Assembly (NCBI GenBank): GCA_030694905.1
Contig: JAUYTY010000023.1
Location: forward strand, 1-42,893
Reading direction: 5' to 3'
Origin: Eubacteriales bacterium
GTDB lineage: Bacteria > Bacillota > Clostridia > Tissierellales > Dethiosulfatibacteraceae
Length of the DNA: 42,893 nt
The translations under genes and the position numbers were made by a program. Each line of letters opens with the position of its first letter. The stretch's first letter is position 1. The notes under the pieces are model-generated. The model was not told the origin of the DNA. It worked only from the letters and a program-made list of their open reading frames with translations, and did no database searches. Of this stretch, positions 1 through 42,893 are shown piece by piece.

Positions 1-1
1 T

Positions 2-292
2 GACTCCCTCATACTGCAGTGGGCATTCCTGTCCATGACCCTAAGAGGCACAGTAGTGTTTATGCCACTGATCGCCATATTGATTCTGAAGGAAAAGACA
101 CCAAGGCAAGCAGGCCTTATATCCATGATAGTGGCACCTACTGTTACTATTCTACTAAGTGTATTAAAGCTGACATCTATTGATCCTCTATATATAGGAA
201 TGGGTATAAGTACACTGATTATTGTTGGGTGTTATCTGATAACTAACAGTGCTAAAACTCCCACTTCTAAAAGTGGGAGTAAAGAACTGTAG
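2..292 (+). CDS. Probable sodium:solute symporter, C-terminal fragment (5' end outside window)
   Basis: The reading frame is open from the first bases of the window, so this is the tail of a longer gene and the first ATG (position 35) is not a true start. The visible ~96 residues hold two or three hydrophobic segments separated by a short charged loop (KEKTPRQAG). This pattern resembles the last helices of the sodium:solute symporter (SSS/PanF) family, which imports organic solutes with sodium; the assignment is by recall of the family and is moderate. The last ~18 codons, from about 240 to the TAG at 290-292, lie inside copy 1 of the dispersed repeat described below, so the native C-terminus was probably replaced or extended by the repeat. 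The substrate cannot be told. Confidence 0.55.
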   Translation, partial: DSLILQWAFLSMTLRGTVVFMPLIAILILKEKTPRQAGLISMIVAPTVTILLSVLKLTSIDPLYIGMGISTLIIVGCYLITNSAKTPTSKSGSKEL

Positions 293-364
293 ACTCCTTG
301 GATAACGGTTTCTAAGATTCAGATGGCGTTTGAAATGCCATCTGAACCCAAGAACCCTGTTGAA
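233..364 (+). repeat. Dispersed two-hairpin repeat, copy 1
   Basis: Begins TATCTGATAACTAACAGTGC and ends AACCCTGTTGAA. Hairpin 1 pairs ACTCCCACTT with AAGTGGGAGT. A conserved single-stranded-looking block, GGATAACGGTTTCTAAG, follows. Hairpin 2 pairs ATTCAGATGGC with GCCATCTGAA. The ends AACAG/CTGTT are inversely related. The copy overlaps the 3' end of the symporter gene, giving it its last codons and stop. It is followed at once by a terminator-like hairpin. Confidence 0.85.
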
Positions 365-376
365 GAGAGACAAAAC

Positions 377-411
377 CGTCCTTTGATGAAAATCAAGGGC
401 GTTTTTATTTA
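377..411 (+). terminator. Probable intrinsic terminator after the symporter gene
   Basis: An imperfect stem (CGTCCTTTGAT / ATCAAGGGCG, GAAA loop, one bulge) is followed by GTTTTTATTT. It lies just after repeat copy 1 and probably ends transcription of the symporter gene. Confidence 0.6.
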
Positions 412-556
412 AATGAAGTCGTTTTTAGACAAAAAATGAAATAAAACATGGCACGAATCATGACAAAAATTTTGACATTGAAAAATTTCATATTTTAGCT
501 TTCTCTATGATTAACGCTAATTATTTTGGGTATAATAAATCCAAATTAAAAGAATT
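412..556. other. AT-rich intergenic stretch
   Basis: No gene is supportable here. There is a TTGACA at 472-477 without a convincing partner, and a TATAAT at 531-536 about 20 bases before repeat copy 2. The latter could be a -10 element reading into the repeat, but no good -35 is visible. Confidence 0.4.
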
Positions 557-676
557 TATCCGATGACCAACAATGCTAAAACTCGCACTTCTAAGAGTGA
601 GAGATAAGCACTATAGAGTCCTTGGATAACGGTTTCTAAGATTCAGGTGGTGTTGAATAATGTTACAACATTCGAG
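557..676 (+). repeat. Dispersed two-hairpin repeat, copy 2 (decayed 3' half)
   Basis: Starts TATCCGATGACCAACAATGC. Hairpin 1 (ACTCGCACTTCT / AGAGTGAGAG) keeps its pairing by changes on both arms relative to other copies: CTCGCACTT faces GAGTGAGAG where others have CTCCCACTT/AAGTGGGAG. The block GGATAACGGTTTCTAAGATTCAG is intact in sequence (627-649). After about 650 the sequence departs from the family and forms a different weak hairpin (TGTTG/CAACA), so the right end is lost. Confidence 0.75.
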
Positions 677-780
677 TAATGGTCTTAACTCCTCGTAAAA
701 CAGTTCTCCTGGATGTTATTTAAAAATGCAAGTTGGATTTAGAAATCACTTAGTTATATAGTGAAGTAGATGGAGGAATT

Positions 781-3516
781 ATGATGAGTAAGATTGTATT
801 AAAGAATGCTATCATTGCAAAGCTATCGGAAATAGGGATCACACCTATTGTGGATGAATCATCTGATTTGGTGGTTGAATGTGAATTTTTAGATGCAAAA
901 TGGTCTACCGGCAAAAAGAAAATCGAATATCATAACTCGGCATATCTCAATGAAGATGAGCGTGTTTTGTATTATTGGGAGACAACTAAAGAAACCGGTT
1001 CGGGTTTATCTTTTGGAGGAAGCAGTGGATCATCCTTTCAATCTGGGAAGACTATATTACGAAAAGTAAAAAGTATTCAATATGGAGCGGATGGAAAGGC
1101 CTATGAATACGATCTTGACCTTGGTCAAATTACTAAAGCATACAAAGAAACTGCCAAAGATAATGGCTGGCAATTCAAAGTTGTTTTAAAAAAGGATAAG
1201 GCGGAATTTCCTGCAGGATATCACCCAGCTCCAACTCATATTAAAACATCAACTTCTATCCCTGCAACTGATTATTCTAAAACAGATGATTTCTTCTATT
1301 GCCCCAATTGCGGCACAAAGCTTCCCGCAGGAAGAAAATTCTGTCAGAATTGTGGTGCTAAAACAGAGGCATCCGATGTGGAAAAGATATTCATTCCCTC
1401 TGAAAAACCCCAAAAAGAAAAAAGGCAAAAGATAAATAAAGAAAAGAAGCCTAAGAGGAAGGGATGCTTAATAATTTTTATCATTATTTTGATTCTATTC
1501 ATTATTTCGCTGATGATGCTCAGTCTGGATGAAGAAATAGAACCCACTGCACTTGATGTTAATGAACGTGAAGGGGTAACAGTTTCCATATTGAGTGGGA
1601 ACCTTGGCGCAGGAGACGAAATCCAAATTGCAGAAGTAAGAGAGGATGTCGGGTTAAATACAGAAGACTTTGAAGGGACAGCTTATGAAATTAGCCTACC
1701 CGGCGATGCCACCTTGATTGGCACGGCAGAAATCACATTACCTTTTGACATGAATAAATTATCAGATGGGATCTCCTTTCAGGATGGAATCGCAGCTGCC
1801 TATTATGATGAAACTACTCAAAATTGGGCCTCTATACCTTATGTTGTAAACGATGATGATCAAACCGTCACCATTTACACAAACCATTTTTCAAGATACG
1901 CTGTGGTGTATTATCAAGATGGACGATCTGGCCTTAGCGAGAGGTTGCCTCAATTCGACAACCTTGGACCATCACCCTATAGCGTGGAACAACTAACAAG
2001 CATTTTAAGTGAAATGGATCAAGGAATCTCTGTTGGACCCACAGCTCTAGATGCAGGATGGAGCAGCTTTACTTCATACTATGGATTGTCAGGAGCTACT
2101 GCAGATGTTCTGGCTAATCTAGGAGACAATACGCTTATCAAGTCTATTTCAGAGAAGATGTCACACGTCGGTGCAGCCTTTGCAATCGTTCAGTTGGCAA
2201 TGGATGTGGCTAATGGAGATAATAACGCTGCCGTCAATCATTTGATTAAGAACTCCGTTTTTTACACTGGCTCGACTATGGCAGGAAACGCGATAGCTAT
2301 AGGTGCTGCTGGTGCAACAATCATGGATGTGGCACTTAATCAATACGCAGAAGAAGCTTTTGATAAAAACCTTCAAAAATGGCAGGATGCTTATTGGAGT
2401 TACTATACAACCGATTCCAAGATGCAACGGACAGCTTCCGATTGGTACCATATTATCGAAAACCTTCAAAAGGCTTCAGGTTCTGCAGAAGATTTTAAAG
2501 CTAAGTTAGATCAGGAAGTAACCATTTATTGTGATAAATTTTGGTACGATGCTGAGGGATACGCTTATGTTGCGGAAAAAACAGAAGGAATTAGAGGATT
2601 TGGTGCCGGTGGCGAATTTACGCAAGAAGTCACTAAACTTCGGGACTGGCTGAAAAGTTATGTTTATACACATACTATAAAGCAAACGATGGAACGTTTT
2701 GCAATGAATTTGTGGATTCAAGAATCGATTAAGGCAGATAAGGCACTTCTAGAAGTAAAAAAACAAATGAATAAAGAGTACAGTATAAGTGTCAATCTGG
2801 CTAATTATCAAAATGTAGAAAATCTTTCAAACACAAAAGTAGCATTTACAAATAGTGAGGGAGAAGTGATCCACAGCCAGAGCTTCGATGCGAATGGAAA
2901 AGCAACTCTTGAAATGTCGTTGTTAGGATTTTTAAAGGCAAAAGGCCCAGTCAATGTCACTGTATCTGTGCCTGCCCAGGGAAATACACCTGCCTATAGC
3001 ACAAGTCTTACATACCGACTAAGCGGACCCAGTACTGCTCTGACGGCTAATTATATTCCACAGGAGCAACCTCCTGAAGATACAGAAGATGTTCCGACGC
3101 CAACGACACCAACAGCGCCACCAACACAACCACCGACAACAACGCCACCAACACCACCACCGACAACAACGCCACCAACGACGACGACACCAACGACGAC
3201 GACACCACCACCAAAGGAATATGATTACCAGGCAGCTCTTGCAGCGTGGAGTTCCGATTTTGCGGCATCACAGAATGCCAAGACTTATGATGATGGTAGT
3301 TGTAAGACAACCTGTACTTTCGAATGGGTTCTTGCCCCATATATCAAGGATGGACAGGTTTATGGAGCCAGCAGACTCTATTATAACGACAGTTATTATG
3401 CCGGTCCAAAGGCTGGAACCAGCGCTTATTATGTTGCAAGCGAGGTTTACGATGCTGCCAATCCGGGTGTTTTTATGACCTTAAATGATCTAAAAAAAGC
3501 CTACCCTAATTATTAG
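781..3516 (+). CDS. Large membrane-anchored protein with zinc ribbon and Pro/Thr-rich stalk
   Basis: A 911-residue protein of unknown function. Residues 1-170 form an N-terminal domain I do not recognise. Residues 174-191 are a zinc ribbon with two CxxC pairs (C174/C177 and C188/C191). A Lys/Arg-rich stretch (~205-227) precedes one transmembrane helix at about 229-249, so the zinc ribbon should be cytoplasmic and the remaining ~660 residues outside. The outer part has a beta-rich segment ending near NHFSRYAVVYY, a helical middle, a low-complexity Pro/Thr stalk (~771-812), and a C-terminal domain of ~100 residues rich in Tyr. ATG 781 is followed by a second ATG at 784; the GGAGG at 772-776 serves either. 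The gene stands alone and ends at a strong terminator. It is probably a surface protein of sensing or envelope function; no enzyme motif is visible. Confidence 0.75.
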   Translation: MMSKIVLKNAIIAKLSEIGITPIVDESSDLVVECEFLDAKWSTGKKKIEYHNSAYLNEDERVLYYWETTKETGSGLSFGGSSGSSFQSGKTILRKVKSIQYGADGKAYEYDLDLGQITKAYKETAKDNGWQFKVVLKKDKAEFPAGYHPAPTHIKTSTSIPATDYSKTDDFFYCPNCGTKLPAGRKFCQNCGAKTEASDVEKIFIPSEKPQKEKRQKINKEKKPKRKGCLIIFIIILILFIISLMMLSLDEEIEPTALDVNEREGVTVSILSGNLGAGDEIQIAEVREDVGLNTEDFEGTAYEISLPGDATLIGTAEITLPFDMNKLSDGISFQDGIAAAYYDETTQNWASIPYVVNDDDQTVTIYTNHFSRYAVVYYQDGRSGLSERLPQFDNLGPSPYSVEQLTSILSEMDQGISVGPTALDAGWSSFTSYYGLSGATADVLANLGDNTLIKSISEKMSHVGAAFAIVQLAMDVANGDNNAAVNHLIKNSVFYTGSTMAGNAIAIGAAGATIMDVALNQYAEEAFDKNLQKWQDAYWSYYTTDSKMQRTASDWYHIIENLQKASGSAEDFKAKLDQEVTIYCDKFWYDAEGYAYVAEKTEGIRGFGAGGEFTQEVTKLRDWLKSYVYTHTIKQTMERFAMNLWIQESIKADKALLEVKKQMNKEYSISVNLANYQNVENLSNTKVAFTNSEGEVIHSQSFDANGKATLEMSLLGFLKAKGPVNVTVSVPAQGNTPAYSTSLTYRLSGPSTALTANYIPQEQPPEDTEDVPTPTTPTAPPTQPPTTTPPTPPPTTTPPTTTTPTTTTPPPKEYDYQAALAAWSSDFAASQNAKTYDDGSCKTTCTFEWVLAPYIKDGQVYGASRLYYNDSYYAGPKAGTSAYYVASEVYDAANPGVFMTLNDLKKAYPNY

Positions 3517-3562
3517 AAGTAGTTTGGAAGTTCCTTTTTAAATCACACTATTGAACCCACAT

Positions 3563-3600
3563 AGATACAATTCGAAAAAGGATTGTATCTTTTCTTTGTT
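3563..3600 (+). terminator. Intrinsic terminator after the zinc-ribbon surface protein
   Basis: Perfect 9-bp stem AGATACAAT (3563-3571) / ATTGTATCT (3582-3590), followed by TTTCTTTG. Confidence 0.8.
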
Positions 3601-3669
3601 TGCACTAAAAGTGCAAAAAGTCATGGTACTAAATGACCTATGGTAGATAGTATTATTTTAGAAAAATCA

Positions 3670-3675
3670 TATAAT
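3670..3675 (+). promoter_or_regulatory. Possible -10 element for the lipoprotein/ABC operon
   Basis: TATAAT lies 35 bases before the lipoprotein ATG. No good -35 is visible at 16-18 bp, so this rests on the -10 match and on its place after a terminator. Confidence 0.4.
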
Positions 3676-3710
3676 GTAAGTATAGATTATGAAATGGAGA
3701 GGTGCTAAAT

Positions 3711-4670
3711 ATGAAAAAGAAATTGGCAATGAAATTTATGATTGGATTACTGATAATGATGATGCTGTCAGTTGGATGCAGTACCAATGCGCTATTGGAT
3801 TACAACAACGCAGTAGGGAAGACAGAGGATATCACTAGAGGGAGAATGAGTTTGTCTATAAAGGTTGATAATACCTTTAGTACCGATGGGCTTTCGGAAG
3901 AAGCTATCAGCAATCTGAAAAATTTTGAGAAAATTGAGATGTCCATGATATCAAGCTTTGATAACAATCAGATTAAATCAGTCAATGATGTCTATATGAA
4001 TCTGGGTGGCATGGGTATAGATGCCATGATTTATTCAATTGAAGATTATGCCTACATAAGGCTACCGATGATCAATGGGTATATCAAGATAAATCTGGAT
4101 GCGTTGGACATGTCGATGTCAATGGACTCATCAGGCACTGAAAGCCTCATAAGAAGGGTTACAAAAGAATGGACAGATCTATTGGAAACGGAGAATGTGG
4201 TGAAGGGTGAAAAATCCATAATGACGACAGAGGATGGGGAAGTGAAAGTAACAAAATTCACTGTCAGTCCAACTGAGGATCAGCTAAGGTTGCTGCTCAA
4301 GAAAATAATAGCGATTGTGAGATCTGAAAAAGAAGTGTTGGCGGATTTTATCCAGTTTGCAGACACTGATGGCGGTTTAGACTTTGATACGTTGGTCAGA
4401 GGCATTGAGCAGGAAATAGAGGAAATGGAGAAAATCACATTCAATAGTGTGGCATTCATCGACATAGATGGCTATATTGTAAAAGAATCGATAGAAATAC
4501 ATTTTGAGAACTATGATCCAAAACCTGGTCAGGTAATCAAAAGAACAGTTGTTATCAGTCAGGAAAATTGGGATAATGAGATGGAGCAAAATATTGTCAT
4601 CCCTGATATCGCGCCAGAAGATCTGGTTGACTTGAATGAAGCCGAAGACCTGTTTAGGAATTTTCGATAA
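3711..4670 (+). CDS. Putative lipoprotein of an ABC exporter operon
   Basis: A 319-residue protein of unrecognised family. The start was set at ATG 3711 because GGAGAGG (3696-3702) lies 8 bases upstream; a GTG at 3702 in the same frame overlaps that site. The N-terminus (MKKKLAMKF, a hydrophobic run, then LSVGC) is a lipoprotein-type signal with Cys23 as the likely lipidated residue, though Ser at -3 is not typical. The mature part is acidic and beta-strand-like, without catalytic motifs, reminiscent of extracytoplasmic lipoproteins that bind hydrophobic ligands (inference). It ends 23 bases before the ABC ATPase gene and is likely its first operon partner, perhaps handing substrate to or from the transporter. 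Confidence 0.6.
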   Translation: MKKKLAMKFMIGLLIMMMLSVGCSTNALLDYNNAVGKTEDITRGRMSLSIKVDNTFSTDGLSEEAISNLKNFEKIEMSMISSFDNNQIKSVNDVYMNLGGMGIDAMIYSIEDYAYIRLPMINGYIKINLDALDMSMSMDSSGTESLIRRVTKEWTDLLETENVVKGEKSIMTTEDGEVKVTKFTVSPTEDQLRLLLKKIIAIVRSEKEVLADFIQFADTDGGLDFDTLVRGIEQEIEEMEKITFNSVAFIDIDGYIVKESIEIHFENYDPKPGQVIKRTVVISQENWDNEMEQNIVIPDIAPEDLVDLNEAEDLFRNFR

Positions 4671-4693
4671 TTGTGTGTTGAAGGAGAGATAAA

Positions 4694-5623
4694 ATGTTAG
4701 AGATAAACAATCTATATAAGCATTTCAATAAGACAAAGGCTGTGGATGGCATCTCATTCAAACTGGAGAAGGGTGAAATATTAGGACTCCTGGGACCTAA
4801 CGGCGCTGGCAAATCCACCACCATCTCTATGATTGCAACCCTAATAAGGCCAGATGAGGGAACAATACTGTATAAAGGCGAGGATATCGTCAGAAAACCA
4901 AAAAGCATTCAATCAAATCTGGGATTTGTTCCTCAGGAGATTGCGCTCTACCCATCACTTACAGGCATGGATAATCTGAAATTCTGGGGAAAAACCTACG
5001 GACTCAAGGGCAAAGAACTGACGAATAGAATAGAAGAGGTTTCGGAGATTATTGGAATAAGCGACAGATTAAAAGACAGAGTAGACAAGTATTCCGGCGG
5101 TATGAAAAGGAGACTCAATATCGGTTCGGCGCTATTACATAATCCGGAGCTCATTATTCTTGACGAACCTACAGTGGGAATAGACCCTCAATCAAGAAGC
5201 CATATACTGGATGCGGTTAAGAAAATCAATCAGATGGGTTCAACCATTATCTACACCAGCCATTACATGGAAGAGGTGGAATATCTGTGTACCAGGACCT
5301 GTATCATGGATCAAGGTAAGATTATAGCCTCCGGCACAAAGGATGAGTTGATTGACAGTATCAATGCCGATGAAAAGATAGAGCTGATTGTAGAAAATAT
5401 CAACGATATAATTCTAGCAGAAATTAAAAGATTCAACTTCGTGGAAAACCTGATTGTTGATGGGGATAAGATAGCCTTTAAAAGAAAAGGACACAATGGA
5501 AGCTATGGCGAAATACTGGATATCATATCCGTAAATGGCGGGAAACTGCAGTCCATGGATATCAAGAAGCCGGATCTGGAATTTGTATTTCTTTATTTGA
5601 CCGGCAAGGCCTTAAGGGATTGA
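4694..5623 (+). CDS. ABC transporter ATP-binding protein (ABC-2 exporter type)
   Basis: A 309-residue ATPase that should power the two permeases encoded next. Walker A GPNGAGKST is at 34-42, the Q-loop glutamine near 81, signature SGGMK at 134-138, Walker B LIILDE at 153-158 followed by PTVGIDPQ, and the switch histidine at 190 (YTSH). After ~residue 215 there is a ~90-residue C-terminal extension of the kind found in DrrA/CcmA-like exporters. RBS AAGGAGAG precedes ATG 4694. Its stop lies 10 bases from the preferred permease start, so translation is coupled. Substrate unknown; drug, lipid or peptide export are the usual roles of this family. Confidence 0.9.
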   Translation: MLEINNLYKHFNKTKAVDGISFKLEKGEILGLLGPNGAGKSTTISMIATLIRPDEGTILYKGEDIVRKPKSIQSNLGFVPQEIALYPSLTGMDNLKFWGKTYGLKGKELTNRIEEVSEIIGISDRLKDRVDKYSGGMKRRLNIGSALLHNPELIILDEPTVGIDPQSRSHILDAVKKINQMGSTIIYTSHYMEEVEYLCTRTCIMDQGKIIASGTKDELIDSINADEKIELIVENINDIILAEIKRFNFVENLIVDGDKIAFKRKGHNGSYGEILDIISVNGGKLQSMDIKKPDLEFVFLYLTGKALRD

Positions 5624-5633
5624 GGTGCCTGAT

Positions 5634-6980
5634 ATGATAAATATTATATTGAAAGATCTGAAGCTTATGCTATCTGATAAAAAAGAACTAGCCGCCATTA
5701 TATTGATGCCTATCATATTGACAACCATATTGAGCTTTGCATTGTCCGGTTCATTTCAGGAAATGGGATCACAGTGGACAATGGATATTGCTATAGTCAA
5801 AAACTACGACCTGGATCAGGATCAAGCATCATTTCGGAATTTCACCCTTTCAATGGAAGAAAGATTTGGAATAGAGATGGATTTTGGTAACAATGAAGAG
5901 GCGTTGTTTTCTGAATTCAATCCCGAAAAGATTTTCTTTGAGGATTTCCTGGGAAGTGACGAAATGAAAAAATTCATCCGATATACTTTGTGCACCGAGG
6001 AAGAAGCCTATGCACTGCTTGAAAACAAGCATGTCAGCAGTATCGTGATTTTGCCGGATCAGTATGTTTATAATTCATATATCAATACCTTCACCACATT
6101 CAGGAACAATATAGATATCACGGTGGTGTCCCATCCGGATATGAATTACAGAAGACAGGTCACTGAAGAAGTCATATCAAGCTTCAATAACATAATGTCC
6201 TCTATCACCATATCCAAAAATGTCTACTTTGAAAAAGCGTCAGAATACATGTCTCTAAACGAAGTAGTCGCAGGGCTTGAGGATTTTGTAAAAGATATCG
6301 GAACGGAGCCGGCAGGTGTCAATGTTGTCATAACCGACATAAACCAAAAGAACTTCATCAATTCATTCACCTATTATTCAATCGCCATGATGTCCATGTT
6401 CATCCTTTTTTCGGCAGGCTATGGTGGCAAATTCATACTGAATGAAAAGATAGACAATACCTATTACAGATTGGTGGCAACAGGCGTTGACAGACGGATG
6501 ATAATAACAGGCAAGTTTTTCATGATGTTTATCATGGCTATTATTCAATCGATTGTGTTGATTGGGTACTCGAAAATCGCATTTGGAATCAACTGGATCA
6601 ATATACCGTTGCTGCTTCTGACGATGCTGCTATCATGCCTGGCGGTTGCCTCTATAGGGGTGTTTATCATCGCCCTTACAATCAGATCGAACTCATACAA
6701 GACCAGTGATGCCTTTTCAAATGCATTGGTTCAGGTTTTGGCTCTGGCAGGTGGCAGCTATCTGCCGCTGCAGATATTGCCAAAAACGGTTGGACAGTTT
6801 GGCAGACTGACACCAAATGGTGCAACACTCCAAACCTACATCAAAATATTAGAAGGCTACGGGATAAGTGAAATACTGCCCGGTTTGGTTGTGATTATGG
6901 TTAATATTACGGTAATGCTACTGCTATCCGGCATTCTGCTGAAAGGGGGAAATTCCAATGATCAATCAATTATTGCTTAG
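5634..6980 (+). CDS. ABC-2 type permease, first subunit
   Basis: A 448-residue membrane protein. An N-terminal transmembrane helix (starting LAAIILMPIILTTILSFAL) is followed by a ~200-residue extracytoplasmic loop and then about five helices in the C-terminal half, the layout of long ABC-2/DrrB-YhgE-like permeases. The start is put at ATG 5634, 6 bases after GAGGTG; a GTG at 5625 in frame would sit inside that ribosome site. The 3' end overlaps the next gene by 23 bp, which suggests coupled synthesis of the two halves of the channel. Confidence 0.85.
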   Translation: MINIILKDLKLMLSDKKELAAIILMPIILTTILSFALSGSFQEMGSQWTMDIAIVKNYDLDQDQASFRNFTLSMEERFGIEMDFGNNEEALFSEFNPEKIFFEDFLGSDEMKKFIRYTLCTEEEAYALLENKHVSSIVILPDQYVYNSYINTFTTFRNNIDITVVSHPDMNYRRQVTEEVISSFNNIMSSITISKNVYFEKASEYMSLNEVVAGLEDFVKDIGTEPAGVNVVITDINQKNFINSFTYYSIAMMSMFILFSAGYGGKFILNEKIDNTYYRLVATGVDRRMIITGKFFMMFIMAIIQSIVLIGYSKIAFGINWINIPLLLLTMLLSCLAVASIGVFIIALTIRSNSYKTSDAFSNALVQVLALAGGSYLPLQILPKTVGQFGRLTPNGATLQTYIKILEGYGISEILPGLVVIMVNITVMLLLSGILLKGGNSNDQSIIA

Positions 6981-8139
6981 ATTGAAGCTACTGAAGGATG
7001 ATAAGATACTCATCATAGTAATGACAGCAATGGCGTTAGGATTGACACTGGTGTTCAGTTCAGCCATGTCAGGAAACTACAAACCTGAAGTGATGTTGAT
7101 AGACCATGACAACACCACCACATCAAAAGAATTCGTCAACGAACTGAAGCTCAGCAGATTGTTCAGATATACCGAGACAGATGAGGCAAATGCGATAAAA
7201 AATATTGAAACCGGAATGTCTATTGCTGGATTAGTCATAGACCAGGGCTTTTCAGACAAGCTGAGAACTGGAGACGAAGTCAATCTAAGTGTTCTCAGAT
7301 CCAAGGATTCAATTGAATTGATTCAACTGCAAAGTGATGTTCGAATAACGGCATTTAAGTTTATGTCCAAGTTCAAGACAGCTGACATCACTGTTCAGGT
7401 TATTAGGGATAAAGGCTTTGCTGTGGAGGAGGAGGAGCTGTTTGAAGAAACCTATAATCTGTCCTCATATTACTGGAAATATAGGAATCCTCTTAATCTC
7501 AACAGTCAGGTATTAAGTGCAGAACGCGATTGGGCATATAACCCCATGATACACTATCTGATAGGCTTTACGCTATTCTTCTCAACCTTTACGATTGTGT
7601 TTGTCGGCTCGGATATCTTGAAAGAAAAGCAGCAGAAGACCTGGCAAAGAAAGCTGGTGTCACCTGTCAGCAATACAGTCATAATGAGCAGCCTGTTGAT
7701 TGTGACCTTCATTGTAGGCATGCTTCAGGTTGGTATCATCGTTTTGATTGGCAATTACTTCCTCGACATCAATTGGGGAATGGACATAGGACTAATGCTG
7801 ATTGTTTTCGCAGCCTTTGTCTATACCTTCACTGCAATCGGTCTGCTGGTCGCGGGACTTGCCAAAACTATCGAACAGCTTGGCGCAATCGTACCGATCA
7901 TACTGATATCATCAGCTATGCTGGGTGGAACCATGTGGCCGCTAGAAATCATTCAATCTAAGATTCTTTTGACACTGGCAAATTTAATGCCCCATAAATG
8001 GGCAATGCAGATCATATCCCAGACAGCTGCCTATGGTTTGAATTTTAACAACTACATTACCTCGGTTCTAATATTGGTTGCCATGGGGACGGTCTATCTA
8101 ATTATTGGCATAATGCTGTCCAAGAGACATGTATATTGA
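6958..8139 (+). CDS. ABC-2 type permease, second subunit
   Basis: A 393-residue membrane protein of the same layout as its upstream neighbour: one N-terminal helix, a large outer loop (~40-200), then about five or six helices. AGGGGGAAATTCC before ATG 6958 provides the ribosome site within the previous gene. It is the last gene of the lipoprotein-ATPase-permease-permease operon. No clear intrinsic terminator is seen between its stop and the next promoter at 8189. Confidence 0.85.
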   Translation: MINQLLLRLKLLKDDKILIIVMTAMALGLTLVFSSAMSGNYKPEVMLIDHDNTTTSKEFVNELKLSRLFRYTETDEANAIKNIETGMSIAGLVIDQGFSDKLRTGDEVNLSVLRSKDSIELIQLQSDVRITAFKFMSKFKTADITVQVIRDKGFAVEEEELFEETYNLSSYYWKYRNPLNLNSQVLSAERDWAYNPMIHYLIGFTLFFSTFTIVFVGSDILKEKQQKTWQRKLVSPVSNTVIMSSLLIVTFIVGMLQVGIIVLIGNYFLDINWGMDIGLMLIVFAAFVYTFTAIGLLVAGLAKTIEQLGAIVPIILISSAMLGGTMWPLEIIQSKILLTLANLMPHKWAMQIISQTAAYGLNFNNYITSVLILVAMGTVYLIIGIMLSKRHVY

Positions 8140-8188
8140 TCTACTGATAACAATCCAATTGAAAACCTATCAAGATATGATTTAATAC

Positions 8189-8217
8189 TTGACAATCTAA
8201 CACAAAAGTTCTACAAT
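8189..8217 (+). promoter_or_regulatory. Sigma-A type promoter of the aspartate kinase leader
   Basis: TTGACA (8189-8194), 17-bp spacer, TACAAT (8212-8217), placed 20 bases before the SAM riboswitch. Confidence 0.75.
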
Positions 8218-8236
8218 GTTCTTTAATTGAATACAT

Positions 8237-8373
8237 CTTATCAAGAGAGATAGAGGGACAGGCCCTGTGAAATCTCAGCAACCTGCGAAAGCAAGGTGCT
8301 AAATCCTGCAGATTTAATCTGAAAGATAAGTTTTTTAGTTGACTATAAACTTCTCTTTCGAGAAGTTTTTTTA
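8237..8373 (+). promoter_or_regulatory. SAM-I (S-box) riboswitch with terminator, upstream of aspartate kinase
   Basis: P1 pairs CTTATC (8237-8242) with GATAAG (8325-8330). Core S-box segments are present: AGAGATAGAGGGA, GGCCCTGTGAAATCTCAGCA, ACCTGCGAAAGCAAGGTGC and the conserved CTGAAAGATAAG end. A terminator (AACTTCTC/GAGAAGTT, 8348-8367, then a T run to 8373) follows. By family behaviour, SAM binding favours the terminator, so this is an OFF switch reporting methionine/SAM sufficiency to aspartate kinase. Confidence 0.95.
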
Positions 8374-8402
8374 TTTATCCAACCTAATTATGGAGGCATA
8401 AC

Positions 8403-9374
8403 ATGGCTTTAGCGGTATTGAAATTTGGCGGAACATCATTGTCAACAGAAGTGAAAAGAGAATATGTCTATGAAAAAATTATCAGTTACAAAAAAAATTA
8501 CGATCATATTGTGGTGGTCGTATCAGCTCAGGGTAGAGAGGGAGATCCCTATGCAACAGATACATTGATCAATCTGATTGACGATCAATCCGGGAAATCC
8601 AATAAAAGAGAAATTGACATGATCTATTCCTGTGGTGAAATCATTACTGCCTCTATTGTGGCTTCAGGACTATGCGCTAAAGGTCACCATTCAATCAGCA
8701 TGACCGGTTGGCAGGCAGGTATAATGACAGACGTCAATCATTTTGACGCTGATATATTGAGCATTAACACCAAATCGATCAGGAAACAACTAAGCTTGGG
8801 AAAAATCATTGTGGTTGCGGGATCTCAAGGACTGACGCATAACGGGGATATCAGCACGCTTGGAAGAGGTGGAAGCGATACAACGGCTGTCGCGTTGGGA
8901 AGCGCTTTAAAGGCAGAAGCTACAATTATTTATACCGATGTTGAAGGAATCATGACTGCTGATCCAAAACTGATTGATACAGCAATAGTGATCGAGAAAG
9001 CTGATTTTGAGTTTTGTAGAGAATATTCTGATTGCGGGGCAAAGGTCATTCACAATAAGGCGGCCAGACTTGCGCAACAGATGAAATGCAACAACCTGTA
9101 CATCAGATCCACATTCCTTGACAGCCAAGGCACAAAAATCACGAATCAGAAAGGAAAAGTGTTTGGAGTAGCTTGCGATTCAAATGAAAGGAATGTGACA
9201 ATTGTTCACACCTATCCGGCTAAATCTTATGAGAACAAGCTGGCTTCAATAGTCAAAAGGCATGAAGCGGTGGACATCAGATCATTCAATAAGTTGTTCA
9301 GATTCAATTTGCCTGAAGAAAACTTCAGATTCTCGTTGAAAGAAATACACAACGAGTTACTTGGTCTTTTATAG
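8403..9374 (+). CDS. Aspartate kinase, short form
   Basis: Phosphorylates aspartate, the first step toward homoserine, methionine, threonine and lysine. The kinase signature KFGGTS is at residues 7-12, and the amino-acid kinase core continues through SMTGWQAGI and the GRGGSDTTA segment to about residue 235. The protein has only 323 residues, against roughly 400-450 for the usual single-function enzymes with two ACT domains. The ~85 C-terminal residues leave room for at most one, diverged, ACT unit, so feedback inhibition may be weak or absent. The SAM riboswitch in its leader suggests that this isozyme is devoted to methionine synthesis and controlled at the RNA level. RBS is GGAGG before ATG 8403. 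Confidence 0.88.
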   Translation: MALAVLKFGGTSLSTEVKREYVYEKIISYKKNYDHIVVVVSAQGREGDPYATDTLINLIDDQSGKSNKREIDMIYSCGEIITASIVASGLCAKGHHSISMTGWQAGIMTDVNHFDADILSINTKSIRKQLSLGKIIVVAGSQGLTHNGDISTLGRGGSDTTAVALGSALKAEATIIYTDVEGIMTADPKLIDTAIVIEKADFEFCREYSDCGAKVIHNKAARLAQQMKCNNLYIRSTFLDSQGTKITNQKGKVFGVACDSNERNVTIVHTYPAKSYENKLASIVKRHEAVDIRSFNKLFRFNLPEENFRFSLKEIHNELLGLL

Positions 9375-9381
9375 TAAAAAC

Positions 9382-9409
9382 CCCCCATCCACAAATTTGC
9401 TGATGGGGG
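9382..9409 (-). terminator. Terminator of the degV operon
   Basis: Stem CCCCCATC (9382-9389) / GATGGGGG (9402-9409). Read on the minus strand it is followed by GTTTTTAC, so it terminates the leftward degV unit. The plus strand lacks a T run. Confidence 0.8.
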
Positions 9410-9427
9410 CTGTTGAATATACAAAAT

Positions 9428-10273
9428 CTAGTCGATTGCGCAGAATATTACACCGCCACATCCCGGTCCGGAATGGGTGCCGACGACGCTGCCGATTTGT
9501 GCCTGAATAACTTCTTTCACCTTGAAGTTTTCGAGAAGTGTGTCCTTTATCTTTCCTCCAAATTCAGGATCATTGGAATTTAAGACAAATACGGTTTTAT
9601 TAGTCAAATCGTATCCACCTTCTTTGATCCAGTCCATAACCCATTTGACTGCCTTGGCCTTGCCTCTTGCCTTGTGTATGGTTTCAACCACACCGTTTTC
9701 AATTTTGATGATTGGCTTAAGATTCAAAAGACTGCCTGCAGCGCCTTGTGTTTTGGAGAGTCTTCCACCTTTTACCAGATACTTGAGGGTGTCAATTATG
9801 ATGGCGGATTTCATGTTTTCAGACATGGGTTGTATTCTTTCAAGTATATCTTTCACAGATGAACCTGTTTGAATCATTTTAGCAGCCTCAATCAGCATCA
9901 GGCCTGTCATGGCATTGACGCCTCTTGAATCGAAAATATGTATCTTGTCGGATCCGATGGTATCCTTGGCTATGGAAGCTGAAGAGAAAGTGCCGCTTAA
10001 CTCCTTGGCGATAAAAATTCCCAGAACCTCATGACCATCATCCAACAACTTTTGAAAAACCTCAATGAATTCTCCCGGATTAACCTGAGAGGTTGTAGGC
10101 ATTTCTTTTGCAGTTACCAGTTTTTCGTAGAACTCTTCAGGTTTGAGTTCAATTCCGTCGAGATAAGATCTTTCTGTAAAATTTACACTTAAGGGTACAA
10201 CTTTTATTCCAAGTTTTTCGACCAGTTCCTTTGGTAAATCACTGGTGCTGTCAGTTACTAGTTTGATTGACAT
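9428..10273 (-). CDS. DegV family fatty-acid-binding protein (FakB-like)
   Basis: A 281-residue DegV protein. The N-terminus MSIKLVTDSTSDLP carries the family's fatty-acid carboxylate-binding segment, and KGGRLSKTQG and the GTHSGPGCGG C-terminal motif are typical. Proteins of this family (FakB) hold an exogenous or recycled fatty acid while FakA phosphorylates it for phospholipid synthesis; no fakA is in the window. RBS GGAGG is 5 bases upstream of the ATG. It is read 29 bases downstream of a FabT-like repressor gene, which supports a role in fatty-acid handling. Which fatty acid it prefers cannot be read from the sequence. Confidence 0.9.
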   Translation of the reverse strand: MSIKLVTDSTSDLPKELVEKLGIKVVPLSVNFTERSYLDGIELKPEEFYEKLVTAKEMPTTSQVNPGEFIEVFQKLLDDGHEVLGIFIAKELSGTFSSASIAKDTIGSDKIHIFDSRGVNAMTGLMLIEAAKMIQTGSSVKDILERIQPMSENMKSAIIIDTLKYLVKGGRLSKTQGAAGSLLNLKPIIKIENGVVETIHKARGKAKAVKWVMDWIKEGGYDLTNKTVFVLNSNDPEFGGKIKDTLLENFKVKEVIQAQIGSVVGTHSGPGCGGVIFCAID

Positions 10274-10302
10274 AACAATCCTCCACTTAATTTTAGTTTG
10301 AT

Positions 10303-10749
10303 TTAGAATTTATATTTTTGTTTAAAATAACTATCAACATTAAACAGTGCCTTTATCAGCACCTCTTCCTGTTCAGGTTTGAGGTCAGTCAATGTATGAT
10401 CGACCATTTCCTGGTGGAACAGTTCGTGTTCCGCATAGGCCTTTTCACCCTTTTCAGTGAGGGTTATCACAACCTGCCGCTTGTCTTCAGGTGAGCGGTA
10501 TCGCTTAACATATCCTTTTTTAACAAGATTGTCTATTCCTATTGTTAGGGTTCCGGAGGTTATCTTTAGATCCTTGGCTGTTTCTGACATTGTACGTTCT
10601 GTCTTGCTCCCTATATTTTCTATGATGTGAAATTCAGTCATGGTTAAATCCTTGAATGCATGTCTGCATAAATACTTCTCTTCGATTTTGAGGATATCAT
10701 TGAACAGCTTCACGAGGATTCTGTTTAATGACTCACGGTTATTATTCAT
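10303..10749 (-). CDS. MarR family regulator, FabT-like
   Basis: A 148-residue winged-helix regulator. The start was chosen at ATG 10749, preceded by GGTGG; a longer form starting at 10794 would run through the operator repeats and is unlikely. The sequence resembles streptococcal FabT, the repressor of fatty-acid synthesis genes, especially across the N-terminal helix (FNDILKIEEKYL then FKDLTMTEFH) and the recognition helix region (SGTLTIGIDNLVKKGYV). Two copies of a FabT-type palindrome sit in its leader, so it probably represses its own operon, with acyl-ACP as co-repressor in the FabT model (inference). The downstream gene is degV/fakB. A generic MarR repressor of unknown ligand is the alternative. 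Confidence 0.8.
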   Translation of the reverse strand: MNNNRESLNRILVKLFNDILKIEEKYLCRHAFKDLTMTEFHIIENIGSKTERTMSETAKDLKITSGTLTIGIDNLVKKGYVKRYRSPEDKRQVVITLTEKGEKAYAEHELFHQEMVDHTLTDLKPEQEEVLIKALFNVDSYFKQKYKF

Positions 10750-10766
10750 CTTACCACCTAGAATTA

Positions 10767-10796
10767 CTTTGATAGTCAAAGCTTTGATAATCAAAG
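10767..10796 (-). promoter_or_regulatory. Two abutting FabT-type operators
   Basis: CTTTGATAGTCAAAG (10767-10781) and CTTTGATAATCAAAG (10782-10796) are adjacent 15-bp palindromes with identical 6-bp arms, located 18 bases before the regulator's ATG. They match the TTTGAnnnTCAAA type of site known for FabT. Confidence 0.75.
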
Positions 10797-10950
10797 TATA
10801 TACATTTTGATTTTGGTTGTCAATGAACTGCGATTTTATTAATGAAATCTTAATAATTATCTAATAGATATCAAATGATAGTATTTTACAATAGCATTAT
10901 CAGATGAATTATTTCATGTTCATATACAATTTATGGAAGGAGGAAATGAA

Positions 10951-11181
10951 ATGCCACAAGTTATTGGATTTGTACTGGCCATATTGTTTTTTGGGATAGC
11001 CGTTAAAATAAGTTTTTTTGTACTGAGAGTGGTCTTCGGGTTATTGGGTTTCATCATTATGATGACTGTTTTTCCCGTTATCATGCTGCCTTTCCTGGCC
11101 CTATTCAGCCTATTGAGTTTTCTAATTGTACCGTTGCTTGTCATAGGAGGAGTAATCCTGGTTCTGAAGCTGATCTTTTAG
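10951..11181 (+). CDS. Small hydrophobic membrane protein
   Basis: A 76-residue, almost wholly hydrophobic protein with two or three predicted membrane spans. The start at ATG 10951 has AAGGAGG 7 bases upstream; an in-frame ATG at 10933 lies before that ribosome site and is less likely. I do not recognise the family, and no motif suggests a function. It is a lone gene between the divergent fabT-like operon and the histidine region, followed by a terminator-like hairpin. Confidence 0.65.
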   Translation: MPQVIGFVLAILFFGIAVKISFFVLRVVFGLLGFIIMMTVFPVIMLPFLALFSLLSFLIVPLLVIGGVILVLKLIF

Positions 11182-11197
11182 GATAATCATCTAAAAT

Positions 11198-11212
11198 GTA
11201 TAAATTTTATAC
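11198..11212. promoter_or_regulatory. Palindromic upstream activating site (UAS) of the fchA-ftcD operon
   Basis: GTATAAATTTTATAC, a perfect 7+1+7 palindrome, identical to the site at 14629 and one base from the site at 14694. It lies 184 bp before the sigma-54 promoter of fchA; the 110-bp repeat copy 3 lies between. Probably bound by the activator encoded at 12916-14568. Confidence 0.7.
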
Positions 11213-11247
11213 ACCTATCGATCAAAATGTAAATATCATCCCTCCCT

Positions 11248-11273
11248 ACCGTCTGTTAAAGGCGGTTTTTTTT
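11248..11273 (+). terminator. Probable terminator of the small membrane protein gene
   Basis: Short stem ACCGTC/GGCGGT (11248-11253, 11261-11266), then eight T residues running into repeat copy 3. Confidence 0.6.
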
Positions 11274-11274
11274 G

Positions 11275-11384
11275 ATCCGATGACTAACAGTGCTAAGATT
11301 CCCACTTATCAACTGAATCCAAGAACCCTGTTGATAAGTGGAAGATAAGCACTGTAGAGTCCCTGGATAACGGTTTCTAAGGTT
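11275..11384 (+). repeat. Dispersed repeat, copy 3 (rearranged)
   Basis: Starts ATCCGATGACTAACAGTGCT. The 3' segment normally found at the right end (CTGAATCCAAGAACCCTGTTGAT) is here placed inside the loop of hairpin 1, so that CCACTTATCAAC pairs with GTTGATAAGTGG. The conserved block GGATAACGGTTTCTAAGG follows and the copy then stops. All parts of the family except the inner arms of hairpin 2 are present but in a different order. Confidence 0.8.
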
Positions 11385-11396
11385 GATTAAGGAAAC

Positions 11397-11411
11397 TGGC
11401 ACAATAATTGC
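11397..11411 (+). promoter_or_regulatory. Sigma-54 (-24/-12) promoter of fchA-ftcD
   Basis: TGGCAC (11397-11402), 5-bp spacer, TTGC (11408-11411), then T: an exact match to the sigma-54 consensus, 45 bases before the fchA ATG. Confidence 0.88.
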
Positions 11412-11456
11412 TATAATGTAAATAGGCTAAATATTAAACATCAAAGGAGTGATTAT

Positions 11457-12035
11457 ATGACAGGGAACGATATGTTGGCAAAAATTATTGATTCTGACAA
11501 CACAACAGTCGGAGGAGGTGCATCATCAGCTCTGGCAGGTGCAATGGCAGCTGGAATGATTGCCATGGTTTCTAAATTGTCGGTTAAAAAAGACTATGGC
11601 CTTCCCGTGGAAGAACATATGAGCATTGCCGCTGAATTGGATGGTTTGGCGATGTGTTTATTGGATGGGAGCAAGAGAGACGAAGAGGCTTTTTTAGCGC
11701 TGGTTTCTGCCTACAGAATGCCCAAAAGCAATGATGAAGAAAAGAGAACGAGGGCAGAAGCCATCCATCAGGGAAGTGTTTTTGCATCAAATGTGCCAAA
11801 AGAAAACGGGTTAATGTGCCTGAAAGCATACGAACTGGGACTGGCTATAGTGGGCAAGTCAAACCCTAATGCCGGGTCAGACCTGCTGATAGCATTGGAA
11901 TTGGCTAAGACAGGTGTCTTTGGATGTGCATTGAATATCAGGGCAAACTTCCCCGGCATAAGGGATGAAAAGGTGATTAAGGAATTTGAAAAAGTTCTTA
12001 GAACATTAGAACAGTTCGGAGGTAGAAAATCATGA
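11457..12035 (+). CDS. fchA: Formimidoyl-THF cyclodeaminase / methenyl-THF cyclohydrolase
   Basis: A 192-residue member of the cyclodeaminase/cyclohydrolase family, alone rather than fused to the transferase as in animals. The N-terminal segment TVGGGASSALAGAMAAGM is diagnostic. In histidine breakdown it would release ammonia from 5-formimidoyl-THF to give 5,10-methenyl-THF; in other Clostridia FchA acts as the cyclohydrolase, and the two activities are hard to tell apart by sequence. Co-transcription with ftcD (ATGA overlap at 12032-12035) and the hut-type promoter favour the histidine role. RBS AAGGAG lies before ATG 11457. Confidence 0.9.
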   Translation: MTGNDMLAKIIDSDNTTVGGGASSALAGAMAAGMIAMVSKLSVKKDYGLPVEEHMSIAAELDGLAMCLLDGSKRDEEAFLALVSAYRMPKSNDEEKRTRAEAIHQGSVFASNVPKENGLMCLKAYELGLAIVGKSNPNAGSDLLIALELAKTGVFGCALNIRANFPGIRDEKVIKEFEKVLRTLEQFGGRKS

Positions 12036-12904
12036 AAAGATTATTGGCGGAAGTAAACATCAGCGAGGGCAGAGACCATGGACTTATCAATCTGGTACAA
12101 AAGGCGTTGGCACAGAATGAGGTGGAAATAATCGACGTGGATTCTGAGCCTAATCACAACAGAACCGTATTCACATATATAGGTGCGCCGGGAGCTGTGC
12201 TCCAAGGCACAAAGGATCTGACCGCCAAAGCCATTGAGCTTATCGATATGACAATGCATACTGGAAGCCATCCCAGAATGGGAGCTGTTGACGTGGTTCC
12301 ATTTATCCCGATTAAGGATATGACTATAGAAGAAACTGTTGAGATATCAAGAGAATTTGGAAAATTTCTGGGAAGCCTTGGCGTGCCTGTCTATTACTAT
12401 GAAGATGCCGCAACCCGACCGGAAAGAGCCAATCTTGTCAGCATCAGGAAAGGTCAATATGAAGCATTATCAGAAAAAATGAAACATGAGGAATGGCGAC
12501 CGGATGAAGGGCCTTTTGAGTTCGTTCCAAAAAGCGGAGCAACTGTGACAGGTGTCAGATTTCCGCTTATAGCCTTCAATGTCAACCTGAGAACAGATGA
12601 TATCGAGTTGGGCAAGAAAATTGTGAAGGCGGTGAGAGGCGCAACAGGCGGATACCAATTCGTCAGGGCTATAGCATTGCCAATTGAAGAATCCAAAATG
12701 ATTCAAATCTCCATGAATCTGACCAATTATGCCAAAACACCTATACATCGGGTTTTTGAAACTGTCAAATCAGAAGCCATGAGCTATGGTGTTCAGGTTG
12801 CGGGAACAGAGCTAGTGGGTCCAGTTCCTTTGGATGCTTTGAAAGATGTATTGGATCACTATCTGCAAGCCCATCATTTCTCAATGGAGCAGATTTACAT
12901 ATAG
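12032..12904 (+). CDS. ftcD: Glutamate formimidoyltransferase
   Basis: A 290-residue cytoplasmic enzyme that moves the formimino group of N-formiminoglutamate, the product of HutI, to tetrahydrofolate and frees glutamate. The start region (LLAEVNISEGRD), SHPRMGAVDVVPFIP and NVNLRTDD segments are those of the formiminotransferase N- and C-subdomains. The length matches the single-domain bacterial form. It overlaps fchA by 4 bp, so the two last steps of the pathway are made together. It ends 11 bases from the convergent activator gene, without an obvious terminator between them. Confidence 0.93.
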   Translation: MKRLLAEVNISEGRDHGLINLVQKALAQNEVEIIDVDSEPNHNRTVFTYIGAPGAVLQGTKDLTAKAIELIDMTMHTGSHPRMGAVDVVPFIPIKDMTIEETVEISREFGKFLGSLGVPVYYYEDAATRPERANLVSIRKGQYEALSEKMKHEEWRPDEGPFEFVPKSGATVTGVRFPLIAFNVNLRTDDIELGKKIVKAVRGATGGYQFVRAIALPIEESKMIQISMNLTNYAKTPIHRVFETVKSEAMSYGVQVAGTELVGPVPLDALKDVLDHYLQAHHFSMEQIYI

Positions 12905-12915
12905 CCTAAGGTGTT

Positions 12916-14568
12916 TTATGTCCAAAAATCCTTATCTTTTGTGATAGCAAGCCTCTTGATGCGGTAGATCAGGCTTTGCCTTATGATGCCCAGATAGGAT
13001 GAGGTTTTGGTGATATTCCAGTTAAACCGGTTGAGTGCTTCAACGATTATTTTTCTTTCCGCCTCATTGAGAGTTTCCGGCAATGATCCTGCATCTTTGC
13101 GGGTCCTATTCTCCTCTTTTATAAGCTTGCTTTTTAGGTAATTTGGCAAATGGGAGCTGTTGAGTTCAGACTCGCCTGTTTCAGCATTGATTATTAGATT
13201 CTCTATAACATGCTCCAGCTCCCTGACATTGCCCGGCCAGACATAATCATAAAGCAACGCTCTCAGATCGTTGGCATAGCCCTTAACGTGTTTATCCAAG
13301 ATCTCATTGTATTTACTGATAAAAAAGTTAGTCAGAAAAACAATGTCCTCCGGACGCTCTCTCAGAGGCGGAATGAAAAGGCATAATCTAGAGATTCTAA
13401 AATAGAGGTCCTGTCGCAGTCTGCCCTCATTGAGGAGTGTTTCAGGATCTTCGTTGATAGCGCATATGATTCTACACTCCACATCCTTATTCTTCAATCC
13501 ACCGACTTTCCTGAATTTTTTTTCCTGAAATACCCTTAGGAGCTTGGTTTGCATGTAGATTGGCAGGGAATTGAGCTCATCCAGAAACAGGGTTCCCTTT
13601 CCCACTTCCTCCAGATAGCCATCCTGATCGGTAGAGCCTGTAAAAGAGCCTTTTGTGGTTCCAAAGAGTGTGCTTTCAAGGAGATTCTCGGGCAAGGCCG
13701 CACAGTTGACCGCGAAAAATTTTTCCTTATTATGCTTGCTCATGTTATGGATGCTTTGAGCGAACATTTCTTTGCCGACGCCGGTCTCGCCTATAATCAG
13801 CAGATTGCCGTCAATAAGCGACATTCTCTCTGCTTCTTTTATGGTGTTGGTCATGGCAGGACTGTTTCCTTTTATGTCGTCAAAGGTGTAAAAAGTACCG
13901 TTATTGAAGGTCTTGGTGTTGGCTTTGCTTTTGAGCTTTCGTTTCAGCTCTAGGGTTTCTGAGAGAAGCTCCAACAGCTTTGATTCGTTTTTACTGACAG
14001 AGAACACAGACAGAGTCTGGTTGTCTTGTATTACAGGATAGGTGGAATAGGATAGATATTTCTCGGACTGTCCGTTTTTCACATGAGATTTGTACTCATT
14101 GATGATAGGCTTTTGGCTCTTGAGTACCTGACGGTGCTCTGACATTTCGGGTGCTTCGTATTGATAGACCTCCCACAGGTATTTTCCAATGCAGTTCTCT
14201 CTTACCAGTCCCTCAAGCTTTTCCTGAGCAGGATTGTAGAGAATGATTCTGCCGTTCTTATCGCTCATCAAAATCCCATCATCAAGCTTATCAAAGATGG
14301 CCTCATAACAATATGTCTTTTCTTCAAGACGCTTAAGATAGTCCACATCCTGAAGCTCAATAATCTCATATTTCTTGTCTGAGACGGCAACAAAAGACCT
14401 GTGGACCCTATAAATGTGGCTACCCTGATTAAACTCTTCACTTTTGCCGATAATTTCTAAAAGATTGACTGAGCTGTTGATTTGATCAGCCTGATGGTTG
14501 GTGTATATTACTTTGATGCCTTCAAGGATTATGATAGGACAACTTAGCCCATCAAACATTTCGAGCAT
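12916..14568 (-). CDS. Sigma-54-dependent activator of histidine utilisation (PAS-AAA+-Fis)
   Basis: A 550-residue enhancer-binding protein. Residues ~84-195 look like a PAS sensor domain preceded by a less clear N-terminal domain; there is no phosphoacceptor domain. The AAA+ core has Walker A GETGVGKE (260-267), the sigma-54 contact loop GSFTGS (307-312; consensus GAFTGA) and Walker B GTLFLDEL (325-332). The C-terminus is a Fis-type helix-turn-helix (NITKTSSYLGIIRQSLIYRI). It sits between the two hut transcription units, both with -24/-12 promoters and a shared palindrome, so it most likely activates both in response to histidine or urocanate (inference). RBS GGAGGTGATGCC is strong. A site of the same palindrome near its own promoter suggests autoregulation. 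Confidence 0.9.
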   Translation of the reverse strand: MLEMFDGLSCPIIILEGIKVIYTNHQADQINSSVNLLEIIGKSEEFNQGSHIYRVHRSFVAVSDKKYEIIELQDVDYLKRLEEKTYCYEAIFDKLDDGILMSDKNGRIILYNPAQEKLEGLVRENCIGKYLWEVYQYEAPEMSEHRQVLKSQKPIINEYKSHVKNGQSEKYLSYSTYPVIQDNQTLSVFSVSKNESKLLELLSETLELKRKLKSKANTKTFNNGTFYTFDDIKGNSPAMTNTIKEAERMSLIDGNLLIIGETGVGKEMFAQSIHNMSKHNKEKFFAVNCAALPENLLESTLFGTTKGSFTGSTDQDGYLEEVGKGTLFLDELNSLPIYMQTKLLRVFQEKKFRKVGGLKNKDVECRIICAINEDPETLLNEGRLRQDLYFRISRLCLFIPPLRERPEDIVFLTNFFISKYNEILDKHVKGYANDLRALLYDYVWPGNVRELEHVIENLIINAETGESELNSSHLPNYLKSKLIKEENRTRKDAGSLPETLNEAERKIIVEALNRFNWNITKTSSYLGIIRQSLIYRIKRLAITKDKDFWT

Positions 14569-14590
14569 GGCATCACCTCCGTTTTAAGTC

Positions 14591-14620
14591 ATTATATCAC
14601 GATGAATTAAAGCCTGACAA
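14591..14620 (-). promoter_or_regulatory. Sigma-A type promoter of the hut activator gene
   Basis: On the minus strand, TTGTCA (14620-14615), an 18-bp spacer, and TATAAT (14596-14591), 22 bases before the activator ATG. The UAS palindrome at 14629 lies just behind the -35. Confidence 0.65.
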
Positions 14621-14628
14621 GATGAATA

Positions 14629-14643
14629 GTATAAATTTTATAC
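14629..14643. promoter_or_regulatory. Palindromic UAS, distal hutU copy
   Basis: GTATAAATTTTATAC, identical to the site at 11198. It lies 136 bp before the hutU sigma-54 promoter and 8 bp behind the activator's own -35. Confidence 0.72.
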
Positions 14644-14693
14644 ATCAATTTAAAGCATAGATCCTTTTATTTCAGGCTTTAGATAATATAATA

Positions 14694-14708
14694 GTATAAA
14701 ATTTATAC
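14694..14708. promoter_or_regulatory. Palindromic UAS, proximal hutU copy
   Basis: GTATAAAATTTATAC, differing from the others only at the central base. It lies 71 bp before the hutU -24 element and 65 bp from the distal copy (centre to centre), about six helical turns, so two activator dimers could bind on the same face. Confidence 0.75.
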
Positions 14709-14779
14709 AATGTATCAGGAAATTTGGAGAACCGATTTTCAGAACCCTTGAAACAGCATACTTTGAACGATTGAAAGAT

Positions 14780-14794
14780 TGGCACGCTTATTGC
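14780..14794 (+). promoter_or_regulatory. Sigma-54 (-24/-12) promoter of hutUHI
   Basis: TGGCAC (14780-14785), GCTTA, TTGC (14791-14794), then TTT: an exact consensus match, 46 bases before the hutU ATG, almost the same distance as at fchA. Confidence 0.9.
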
Positions 14795-14840
14795 TTTATA
14801 TAGGTTCAAATACTATGCAACCTAAAATGGGAGGATAAAA

Positions 14841-16556
14841 ATGAGCAATGCTGAAGTTTTATATGAAGTCAAAGCCCAGAGAGGCGATACGCTTAGATGT
14901 AAAGGATGGAAACAGGAGTCGCTTTTGAGGATGCTGGAAAACAACATGGAGAACGCAGAGATTCCTGAGCTGCTGGTGATTTACGGAGGCAATGGCAAAT
15001 GCGCCAGAAACTGGGAATCATATCATGCCATCGTCAAAGCACTGAAAGAACTTGAAAACAATGAGACCCTCGTCATCCAATCAGGTATGCCTGTAGCCGT
15101 ATTCAGAACCCAGAGGCTGGCCCCGAGGGTTGTTATGGCAACCACCAATATCATGAAGGCTACCTGGGAGACCTTCTACGACCTCCAGGACAAGAACCTG
15201 ACCATATTTGCCCAGTACACGGCAGCGCCATGGGAGTATATCGGCACCCAGGGCGTTATTCAGGGAACATTCGAAACCTTGTCAGCCATAGCCATGAAAA
15301 AGTTTGGAAATGACCTGACTGGCAGGATTTATCTGACAGCGGGAGCGGGTGGTATGGGAGGCAACCAGAGCTGGGCTATGAAGATGCACGGCGGTGTTGC
15401 CATTATCGTGGATGCGGATGAGCGAATCATAGATAGAAGAATTGAGAAGAACTACCTTGACCAGAAGGTTTACTCTCTGGACGAGGCTATTGATATCGCA
15501 AGAAAAGCGGTAGAGGAGAAAAGACCTACCTCGGTAGCGGTTGTGGGAAATGCGGCAGATGTCTTTGAAGAGGCCTATATCAAAGGATTCATGCCTGATA
15601 TCATCAGCGAGATGTGTCCCTGCCACGATCCCATATCCTACATCCCTTCAGGGTACACAGGTGAGGAAGCGGATGATTACAGGGCAAGAAACAGACAGGC
15701 CTATCTGAAGGATGCAAGAGAGACGATGAAAAGACAGCTGACTGTCATGAATAAGTTCTACAAAAAAGGTGTTGAGGTGTTCGAGTACGGCACCAGCATA
15801 AGAAAAGAGTGTAGGGATGCGGGAATGCCAGAGGCTGAAGCCATGACTATCCCCGGATTTGTATCGGAGTATATAAGACCCCTTTTCTGTGAGGGAAGAG
15901 GACCATTCAGATGGATCTGCATGTCTGGAGACCCGGAAGACCTCAGAAAGACAGATGATCTTGCACTTGAGATCTGCAAGGGAGACCCTTTGGTGGAGAG
16001 ATGGATCAATCTGGCAAGGCGAAATCTGCCTATAGAAGGACTTCCTGCAAGAATCTGCTACATGGGGTTTGGGCAGCGAAGAAAATTTGGACTTGCAATA
16101 AATGAAATGGTTCGAAAAGGCGAACTGAAAGGACCTGTTGCCTTCTCAAGAGACAATCTGGATTCCGGTTCTATCGTCAATCCAACCTTTGAATCCGAAA
16201 ACATGAAGGACGGCGGCGACCTGATATCAGACTGGCCATATCTCAATGCTCTGTTGAATTGCGCAGCTGGCTGCGACCTGATCGCCATACAGGCAAACTA
16301 CTCCATGGGTGAGGCTGTCCATACCGGTGTAACTATGATAGCCGATGGGACAGAGGAGGCTGACTTACGGCTTGACTCTGCTCTGACAGTAGATTCAGGT
16401 ATTGGGGTTATAAGACATGCCCAGGCAGGCTATGAAACCGCCAAGGATGTCGCCAACGGAAAAGGTAAGCTGACTGATGAATCCATCAAGGTGCCATTAT
16501 GGTGGCAACCGGCGGAGTTTGTAACCTTTGGACCTAAGGGTAGAGCAGTCAGATAG
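14841..16556 (+). CDS. hutU: Urocanate hydratase
   Basis: Converts urocanate to imidazolonepropionate using tightly bound NAD+. The 571-residue protein shows the glycine-rich NAD motif GAGGMGGNQ starting at residue 168, the YMGFGQRR segment that in characterised urocanases holds the NAD-linked cysteine region, and the C-terminal ADLRLDSALTVDSGIGV block. The N-terminal half is slightly divergent from proteobacterial HutU, as usual in Firmicutes. RBS GGGAGG precedes ATG 14841. It is the first gene of the hutU-hutH-hutI operon, 19 bases ahead of hutH, and is driven by the sigma-54 promoter at 14780. Confidence 0.96.
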   Translation: MSNAEVLYEVKAQRGDTLRCKGWKQESLLRMLENNMENAEIPELLVIYGGNGKCARNWESYHAIVKALKELENNETLVIQSGMPVAVFRTQRLAPRVVMATTNIMKATWETFYDLQDKNLTIFAQYTAAPWEYIGTQGVIQGTFETLSAIAMKKFGNDLTGRIYLTAGAGGMGGNQSWAMKMHGGVAIIVDADERIIDRRIEKNYLDQKVYSLDEAIDIARKAVEEKRPTSVAVVGNAADVFEEAYIKGFMPDIISEMCPCHDPISYIPSGYTGEEADDYRARNRQAYLKDARETMKRQLTVMNKFYKKGVEVFEYGTSIRKECRDAGMPEAEAMTIPGFVSEYIRPLFCEGRGPFRWICMSGDPEDLRKTDDLALEICKGDPLVERWINLARRNLPIEGLPARICYMGFGQRRKFGLAINEMVRKGELKGPVAFSRDNLDSGSIVNPTFESENMKDGGDLISDWPYLNALLNCAAGCDLIAIQANYSMGEAVHTGVTMIADGTEEADLRLDSALTVDSGIGVIRHAQAGYETAKDVANGKGKLTDESIKVPLWWQPAEFVTFGPKGRAVR

Positions 16557-16575
16557 TAGAACCAGGGAGGTACGA

Positions 16576-18105
16576 ATGGACCCGATAATATATTTAGATG
16601 GCAATACCTTGACCCTTGAAGAAGTGGTCAGGGTGTCAAGAAAAGGAACAAAGGTCGAGTTGACTGAAGATGGAAAGAGAAAAATAATTGAATCGAGAGA
16701 TCTTGTGGAAAAATTTCTTGCTGAGGGCAGGGCGATTTATGGCATCAACACGGGTTTTGGAAAATTCAGCGATGTGAGCATATCTGCCGATCAGCTTGAG
16801 GATCTCCAAAGAAATCTCATTGTGGCGGATGCGGTAGGTATCGGAGGCAATTTTGACACGGAGATTGTAAGAGCCATGATTCTGTTAAGAGCCAATGCTC
16901 TTGTAAAGGGTTTTTCAGGTATCAGGCTTGAAGTGGTTCAGACGCTGATTGATATGCTCAACAAAGGGGTACATCCTCAAATCAGAGAAAAAGGATCGGT
17001 GGGATCAAGCGGCGACCTTTGCCCGTTGGCACATATGGTGTTGCCTATGATCGGGTTGGGTGAAGCAGAGTTTCAGGGTGAAGTGATGGAGGGTCTGGAG
17101 GCCATGGAAAGGGCAGGCATATCCATAGTTACCCTGAAGGCTAAGGAAGGACTCGCCCTGATCAATGGCACCTGTGCAATGATGGCTGTAGGAAGTCTGG
17201 CGGTTTATGATTCCATTGTCATCACCAAAACGGCAGACGTGATTGCCACTTTGACAATAGAAGCACTTGAGGGCATAACAGATGCCTTTGATGAACGGAT
17301 CCATCTCGCCAGACCTCATAAGGGACAGATTGAGTGCGCCAAAAATCTCCTGAAGCTTTGCCAAAACAGCAAGCTGACAACCAGACAAGGCGAAAAGAGG
17401 ATGCAGGATGCCTATTCTCTCAGATGCACGCCGCAGATTCATGGGGCAAGCAGACTGGCTTTCGATTATGTCAGGCAGGTGATAGAGACAGAAATCAATT
17501 CAGCTACAGATAACCCGCTGATCTTCACAGATACGGAAGAGGCCTATTCGGGAGGCAACTTCCATGGACAGCCTGTTGCCATTGCCATGGATACCCTGGG
17601 GATTGCTATGGCCGAGTATGCCAATATATCGGAAAGACGGATTGAAAGATTGGTTAATCCGACACTGAGCGGGCTTCCTGGATTTCTGGTCAAGGAAGGC
17701 GGAATCAATTGCGGTTTTATGGTTCCACAATATGCAGCCGCGTCACTTGTATCTGAAAACAAGGTACTGGCACACCCTGCAAGTGTCGATTCCATACCCA
17801 CATCCGCCAATCAGGAAGACCATGTCAGCATGGGAACCATAGCGGCAAGAAAAGCGCGGGTGATTATAGGTCATGCCCAATCGGTGCTGGGGATAGAGCT
17901 GCTCTGTGCAGCCCAGGCAGTGGATTTCAAGGACGCTGGTTTGCTGGGCACAGGGTCGGCAGAGGCATACAGGCAGCTGAGGGAAAGGGTTACCTTTATG
18001 GAATCGGACAGACTTATTTATAAGGATATGGACATCTCGACAGAGCTGATTGCCTCGGGAAAGCTTTTGGAAGCAGTTGAAAAAGCGGTGGGAGAGCTCT
18101 ATTGA
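16576..18105 (+). CDS. hutH: Histidine ammonia-lyase
   Basis: Removes ammonia from histidine to give urocanate. The start is ATG 16576, preceded by GGGAGG; an upstream in-frame start at 16528 would lie inside hutU. The 509-residue length fits the family. The electrophilic MIO cofactor is normally formed from Ala-Ser-Gly, but here residues 144-146 are Ser-Ser-Gly in GSVGSSGDLCPLAH. The central Ser145 and Gly146 needed for cyclisation are kept. The remaining core (NTGFGKFSD, SATDNPL, GGNFHGQP) is intact. Second gene of the operon. An aromatic-amino-acid lyase of other specificity is unlikely given its neighbours. Confidence 0.96.
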   Translation: MDPIIYLDGNTLTLEEVVRVSRKGTKVELTEDGKRKIIESRDLVEKFLAEGRAIYGINTGFGKFSDVSISADQLEDLQRNLIVADAVGIGGNFDTEIVRAMILLRANALVKGFSGIRLEVVQTLIDMLNKGVHPQIREKGSVGSSGDLCPLAHMVLPMIGLGEAEFQGEVMEGLEAMERAGISIVTLKAKEGLALINGTCAMMAVGSLAVYDSIVITKTADVIATLTIEALEGITDAFDERIHLARPHKGQIECAKNLLKLCQNSKLTTRQGEKRMQDAYSLRCTPQIHGASRLAFDYVRQVIETEINSATDNPLIFTDTEEAYSGGNFHGQPVAIAMDTLGIAMAEYANISERRIERLVNPTLSGLPGFLVKEGGINCGFMVPQYAAASLVSENKVLAHPASVDSIPTSANQEDHVSMGTIAARKARVIIGHAQSVLGIELLCAAQAVDFKDAGLLGTGSAEAYRQLRERVTFMESDRLIYKDMDISTELIASGKLLEAVEKAVGELY

Positions 18106-18127
18106 TTGCTATCAAGGAGGGATTTAA

Positions 18128-19396
18128 ATGAATCAAATACAACTGAAACCGGATCTGGTGATAAAAAATTGTGGACAGCTGTTGACCGTCTCAGAAAATA
18201 GTCCGGACCTTGTGGGTTTGATACGGAATGGTTACGTTGGCATAACGGGTGAAAAAATTGTCTTCATAGGCACTAAAGAAGCGTATGACCGTCAAATCGA
18301 TGATACGGAATCCAAGGTAATTGATGGCACTAATAAGGTTGTCCTTCCCGGATTCGTGGACTGCCACACCCATCTTGTCTTTGGGAAATCAAGGGTTGAG
18401 GAGTATGCATCAGGTCTGATCCCCGGTGGATTGGAGAAGTATAGAGCCGGTGGTATCAAAACAGGCATGGTAGCTTCTGTCGACATGACAAGATTGGAAC
18501 CGGAAGAGTCGCTATATCTGGAGAGCTATAAAAAAATCGACAGAATGATCAGAAATGGCACTACCGCCATTGAAATAAAAAGCGGTTATGGATTGGATAA
18601 AGAAACAGAACTGAAACAACTCAGGGCTATATCAAAACTAAGACAAAATACTAAGGCTGATATTTCAGCCACATTCCTGGGTGCCCACGGATGGCCAAAG
18701 GAAATGTCAAAGGATAGATACATTGACTTCCTGATTAATGAAATGATTCCTATGGTTGCAGAGGAAGGTTTGGCGGAGGCCTGCGACATTTGGGTGGATG
18801 ATGGCTACTATACGGCATATGAGGCTGAAAAGGTTCTAAGAGCCGGTATGGATCATAATCTCGAGGCGAAGATACACACAGACTGCTATTCCTACATAGG
18901 AGGATCTGACCTGGCAGCGGACATGAAAATGATGTCCGCAGACCATCTGAACTATACACCAGAATCCTCAATCAAGAAAATGGTTGATGCCAAAGTCGTT
19001 GGCGTGTTTCTGCCGGGAACGGATTTCTCCGTCAGTCATCCCTTGCCCTTTAACCCAAGGCCCATGCTGGATGCCGGTATGAAAATAGCGCTTGCCACCA
19101 ATCTCAATCCCGGAAACTGGGTTGAATCACAGTTCTTAGTCATCACACTGGCATGCAGAAGGCATCAGATGAGCGTGGAAGAGGCCATCAGAGCGACAAC
19201 TTTAGGCGGTGCTATGGCATTGAGGAAGAATCACGAAATGGGAAGCCTTGAGGTCGATAAAATAGCAGATATCCAAATATGGGATACAGACAATTATAAG
19301 GACGTGGCGTACAAGCATGGCCGAAATTTTGTGGAGACCGTCATCAAAAGAGGACAAGTGATTGTTGGATCTTTAAGTGAACAAAAGCATATCTGA
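18128..19396 (+). CDS. hutI: Imidazolonepropionase
   Basis: A 422-residue amidohydrolase that opens the imidazolone ring to N-formiminoglutamate, the substrate of FtcD. The metal-binding pair H80xH82 is in VDCHTHLVFG; later KSGYGLD, FLGAHGWP, the HTDCY histidine and the AATNLNPG region match the family. RBS AAGGAGG lies before ATG 18128. It closes the hutUHI operon and is followed by a terminator. With HutH, HutU, FtcD and FchA it completes the route from histidine to glutamate and a one-carbon folate. Confidence 0.96.
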   Translation: MNQIQLKPDLVIKNCGQLLTVSENSPDLVGLIRNGYVGITGEKIVFIGTKEAYDRQIDDTESKVIDGTNKVVLPGFVDCHTHLVFGKSRVEEYASGLIPGGLEKYRAGGIKTGMVASVDMTRLEPEESLYLESYKKIDRMIRNGTTAIEIKSGYGLDKETELKQLRAISKLRQNTKADISATFLGAHGWPKEMSKDRYIDFLINEMIPMVAEEGLAEACDIWVDDGYYTAYEAEKVLRAGMDHNLEAKIHTDCYSYIGGSDLAADMKMMSADHLNYTPESSIKKMVDAKVVGVFLPGTDFSVSHPLPFNPRPMLDAGMKIALATNLNPGNWVESQFLVITLACRRHQMSVEEAIRATTLGGAMALRKNHEMGSLEVDKIADIQIWDTDNYKDVAYKHGRNFVETVIKRGQVIVGSLSEQKHI

Positions 19397-19418
19397 CTAA
19401 ACTCAAAAAATATCTAAA

Positions 19419-19452
19419 AGTATCATTTTCTTAGGAGAATGGTATTTTTTTG
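19419..19452 (+). terminator. Terminator of the hutUHI operon
   Basis: Stem GTATCATTTTC / GAGAATGGTAT with G-U pairs, loop TTAG, then a run of seven T. Confidence 0.75.
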
Positions 19453-19466
19453 TTTGATTAAAAACC

Positions 19467-19526
19467 TTGACAAAAATTAAACCAAACTATATACTGTATC
19501 TATCATATATATACAGTATATATAGT
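19467..19526 (+). promoter_or_regulatory. Promoter and operator of the GntR-ABC operon
   Basis: TTGACA (19467-19472), 17-bp spacer, TATACT (19490-19495). Overlapping and following the -10 is an inverted repeat, TATACTGTAT (19490-19499) / ATACAGTATA (19511-19520), within longer arms ACTATATACTGTAT and ATACAGTATATATAGT. Its place fits autorepression by the GntR protein, as is usual in YtrA-type operons. Confidence 0.75.
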
Positions 19527-19542
19527 ATAAACGGAGCAGAAT

Positions 19543-19914
19543 ATGAAAATATTGATATCCAATTCAAGTCAAGAACCCATATACGAGCAAATCACAACAC
19601 AAATAAGAGATCAAATCATTAAAGGCACACTAGAGGAAGGATTTTTACTGCCATCAATCAGAGGGCTGGCAAGAGAGCTGCAGATCAGCGTCATTACAAC
19701 CAAGAGAAGCTACGAGGAATTGGAAAAGGAAGGCTTCATAGAGACCGTTCCCGGTAAGGGCAGCTACGTAGCGCCACAAAATCTGGAGCTGTTGAAAGAG
19801 AAAAAGCTTAAAATTATTGAAGATAAACTGGCAGAGATAGTCGATCAGGCAATGATGCTAAGGGTTGATAAGGATGAAATTATCAATATCATCAACATCT
19901 TATTTGAAGAATAA
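19543..19914 (+). CDS. GntR family (YtrA-like) transcriptional repressor
   Basis: A 123-residue regulator: a GntR winged helix-turn-helix (PIYEQITTQIRDQIIKG, then LPSIRGLARELQ) followed by only ~50 residues, the short C-terminal tail typical of the YtrA subfamily, which works as a dimer without a large ligand domain. It starts at ATG 19543 after GGAGC. It is the first gene of an operon with an ABC ATPase and two permeases, the standard YtrA context, where the repressor releases its operator under cell-envelope antibiotic or similar stress. The inducer here is not known. Confidence 0.9.
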   Translation: MKILISNSSQEPIYEQITTQIRDQIIKGTLEEGFLLPSIRGLARELQISVITTKRSYEELEKEGFIETVPGKGSYVAPQNLELLKEKKLKIIEDKLAEIVDQAMMLRVDKDEIINIINILFEE

Positions 19915-19926
19915 AAGGAGATCGCA

Positions 19927-20787
19927 ATGGAAAGCATACTAAAAGTCAACAATCTATCAAAAAAATATGGTGATTTTTCACTAGAGAATATAAGCTTCAA
20001 TCTGGAGCCCGGATATATTATGGGCTTTATCGGTCCTAACGGTGCAGGAAAGACCACCACCATCAAATTGATCATGAATCTGATACAGAAAGACAGTGGA
20101 GAAATCAGGCTGTTTGGCGAGATCCTAGCGGGCCATGAGGTTAAGATCAAAGACAGAATAGGGTTTGTCTATGATCAGTGCAATTATTACGAGACATTTA
20201 AAATCAAGGATAATGTCAAGCTGATTGCACCTTTCTACACGAAATGGAATTGGGATACCTTTGACAACTATCTAAAAAGATTCAAGCTGAACCCGGATCA
20301 AAAGCTTTCCCAGCTGTCACAGGGAATGAAGATTAAATTCCAACTGGCCATAGCGCTCTCCCACGATGCGGACTTTTTGCTCATGGACGAGCCAACCTCA
20401 GGCCTTGACCCTGTATTCAGAAGCGAGATATTGGACATCTTGAAGGAATATATAGAGAAAGGTGAAAGGAGCGTTCTGTTTTCAACCCACATCACAACAG
20501 ATCTGGAGAAGATTGCAGACTACGTCACTTTTATAAATGAGGGACAAATGGTCTTCAGCACAGACAAGGATAGCATTCTCGAACAGTATGCTTTAGTGAA
20601 GGGTGGACTGGAACTTCTAAATGAAGACTTCAAGACCAATCTGGTGGGTCTCAGAAAAAACGCCTTCGGATTTGAAGGACTCACAGGAAACAGAGATCAG
20701 ATGAAAACAAGATATAAAGATAACATAATGATTGAAAAGGCTTCATTAGAGGACATCATGGTATACACGGCAGGAGGGATCCGATGA
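19927..20787 (+). CDS. ABC transporter ATP-binding protein of the GntR operon
   Basis: A 286-residue ATPase. Walker A GPNGAGKTT spans 36-44, the signature is LSQGMK (130-135; Gln where most have Gly), Walker B LLMDEP 151-156 and the switch His188 (FSTH). SQGMK is common in ATPases paired with YtrA-type GntR proteins. The C-terminal ~70 residues are a divergent extension. RBS AAGGAG precedes ATG 19927, 12 bases after the regulator's stop; the 3' end overlaps the next permease by 4 bp. It should power the two small permeases that follow. Function is likely export or envelope defence. Confidence 0.9.
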   Translation: MESILKVNNLSKKYGDFSLENISFNLEPGYIMGFIGPNGAGKTTTIKLIMNLIQKDSGEIRLFGEILAGHEVKIKDRIGFVYDQCNYYETFKIKDNVKLIAPFYTKWNWDTFDNYLKRFKLNPDQKLSQLSQGMKIKFQLAIALSHDADFLLMDEPTSGLDPVFRSEILDILKEYIEKGERSVLFSTHITTDLEKIADYVTFINEGQMVFSTDKDSILEQYALVKGGLELLNEDFKTNLVGLRKNAFGFEGLTGNRDQMKTRYKDNIMIEKASLEDIMVYTAGGIR

Positions 20788-21404
20788 AAGAACTGTTATA
20801 CAGGTCATTTTACTTACAGAAGAAAATAATCGCTTTTGAGATTGCATTCATGTCATTGTTGATGCTTTTTGGAGACGTATTCTTAAACAATAATGGCGTG
20901 TTTCTCCGCATCATTCCGAGTCTTGTTTTTCTTTCGGTTACCTATGTGGATCAGCTGGATGAAAGCACCAGTTATACCAGAGTATTGAACAGTCTGCCAA
21001 CAAGTCGAAAAGACATTGTGAATGCAAAATATCTATCGGCGTTAATACTTTATTTCTTCAATCTGCTGATTGTATTGGGATTCTATTATGGTTTCCTCAG
21101 ATTAGGATGGATTAGTGATTATGTGACAGGCTTTTGGGGTGGTGTTATTGTTTCTTTTATTATATCAGGACTGTTGGTCGCCATCTCAATTCCTGTGACC
21201 ATCATTTATTCGTACAGCAAAAGCAAAGTGATCAATATGATTATGTTTATCATGATGTTTAATTTTTCAAATGTGGTTATCACAACGACCAACTCAGACA
21301 CCTTGCCTAATGGTGTTGGCTATGTGATGATTCCAACAATCTTTATCATGCTGTTTTTTTCAAGAATCATATCTGTCAATGCATATCTAAAAAAAGAGTT
21401 TTGA
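20784..21404 (+). CDS. ABC-2 family permease, subunit A of the GntR operon
   Basis: A 206-residue protein with about six membrane segments and the motif LPTSRKDIVNAKYLS after the second helix, characteristic of the short ABC-2 permease family that lacks a large outer loop. ATGA overlap with the ATPase gene and TTGAGG at its end show tight coupling with both neighbours. It probably forms a heterodimeric channel with the next protein. Confidence 0.82.
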   Translation: MKELLYRSFYLQKKIIAFEIAFMSLLMLFGDVFLNNNGVFLRIIPSLVFLSVTYVDQLDESTSYTRVLNSLPTSRKDIVNAKYLSALILYFFNLLIVLGFYYGFLRLGWISDYVTGFWGGVIVSFIISGLLVAISIPVTIIYSYSKSKVINMIMFIMMFNFSNVVITTTNSDTLPNGVGYVMIPTIFIMLFFSRIISVNAYLKKEF

Positions 21405-21412
21405 GGTGGGCC

Positions 21413-22087
21413 ATGGTTAATTACTATTATTTGATAAAAAAAGATCTGATGATGCTATTCAAAAATCGAATCCTATTGGTGATGCTGCTGTATCCTTTTG
21501 GCATCAGCTTTATCAGCATCAGTTCTGTGGATGTGTCTAGAATCGGCATTCTAATCAGTTTATCCATATTATTTACGGTATATGTTGGTTCCATTACCAT
21601 TATGTCAGTCGAGGAAAAGGATAAGATTGATATCGTTTTCAAAAGTCTTCCCGTCAGACAAGTCACCCTGGTCAACAGCAGATATATAACAATTATATTG
21701 TTTTATCTCATAGCGCTTGCGACAGTTTCAATAATTCCTTTGACAAATGGCGTTGTTGCGAAAAACCTGGATATATATCTTGCTTCTTATGGAATTTCAC
21801 TGTTTATCTTATTCATATATGTGTCCGTTATGCAACCCCTCTATTACCGATTCGGATATATGAAGCTATCCCACATAACGCGAGTTCTCTATATGCTGAT
21901 CATACTGATTCCTTTCCTATACATAAGACTTAGGGACTTCGCATGGGGTCAATCGATAATGGAAGCGATTGAGAAATCAGGCATGGTGATTGTGTCCAAT
22001 CGTTCGTTGGCTATATTGTTATGCCTGTCAATGCTTACGATATCGATTAAGCTGTCACATCGCTTCTTTAGACAAAATGCCATGTAA
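21413..22087 (+). CDS. ABC-2 family permease, subunit B of the GntR operon
   Basis: A 224-residue homologous permease with about six helices and the matching motif LPVRQVTLVNSRYI. ATG 21413 is preferred because GAGGTGGG (21403-21410) lies directly before it; the TTG at 21401 in frame overlaps the previous stop and has no ribosome site of its own. It is the last gene of the operon. I see no clear terminator in the ~90 bases before the next promoter. Confidence 0.82.
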   Translation: MVNYYYLIKKDLMMLFKNRILLVMLLYPFGISFISISSVDVSRIGILISLSILFTVYVGSITIMSVEEKDKIDIVFKSLPVRQVTLVNSRYITIILFYLIALATVSIIPLTNGVVAKNLDIYLASYGISLFILFIYVSVMQPLYYRFGYMKLSHITRVLYMLIILIPFLYIRLRDFAWGQSIMEAIEKSGMVIVSNRSLAILLCLSMLTISIKLSHRFFRQNAM

Positions 22088-22176
22088 TCGGTATCCCTAT
22101 GCGGTATTTTGATCTTTTGACCTTTAAGATTATCATTTATCTATAAGCAAAACACCTCGAGTAATGGAAAAATCAC

Positions 22177-22208
22177 TTGACAAAAATTGTCACAGCGTTT
22201 AATATAAT
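22177..22208 (+). promoter_or_regulatory. Possible promoter and palindrome upstream of the metY riboswitch
   Basis: TTGACA (22177-22182) and TATAAT (22203-22208) are 20 bp apart, longer than ideal. The -35 is embedded in a perfect palindrome TGACAAAAATTGTCA (22178-22192), so a protein could bind there. Confidence 0.5.
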
Positions 22209-22230
22209 TGAAAATATAAAATAACTGTAA

Positions 22231-22372
22231 CTTATCATGAGAGGTGGAGGGAATGGCCCTGCGAAACCTCGGCAACCTACGCATTATGCGCAAGGTGCCA
22301 ATTCCAACAGTGTAAACTGGGAGATAAGAAGATTTGGAATTCCAAGCCGCTTCTTATAGAAGCGGCTTTTTT
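22231..22372 (+). promoter_or_regulatory. SAM-I (S-box) riboswitch with terminator, upstream of metY
   Basis: P1 pairs CTTATC (22231-22236) with GATAAG (22323-22328). The internal segments GAGAGGTGGAGGGAATGGCC, GCGAAACCTCGGCAACC, CGCATTATGCG and AAGGTGCCAATTCC are those of the S-box. A strong terminator AAGCCGCTTC/GAAGCGGCTT (22344-22368) with a T run follows. Expected to shut off metY when SAM is plentiful. Confidence 0.96.
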
Positions 22373-22403
22373 AAAACACTAAGCTACAGTTGAAGGAGGA
22401 CAC

Positions 22404-23684
22404 ATGAAAAACTATAAAATCGAGACACAATGCGTGCAGGGCACCTATAAACCGAAATCAGGCGAGCCAAGAGTGCTACCCATAGCACAGAGCACCACCT
22501 ATCAATACTATGATTCAGATGATGTGGCTGATCTGTTTGATCTAAAAAGCGCCACACATATGTATTCCAGGATCAGCAACCCGACAGTATCCGAATTCGA
22601 GAATAAGATGGCTCTACTTGAGGGCGGTGTAGGCGCATTGGCTGCATCTTCCGGGCAGGCAGCCACTACTTTGGCAATACTCAATATCTGCCAGGCAGGA
22701 GATCATATTGTATCATCATCCACTATATATGGGGGCACCTACAATCTGTTTGCTGTGACATTCAAAAAAATGGGAATAGACGTGACATTTATAAATCCGG
22801 ACGCTACTTACGATGAGATTGTCCAATCGGCAAAACAAAATACTAAGGTGTTATTTGGCGAAACCATCGGCAATCCAGGGCTTAATATTCTGGATTTCAA
22901 TAAATTCAGCAGAGCTGCCAAGACAATGGACGTACCCTTTATAGTTGACAACACACTGGCAACACCAATACTGTGTCGACCTTTTGAGCATGGTGTGGAT
23001 ATCATCATACATTCAACGACTAAATATACAGATGGCCATGCAACGAGTTTAGGGGGCGTGATTATCGATGGCGGGTCATTCGACTGGGACAATGGCAAAT
23101 TTCCCGAGCTGGTGGAACCGGACCCAAGCTATCATGGCATCCAATATGTCAGAGACTTTGGAAAGGCCGCATACATCACTAAGGCACGTGTCCAGCTGTT
23201 GAGAGATCTTGGCGCAACCATGAGCCCCTTCAGCGCCTTTTTGTTTCATCTCGGATTGGAGACATTGCATCTTAGAATGGAGAGACACTGCACTAACGCC
23301 TTGAAGCTGGCTGAATTCTTGAGCGAGCATCCGGGTGTCAGCTGGGTCAATTATCCCTTGCTGAAGACACATAAGACTTATGATCTGGCAAAAAATTATC
23401 TGCCGGATGGTGGCAGTGGAATTTTGACATTCGGTATCAGGGGTGGTGCAAAAGCCGGCAAGGAATTGATAAAACATATGGAATTGGTGGCACTGGTCGT
23501 TCATCTTGGTGATCTGAGGACCAGCATCCTTCATCCTGCCAGCACCACCCACAGACAACTGACCGAGACGCAACAAGTATCAGCAGGTGTTTTGCCTGAT
23601 CTGATCAGGGTATCGGTTGGTCTTGAAAATATCGATGATATCATAGATGATTTTGATAAAGCGATAAGAGCGGTTGCCAAATAA
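22404..23684 (+). CDS. metY: O-acetylhomoserine sulfhydrylase (aminocarboxypropyltransferase)
   Basis: A 426-residue PLP enzyme of the Cys/Met metabolism family that makes homocysteine from O-acetylhomoserine and sulfide. The schiff-base lysine is K207 in HSTTKYTDGH; SRISNPTV, EGGVGALAASSGQAAT and the C-terminal GDLRTSILHPASTTH block are typical of the long O-acetylhomoserine branch rather than cystathionine synthases (about 380 residues). RBS AAGGAGG precedes ATG 22404. The SAM riboswitch ahead of it and an acetyl-type metA behind it agree with this role. Confidence 0.93.
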   Translation: MKNYKIETQCVQGTYKPKSGEPRVLPIAQSTTYQYYDSDDVADLFDLKSATHMYSRISNPTVSEFENKMALLEGGVGALAASSGQAATTLAILNICQAGDHIVSSSTIYGGTYNLFAVTFKKMGIDVTFINPDATYDEIVQSAKQNTKVLFGETIGNPGLNILDFNKFSRAAKTMDVPFIVDNTLATPILCRPFEHGVDIIIHSTTKYTDGHATSLGGVIIDGGSFDWDNGKFPELVEPDPSYHGIQYVRDFGKAAYITKARVQLLRDLGATMSPFSAFLFHLGLETLHLRMERHCTNALKLAEFLSEHPGVSWVNYPLLKTHKTYDLAKNYLPDGGSGILTFGIRGGAKAGKELIKHMELVALVVHLGDLRTSILHPASTTHRQLTETQQVSAGVLPDLIRVSVGLENIDDIIDDFDKAIRAVAK

Positions 23685-23709
23685 TATTAGAACTAATGTA
23701 TAATATTAT

Positions 23710-23832
23710 ATCACCAGGGTTCTTGGATTCAGTTGGCGTTTCAAACGCTATCTGAACCTTAGAAACCGTTATCCAGGGACTCCACAGTGGTTTTATAGAA
23801 GTGGGAGTCTTAGCACTGTCAGTCATCGGATA
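23710..23832 (-). repeat. Dispersed two-hairpin repeat, copy 4 (inverted)
   Basis: Lies on the minus strand between metY and metA. Read in that sense it starts TATCCGATGACTGACAGTGC and ends AACCCTGGTGAT. Hairpin 2 (GGTTCAGATAGCG / AACGCCAACTGAATCC) and the block GGATAACGGTTTCTAAGG are kept. The 3' arm of hairpin 1 (GTGGGAGATAAG in copy 6) is missing, leaving CCACTTCT...CACTGTGGAG. Confidence 0.82.
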
Positions 23833-23877
23833 AATCAGATAAATTATAATAATCATAATTAAGGAGAAGGTGAAACA

Positions 23878-24801
23878 ATGCCGATAGTAATACCAGGTAA
23901 ATTACCTGCTTTTGAAACATTGAAAGAAGAAAATATTTTCGTCATGCAGGATTGGAGGGCTTACAGCCAGGACATAAGACCACTTGAAGTCTGTATTGTC
24001 AATCTGATGCCAACCAAAGAAGAAACTGAAACCCAGCTGATCAGAATGCTTGCCAATACACCACTGCAGGTCAATCTGCACCTGGTCCACATGGACTCAC
24101 ACGACGCGACAAACACGAAGCAAGAGCATCTTGACAATTTCTACAAAACCTTTGATGAAATTAAAAGTAGAAAATTCGATGGCATGATTATAACCGGAGC
24201 GCCTGTTGAAAGCCTTCCTTATGAAGAGGTTGACTACTGGGAAGAGCTGGTGGAGATTATGAATTATTCCAGAAGCAATGTGTTTAGCACCATCCATTTG
24301 TGCTGGGGAGCCCAGGCGGCTCTTTACCATCACTATGGTGTGGAGAGAACAATGCTTGACAAGAAACTTTTTGGCGTGTACCTCCATGATGTCAAAGACA
24401 TGAGAACAAGATTGATGAGGGGTTTTGACGAGCAATTCTACGCACCTCACTCAAGATACACACAGATCGACAGGGAAGAATTCAACAAAGTACCTGATAT
24501 AAAAATACTGGCTGAATCCGATGAGGCTGGTGTTCATATATCATCTCTGAGAAACAGAAGACAGATTTTTGTTCAGGGACATGGGGAATATGACAAATAC
24601 ACACTCAAAAAGGAATATGATAGAGATGTTTCAAAAGGATTGGAAACAAAAGTGCCTGTCAATTATTTCATTGACGATGATCCTGATAAAGACGTCTCAA
24701 TGAAATGGAGAAGCCATTCACAGCTGTTGTTTTCAAACTGGTTAAATTATTGCGTTTATCAGGAAACACCCTTTGACATCAATGAAATCACTTCATTTTA
24801 A
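23878..24801 (+). CDS. metA: Homoserine O-acetyltransferase (MetA type)
   Basis: A 307-residue enzyme that acylates homoserine, feeding MetY. Catalytic residues fall at the family positions: Cys142 (HLCWGAQAA), His235 and Glu237 (GHGEYD). Position 111, which in characterised MetA proteins decides the acyl donor, is Glu (GAPVE) rather than Gly, so acetyl-CoA is the predicted donor despite the traditional name homoserine O-succinyltransferase. RBS AAGGAGAAGG is strong. It is separated from metY by repeat copy 4; whether it is co-transcribed or has its own promoter is not clear, though a TATAAT at 23845-23850 could serve. Confidence 0.95.
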   Translation: MPIVIPGKLPAFETLKEENIFVMQDWRAYSQDIRPLEVCIVNLMPTKEETETQLIRMLANTPLQVNLHLVHMDSHDATNTKQEHLDNFYKTFDEIKSRKFDGMIITGAPVESLPYEEVDYWEELVEIMNYSRSNVFSTIHLCWGAQAALYHHYGVERTMLDKKLFGVYLHDVKDMRTRLMRGFDEQFYAPHSRYTQIDREEFNKVPDIKILAESDEAGVHISSLRNRRQIFVQGHGEYDKYTLKKEYDRDVSKGLETKVPVNYFIDDDPDKDVSMKWRSHSQLLFSNWLNYCVYQETPFDINEITSF

Positions 24802-24834
24802 AACATTATGTTTAAATCTGTGAGACAGTTGTGA

Positions 24835-24840
24835 TATAAT
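24835..24840 (+). promoter_or_regulatory. Probable -10 of the glycine riboswitch-gcv operon
   Basis: TATAAT lies about 25 bases before the riboswitch; the -35 position holds only a weak TTAAAT. Confidence 0.5.
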
Positions 24841-24865
24841 GTTTGTAATCAAATATCCGTTGAAG

Positions 24866-25076
24866 ATTGTGTGAGATATCTTAGATGATAGCCGAAGGTG
24901 AAATATGAATTATAGCCGATAATCCATAGAAACTCTCAGGCACGAGAATCGCAATCAGATGGGACTCTGAAGAGACCGTTTGTGGTCATAACGGCACCGA
25001 AGGAGAAATTGCTCAGCAAGAAGCTCTCAGGTAAAAAATACAGAGATTGTATGGCACAAGCATACAATCTTTTTTA
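24866..25076 (+). promoter_or_regulatory. Tandem glycine riboswitch with terminator
   Basis: Two glycine aptamers are visible: the first with GCCGAAGGTGAAA and AAACTCTCAGGCA, the second with CACCGAAGGAGAAATTGC and AGCTCTCAGGT. P1 of the second pairs CTCTG (24965-24969) with CAGAG (25041-25045). The terminator AGATTGTAT (25044-25052) / ATACAATCT (25062-25070) plus T run overlaps the 3' strand of P1, so glycine binding should prevent the terminator: an ON switch for glycine cleavage. Confidence 0.94.
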
Positions 25077-25108
25077 ATTGTTTAATTTATAACAAGGAGA
25101 TGAATTTA

Positions 25109-26239
25109 ATGGATGGCTTAAAGAAAACACCCCTATATGCATCACATATCAGACTGAGAGCAAAGATGGTTGAGTTTGGCGGATGGGAAATGCCTATACA
25201 ATATTCCAACATCACAGAAGAGCATCAGGCTGTTAGAAACGGTGTTGGTCTGTTTGACGTATCCCACATGGGAGAGGTTATCATAAAGGGAGAGGATGCT
25301 GAAAAATTTATTAACTATTTGATCACAAATGATGTAAAATTATTAGGAGACAATGAAATCCAATATGCCATGATGTGCTATGAAAATGGAGGTGTTGTGG
25401 ACGACCTTTTGGTATATAGAAAAGGCGTCAATCATTATCTGTTGATCATCAACGCTGGAAATATCGAGAAGGATTTGGCCTGGATTTACCAAGTGGCTAA
25501 AGAGACAAAAATGAACATCAGTATCTCTGATGAATCGCCCATCACAGCAGAAGTGGCTCTTCAAGGACCATCCGCCGAGATACTGCTGCAGGAGCACGTA
25601 AACATCAAGCTGTCCGAGTTGCCTTTTTTCACATTTGCTGAGAAGGTTAGCCTGTTTGGCGCAGAATGCCTGATTTCCAGGACGGGCTATACAGGAGAGG
25701 ACGGATTCGAAATCTATGCTGATATTGGCAATATTGAAACCATATGGAACAAGCTTCTGGATTATGGTAGTCAATATGGCATCCTGCCATGTGGTCTTGG
25801 GTCACGGGATACACTGAGATTTGAAGCGAATCTTCCATTGTATGGACATGAGATTACAGAAAGCATATCTCCATTGGAAGCCGGATATGGATTTTGTGTG
25901 AAGCTTGACAAGGATGATTTCAAAGGGAAAGCAGCCTTGAAGTCCCAAAAGGAAAACGGGCTAAAAAGAAGAATTGTTGGATTTGAGCTGGTTGACAAAG
26001 GCATCGCCCGTGCGGATTATATCGTAACCGATGAAAACGACCAGGAGATTGGACACGTCACAACCGGGTATAAGTCACCTACGTTGGATAAATCCCTGGG
26101 GCTGGCCCTGATATCATCAGAATATGCGGGCATAGGAAAAGCAATTTACATACAGATCCGAAACAAAACCCTAAAAGCTACCATTGTTTCAAGAAAATTC
26201 CTTAATAAAAATTATAAAAAACAGGAGGATCAGAAATGA
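25109..26239 (+). CDS. gcvT: Glycine cleavage system T protein (aminomethyltransferase)
   Basis: A 376-residue THF-dependent enzyme that takes the methylene group and ammonia from the H-protein arm. The start is ATG 25109; the in-frame ATG at 25100 directly abuts the ribosome site AAGGAG (25094-25099) and has no spacing. Family features: GGWEMPIQY, GLFDVSHMGE, the SRTGYTGEDGFE folate-site block and LGSRDTLRFEA. First gene after the glycine riboswitch, with a 4-bp ATGA overlap into gcvH. It supplies 5,10-methylene-THF, sharing the folate pool with FtcD/FchA. Confidence 0.96.
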   Translation: MDGLKKTPLYASHIRLRAKMVEFGGWEMPIQYSNITEEHQAVRNGVGLFDVSHMGEVIIKGEDAEKFINYLITNDVKLLGDNEIQYAMMCYENGGVVDDLLVYRKGVNHYLLIINAGNIEKDLAWIYQVAKETKMNISISDESPITAEVALQGPSAEILLQEHVNIKLSELPFFTFAEKVSLFGAECLISRTGYTGEDGFEIYADIGNIETIWNKLLDYGSQYGILPCGLGSRDTLRFEANLPLYGHEITESISPLEAGYGFCVKLDKDDFKGKAALKSQKENGLKRRIVGFELVDKGIARADYIVTDENDQEIGHVTTGYKSPTLDKSLGLALISSEYAGIGKAIYIQIRNKTLKATIVSRKFLNKNYKKQEDQK

Positions 26240-26619
26240 AGATATTAGAAGGTCTATATTACGCGAAAAGCCACGAATGGCTGAGAATCGAAGATGGAGA
26301 GGCGTTTGTTGGAATCAGCGATTTTGCGCAGCATGAATTGGGTGATATTGTATTTGTTGATCTGCCGTCGGTGGGTGACGAATTTGACGCGCAGGATTCA
26401 TTTGGTGCTGTAGAATCAGTCAAGGCAGCCAGTGATATATATATGCCTGTATCTGGTGTTATCCTGGCAGTGAATGAGATGCTGGAGGAAAGCCCAGAAC
26501 TGATCAACGAAGATGCCTATGAAAACTGGATCATCAAAATCAAGATCACAGATGAAACTGACATAGAGGTTCTCATGAATTCAGTACAGTACGAGGAGCA
26601 TATTCAAGAGGAGGAGTAA
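26236..26619 (+). CDS. gcvH: Glycine cleavage system H protein
   Basis: A 127-residue lipoyl carrier that shuttles the aminomethyl group between P, T and L proteins. The lipoylated lysine is K63 in ESVKAASD; SHEWLRIEDGEAFVGISDFAQHELGDIVFVDLP is the typical N-terminal fold (given here as position 11-44 in part). RBS AGGAGG precedes ATG 26236, which overlaps the gcvT stop by 4 bp. The L protein (dihydrolipoamide dehydrogenase) is not in the window. Confidence 0.96.
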   Translation: MKILEGLYYAKSHEWLRIEDGEAFVGISDFAQHELGDIVFVDLPSVGDEFDAQDSFGAVESVKAASDIYMPVSGVILAVNEMLEESPELINEDAYENWIIKIKITDETDIEVLMNSVQYEEHIQEEE

Positions 26620-26620
26620 C

Positions 26621-27961
26621 ATGAACAGGTATATCCCCTTAACACAAGAAGATCAGAAATATATGCTGGAAAAAATTGGTGTTAAGAGCATTGATGATTT
26701 ATTCAGTGATATTCCTGAGAATATAAGATTTAATCGTAAATTGGACATCAATCAGTCATACAGTGAAATGGAAGTCAGAAAGATAATGAAAAAACTTAGT
26801 GACCGAAATGATAATCTTGATGATTATGCCAGCTTCTTAGGTGCCGGTTCTTACGACCACTATATTCCATCAGTTGTCAGACACATCGCATCAAGATCCG
26901 AGTTCTATACCTCCTATACACCTTATCAACCGGAGGTAAGCCAGGGAACGCTACAATATATATTTGAGTTTCAAAGTATGATGGGTGAACTGACCGGAAT
27001 GGATGTGATCAACGCATCCATGTATGATGGCGCGACAGCAACCGCAGAAGCGGCTATAATGGCTATCAGGGTCAACAACAGAAGCAAGGTGGCGGTGTCA
27101 TCCACCATTCATCCCGAAACATTGAAGGTGCTAGAGACCTATTGCCATTTTAGGGAAATAGAGCTAATAAGAATCCCGGAGACAGATGGAAAGACGGATT
27201 TGGAAGGTCTGAAACTGATTGACTCGGATACCTCGGCGGTTATTATCCAGAACCCGAACTTTTATGGTATTGTCGAGAACGTTGCTCAAATAGAGAAGGC
27301 GACCCATGACAATAAAAGCCTCTTAATTATGAGTGTTGACCCAATAAGCCTAGGCATAATCAAATCTCCGGGCGAATACGGAGCTGACATTGTTGTTGGT
27401 GAAGGACAAAGCCTTGGGATTCCTCAAAATTTTGGAGGTCCTTATCTTGGTTTTATCGGTGCTACCGAAAAGCTTATGAGAAAAATGCCAGGCAGGATAT
27501 GCGGATTGACAAATGATGTGGATGGGAAGCAGGGCTTCGTATTGACATTGCAAGCCAGAGAGCAGCATATCAGAAGAGAAAAAGCAACCTCCAATATATG
27601 CTCCAATCAGAGCCTATGCGCGCTGATGGCAGTTGTTTATCTGTCGGTTATGGGTCGTGAAGGCATAACCGATGTAGCCAAGCAATGCATATCCAAAGCC
27701 AACTACGCAATGGAAAAATTGTTGGAGACCCAAAAATTCAAAAGGATATATTCCGGACCGATCTTTAAGGAGTTTGTGCTGGAGACCACATTGGATGCGG
27801 ACAAGATTGAGAAGGCGCTTTTCGATGAAAAAATAATCGGACCGCTTGATTTGTCTCGATTTAATAAAAATAAGAAAAATCAGCTTTTGTTCACCGTAAC
27901 GGAGAAAAGAACCAAAGAAGAGATAGATAAAATGATTGATATCATCAAGGGGGTGCAGTGA
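26621..27961 (+). CDS. gcvPA: Glycine dehydrogenase (decarboxylating) subunit 1
   Basis: A 446-residue subunit of the split P protein, the two-gene form usual in Firmicutes. [18 protein letters not shown] and the [12 protein letters not shown] block are conserved. It lacks the PLP lysine, which is in subunit 2, but contributes to the shared active site. RBS GGAGGAG precedes ATG 26621, one base after the gcvH stop; its own stop overlaps the gcvPB start (TGATG). Confidence 0.95.
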
Positions 27962-29412
27962 TGAAAAATTATGATAAATTGATCATCGATCTTTCAAAAA
28001 AAGGAAGAAAGGCATATGCGCTGCCTGATAATGATGTCGATTCAAAACCCTTGGACGATTATCTGCCAAAAGAGCTTCAAAGGGTGACAGAGCCCTACTT
28101 GCCTGAGGTATACGAGGTGGATGTGATAAGACATTACACCAATCTGTCAAACAAAAACTATGGCGTCGATACGGGATTTTATCCCCTAGGGTCATGCACG
28201 ATGAAATACAATCCTAAAATCAATGAGGACATGGCTTCGTTGGACGGATTTACTAAATTGCACCCTTACCAGAATGAAAACACCGTACAGGGATCACTCG
28301 CTCTACTATATGATTTAGGACAGAAGCTTTCTGAGATAACAGGTATGGACGGATTTTCATTGCAACCTGCAGCAGGCGCCCAGGGCGAACTGACAGGGCT
28401 GATGATCATCAAGAAGTATCACGAGGATAGGAACGACACCAAAAGAAGAAAAATAATCGTCCCTGATTCATCCCATGGAACTAATCCCGCCACAGTCACA
28501 GCTGTTGGATATGATATAATCGAAATCAAGTCCGATAAGAATGGTGGCGTAGACATGGAAGCGCTGAAAGCGGTATTGAATGATGAGACCGCAGGGCTGA
28601 TGCTGACCAATCCCTCAACCCTTGGATTGTTTGAGAGAAATATTGCTGAAATCTCAAGGTTAGTTCATGAAGCAGGCGGACTTGTCTATTATGACGGGGC
28701 AAATCTGAATGCCATCATGGGTATTGCGAGACCCGGTGATATGGGATTTGATATAGTGCATCTGAACCTTCATAAGACCTTCACGACGCCTCATGGCGGT
28801 GGTGGTCCTGGGGCAGGACCTGTAGGCGTCAGGGCGGACTTGGTGGATTACCTTCCTTATCCAACTGTTGAAAAGAAGGAAGATTCCTATTACTTAGACC
28901 ACAACCGTCCTAAATCCATAGGCAGAATCATGGGTTTTTATGGTCAGTTCGGTGTCCTTGTCAGAGCTTACACCTACATATTGACCATGGGAGCTGAAGG
29001 CCTCAAGCGTGTCAGCGAAGCAGCTGTTTTGAATGCGAATTACCTGCAAAGTCAGCTGAAGGAACATTTCAAGCTGCCCATTGACAGTATTTGCAAGCAT
29101 GAGTTTGTTCTGTCAGGGACAGACGGATTATCCCAATACAGAACATTGGATATGGCAAAAAGAATGCTGGACTACGGCATCCATCCACCGACAATCTATT
29201 TTCCACTGATTATTGATGAGGCGATGATGATCGAACCAACTGAAACAGAAACGCTTGAGACATTAGACCGCTTCATTGAAATCATGATCAAGATAAAAAA
29301 AGAAGGGGAAGAAAACCCGGAATTGCTTCATAATGCGCCTATAACAACAGTTGTAAGGCGTTTAGATGAAGTAAAGGCCGCAAGAAAGCCTGTTGTCAAA
29401 TGGAGCAGATGA
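27961..29412 (+). CDS. gcvPB: Glycine dehydrogenase (decarboxylating) subunit 2
   Basis: A 483-residue PLP subunit that decarboxylates glycine and loads the H-protein. The PLP lysine is K272 in [25 protein letters not shown] near the N-terminus and QPAAGAQGE are typical. ATG 27961 shares its A with the gcvPA stop and follows AAGGGGGTG; a GTG at 27958 is in frame but closer to that site. Last gene of the operon, followed by a strong terminator. Confidence 0.95.
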
Positions 29413-29441
29413 CAAGTTGATGTAATAATGACATGAAAAGA

Positions 29442-29477
29442 AAGCCGCTGAGATTATTAACCCAGCGGCTTGTTTTT
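29442..29477 (+). terminator. Terminator of the gcv operon
   Basis: Perfect 9-bp stem AAGCCGCTG (29442-29450) / CAGCGGCTT (29463-29471), then GTTTTTA. The T run merges into repeat relic copy 5. Confidence 0.85.
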
Positions 29478-29512
29478 ATCCGATGACTAACAGTGCTAAG
29501 ACTTCTGTTGAT
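29477..29512 (+). repeat. Dispersed repeat, copy 5 (end-to-end relic)
   Basis: TATCCGATGACTAACAGTGC (left end) continues TAAGACTT and jumps directly to CTGTTGAT (right end), an internal deletion that leaves only the two termini. Its right half encodes, on the minus strand, the last codons and TAG of the gene that ends at 29496. Confidence 0.75.
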
Positions 29513-30536
29513 GGTTTCGTTTAATCATATAGCCAACAAAGAAGAAAAATATTGCTATCCCTGCGACTATGGGACCTAGATACATAAGAAAAAACATAGT
29601 GCCATAGGTAAATCTGAAAAGGAGTATCACAGGCAGAAGCAACAACAACACCAGAGTACCAGGCAATTTATGTTTACTTCTGATCAATAAACCTGTAATT
29701 AGGACCACTACGAGTACAGACAAAGCAATGCTGTTATGAACGGATCTGCTATTGGTGAAAAATATCAGCCCGGTTTTATCCACATAATTGAAGAACCACT
29801 CCTCATCGGGAATTTGATCTAAAGAACCTTGGTATAAGGTCGGTGACACTTTCTCCAGAGGCATATTGGTATAGAGCTCAAAGTTATCTGATGGAAATTC
29901 AATGGCCATGTTGACCTTGGCATTTCCGTTCCAGAAGCTGGCAGGCGTCAGATAGTACAACTGTGTGTACACATCATTGACTATATCATCGTAGGAATAA
30001 TAGCCAGAGCTGGATTTATACAGCATTTTTAGTTCTTTGGTTTCACCTTTGGGTATATTGATTGTGAACTGAAAACCCTCTTTGGACCATCCTGAATAGA
30101 AATCCCAATTGCTGAAATCGTGTTCAAGCGTTCTGAGACCAATAGGGTCTATTCTAGCCATCTCCAATGAGACTTCCCAGTTTGCAGGCAATTTATCAGC
30201 CTTTTTCATGGTAAAATCTGTAATCTGGACATTATCGAAGAAGATACCAATCTCTGCATCCTCAAGATAGGGCGCTATAAAAAGTAAATCAATTGATGAA
30301 ACTTCCCTAGTTTCATTTTTTAGATGGTAAATCACTTCAACCTCGGCATCTCTGTTTCGCGGGTCACCTATTCGAAAGGCAATCCACTCCTCGACAAGTG
30401 CCATGCCGGTGTTGTCATCAAATAGCAGCGCATTGTCGCTTGGCCTTTGATAAGGCGCTGCGGCATTGGCATAGGATAAAACACCAACAGCAATTATTAA
30501 TGTAACTAATATTAAAACTAAAATTCTTTTCTTCAC
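29496..30536 (-). CDS. Exported membrane protein of unknown function
   Basis: A 346-residue protein I do not recognise. It has an N-terminal signal-like segment (hydrophobic run ending SYANAAAPY), a ~240-residue outer domain rich in beta-strand-like sequence, and about three transmembrane helices in the last ~75 residues. The start is GTG 30536, overlapping the stop of the MFS gene (GTGA), so the two are co-translated. The final residues (HQQKS and stop) are encoded by repeat relic copy 5, so the original C-terminus may have been different. A partner role to the MFS transporter, or a surface sensor, is possible but not supported by any motif. Confidence 0.7.
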   Translation of the reverse strand: MKKRILVLILVTLIIAVGVLSYANAAAPYQRPSDNALLFDDNTGMALVEEWIAFRIGDPRNRDAEVEVIYHLKNETREVSSIDLLFIAPYLEDAEIGIFFDNVQITDFTMKKADKLPANWEVSLEMARIDPIGLRTLEHDFSNWDFYSGWSKEGFQFTINIPKGETKELKMLYKSSSGYYSYDDIVNDVYTQLYYLTPASFWNGNAKVNMAIEFPSDNFELYTNMPLEKVSPTLYQGSLDQIPDEEWFFNYVDKTGLIFFTNSRSVHNSIALSVLVVVLITGLLIRSKHKLPGTLVLLLLLPVILLFRFTYGTMFFLMYLGPIVAGIAIFFFFVGYMIKRNHQQKS

Positions 30537-31813
30537 ATTTCCATCTCCCTTGCTTTGGTCAGACCCGGATCAAGTGCTTCTTCAGGAGCTCTAGTTAAAA
30601 ATATTGCAGTTGCGATAATAATCATTATGGCAGAAAACATAAACAGATGATAATAAGGTACAATTTCAAGAAATGCCCCTGCCACGAACACACCAATAGG
30701 TGCAATGATCTGCATGCTGAAGGAGTAAGCTGAAAGCACCCTTGCCCTCAGTTCATTGGGGATCATTAGTTGCATATTTGTCTGTATGCTGGTTCTCAGA
30801 AAAGCGTTGGACACGCCAAATCCAATCAATAGGATAATAAACAGGATAAAGAGTATATTGGTGGCATCATTAAATGCATCAGTAAAAATAGGATAGAAAA
30901 ACACACCTATAATGGCGAATATAACAGCCTCTGCCATTAGACCATATGTGACTATCTGTTTTTTACCTAGCTTGCCGGAGATGACAGATAGTCCGATATT
31001 GCCCAATAGGATACCAACCATGATTGATGATTGCAATACACCAAACTGATTATCAGAAAAACCTATCCCTTCAATGAAAATATAAGGCAGAAGCACGCTG
31101 ATTGACGCGATGCCAAAAAAATTGACAACTGCAGCGAAAGTAATGAGATAATTGATGCCCTTTGATTTTTTCAGAAAAGAAAAGCCTTGCAGGATATCTT
31201 TTTTGGTTTTTTCAAAGCTAAGTCTAGTGGACTTCTCGATATGGGGCTTATATACGATAAACAGCTCGCTGAATGCCGAAAGAAGAAATGATATGCCATC
31301 GATGATAAATACGATCCTGATACCGGCCAATCCAAATATGGCCGCACCAATGATAGGTCCCACAATAAATGTGGCGCTATCAATACTCCCTATGATGGAG
31401 TTGCGTTTTAAATGCTTGTCCTTGTCGACTATCTCGGGAACCATTGCAGCTGTAGATGTATCGAATATAGAAAAAAAACTGGATAAGAAAATCTGACAGA
31501 CAAACAGCAATGGAATGGATAAATCTCCATTGACAATGGTAAACGCCAGAAATAAGGATGTCAAACCGCTGAACACATCCATCATGATCATAATTTTTTT
31601 TCGATTGAAATTGTCTCCCAACACCCCGCCCAAAGGCATTAGAAATATTTGCGGCAGAAGCTGCGCAAAGGCATATGTACCCATAATCAGACCAGATCCT
31701 GTGGTTCTCAGTATGTATAATGGTATGGCTACATTTTGAATACCGCTTCCCAACAATGAAATCATTCTACCTACCGCAAACAAGGTAAAATTTGTGTTAA
31801 TCAATCGTTTCAT
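30533..31813 (-). CDS. Major facilitator superfamily transporter
   Basis: A 426-residue, twelve-helix MFS protein. GGVLGDNFNRKKIMIMMD after the second helix is the family's loop 2-3 motif; the pattern resembles the DHA3/MFS_3 group of drug or macrolide exporters (MefA-like), a class assignment by recall. The start is ATG 31813, preceded by GAGGGG; an in-frame ATG at 31840 has no ribosome site. It is the first gene of a two-gene minus-strand operon with its own promoter at 31866-31894. The substrate is unknown. Confidence 0.88.
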   Translation of the reverse strand: MKRLINTNFTLFAVGRMISLLGSGIQNVAIPLYILRTTGSGLIMGTYAFAQLLPQIFLMPLGGVLGDNFNRKKIMIMMDVFSGLTSLFLAFTIVNGDLSIPLLFVCQIFLSSFFSIFDTSTAAMVPEIVDKDKHLKRNSIIGSIDSATFIVGPIIGAAIFGLAGIRIVFIIDGISFLLSAFSELFIVYKPHIEKSTRLSFEKTKKDILQGFSFLKKSKGINYLITFAAVVNFFGIASISVLLPYIFIEGIGFSDNQFGVLQSSIMVGILLGNIGLSVISGKLGKKQIVTYGLMAEAVIFAIIGVFFYPIFTDAFNDATNILFILFIILLIGFGVSNAFLRTSIQTNMQLMIPNELRARVLSAYSFSMQIIAPIGVFVAGAFLEIVPYYHLFMFSAIMIIIATAIFLTRAPEEALDPGLTKAREMEM

Positions 31814-31865
31814 TTTTCCCCTCTTCGAGCCATCATTCAATTATTTAGTGAACCATGTTTTAATC

Positions 31866-31894
31866 ATTGTATACAATAGGTACCATGGTGTCAA
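31866..31894 (-). promoter_or_regulatory. Promoter of the MFS operon with palindromes
   Basis: Minus strand TTGACA (31894-31889), 17-bp spacer, TACAAT (31871-31866). TTGTATACAA (31867-31876) covers the -10, and ACCATGGT (31882-31889) lies in the spacer next to the -35; both are perfect palindromes and could be repressor sites. The rest of 31814-32115 shows no gene. Confidence 0.7.
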
Positions 31895-32050
31895 TTAAGT
31901 AAAGACATTGTGATATTTATTTAATATTTTCAGGTTTCATGGATACATACAACATACGGACCGATGAATTTAAAATAGCCTGTAATCACCAAATTGCAAG
32001 ATTTAGAAGGGTTTTACACTATATATGTAATTGCTTTCAGATAATTTTGG

Positions 32051-32079
32051 TTGGTGCCTTAAAGTCCATATGATATAAT
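32051..32079 (+). promoter_or_regulatory. Promoter of the GGDEF/HD-GYP gene
   Basis: TTGGTG (32051-32056), 17-bp spacer, TATAAT (32074-32079), 36 bases before the chosen ATG. Confidence 0.65.
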
Positions 32080-32115
32080 CAGACTTAGTATATGATGAAA
32101 ATCAGGAGCAACACA

Positions 32116-34221
32116 ATGAACAATCAATTTAAAAAACTGAATATATCATTTGCGGTAGCACTCTTGATTATGACTTTTCTAAGCAGTTATTACTTAAGAT
32201 ATATCAATAACTATACTATTCAGGAAGCCAGCAAGCATGCTATTGAGTTATCCAGAACCATAGAGGCATCCATAAATAAGGAAGCATTGAAGAATCTACA
32301 TGCTGATGAAAGCGATTTGAGTAAAGCAGAATACATTGCGTTAAAGGATAGTCTGATGACAGTCGTTAAAATCAATCAGGACTTGAAATTTGCCTATCTG
32401 TACACACTAGTGGATGACGAAATAAAGTTCATGGTGGATTCAGAGCCATCGGACTCACCGGATTATTCCCCTCCAGGCCAGATTTATACTGAAGCATCTC
32501 CGCATCATTTTAAACCCTTTGAATCAGGAGAAATCGTCTTGACTGAACCCTTTGATGACCGGTGGGGAAGGTGGGTTTCTATTTTGGTGCCAGTCTTAGA
32601 CAATGATGTAGGCGTGGCAACGGTGGTCTTTGGAATTGATTACCCGGAAAATATTTGGCAAAAGCATGTGAATTCGCATTTAGCCTTTGCGGCCATCATC
32701 GTTGGTTGCCTATTTGTCATTCTGGGAATTCTGTACATATTGTCTTTAAAAAACAACAGAATCAGAGAAAGCGAGAGGAGCAAAAGAGTCATTTTGTCCA
32801 ATCTGCCTGGCATGACCTACAAATGCAACGTCGATAGGGACTGGACCATGCAGTTTGTTTCTGAAGGTTGCCTCGAGCTGACAGGATACCCGGCGGAAAG
32901 CCTTATGAACAATAAGGAAATCTCATTTAACGCACTGATCAGCAAAAAATACCAGGATTATCTATGGGATAAATGGCAGGACGTCATTTCAAAAAGGACA
33001 AAGCTTAAGGAAGAATACGAGCTGATTACACGAGATGGCTCCATCAAATGGGTGTTTGAGCAGGGACAACCTATATTTGACGAGAAGGGAGCGGTGGTAG
33101 CCCTTGAAGGGCTGATTATCGATATCACTGATAGAAAAAGGAAAGAAGAAGAAATAACCTATTTAAATGACTATGATTTCCTGACCGGTCTCTTCAACCG
33201 AAGATACCTTGATAAAATAAAAAATGAGATTGAGAACGAAAAAAATATCCCGATAACCATTATTGTAGGAGATATTAACGGACTTAAGCTGATCAATGAT
33301 GCTTTTGGACACGAGAAAGGGGACACTTTGATTGTTCAAACTGCCAAACTATTGAAGGAATGCTGTGGCGATAACAGATTTCTGTTTAGAACAGGTGGCG
33401 ATGAATTTACAATGGTTTTACCCAATACTGATGAAAAAACTGCTGGATTGATCATGGATCAGATCAAGAGCGCCATTGATAATTTCAATCGCAAGACAAA
33501 AAATGAGGCCTATTATCTACACCTATCTTTGGGATACAGCACAAAAAAATATGACTTTGAAAGCTTGGACCACACCCTGAAAATTGCTGAAGACCATATG
33601 TACAAAAGAAAACTATTGGAGCATAAAAGCTCCCACAGCAGTATTGTTTCATCGATTAAAGCAACTATTTACGAAAGAAGCCAGGAAACCGAAGCCCACG
33701 CGCAGAGAATGACATTTTTTGCTAGGAGAATGGGGGAGAGACTGAAATTCTCCAACACTGAAATGGATAACATGGAGCTTTTTTCAGCCCTGCATGACTT
33801 GGGGAAAATTGGAATCGATGGCAGTATATTGAACAAACCGGACAAGCTTGACGAACAAGAATGGATAGAAATGAAAAAACATCCCGAAATCGGTTATCGG
33901 ATCGCCATGGCCTCGCCTGAATTGGTGTCAATAGCTGAATTTATACTGACCCATCATGAGAGATGGGATGGCACAGGTTATCCTCAAGGTTTGAAGGAAA
34001 CTGAGATACCGCTTCATGCCAGGATACTGGCAGTGGTTGACGCTTATGACGCTATGACTGTGGACAGAATCTATAGGAAAGCCTTGACCAAAGCGGAGGC
34101 AATCAATGAGCTGATCATTAATAAAGGTACGCAATTTGATCCTCATCTGGTTGATTTGTTTATCGGAACATTGGAGGAGAATGAGGCTGATTATAATCCC
34201 AGTTTTTTAATCCGATATTGA
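32116..34221 (+). CDS. Membrane sensor with PAS, GGDEF and HD-GYP domains
   Basis: A 701-residue protein predicted to make and/or break cyclic di-GMP. Helix 1 (~10-27) and helix 2 (~188-209) bracket a ~160-residue outer sensor domain; then PAS (~224-342), GGDEF (~347-505, intact GGDEF at 427-431) and HD-GYP (HDLGK at 560-564; HHERWDGTGYP at 613-623). Both catalytic signatures look complete. No RxxD inhibitory site is seen just before GGDEF. ATG 32116 follows AGGAG by 8 bases; earlier in-frame ATGs at 32092 and 32095 lack a ribosome site. Its last 31 bases overlap tail-to-tail with the sigma-54 activator gene. The outer ligand is not known. Confidence 0.9.
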   Translation: MNNQFKKLNISFAVALLIMTFLSSYYLRYINNYTIQEASKHAIELSRTIEASINKEALKNLHADESDLSKAEYIALKDSLMTVVKINQDLKFAYLYTLVDDEIKFMVDSEPSDSPDYSPPGQIYTEASPHHFKPFESGEIVLTEPFDDRWGRWVSILVPVLDNDVGVATVVFGIDYPENIWQKHVNSHLAFAAIIVGCLFVILGILYILSLKNNRIRESERSKRVILSNLPGMTYKCNVDRDWTMQFVSEGCLELTGYPAESLMNNKEISFNALISKKYQDYLWDKWQDVISKRTKLKEEYELITRDGSIKWVFEQGQPIFDEKGAVVALEGLIIDITDRKRKEEEITYLNDYDFLTGLFNRRYLDKIKNEIENEKNIPITIIVGDINGLKLINDAFGHEKGDTLIVQTAKLLKECCGDNRFLFRTGGDEFTMVLPNTDEKTAGLIMDQIKSAIDNFNRKTKNEAYYLHLSLGYSTKKYDFESLDHTLKIAEDHMYKRKLLEHKSSHSSIVSSIKATIYERSQETEAHAQRMTFFARRMGERLKFSNTEMDNMELFSALHDLGKIGIDGSILNKPDKLDEQEWIEMKKHPEIGYRIAMASPELVSIAEFILTHHERWDGTGYPQGLKETEIPLHARILAVVDAYDAMTVDRIYRKALTKAEAINELIINKGTQFDPHLVDLFIGTLEENEADYNPSFLIRY

Positions 34222-35579
34222 AGGGTTTGCCTTGGAATATTTAAAACCTCAGCAGCTTTGGAAATGTTGTTTTCCGTACTTTCCAGAGCTGCTCTAATTA
34301 TTTTTTGTTCTGTTTTTTCAAGAACCTCACTCAATGAACCGATATCATCCAGAGAGATGCTGTCATTTTTTCTTCTTTGCGTTTTGAATTGAAAAGGCAG
34401 ATGTTCCTCTCTTATAATATCAGCGTCAAATAGGCTGGCAATACCTTCAATGGTATGTTGAAGCTCCCGCACATTGCCAGGCCAGTCATAATTCATAAAT
34501 ATCGCCATAACATTGCTCGAAAGATTTCTGATAAACTTATTTTTCTCCTTGTTGTATTTTTCAATGAAAAAATCCACAAGAACAGGGATATCCTCTTTCC
34601 GCTCTTTCAACTCAGGCACAATGATAGAGATAACATTTAGCCGATAAAAAAGATCCTTGCGAAGCTGTCCCGTAGACAGTATATCCTCGATATCTGAATT
34701 GAAGGCTGCCATGACCCGCACATCCACGTCGATGGTGTTGGATGCGCCAACTCTTCTGATATTATGGTTTTGCAACGCACGAAGAAGCTTTGCCTGCAGC
34801 TCGAGAGGCATTGAGTTGATCTCATCCAAGAACAATGTTCCACCATGAGCCAACTCAAATAACCCCGGCCTGTTTTCAGCACCGGTGAAGCTACCCTTGA
34901 CAGATCCAAATAGGATGCTTTCAAGCAGGTTTGCCGGAAGTGCGGCACAGTTCTGGGCGATGAAGGGTTTGTTTTTTCTGCTGCTGGCATTATGGATCGC
35001 CTGGACGAACAATTCTTTTCCGGTTCCGGTCCTTCCGCCGATCAAAACGGGTGAATCTGTCTGGGAGGCTTTAAAAGCCAGTGTTTTTAATTTCAGCATC
35101 TCTTTTGACTGACCGATTATATCGACAAAGGTATATTTTGCGTCAGTGACAATATCCTTGACCTGAGACTGAGGCTTATACAGTTCACTTTGAAGGTTGA
35201 CAATTTTTTCTGATAGTTCCTTTACTTGGGTAATATTTTTAGATACTTCTACCGCACCGATGATTTTATTGTTGGCCTTGATTGGAAATGAGGAGTTGAC
35301 AGTAGAAATCTTATCACCCTTGTAGTTGATAAATACCTGCTCCTTATTGATAATGGTGCTTCTTGTCTCCATGGATTGCAGCAGCGTGCTGGTTTCATGT
35401 GTCAATGACGGATAGATTTCAAGGATATGCCTCCCCAATGCGGTTTTACCTTCTATGCTGTCAACTATCCTAGCGGACTTGTTGTAGTAAATAATCCTAC
35501 CCTTGTCGTCAATAATCTGTATACCCTCATCGATGTAATCCAATATATTCAGTATTGATTCATAATATTTCTCATCCAT
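34191..35579 (-). CDS. Sigma-54-dependent activator, probably of lysine fermentation (PAS-AAA+-Fis)
   Basis: A 462-residue enhancer-binding protein: PAS domain at about 5-120, AAA+ core with Walker A GRTGTGKE (182-189; Arg where Glu is usual), GSFTGA loop (229-234) and Walker B GTLFLDE (247-253), and a Fis-type helix-turn-helix at the C-terminus (NISKAAEVLNIPRQTLQYRI). ATG 35579 follows GGAGG by 5 bases; an in-frame start at 35609 lies in front of it and is less likely. It is read divergently from kdd, which has a -24/-12 promoter, so it most likely activates the lysine genes (inference from position). No receiver domain: the PAS domain would sense a small molecule directly. Confidence 0.9.
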   Translation of the reverse strand: MDEKYYESILNILDYIDEGIQIIDDKGRIIYYNKSARIVDSIEGKTALGRHILEIYPSLTHETSTLLQSMETRSTIINKEQVFINYKGDKISTVNSSFPIKANNKIIGAVEVSKNITQVKELSEKIVNLQSELYKPQSQVKDIVTDAKYTFVDIIGQSKEMLKLKTLAFKASQTDSPVLIGGRTGTGKELFVQAIHNASSRKNKPFIAQNCAALPANLLESILFGSVKGSFTGAENRPGLFELAHGGTLFLDEINSMPLELQAKLLRALQNHNIRRVGASNTIDVDVRVMAAFNSDIEDILSTGQLRKDLFYRLNVISIIVPELKERKEDIPVLVDFFIEKYNKEKNKFIRNLSSNVMAIFMNYDWPGNVRELQHTIEGIASLFDADIIREEHLPFQFKTQRRKNDSISLDDIGSLSEVLEKTEQKIIRAALESTENNISKAAEVLNIPRQTLQYRIKKLGL

Positions 35580-35590
35580 AAAAACCTCCA

Positions 35591-35606
35591 TGCCGATAAT
35601 TCGGCA
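35591..35606. promoter_or_regulatory. Palindrome ahead of the second activator gene
   Basis: TGCCGATAATTCGGCA has perfect 6-bp arms and lies just before the ribosome site of the activator, between it and the DUF1934 gene. It could be an operator or an mRNA hairpin; nothing decides between these. Confidence 0.45.
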
Positions 35607-35611
35607 CATTT

Positions 35612-36034
35612 TTAACTGGTCGTGATTTCCAATTTATTGATTGTCTCGGCATCCATACCAAAGGTCATTTTATACTCAAGATAAATCTTGCCCTTTCCCG
35701 ATTGATCCAGACCGCATTCCACCTTTGTTGTATTTAAAACAACTGCAAAAGTCCCATACTCCGTGACATAGCTGCTTTTGGATTTCTCTCCCTCCTGAAA
35801 TTCCAGAAACGCAGACGCCTGGACACCTTTTCTCTTCATGGTAAGCCTTTTGCCGCCATCTGATATGAGTCTGGTGACAGAGCCCTCCATTCCTGATATT
35901 TCTGACTCAATATATTCAAAGCAGTACTGATCGTCATCCATAAAAAAACTGCCTTCAGTTGTAAGCTCTGTAATTAGAGGATTTTCACCCTTTGATGTTT
36001 GTGTGCTGATGACTTTGATTTTAATATCTTTCAT
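35612..36034 (-). CDS. DUF1934 family beta-barrel protein
   Basis: A 140-residue protein of the DUF1934 family, small calycin-like barrels with no established function. The family signature is seen in the alternation of short strands, in LISDGGKRLTMKRKG, and in the C-terminal GKIYLEYKMTFGMD. The start is ATG 36034 after GGAGTGG; a longer frame to 36106 would extend through a poly-A/T tract and into a palindrome, so it was rejected. It lies 32 bases before the sigma-54 activator gene on the same strand and is probably co-transcribed with it. This linkage with an enhancer-binding protein is not one I know from other genomes. Confidence 0.8.
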   Translation of the reverse strand: MKDIKIKVISTQTSKGENPLITELTTEGSFFMDDDQYCFEYIESEISGMEGSVTRLISDGGKRLTMKRKGVQASAFLEFQEGEKSKSSYVTEYGTFAVVLNTTKVECGLDQSGKGKIYLEYKMTFGMDAETINKLEITTS

Positions 36035-36100
36035 TTTTCCACTCCTTTTTTGTATTTTACCACAATTTTTGTTAAAAAAAAAGCAAAATTGACAAAAATT

Positions 36101-36116
36101 AGGCAATTAAATGCCT
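36101..36116. promoter_or_regulatory. Inverted repeat upstream of the kdd promoter
   Basis: AGGCAATTAAATGCCT, 5-bp arms, about 94 bp before the -24 element at 36211 and 6 bp before the weaker one at 36123. A candidate UAS for the activator encoded at 34191-35579, supported only by position. Confidence 0.45.
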
Positions 36117-36122
36117 GAAATT

Positions 36123-36137
36123 GGGCACTATACTTGC
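36123..36137 (+). promoter_or_regulatory. Possible second, weaker sigma-54 promoter
   Basis: GGGCAC (36123-36128), 5-bp spacer, TTGC (36134-36137), then T. One base from the TGGCAC consensus, 88 bp before the main site. Confidence 0.45.
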
Positions 36138-36210
36138 TATATATTCTCATCTGTCATTGAAAACGTTGAAAAATGCAATTTACAGGATAAAGGTGATATA
36201 ATAAAATGTA

Positions 36211-36225
36211 TGGCACGCTAATTGC
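36211..36225 (+). promoter_or_regulatory. Sigma-54 (-24/-12) promoter of the lysine fermentation operon
   Basis: TGGCAC (36211-36216), GCTAA, TTGC (36222-36225), then A: an exact core match, 73 bases before the kdd ATG. Confidence 0.88.
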
Positions 36226-36298
36226 AAATGATATCATTAATAAGAATTAGGCATTTTTTATTATGACTATTCAAATAAAATATTTTGGAGGTTTATCA

Positions 36299-37336
36299 AT
36301 GAAAAAAGGGAATCCATTCGGAACACACAGAGTAATCGAGCCAAAAGGCGTGTTACCTCAACCGGCGCTTAAAATCGACAACAAAATGGAAATTTACGAC
36401 AATGAAATCTTAATAGATGTCAAGACATTGAACGTTGATTCTGCAAGTTTCACACAGATAAAAGACCAGGCAGAAGGTGATTTGGAAAAGATCAAGGAAA
36501 TCATGAAGGGTATTGTAGCGGAAAGAGGCAAACATCAGAATCCCGTAACGGGCTCAGGCGGCATGCTGACTGGCACCATCAAAGAAATCGGACCAGCTCT
36601 TTTTGGAAAAACCAGCCTCAAGGTTGGAGATAAGATAGCCACATTGGTTTCACTTTCATTGACACCTCTTGTGATTGAAGATATTCTGGAAATCAGAAAG
36701 GATATCGACCAAGTGGATATAAAAGGCCAAGCGATTTTGTTCGAAAGCGGCATTTTCGCCAAGATGCCTGACGATATGCCTGAAAACCTTGCATTGTCGG
36801 TCCTTGATGTTGCAGGAGCCCCTGCGCAGACAGCCAAGCTGGTCAAACCGGGAGATACGGTTCTGGTAGTTGGCGGAGCAGGGAAATCAGGTATTTTATG
36901 TCTTTATGAAGCTAAGAAAAGAGCAGGAATCACAGGTAAGGTCATATGCATGGGACATAGCGAGTCATCACTTGAGAAAGTCAGGAAACTAAATCTGGCA
37001 GATGAATATATTGCAGGGGATGCCACAGACGCTGTTGGTGTATATGATAAGATTGTTGAGCTGACAGATGGAAAATTATGCGATATAGTCATCAACTGCG
37101 TAAGCAGACCAAACTGTGAAATGTCAAGCATACTGGCATGCAAGGACAACGGAACCGTCTATTTCTTCTCAATGGCTACTTCATTCACAAAAGCCGCGTT
37201 GGGAGCTGAAGGGGTTGGCAAGGACGTCAATATGATTATAGGCAATGGCTATACGAAAGATCATGCCGAGATAGCACTGCAAATTCTCAGAGAAAGCGAG
37301 CCACTCAGAAAACTTTATAGCGAGATATATGCGTAG
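36299..37336 (+). CDS. kdd: 3,5-diaminohexanoate dehydrogenase
   Basis: A 345-residue NAD(P)-dependent dehydrogenase that deaminates erythro-3,5-diaminohexanoate, the product of the two lysine aminomutases, to 5-amino-3-oxohexanoate. The N-terminus KGNPFGTHRVIEPKGVLPQ is diagnostic for Kdd; the dinucleotide-binding loop GGAGKSG is at 192-198. The start is ATG 36299 after GGAGG; an in-frame ATG at 36263 precedes that site. First gene of the cluster, under the sigma-54 promoter at 36211. Separated from kamA by repeat copy 6. The following pathway genes (kce, kal) are not in the window. Confidence 0.95.
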   Translation: MKKGNPFGTHRVIEPKGVLPQPALKIDNKMEIYDNEILIDVKTLNVDSASFTQIKDQAEGDLEKIKEIMKGIVAERGKHQNPVTGSGGMLTGTIKEIGPALFGKTSLKVGDKIATLVSLSLTPLVIEDILEIRKDIDQVDIKGQAILFESGIFAKMPDDMPENLALSVLDVAGAPAQTAKLVKPGDTVLVVGGAGKSGILCLYEAKKRAGITGKVICMGHSESSLEKVRKLNLADEYIAGDATDAVGVYDKIVELTDGKLCDIVINCVSRPNCEMSSILACKDNGTVYFFSMATSFTKAALGAEGVGKDVNMIIGNGYTKDHAEIALQILRESEPLRKLYSEIYA

Positions 37337-37376
37337 CAATCAGTTTAAGGCAATTTGCCCGTTTGGACAATTTGAC

Positions 37377-37508
37377 TATCCGATGACTAACAGTGCTAAG
37401 ACTCCCACTTATAAAAGTGGGAGATAAGCGCTGTAGAGTCCCTGGATAACGGTTTCTAAGGTTCAGATGGCGTATGAAACGCCCCCTGAAACCAAGAACC
37501 CTGTTGAT
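37377..37508 (+). repeat. Dispersed two-hairpin repeat, copy 6 (most complete)
   Basis: The best intact form. TATCCGATGACTAACAGTGC begins it. Hairpin 1 pairs GACTCCCACTT with AAGTGGGAG and, outside, CAGTGCT with AGCGCTG. The conserved block AGAGTCCCTGGATAACGG then TTTCTAAGG follows. Hairpin 2 pairs GGTTCAG-GGCGT with ACGCC-CTGAAACC, and CTAAG/AAGAACCC can extend it. It ends CCCTGTTGAT. It lies between kdd and kamA, 25 bases before the kamA ATG. Confidence 0.9.
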
Positions 37509-37533
37509 ATTAGAGTAAAAAGGAGAAAATGAA

Positions 37534-38781
37534 ATGGCCTATTATAACGAAATAGAACTTTATAAAGATGTGACACCCAAGGAATGGGACGATTGGAAAT
37601 GGCAGGTAAGAAATAGAATAAGCGATGTGAAGAAGCTTAAAAAAATCATTAATATCACACCCCAGGAAGAGGACGATATCAATAAGGTCCTTCAGAAATT
37701 CAGACTGGGGATCACACCCTATTTTGCCGCACAGATGGACAAGGACGACCATAGATGTCCTATCAGGATGCAGGCGGTTCCAACTATCGCTGAAACACAC
37801 TTCAGCGATGCGGATATGCTGGATCCCCTCCATGAGGACGGGGACTCTCCAACACCAGGATTGACACACAGATATCCGGACAGGGTTCTTATGCTTCTGA
37901 CAGACCAATGCTCCATGTACTGCAGGCATTGTACCAGAAGAAGATTCGCAGGTCATGCGGATCATGCTGTGCCCACAGAAAAAATCGACAAGGCAATCGA
38001 GTACATCAGAAACACACCTCAAGTAAGAGACGTGCTGCTGTCCGGGGGAGATGCCCTATTGATTTCTGATGATAGGTTGGAATACATCATCAAAAGATTG
38101 AGAGAGATACCTCATGTTGAAATTATCAGAATCGGATCCAGAACACCTGTGGTTTGTCCGCAGAGAATCACAGATGATCTGGTCAATATGCTGAAAAAAT
38201 ACCATCCGATCTGGTTGAACACACACTTCAATCATCCAAAAGAGATGACCGATGAGACAAGAGAAGCCTGTAGAAAGCTGGCAGATGCCGGCATACCATT
38301 AGGCAATCAATCTGTATTGCTTAGAGGCATCAATGACTGTGTACATATCACCAAGGATCTGATGCATGAATTGGTTAAAAACAGGGTAAGACCCTACTAT
38401 ATCTATCAATGTGACCTATCACTTGGTATTGAGCATTTCAGGACATCCATCGCCAAGGGCATAGAAATCATCGAGGGGCTAAGAGGACATACCTCGGGAT
38501 ACGCCGTACCTACATTCGTAGTGGACGCACCGGGTGGTGGCGGTAAGACACCAGTCATGCCGGATTATGTCATATCCAGATCACCTCATAGGTTGATTCT
38601 AAGAAACTACGAGGGCGTCATCACAACCTATACCGAGCCCAGCCACTCTGATATTGATTGCGTTTGTGATGTGTGCACAGGCAAGAAGAAAAGCCATCTT
38701 ACAGGAGTCGCTTCACTGCTTGCAGGTGAGAGATTGAACCTAGAGCCGACCCATCTTGATAGGAAAGAGCGCAATAAGTAA
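37534..38781 (+). CDS. kamA: L-lysine 2,3-aminomutase
   Basis: A 415-residue radical-SAM, PLP-dependent enzyme that converts L-lysine to beta-lysine, the entry step of lysine fermentation. The [4Fe-4S] cysteines are C126, C130 and C133 (CSMYCRHC); the PLP/lysine region is in GGGGKTPVMP, and a zinc-type C-terminal cluster (DCVCDVCTG) matches the clostridial enzyme. The length is like that of characterised KamA (about 415). RBS AAAAGGAGAAAATGAA precedes ATG 37534. It is the second gene of the cluster; whether transcripts from the kdd promoter read through repeat copy 6 is unknown. Confidence 0.97.
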   Translation: MAYYNEIELYKDVTPKEWDDWKWQVRNRISDVKKLKKIINITPQEEDDINKVLQKFRLGITPYFAAQMDKDDHRCPIRMQAVPTIAETHFSDADMLDPLHEDGDSPTPGLTHRYPDRVLMLLTDQCSMYCRHCTRRRFAGHADHAVPTEKIDKAIEYIRNTPQVRDVLLSGGDALLISDDRLEYIIKRLREIPHVEIIRIGSRTPVVCPQRITDDLVNMLKKYHPIWLNTHFNHPKEMTDETREACRKLADAGIPLGNQSVLLRGINDCVHITKDLMHELVKNRVRPYYIYQCDLSLGIEHFRTSIAKGIEIIEGLRGHTSGYAVPTFVVDAPGGGGKTPVMPDYVISRSPHRLILRNYEGVITTYTEPSHSDIDCVCDVCTGKKKSHLTGVASLLAGERLNLEPTHLDRKERNK

Positions 38782-38809
38782 GACCAAGTTATAAGTAGAG
38801 GAGTATTCT

Positions 38810-39826
38810 ATGAGATTAATTGAAGAATTGAACCAGAAATACAATTCTGTGTCGATTATTGGACTTGCCAAGAATGCAGGTAAAACTGTAACCTTGAATT
38901 ATCTCATAGAAGAAGCCTATGATTTAAATATAAAATTGGGTCTGACCTCTACCGGCAGAGACGGTGAGAGGCTAGATCTGGTTACTGAGACGGAAAAACC
39001 GTCTATATTCGTCAGCGAAGATACCATCATAGCAACAGCCAAATCCATGCTGGAAATTGGAGATGCAGGGCTTGAGATTCTAGAGACAACAGAATTCACA
39101 AGCCCTCTTGGCAATATTGTCCTATGCAGAGTCAAGGAAGAAGGCAATGTTCAGCTGGCAGGACCATCAAATGCTTCTGATACACTGCTGGTCAAGGGAA
39201 AGATGCTTGGATACGGAGCTGAGCTTGTCATTATCGATGGTGCCATAGACAGAAAAGCTGTTGCATCTCCTAGAATAACAGACGCCTGTATCATAGCAAC
39301 CGGAGCCGTTATAAGTCGTGATATCAAAAAAGTGGTGTCACAGACAGCCTATTATGCTTCACTGTTTATGCTACCTGGTGTTGAGGATTTGGGTGTGCTT
39401 AATATAAAAAATCAATTAAATAGAACCTGTATCATAAACGACGAATATCATTTGACTTATCCCGAAATGAAAACGAGTCTGGGACAGGGCAGGACATTGA
39501 CATCAATGACAGATGATAGGACCAGATATGTCTATTTGTCCGGAGCTGTGACCACATCCATGCTGAAAGACCTGACAGCAGGAAAGCATAACCCCACCAT
39601 TCTGCTTGATGACGGCACCCAAGTGTTTTCAGATTATTATAGCTATAACAATCTGAAGAAAAAGGGACTGAAGATTGAAGTTCTGAACCCCATCCGGGTC
39701 GAGGCTATAACAGTCAATCCCGTAGCGCCATTTGGCTATAGCTTTCCCAGCGATGAACTGGTTAGGATGATCGCAGAAGCGGTGGCACACATCAGGGTGA
39801 TAGATGTTTTGGGCGGAGGTGTTTAG
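38810..39826 (+). CDS. kamB: Lysine 5,6-aminomutase reactivase subunit KamB
   Basis: A 338-residue protein with a P-loop GLAKNAGKT (18-26) near the N-terminus. Family knowledge: KamB, with the MutS-like KamC, is annotated as the reactivase that removes damaged cobalamin from lysine 5,6-aminomutase (KamDE); the activity is inferred by analogy with other B12-enzyme reactivases. RBS AGAGGAG precedes ATG 38810. Its TAG is immediately followed by the kamC ATG, a zero-gap join that suggests a fixed ratio of the two. Confidence 0.88.
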   Translation: MRLIEELNQKYNSVSIIGLAKNAGKTVTLNYLIEEAYDLNIKLGLTSTGRDGERLDLVTETEKPSIFVSEDTIIATAKSMLEIGDAGLEILETTEFTSPLGNIVLCRVKEEGNVQLAGPSNASDTLLVKGKMLGYGAELVIIDGAIDRKAVASPRITDACIIATGAVISRDIKKVVSQTAYYASLFMLPGVEDLGVLNIKNQLNRTCIINDEYHLTYPEMKTSLGQGRTLTSMTDDRTRYVYLSGAVTTSMLKDLTAGKHNPTILLDDGTQVFSDYYSYNNLKKKGLKIEVLNPIRVEAITVNPVAPFGYSFPSDELVRMIAEAVAHIRVIDVLGGGV

Positions 39827-41440
39827 ATGGAATCATTTATCGATAAGAAGTCACAGGACAAGATAAGCATAGATGCATTGCTCGACAAAATAAATCCCCT
39901 TTCGCCCTATGGCAAGGTTAAAAAGAAAGAGATGCCGGTCTACAGACCCGGTCAGGAGGATTTGCTAAAGAAAGAGTACAATCTGATGGCCTATTTGGAT
40001 AACTATTATCTGGACAGAGATGTAATTTCCATGCTCAACCATGTCAAGGATATCAGCGAATCAGTCAGTCGGGCGGAGTCCGGAGAGGTCTTGACAGCTG
40101 TTGAGCTATTTGAGATAAAGAATTTCGCACTTCAAACCATGAGGGTCTATAAGACATTCAGAGACAATAAGTTCTATGATGAAATAAGGATTGAAGGCCT
40201 GATGGATGTAATTGAACTGCTGGATCCAGCGGGAGAAAGGATCAACACATTCTATATCTATGAAGAATATTCAGAAAAGCTTAAGCTGATACGAACCGAA
40301 AAAAATCAAGCAAGCCTTCTGATCAAAAGGATCAAAAAAGAGATAAAAGACAGGATGCAAGAGGATTATGATATAAGAATGAGCCTTAAAGGTGATATTT
40401 ATCTCAATAAATCCGAGGAAAACCTAATCAGAATGCTGGATGAAGACAAAAGGCTCTACTGTTCAGATCAAACCGTATCCCAGATTGTATATAGCATCAA
40501 AAACACTGATGAGTTGGACAGGCTCGACAGTCGGATAAATGAACTCAGAGCACAGGAAGAGGATGAGGAATACGAAGTCCTGAAATATCTCTCCAAAGAA
40601 GTCTGCAAGTGTAATAAGCGGTTTAAAAAGAATTTTGAAGCAATCGGTAAAATCGATTTGGTTCTGGCTAAATTGAGACAGGCAAAAACCACGGACTCAA
40701 TTCCACCAACCATTATCAAAGAACACAGAATTGAGATAATAAATGGCAGACACCTGAAAACCGAAGAGGTGCTGTCTAAGAAAAATAAAAGCTACACACC
40801 TGTATCCATCAAATTGGACAGACCTGCAACATCTATAACCGGTGCAAATATGGGTGGCAAAACAGTAACCTTGAAAATGATCGGACAGATTGCATATGCA
40901 GTGGCACTAGGGCTTTACGTGCCTGCAGAGGTATGCGCAATTGGATTATCCGGAAAGATTTTCATATCCATAGGTGATGAGCAATCGGTGGAAAAGGGAC
41001 TGTCAACATTCGGCGCGGAAATTCAAAACCTGGCAAAGGCCTTTAGGAATGTAAATGACAGATGCCTGATACTCATTGACGAGCTTGCCGGAGGGACCAA
41101 TCCGGTGGAAGGCTACGCGATCACAAAAAGTATCATTGATTATCTATCGGATAAGAATTCCATTTCAGTCGTCACGACTCATTTTGACAAGGCTGCAGGC
41201 AAAGAAGTCCGAAAGCTTCAAGTGGCAGGACTTAAAAAAATAGATTTGAAGAAATTGGAGCAAGAGCTTCTGGACAATCCGGGGAAAGGCATGGATATCA
41301 TTGCGGATAACATGGACTATGATTTGATACCTGCCGAGGATTACGACGAGGTTCCAAAAGATGCCATCAATATCGCAGAATTGATGGGAATGCAGAAGGA
41401 AATTGTGGATCAAGCAAAAAAATATATTGAAGGGAAGTGA
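39827..41440 (+). CDS. kamC: Lysine 5,6-aminomutase reactivase ATPase KamC (MutS-like)
   Basis: A 537-residue protein whose C-terminal ~200 residues are a MutS-type ATPase: Walker A GANMGGKT (339-346), Walker B ILIDELAGGTNP (D418/E419) and the TTHFD motif. The N-terminal half has helical, coiled-coil-like lever segments but no mismatch-binding domain, so it is not a repair MutS. It abuts kamB upstream and kamD 5 bases downstream. Together these indicate a role in the cobalamin-dependent aminomutase, most likely as the motor for exchange of inactive cofactor (inference). Confidence 0.9.
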   Translation: MESFIDKKSQDKISIDALLDKINPLSPYGKVKKKEMPVYRPGQEDLLKKEYNLMAYLDNYYLDRDVISMLNHVKDISESVSRAESGEVLTAVELFEIKNFALQTMRVYKTFRDNKFYDEIRIEGLMDVIELLDPAGERINTFYIYEEYSEKLKLIRTEKNQASLLIKRIKKEIKDRMQEDYDIRMSLKGDIYLNKSEENLIRMLDEDKRLYCSDQTVSQIVYSIKNTDELDRLDSRINELRAQEEDEEYEVLKYLSKEVCKCNKRFKKNFEAIGKIDLVLAKLRQAKTTDSIPPTIIKEHRIEIINGRHLKTEEVLSKKNKSYTPVSIKLDRPATSITGANMGGKTVTLKMIGQIAYAVALGLYVPAEVCAIGLSGKIFISIGDEQSVEKGLSTFGAEIQNLAKAFRNVNDRCLILIDELAGGTNPVEGYAITKSIIDYLSDKNSISVVTTHFDKAAGKEVRKLQVAGLKKIDLKKLEQELLDNPGKGMDIIADNMDYDLIPAEDYDEVPKDAINIAELMGMQKEIVDQAKKYIEGK

Positions 41441-41445
41441 GTTTA

Positions 41446-42893
41446 TTGAATAGTAAATTGGGTCTGAATCCTGTAGTCATAGAAAGAGCAAGAACCGCAG
41501 CGCGAAACATAGCCCGTGAGACACAAGGATTTATAGACAAGAACACAACTGTTACTGTTGAACGGACAGTTGCTAGGCTTTTGGGAATAGACGGCGTAGA
41601 CGAAATAGAAAAGCCATTGCCGAATGTTGTCATCGACAATATAAAGGATGGTGGCGGATTGTCACAGGGGGCTGCGTTCTGGATTGGTAACGCCATGGTC
41701 AATACTGGCCTATCACCCCAGGAGATAGCAGAAAAGGTGAATGCAGGTGAGATTGACCTGACAAAACTGCCGATAGCGGATAAAGATAAGATATATGAAG
41801 AAGTGACAAAAATTGCTAAAAATACAACGGCAAAAATAAAGAAAAACAGAAAATTCAGAGAGGACTTCATCCAAAACGTGGGAGAAGGCAAAAGGCCTTA
41901 TCTATATGTCATAGTTGCATCCGGCAACATCTACGAAGACATTGTTCAGGCACAGGCTGCCGCCAGACAAGGAGCGGATGTGATTGCTGTCATCAGGACC
42001 ACAGCACAAAGCCTCCTTGATTATGTTCCCTATGGTGCGACCACCGAGGGATTTGGCGGAACCTATGCAACCCAGGAAAACTTCAGACTAATGCGTGAGG
42101 CATTGGATGAGATTGGCAAAGATGTGGGCAGATATATCCGGCTATGCAACTACTGCTCCGGACTGTGCATGCCTGAGATAGCCGCAATGGGTGCTCTGGA
42201 AAGGCTGGATGTCATGCTGAATGACGCCTTGTACGGCATACTGTTTAGGGACATCAACATGCAGAGAACCATTATCGACCAATTCTTTTCAAGGGTCATA
42301 AACGGTTACGCGGGGATCATAATCAACACAGGTGAGGACAACTATCTGACAACGGCTGATGCTGTGGAAGAGGCCCATACCGTTTTAGCCTCCCAGTTCA
42401 TCAATGAGCAGTACGCGCTTTTGGCTGGAATACCTGAAGAACAGATGGGATTGGGACATGCCTTCGAGATGAATCCAAAGCTTGAGAATGGTTTTTTGCT
42501 GGAGCTTGCCCAGGCTCAGATGACAAGGGAGATATTCCCAAAAGCACCTCTTAAATACATGCCTCCAACTAAGTTTATGACAGGTAATATTTTCAGGGGA
42601 CATGTCCAGGATGCATTGTTCAACTTGATTTCCATATGGACAGGACAGGGAATTCAGTTGTTGGGTATGCTGACAGAAGCTATTCATACACCATTGCTCC
42701 ATGACAGGATGCTGTCGATTGAGAATGCCCAATACATATTCAACAATGCGAGAGATCTGGGAGAGGAAATCGAGTTCAAGCAAGATGGCATGATACAGAA
42801 AAGAGCCCAGTCCGTTTTGGAGGATGCTGAGAAAATGCTCATTGATATAGAAAAGGAAGGTATTTTCACCACCATTGAAAAGGGCAAATTCGG
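41446..42893 (+). CDS. kamD: Lysine 5,6-aminomutase, alpha subunit (3' end outside window)
   Basis: An adenosylcobalamin- and PLP-dependent mutase subunit that converts beta-lysine to 3,5-diaminohexanoate, substrate of Kdd. There is no ATG at the expected start; the frame begins with TTG 41446 after GAAGGGAAGTGAG, giving (M)NSKLGLNPVVIERARTAAR. The open frame runs 482 codons to the window end; the full family length is a little over 500. Recognisable blocks are RTTAQSLLDYVPYGATTEGF, LCNYCSGLCMPE, NDALYGILFRDINM and MPPTKFMTGNIF. The beta subunit kamE should follow just beyond the window. Confidence 0.95.
   Translation, partial: MNSKLGLNPVVIERARTAARNIARETQGFIDKNTTVTVERTVARLLGIDGVDEIEKPLPNVVIDNIKDGGGLSQGAAFWIGNAMVNTGLSPQEIAEKVNAGEIDLTKLPIADKDKIYEEVTKIAKNTTAKIKKNRKFREDFIQNVGEGKRPYLYVIVASGNIYEDIVQAQAAARQGADVIAVIRTTAQSLLDYVPYGATTEGFGGTYATQENFRLMREALDEIGKDVGRYIRLCNYCSGLCMPEIAAMGALERLDVMLNDALYGILFRDINMQRTIIDQFFSRVINGYAGIIINTGEDNYLTTADAVEEAHTVLASQFINEQYALLAGIPEEQMGLGHAFEMNPKLENGFLLELAQAQMTREIFPKAPLKYMPPTKFMTGNIFRGHVQDALFNLISIWTGQGIQLLGMLTEAIHTPLLHDRMLSIENAQYIFNNARDLGEEIEFKQDGMIQKRAQSVLEDAEKMLIDIEKEGIFTTIEKGKF

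Follow-up and report, generated by a model that had tools for sequence, protein, structure and literature searches.

The closest described systems to the locus reported here are the HiaR regulon of Clostridium, the CbrB/NtrC control of Pseudomonas and HutP antitermination in Bacillus. HiaR is a predicted sigma-54 activator of hiaL-hyp-hutH in Clostridium (Nie et al, 2019, PMC6615313); the main text of that paper calls the HiaR motif distinct, and its section 6 places the upstream sites of sigma-54 activators roughly 100–250 bp from the promoter. In Pseudomonas, hutU is under sigma-54-type control by NtrC and CbrB, according to the sections of PMC8871633 available to us. HutP targets carry two NAG clusters (PMC7430163), and neither hutH nor hutU, urocan- or formiminotransferase occurs as a term in the main text of PMC12316311, on sigma-54 regulons. 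An initial reading of the present locus from its letters (the sequence-only reading) had treated sigma-54 control of hut genes by a dedicated PAS activator as little described, a framing that is only partly right: in the available parts of these sources, such control is already predicted in Clostridium (HiaR, PMC6615313) and described in Pseudomonas (PMC8871633).

We analyzed a 42,893-nucleotide stretch of DNA from a Eubacteriales bacterium (the window), in which a gene for a predicted activator lies between two hut units (Table 1). A one-component PAS-AAA+-Fis activator, a set of palindromes and two sigma-54 promoters very probably make up the switch for both units.

Table 1. Predicted genes and control elements of the hut locus (positions in the window).
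Feature	Position	Strand	Remarks
Palindromic activator site (UAS, predicted) GTATAAATTTTATAC of the fchA-ftcD unit	11198..11212	.	Centre about -218 from predicted start
Sigma-54 (-24/-12) promoter TGGCACAATAATTGC, predicted	11397-11411	+	Exact TGGCAC-N5-TTGC; -24/-12 at the same place in G001 and G005
FTCD_C-type formiminotetrahydrofolate cyclodeaminase (fchA-like)	11457..12035	+	NCBIfam FchA model 99 bits, below cut-off 275
ftcD, glutamate formiminotransferase	12032..12904	+	TIGR02024 414 bits, cut-off 221
One-component sigma-54 activator (PAS, AAA+, Fis-type HTH)	12916..14568	-	Domain matches
Sigma-70-like promoter of activator gene	14591..14620	-	TTGTCA-18-TATAAT with TG; consensus match, not proof; 8 bp from distal palindrome
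Distal UAS (predicted) of hutU	14629..14643	.	Centre about -170; 13/15 bases identical, 5 genomes
Proximal UAS (predicted) of hutU	14694..14708	.	Centre about -105; 65 bp from distal UAS; 13/15 identical, 5 genomes
Sigma-54 (-24/-12) promoter TGGCACGCTTATTGC of hutU, predicted	14780-14794	+	Exact TGGCAC-N5-TTGC
hutU-like urocanase, rare short subtype	14841..16556	+	
hutH-like histidine ammonia-lyase	16576..18105	+	SSG at MIO position
hutI, imidazolonepropionase	18128..19396	+	TIGR01224 331.5 bits, cut-off 298

The 2.81-Mb genome contains three exact copies of the palindrome GTATAAAwTTTATAC and no more, all of them in the window and at hut promoters; 0.03 exact copies per genome would be expected from a zero-order estimate. 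These are the copies at 11198, 14629 and 14694 that the sequence-only reading had reported, and the window holds no further exact one. Its claim that they lie only upstream of hut units stands insofar as all three adjoin hut promoters, but two of the three occupy the divergent gap between the activator gene and hutU, so the activator may also regulate itself; such autoregulation is plausible, with the distal hutU site just upstream of the activator's sigma-70-like promoter. Commonness of the palindrome elsewhere had been named beforehand as refuting, and a genome-wide scan found it not to be common: no site has one mismatch and 16 have two, while a reversed control pattern gave 12 matches at up to two mismatches. 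Around 12 of these 16 sites, which were fetched, no -24/-12 element of the pattern used lies within 350 bp; one two-mismatch site has a weak TGGTAT...TTGT at a distance of 394 bp. Matches with up to three mismatches were rejected as evidence, the window's 5 being near chance (shuffles 1.99, s.d. 1.46; 8 of 100 shuffles reach 5). Because this count is not significant, we place the evidential weight on the exact copies.

Each unit is preceded by an exact TGGCAC-N5-TTGC, 45 and 46 nt upstream of the ATGs at 11457 and 14841, in agreement with the sequence-only reading. The whole genome contains 15 exact sites of this kind (reversed control, 0), and just the two hut promoters among them have the palindrome within 350 bp upstream at up to three mismatches; for L028, one of the 15, the contig offers only 44 bp of upstream sequence. 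Within the window, a third exact -24/-12 element at 36211, before an alcohol-dehydrogenase-type gene, is without the palindrome; this element was absent from the sequence-only reading. The rpoN gene that sigma-54 control requires, whose absence had also been named beforehand as refuting, is present on contig C117 of the same genome. The predicted palindromic sites, at -105, -170 and -218 from the promoter starts, show a sigma-54-activator-type layout.

The protein encoded between the two units matches PAS, sigma-54-interacting AAA+ and Fis-type HTH domains, bearing out its earlier description as a PAS-AAA+-Fis activator. The AAA+ match is far above threshold (PF00158, 195.9 bits; cut-off 20.2), the Fis-type HTH (PF02954) carries the recognition helix GIIRQS, and PAS matches fall between residues 88 and 187. 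A structure model (mean pLDDT 72.7, built on 8 sequences) suggests, with moderate confidence, a further mixed helix/sheet unit in residues 1–75. In Foldseek, the modelled AAA+ region matches solved sigma-54 activators, namely NtrC1, ZraR-type and DmpR structures; the 50 matches listed all belong to the AAA+ activator family and give no hint of the PAS ligand. GAFTGA is the canonical L1 loop motif contacting sigma-54. The five family sequences have GSFTGS in its place, with the FTG core kept, a departure that counts against the proposed mechanism; the f39 relatives have GAYTGA. The best NCBIfam match is PrdR (NF041552), but at 345 bits it is far below the cut-off of 795, and we rejected the assignment.

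Footprinting provides the strongest evidence for the predicted regulon. Over five genomes, one of them from another order, the region before hutU is identical at 13/15 positions in each of UAS1 and UAS2 and at 12/17 in the -24/-12 region, compared with 6/153 in the remaining upstream region; G004, which has one recognizable site before hutU and a degenerate distal one, was excluded from this count. Pairs of sites 64–66 bp apart lie at about -170/-105 before hutU in G000, G001, G005, G003 and, from another order, G398, while in G479 the spacing is again 65 bp, with the pair at -262/-197, and G612 combines a single site (-264) with a weaker promoter. The sites drift, with two-mismatch members in G005, G003 and G479. 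A single site also precedes the fchA-ftcD unit in G001 (-174) and G005 (-105, one mismatch). In G003, a palindrome pair 64–66 bp apart also precedes a formate channel gene, and an ABC substrate-binding protein gene is likewise preceded by the palindrome. A contig scan yielded LGGM01000021.1 (Clostridiales bacterium 38_11) as its one informative named relative, equal in length and layout to contig C57 of G001, and one distant Bdellovibrionaceae protein.

The palindrome is also inherited together with the activator. Exact copies occur in four of the eight genomes of the family, the same four that have a full-length activator orthologue (reversed control, 0 in all eight); in the rest of the order, 8 of 241 genomes have one exact copy each, and the reversed control has 19 matches in 18 genomes. 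Hut genes lie within the fetched stretch at 22 of the 25 loci of the closest activators. All 25 fall on one side of a branch that has 100/100 support; that they make a single clade is partly by construction, since the rows were picked for their resemblance to the query and every one of the 25 was labelled hut. The helix GIIRQS pairs with GTATAAAwTTTATAC in f1, f39 and one f14 genome (two mismatches), and GITRQS, GVTRQS and similar helices pair with GTGTTTGAAATTCAAACAC-like sites in f16 and f18; other clades have other palindromes, and G096, with GIIRQG and a different palindrome, is an exception to this rule. Sequence shows the parts themselves, that they are unique in the genome and conserved, and that they are inherited along with the activator gene in two orders. 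Overall, genome-wide uniqueness, footprinting and co-inheritance strongly support a predicted regulon made up of the activator, the shared palindrome and the two sigma-54 promoters.

From these features we infer DNA binding by the activator, ATP-driven activation and a signal. The Fis-type helix-turn-helix of the activator would contact GTATAAAwTTTATAC, once before fchA-ftcD and twice, at the 65-bp-spaced pair, before hutU-hutH-hutI. A histidine-pathway signal received by the PAS region would trigger the activator, which would then loop the DNA and use its AAA+ ring to open sigma-54 polymerase at both -24/-12 promoters.

AT-rich palindromes often serve as operators, and two regulator-type genes lie close to the locus, a MarR-like ORF identified by eye (10303-10794) and one of GntR type (19543-19914), so the palindrome could instead be the operator of such a DNA-binding protein while the sigma-54 activator uses other, unrecognized sites. 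We regard this as very unlikely: the sites precede the predicted sigma-54 starts by 100–220 bp, they accompany the activator gene even in another order, where the neighbors differ, and a change of palindrome mostly goes with a change of activator helix. Moreover, a terminator-like site (11248-11266) lies between the 11198 palindrome and its promoter, making that palindrome unexpected as an operator of the promoter. Control of the window's hut genes mainly by HutP antitermination or global regulators, with the sigma-54 elements minor or a relic, gains some footing from the HutP encoded in the same genome (NF002838, 161.9 bits; cut-off 155), but this HutP belongs to a complete second hut operon on contig C98. 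That operon runs fchA, hutP, a NAG-N4-NAG-N4-NAG array, a terminator hairpin and hutH, with only one array of three where PMC7430163 describes two clusters; it carries a HutP-type attenuator. Matches to HutP within the genome fall on C98 and C45, with none on the window's contig C169, and the window's units show no hutP, NAG array and terminator before hutH. In both units a mere 35 nt or so separates the predicted start from the ATG, leaving no room for an attenuator, and no known RNA or riboswitch precedes the units at the Rfam gathering score; elsewhere in the window, Rfam finds SAM and glycine riboswitches only. Judged by the HutP matches, the short leaders, the Rfam search and the conservation of the -24/-12 box and sites but not of their flanks, predominant HutP or global control is extremely improbable. 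The contrast with HutP control drawn in the sequence-only reading therefore applies to the window's units, which lack the HutP layout, but not to the genome, whose second full hut operon has HutP. Of the genome's two complete hut gene sets, the predicted sigma-54 regulon would govern one; the other carries HutP and a HutP-type attenuator.

The regulon might also serve a histidine derivative rather than histidine, with the activator sensing the derivative or its unsaturated product. Within the order, all 11 genomes that have the window's urocanase subtype show two or more urocanase matches, so the true substrate of this enzyme may be a histidine relative. Also pointing this way are SSG instead of ASG in the five lyases seen from this locus type, EMCPCHD in the seven urocanases seen, a G003 contig on which the activator and hutU are linked with genes for a BCCT carrier and a second aromatic lyase, and a HutU score that is higher on the S-methyl-thiourocanate hydratase model than on the urocanase model, yet below the former's cut-off. 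On the other side, HutU, HutH, HutI and FtcD all pass the ordinary equivalog cut-offs, formiminotransferase and cyclodeaminase suit plain histidine, same-clade activators in f16 and f18 adjoin ordinary hut genes of the long type, and SSG also occurs in two f16 lyases. On balance we find the derivative doubtful. Similarly doubtful is a specialized, patchily distributed histidine-type pathway in which an SSG-type lyase and an altered-loop urocanase would act on a histidine derivative, with the PAS activator sensing that compound, beside an ordinary HutP-controlled hut operon for histidine in the same cell. Five f11 genomes have the same urocanase subtype without the activator at E ≤ 1e-130, which counts against a regulon of activator and hut genes, and the stretches fetched around it there contain no activator match. 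In one of them, G064, the neighbors include an AAA/TPR/BTAD regulator, a MutL-type protein and a Na/H-antiporter-type carrier; given the neighbors found, f11 offers no clue to a special substrate. A literature search on the subtype gave nothing usable among the matches listed.

As the preferred reading, the sigma-54 regulon for the histidine-to-glutamate route would be a testable, well-footprinted case from a Firmicute of anaerobe type, in which the site is defined and the pair fixed at 65 bp, and its target list in a relative would extend to an uptake-type protein and the formate channel. Two full hut sets, one under predicted DNA-level sigma-54 control and the other under RNA-level HutP control, would form a natural experiment on splitting one pathway. 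In the activator clade, site and recognition helix change while the target pathway stays.

Like the HiaR regulon as presented in the available parts of PMC6615313, the locus, also clostridial, combines a predicted sigma-54 activator dedicated to histidine breakdown with an upstream site of its own; compared by description, HiaR targets hiaL-hyp-hutH, whereas the window has two units covering the pathway to glutamate. The activator shares its one-component sigma-54 type with PrdR, its best NCBIfam match, but section 6 of PMC6615313 lists PrdR among activators with TGT-N10-12-ACA sites, and the site here is GTATAAAwTTTATAC. CbrB and NtrC of Pseudomonas are likewise sigma-54-type activators on hutU, NtrC using two palindromic subsites far upstream; in the sections of PMC8871633 available to us, however, these are two-component response regulators accompanied by a HutC repressor, in contrast to the one-component PAS activator beside the genes here. 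Bacillus HutP antitermination serves the same pathway, and its hutP-[NAG array, terminator]-hutH order recurs at another locus of this genome, but the window's units have nothing of that kind. The locus is well supported as a new example of a known switch type, the predicted sigma-54 activator for histidine catabolism.

The gene between the two hut units encodes a 550-aa protein on the opposite strand with PAS, sigma-54 AAA+ and Fis HTH domains, confirming the PAS-AAA+-Fis activator assigned in the sequence-only reading. As that reading also claimed, exact copies of the predicted activator site, GTATAAAwTTTATAC, are restricted to the hut units, occurring in the window only at 11198, 14629 and 14694. 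Setting the predicted transcript start 12 nt past the last base of TTGC gives the site centres listed in the table. The 11198 palindrome lies beyond the terminator-like site, which fits an element acting from a distance. Moreover, 8 bp separate the sigma-70-like promoter of the activator gene from the distal site of hutU, making it plausible that the activator controls its own gene.

Predicted features of the hut locus and other elements of the window
Feature	Position	Remark
Unit 1	from 11457	cyclodeaminase-type gene (fchA-like), ftcD
Unit 2	14841-19396	hutU-hutH-hutI
Urocanase and lyase	14841-18105	altered urocanase loops; SSG at the lyase MIO site
Activator gene	12916-14568 (-)	
Predicted activator site, unit 1	centre -218	
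Predicted activator sites, unit 2	centres -170, -105	
Terminator-like site	11248-11266	between 11198 palindrome and unit 1 promoter
Sigma-70-like promoter of activator gene	14620-14591	11/12 consensus matches
SAM riboswitch	8235-8332, 22229-22330 or 24957-25053	before amino acid kinase gene
SAM riboswitch	one of the same three spans	before Cys/Met PLP enzyme gene
Glycine riboswitch	one of the same three spans	before gcvT-type gene
Activator-like gene	34191-35609, opposite strand	39% to hut activator; near 36211 box
Third exact -24/-12 box	36211-36225	upstream of zinc alcohol-dehydrogenase-type gene

Across the 2.81 Mb genome we found three exact palindromes, all in the window; 16 further sites have two mismatches, and no site has just one. 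A reversed control gave 12 matches at up to two mismatches genome-wide, so we place weight only on exact copies, of which 0.03 are expected per genome (zero-order estimate). The concern that the palindrome might be common elsewhere is answered by the exact copies, which all sit at the hut locus, and the possible absence of rpoN by the genome itself, which encodes it. The exact pattern TGGCAC-N5-TTGC occurs 15 times genome-wide (reversed control, 0), and a palindrome (up to 3 mismatches, within 350 bp upstream) accompanies just the two hut promoters among these 15 boxes, one of which (L028) has its contig run out 44 bp upstream. By the same measure, the third exact box in the window has no palindrome copy upstream.

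The activator has relatives within the family at 88% (G001), 75% (G005) and 65% and 63% (two copies in G003), and G004 has a 62% fragment where a contig ends. Aligning the region upstream of hutU from the window's genome, G001, G005, G003 and G398 (from another order), we found 13 of 15 bases identical in each palindrome and 12 of 17 in the -24/-12 region, versus 6 of 153 at other positions. G004, aligned as a sixth sequence and excluded from this count, keeps the proximal palindrome and has a degenerate distal one. Paired palindromes lie 64-66 bp apart. Listing sites across genomes gave 21 at up to two mismatches at 14 promoters; their letter counts are biased toward the consensus, since they were picked by similarity. 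Exact palindromes occur in 4/8 family genomes (9 copies, against none for the reversed control). In the rest of the order 8/241 genomes have a single exact copy; the reversed control matches 19 times there, in 18 genomes.

In G003, a palindrome and a -24/-12 box lie upstream of hutU on contig C19, and before a second set, hutU-hutI-fchA-ftcD, on C17 (two mismatches). On C38, an exact palindrome with its box precedes a branched-chain-type ABC substrate-binding protein gene, and two sites with two mismatches each, again with a box, precede a formate/nitrite channel gene adjoining the second activator copy. The site pair of C19 recurs almost unchanged at the end of C40, which may reflect assembly or duplication. 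G001 has five branched-chain-type ABC genes within its hutU-hutH unit. We infer that an uptake transporter and a formate exit in the regulon are consistent with histidine breakdown. Separately, a sigma-54-type box on G003 C40 (L065, 2155-5423) precedes genes for a BCCT carrier and a second aromatic amino acid lyase, which adjoin activator and hutU genes; as a guess, a betaine-type histidine compound might be handled by this route.

We collected the 25 loci of the closest activators: 22 from 21/249 genomes of the order (E<=1e-130, with no more than five candidates per genome scored) and three from genomes of group f39 in another order. Hut genes lie within the fetched stretch at 22/25; the others are the G003 copy at the formate channel and two loci, in G182 and G206, contig-ended on the target side. 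In the family of the window's genome, a further 25 activator loci (up to 1.5 kb each side) yielded one weak hutH-like match (28%). In a 48-row tree a branch supported at 100/100 separates all 25 activators from the other rows, a grouping that is not an independent test because similarity guided the choice of rows and the hut label was given to all 25. At 16 order-level loci (L087-L102), the strict -24/-12 pattern precedes the target in nine and a variant, by eye, in six more; the remaining locus, in G206, is truncated by a contig end. On inspection their palindromes vary, with GTGTTTGAAATTCAAACAC-like sites in groups f16 and f18, CGCAAAATATTTTGCG in G096, and still others elsewhere. In most cases the recognition helix differs along with the palindrome, though the GIIRQG of G096 is near the window's GIIRQS. 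At two f18 hut loci (L091, L093), TTGAAAACGATGTCA lies between activator site and promoter and by eye resembles a CcpA cre box. The activator is patchily spread in f39 (3/22 genomes), and its loci there keep GTATAAAwTTTATAC despite a different, long urocanase in G479 and G612, which suggests that the activator moves jointly with its site between gene sets.

The window's genome also carries a complete second hut operon on contig C98 (1-10327, L127), hutU(long)-ftcD-hutI-fchA-hutP-hutH, whose HutP scores 161.9 on the NCBIfam model (cut-off 155). NAG triplets within a HutP-site cluster have 4-nt spacing. The C98 hutP-hutH gap contains UAG-N4-UAG-N4-AAG, a strong hairpin and then a U run. PMC7430163 speaks of two clusters; scanning for a single one, we found a strict NAG array in 4/7 gaps, those of G000 (the window's genome), G001, G002 and G006, versus 0.05 per shuffled gap. 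One interval is 5 rather than 4 in G005, and the stretches scanned in G003 and G182 hold no strict array and no adjoining hutH. The HutP gene adjoins a long urocanase in G001, G003 and G005. A second HutP-family gene in the window's genome (C45, 9895-10278, L128) encodes a protein with no match to the HutP model at E 1e-20; its neighbours include nicotinate phosphoribosyltransferase and hydroxylamine reductase genes, with no hut gene match in the stretch.

The window's urocanase scores 643 on the hutU model (cut-off 375) and slightly higher, 653, on the S-methyl-thiourocanate hydratase model, under that model's cut-off of 880. Its subtype has EMCPCHD (7 copies) in place of QTSAHDP of solved urocanases, and QANYSMGE (4 copies caught by pattern) in place of their HHGGGVGMG; it might act on a special substrate. 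All 5 lyases seen from this locus type carry SSG at the MIO position, as do two f16 lyases, and the second operon's lyase has ASG. The urocanase subtype occurs in 11/249 order genomes. Each of these has two or more urocanase matches, and fragments or duplicates of this one subtype may account for some of the matches; in a class sample the subtype occurs only in G000 and G398 (2/321). In f11 genomes (L141-L145) it clusters with other regulators; near the G064 copy (L143) are an AAA/TPR/BTAD-type regulator and a MutL-like protein, with no sigma-54 activator match in that stretch.

The sequence-only reading called sigma-54 control of hut genes by a dedicated PAS activator little described. This stands in part: our open-library searches found no PAS activator described for a complete hut pathway. 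Sigma-54 control as such has precedents. HiaR, assigned to hiaL-hyp-hutH, is one of 39 Clostridiales activator groups in the table of PMC6615313 (section 7); its motif is termed distinct in section 6 and shown only in a figure. PMC8871633 has NtrC and CbrB activating Pseudomonas hutU. With HiaR and NtrC/CbrB preceding it, the kind of switch is already known, and this example of it, serving a complete pathway, appears new.
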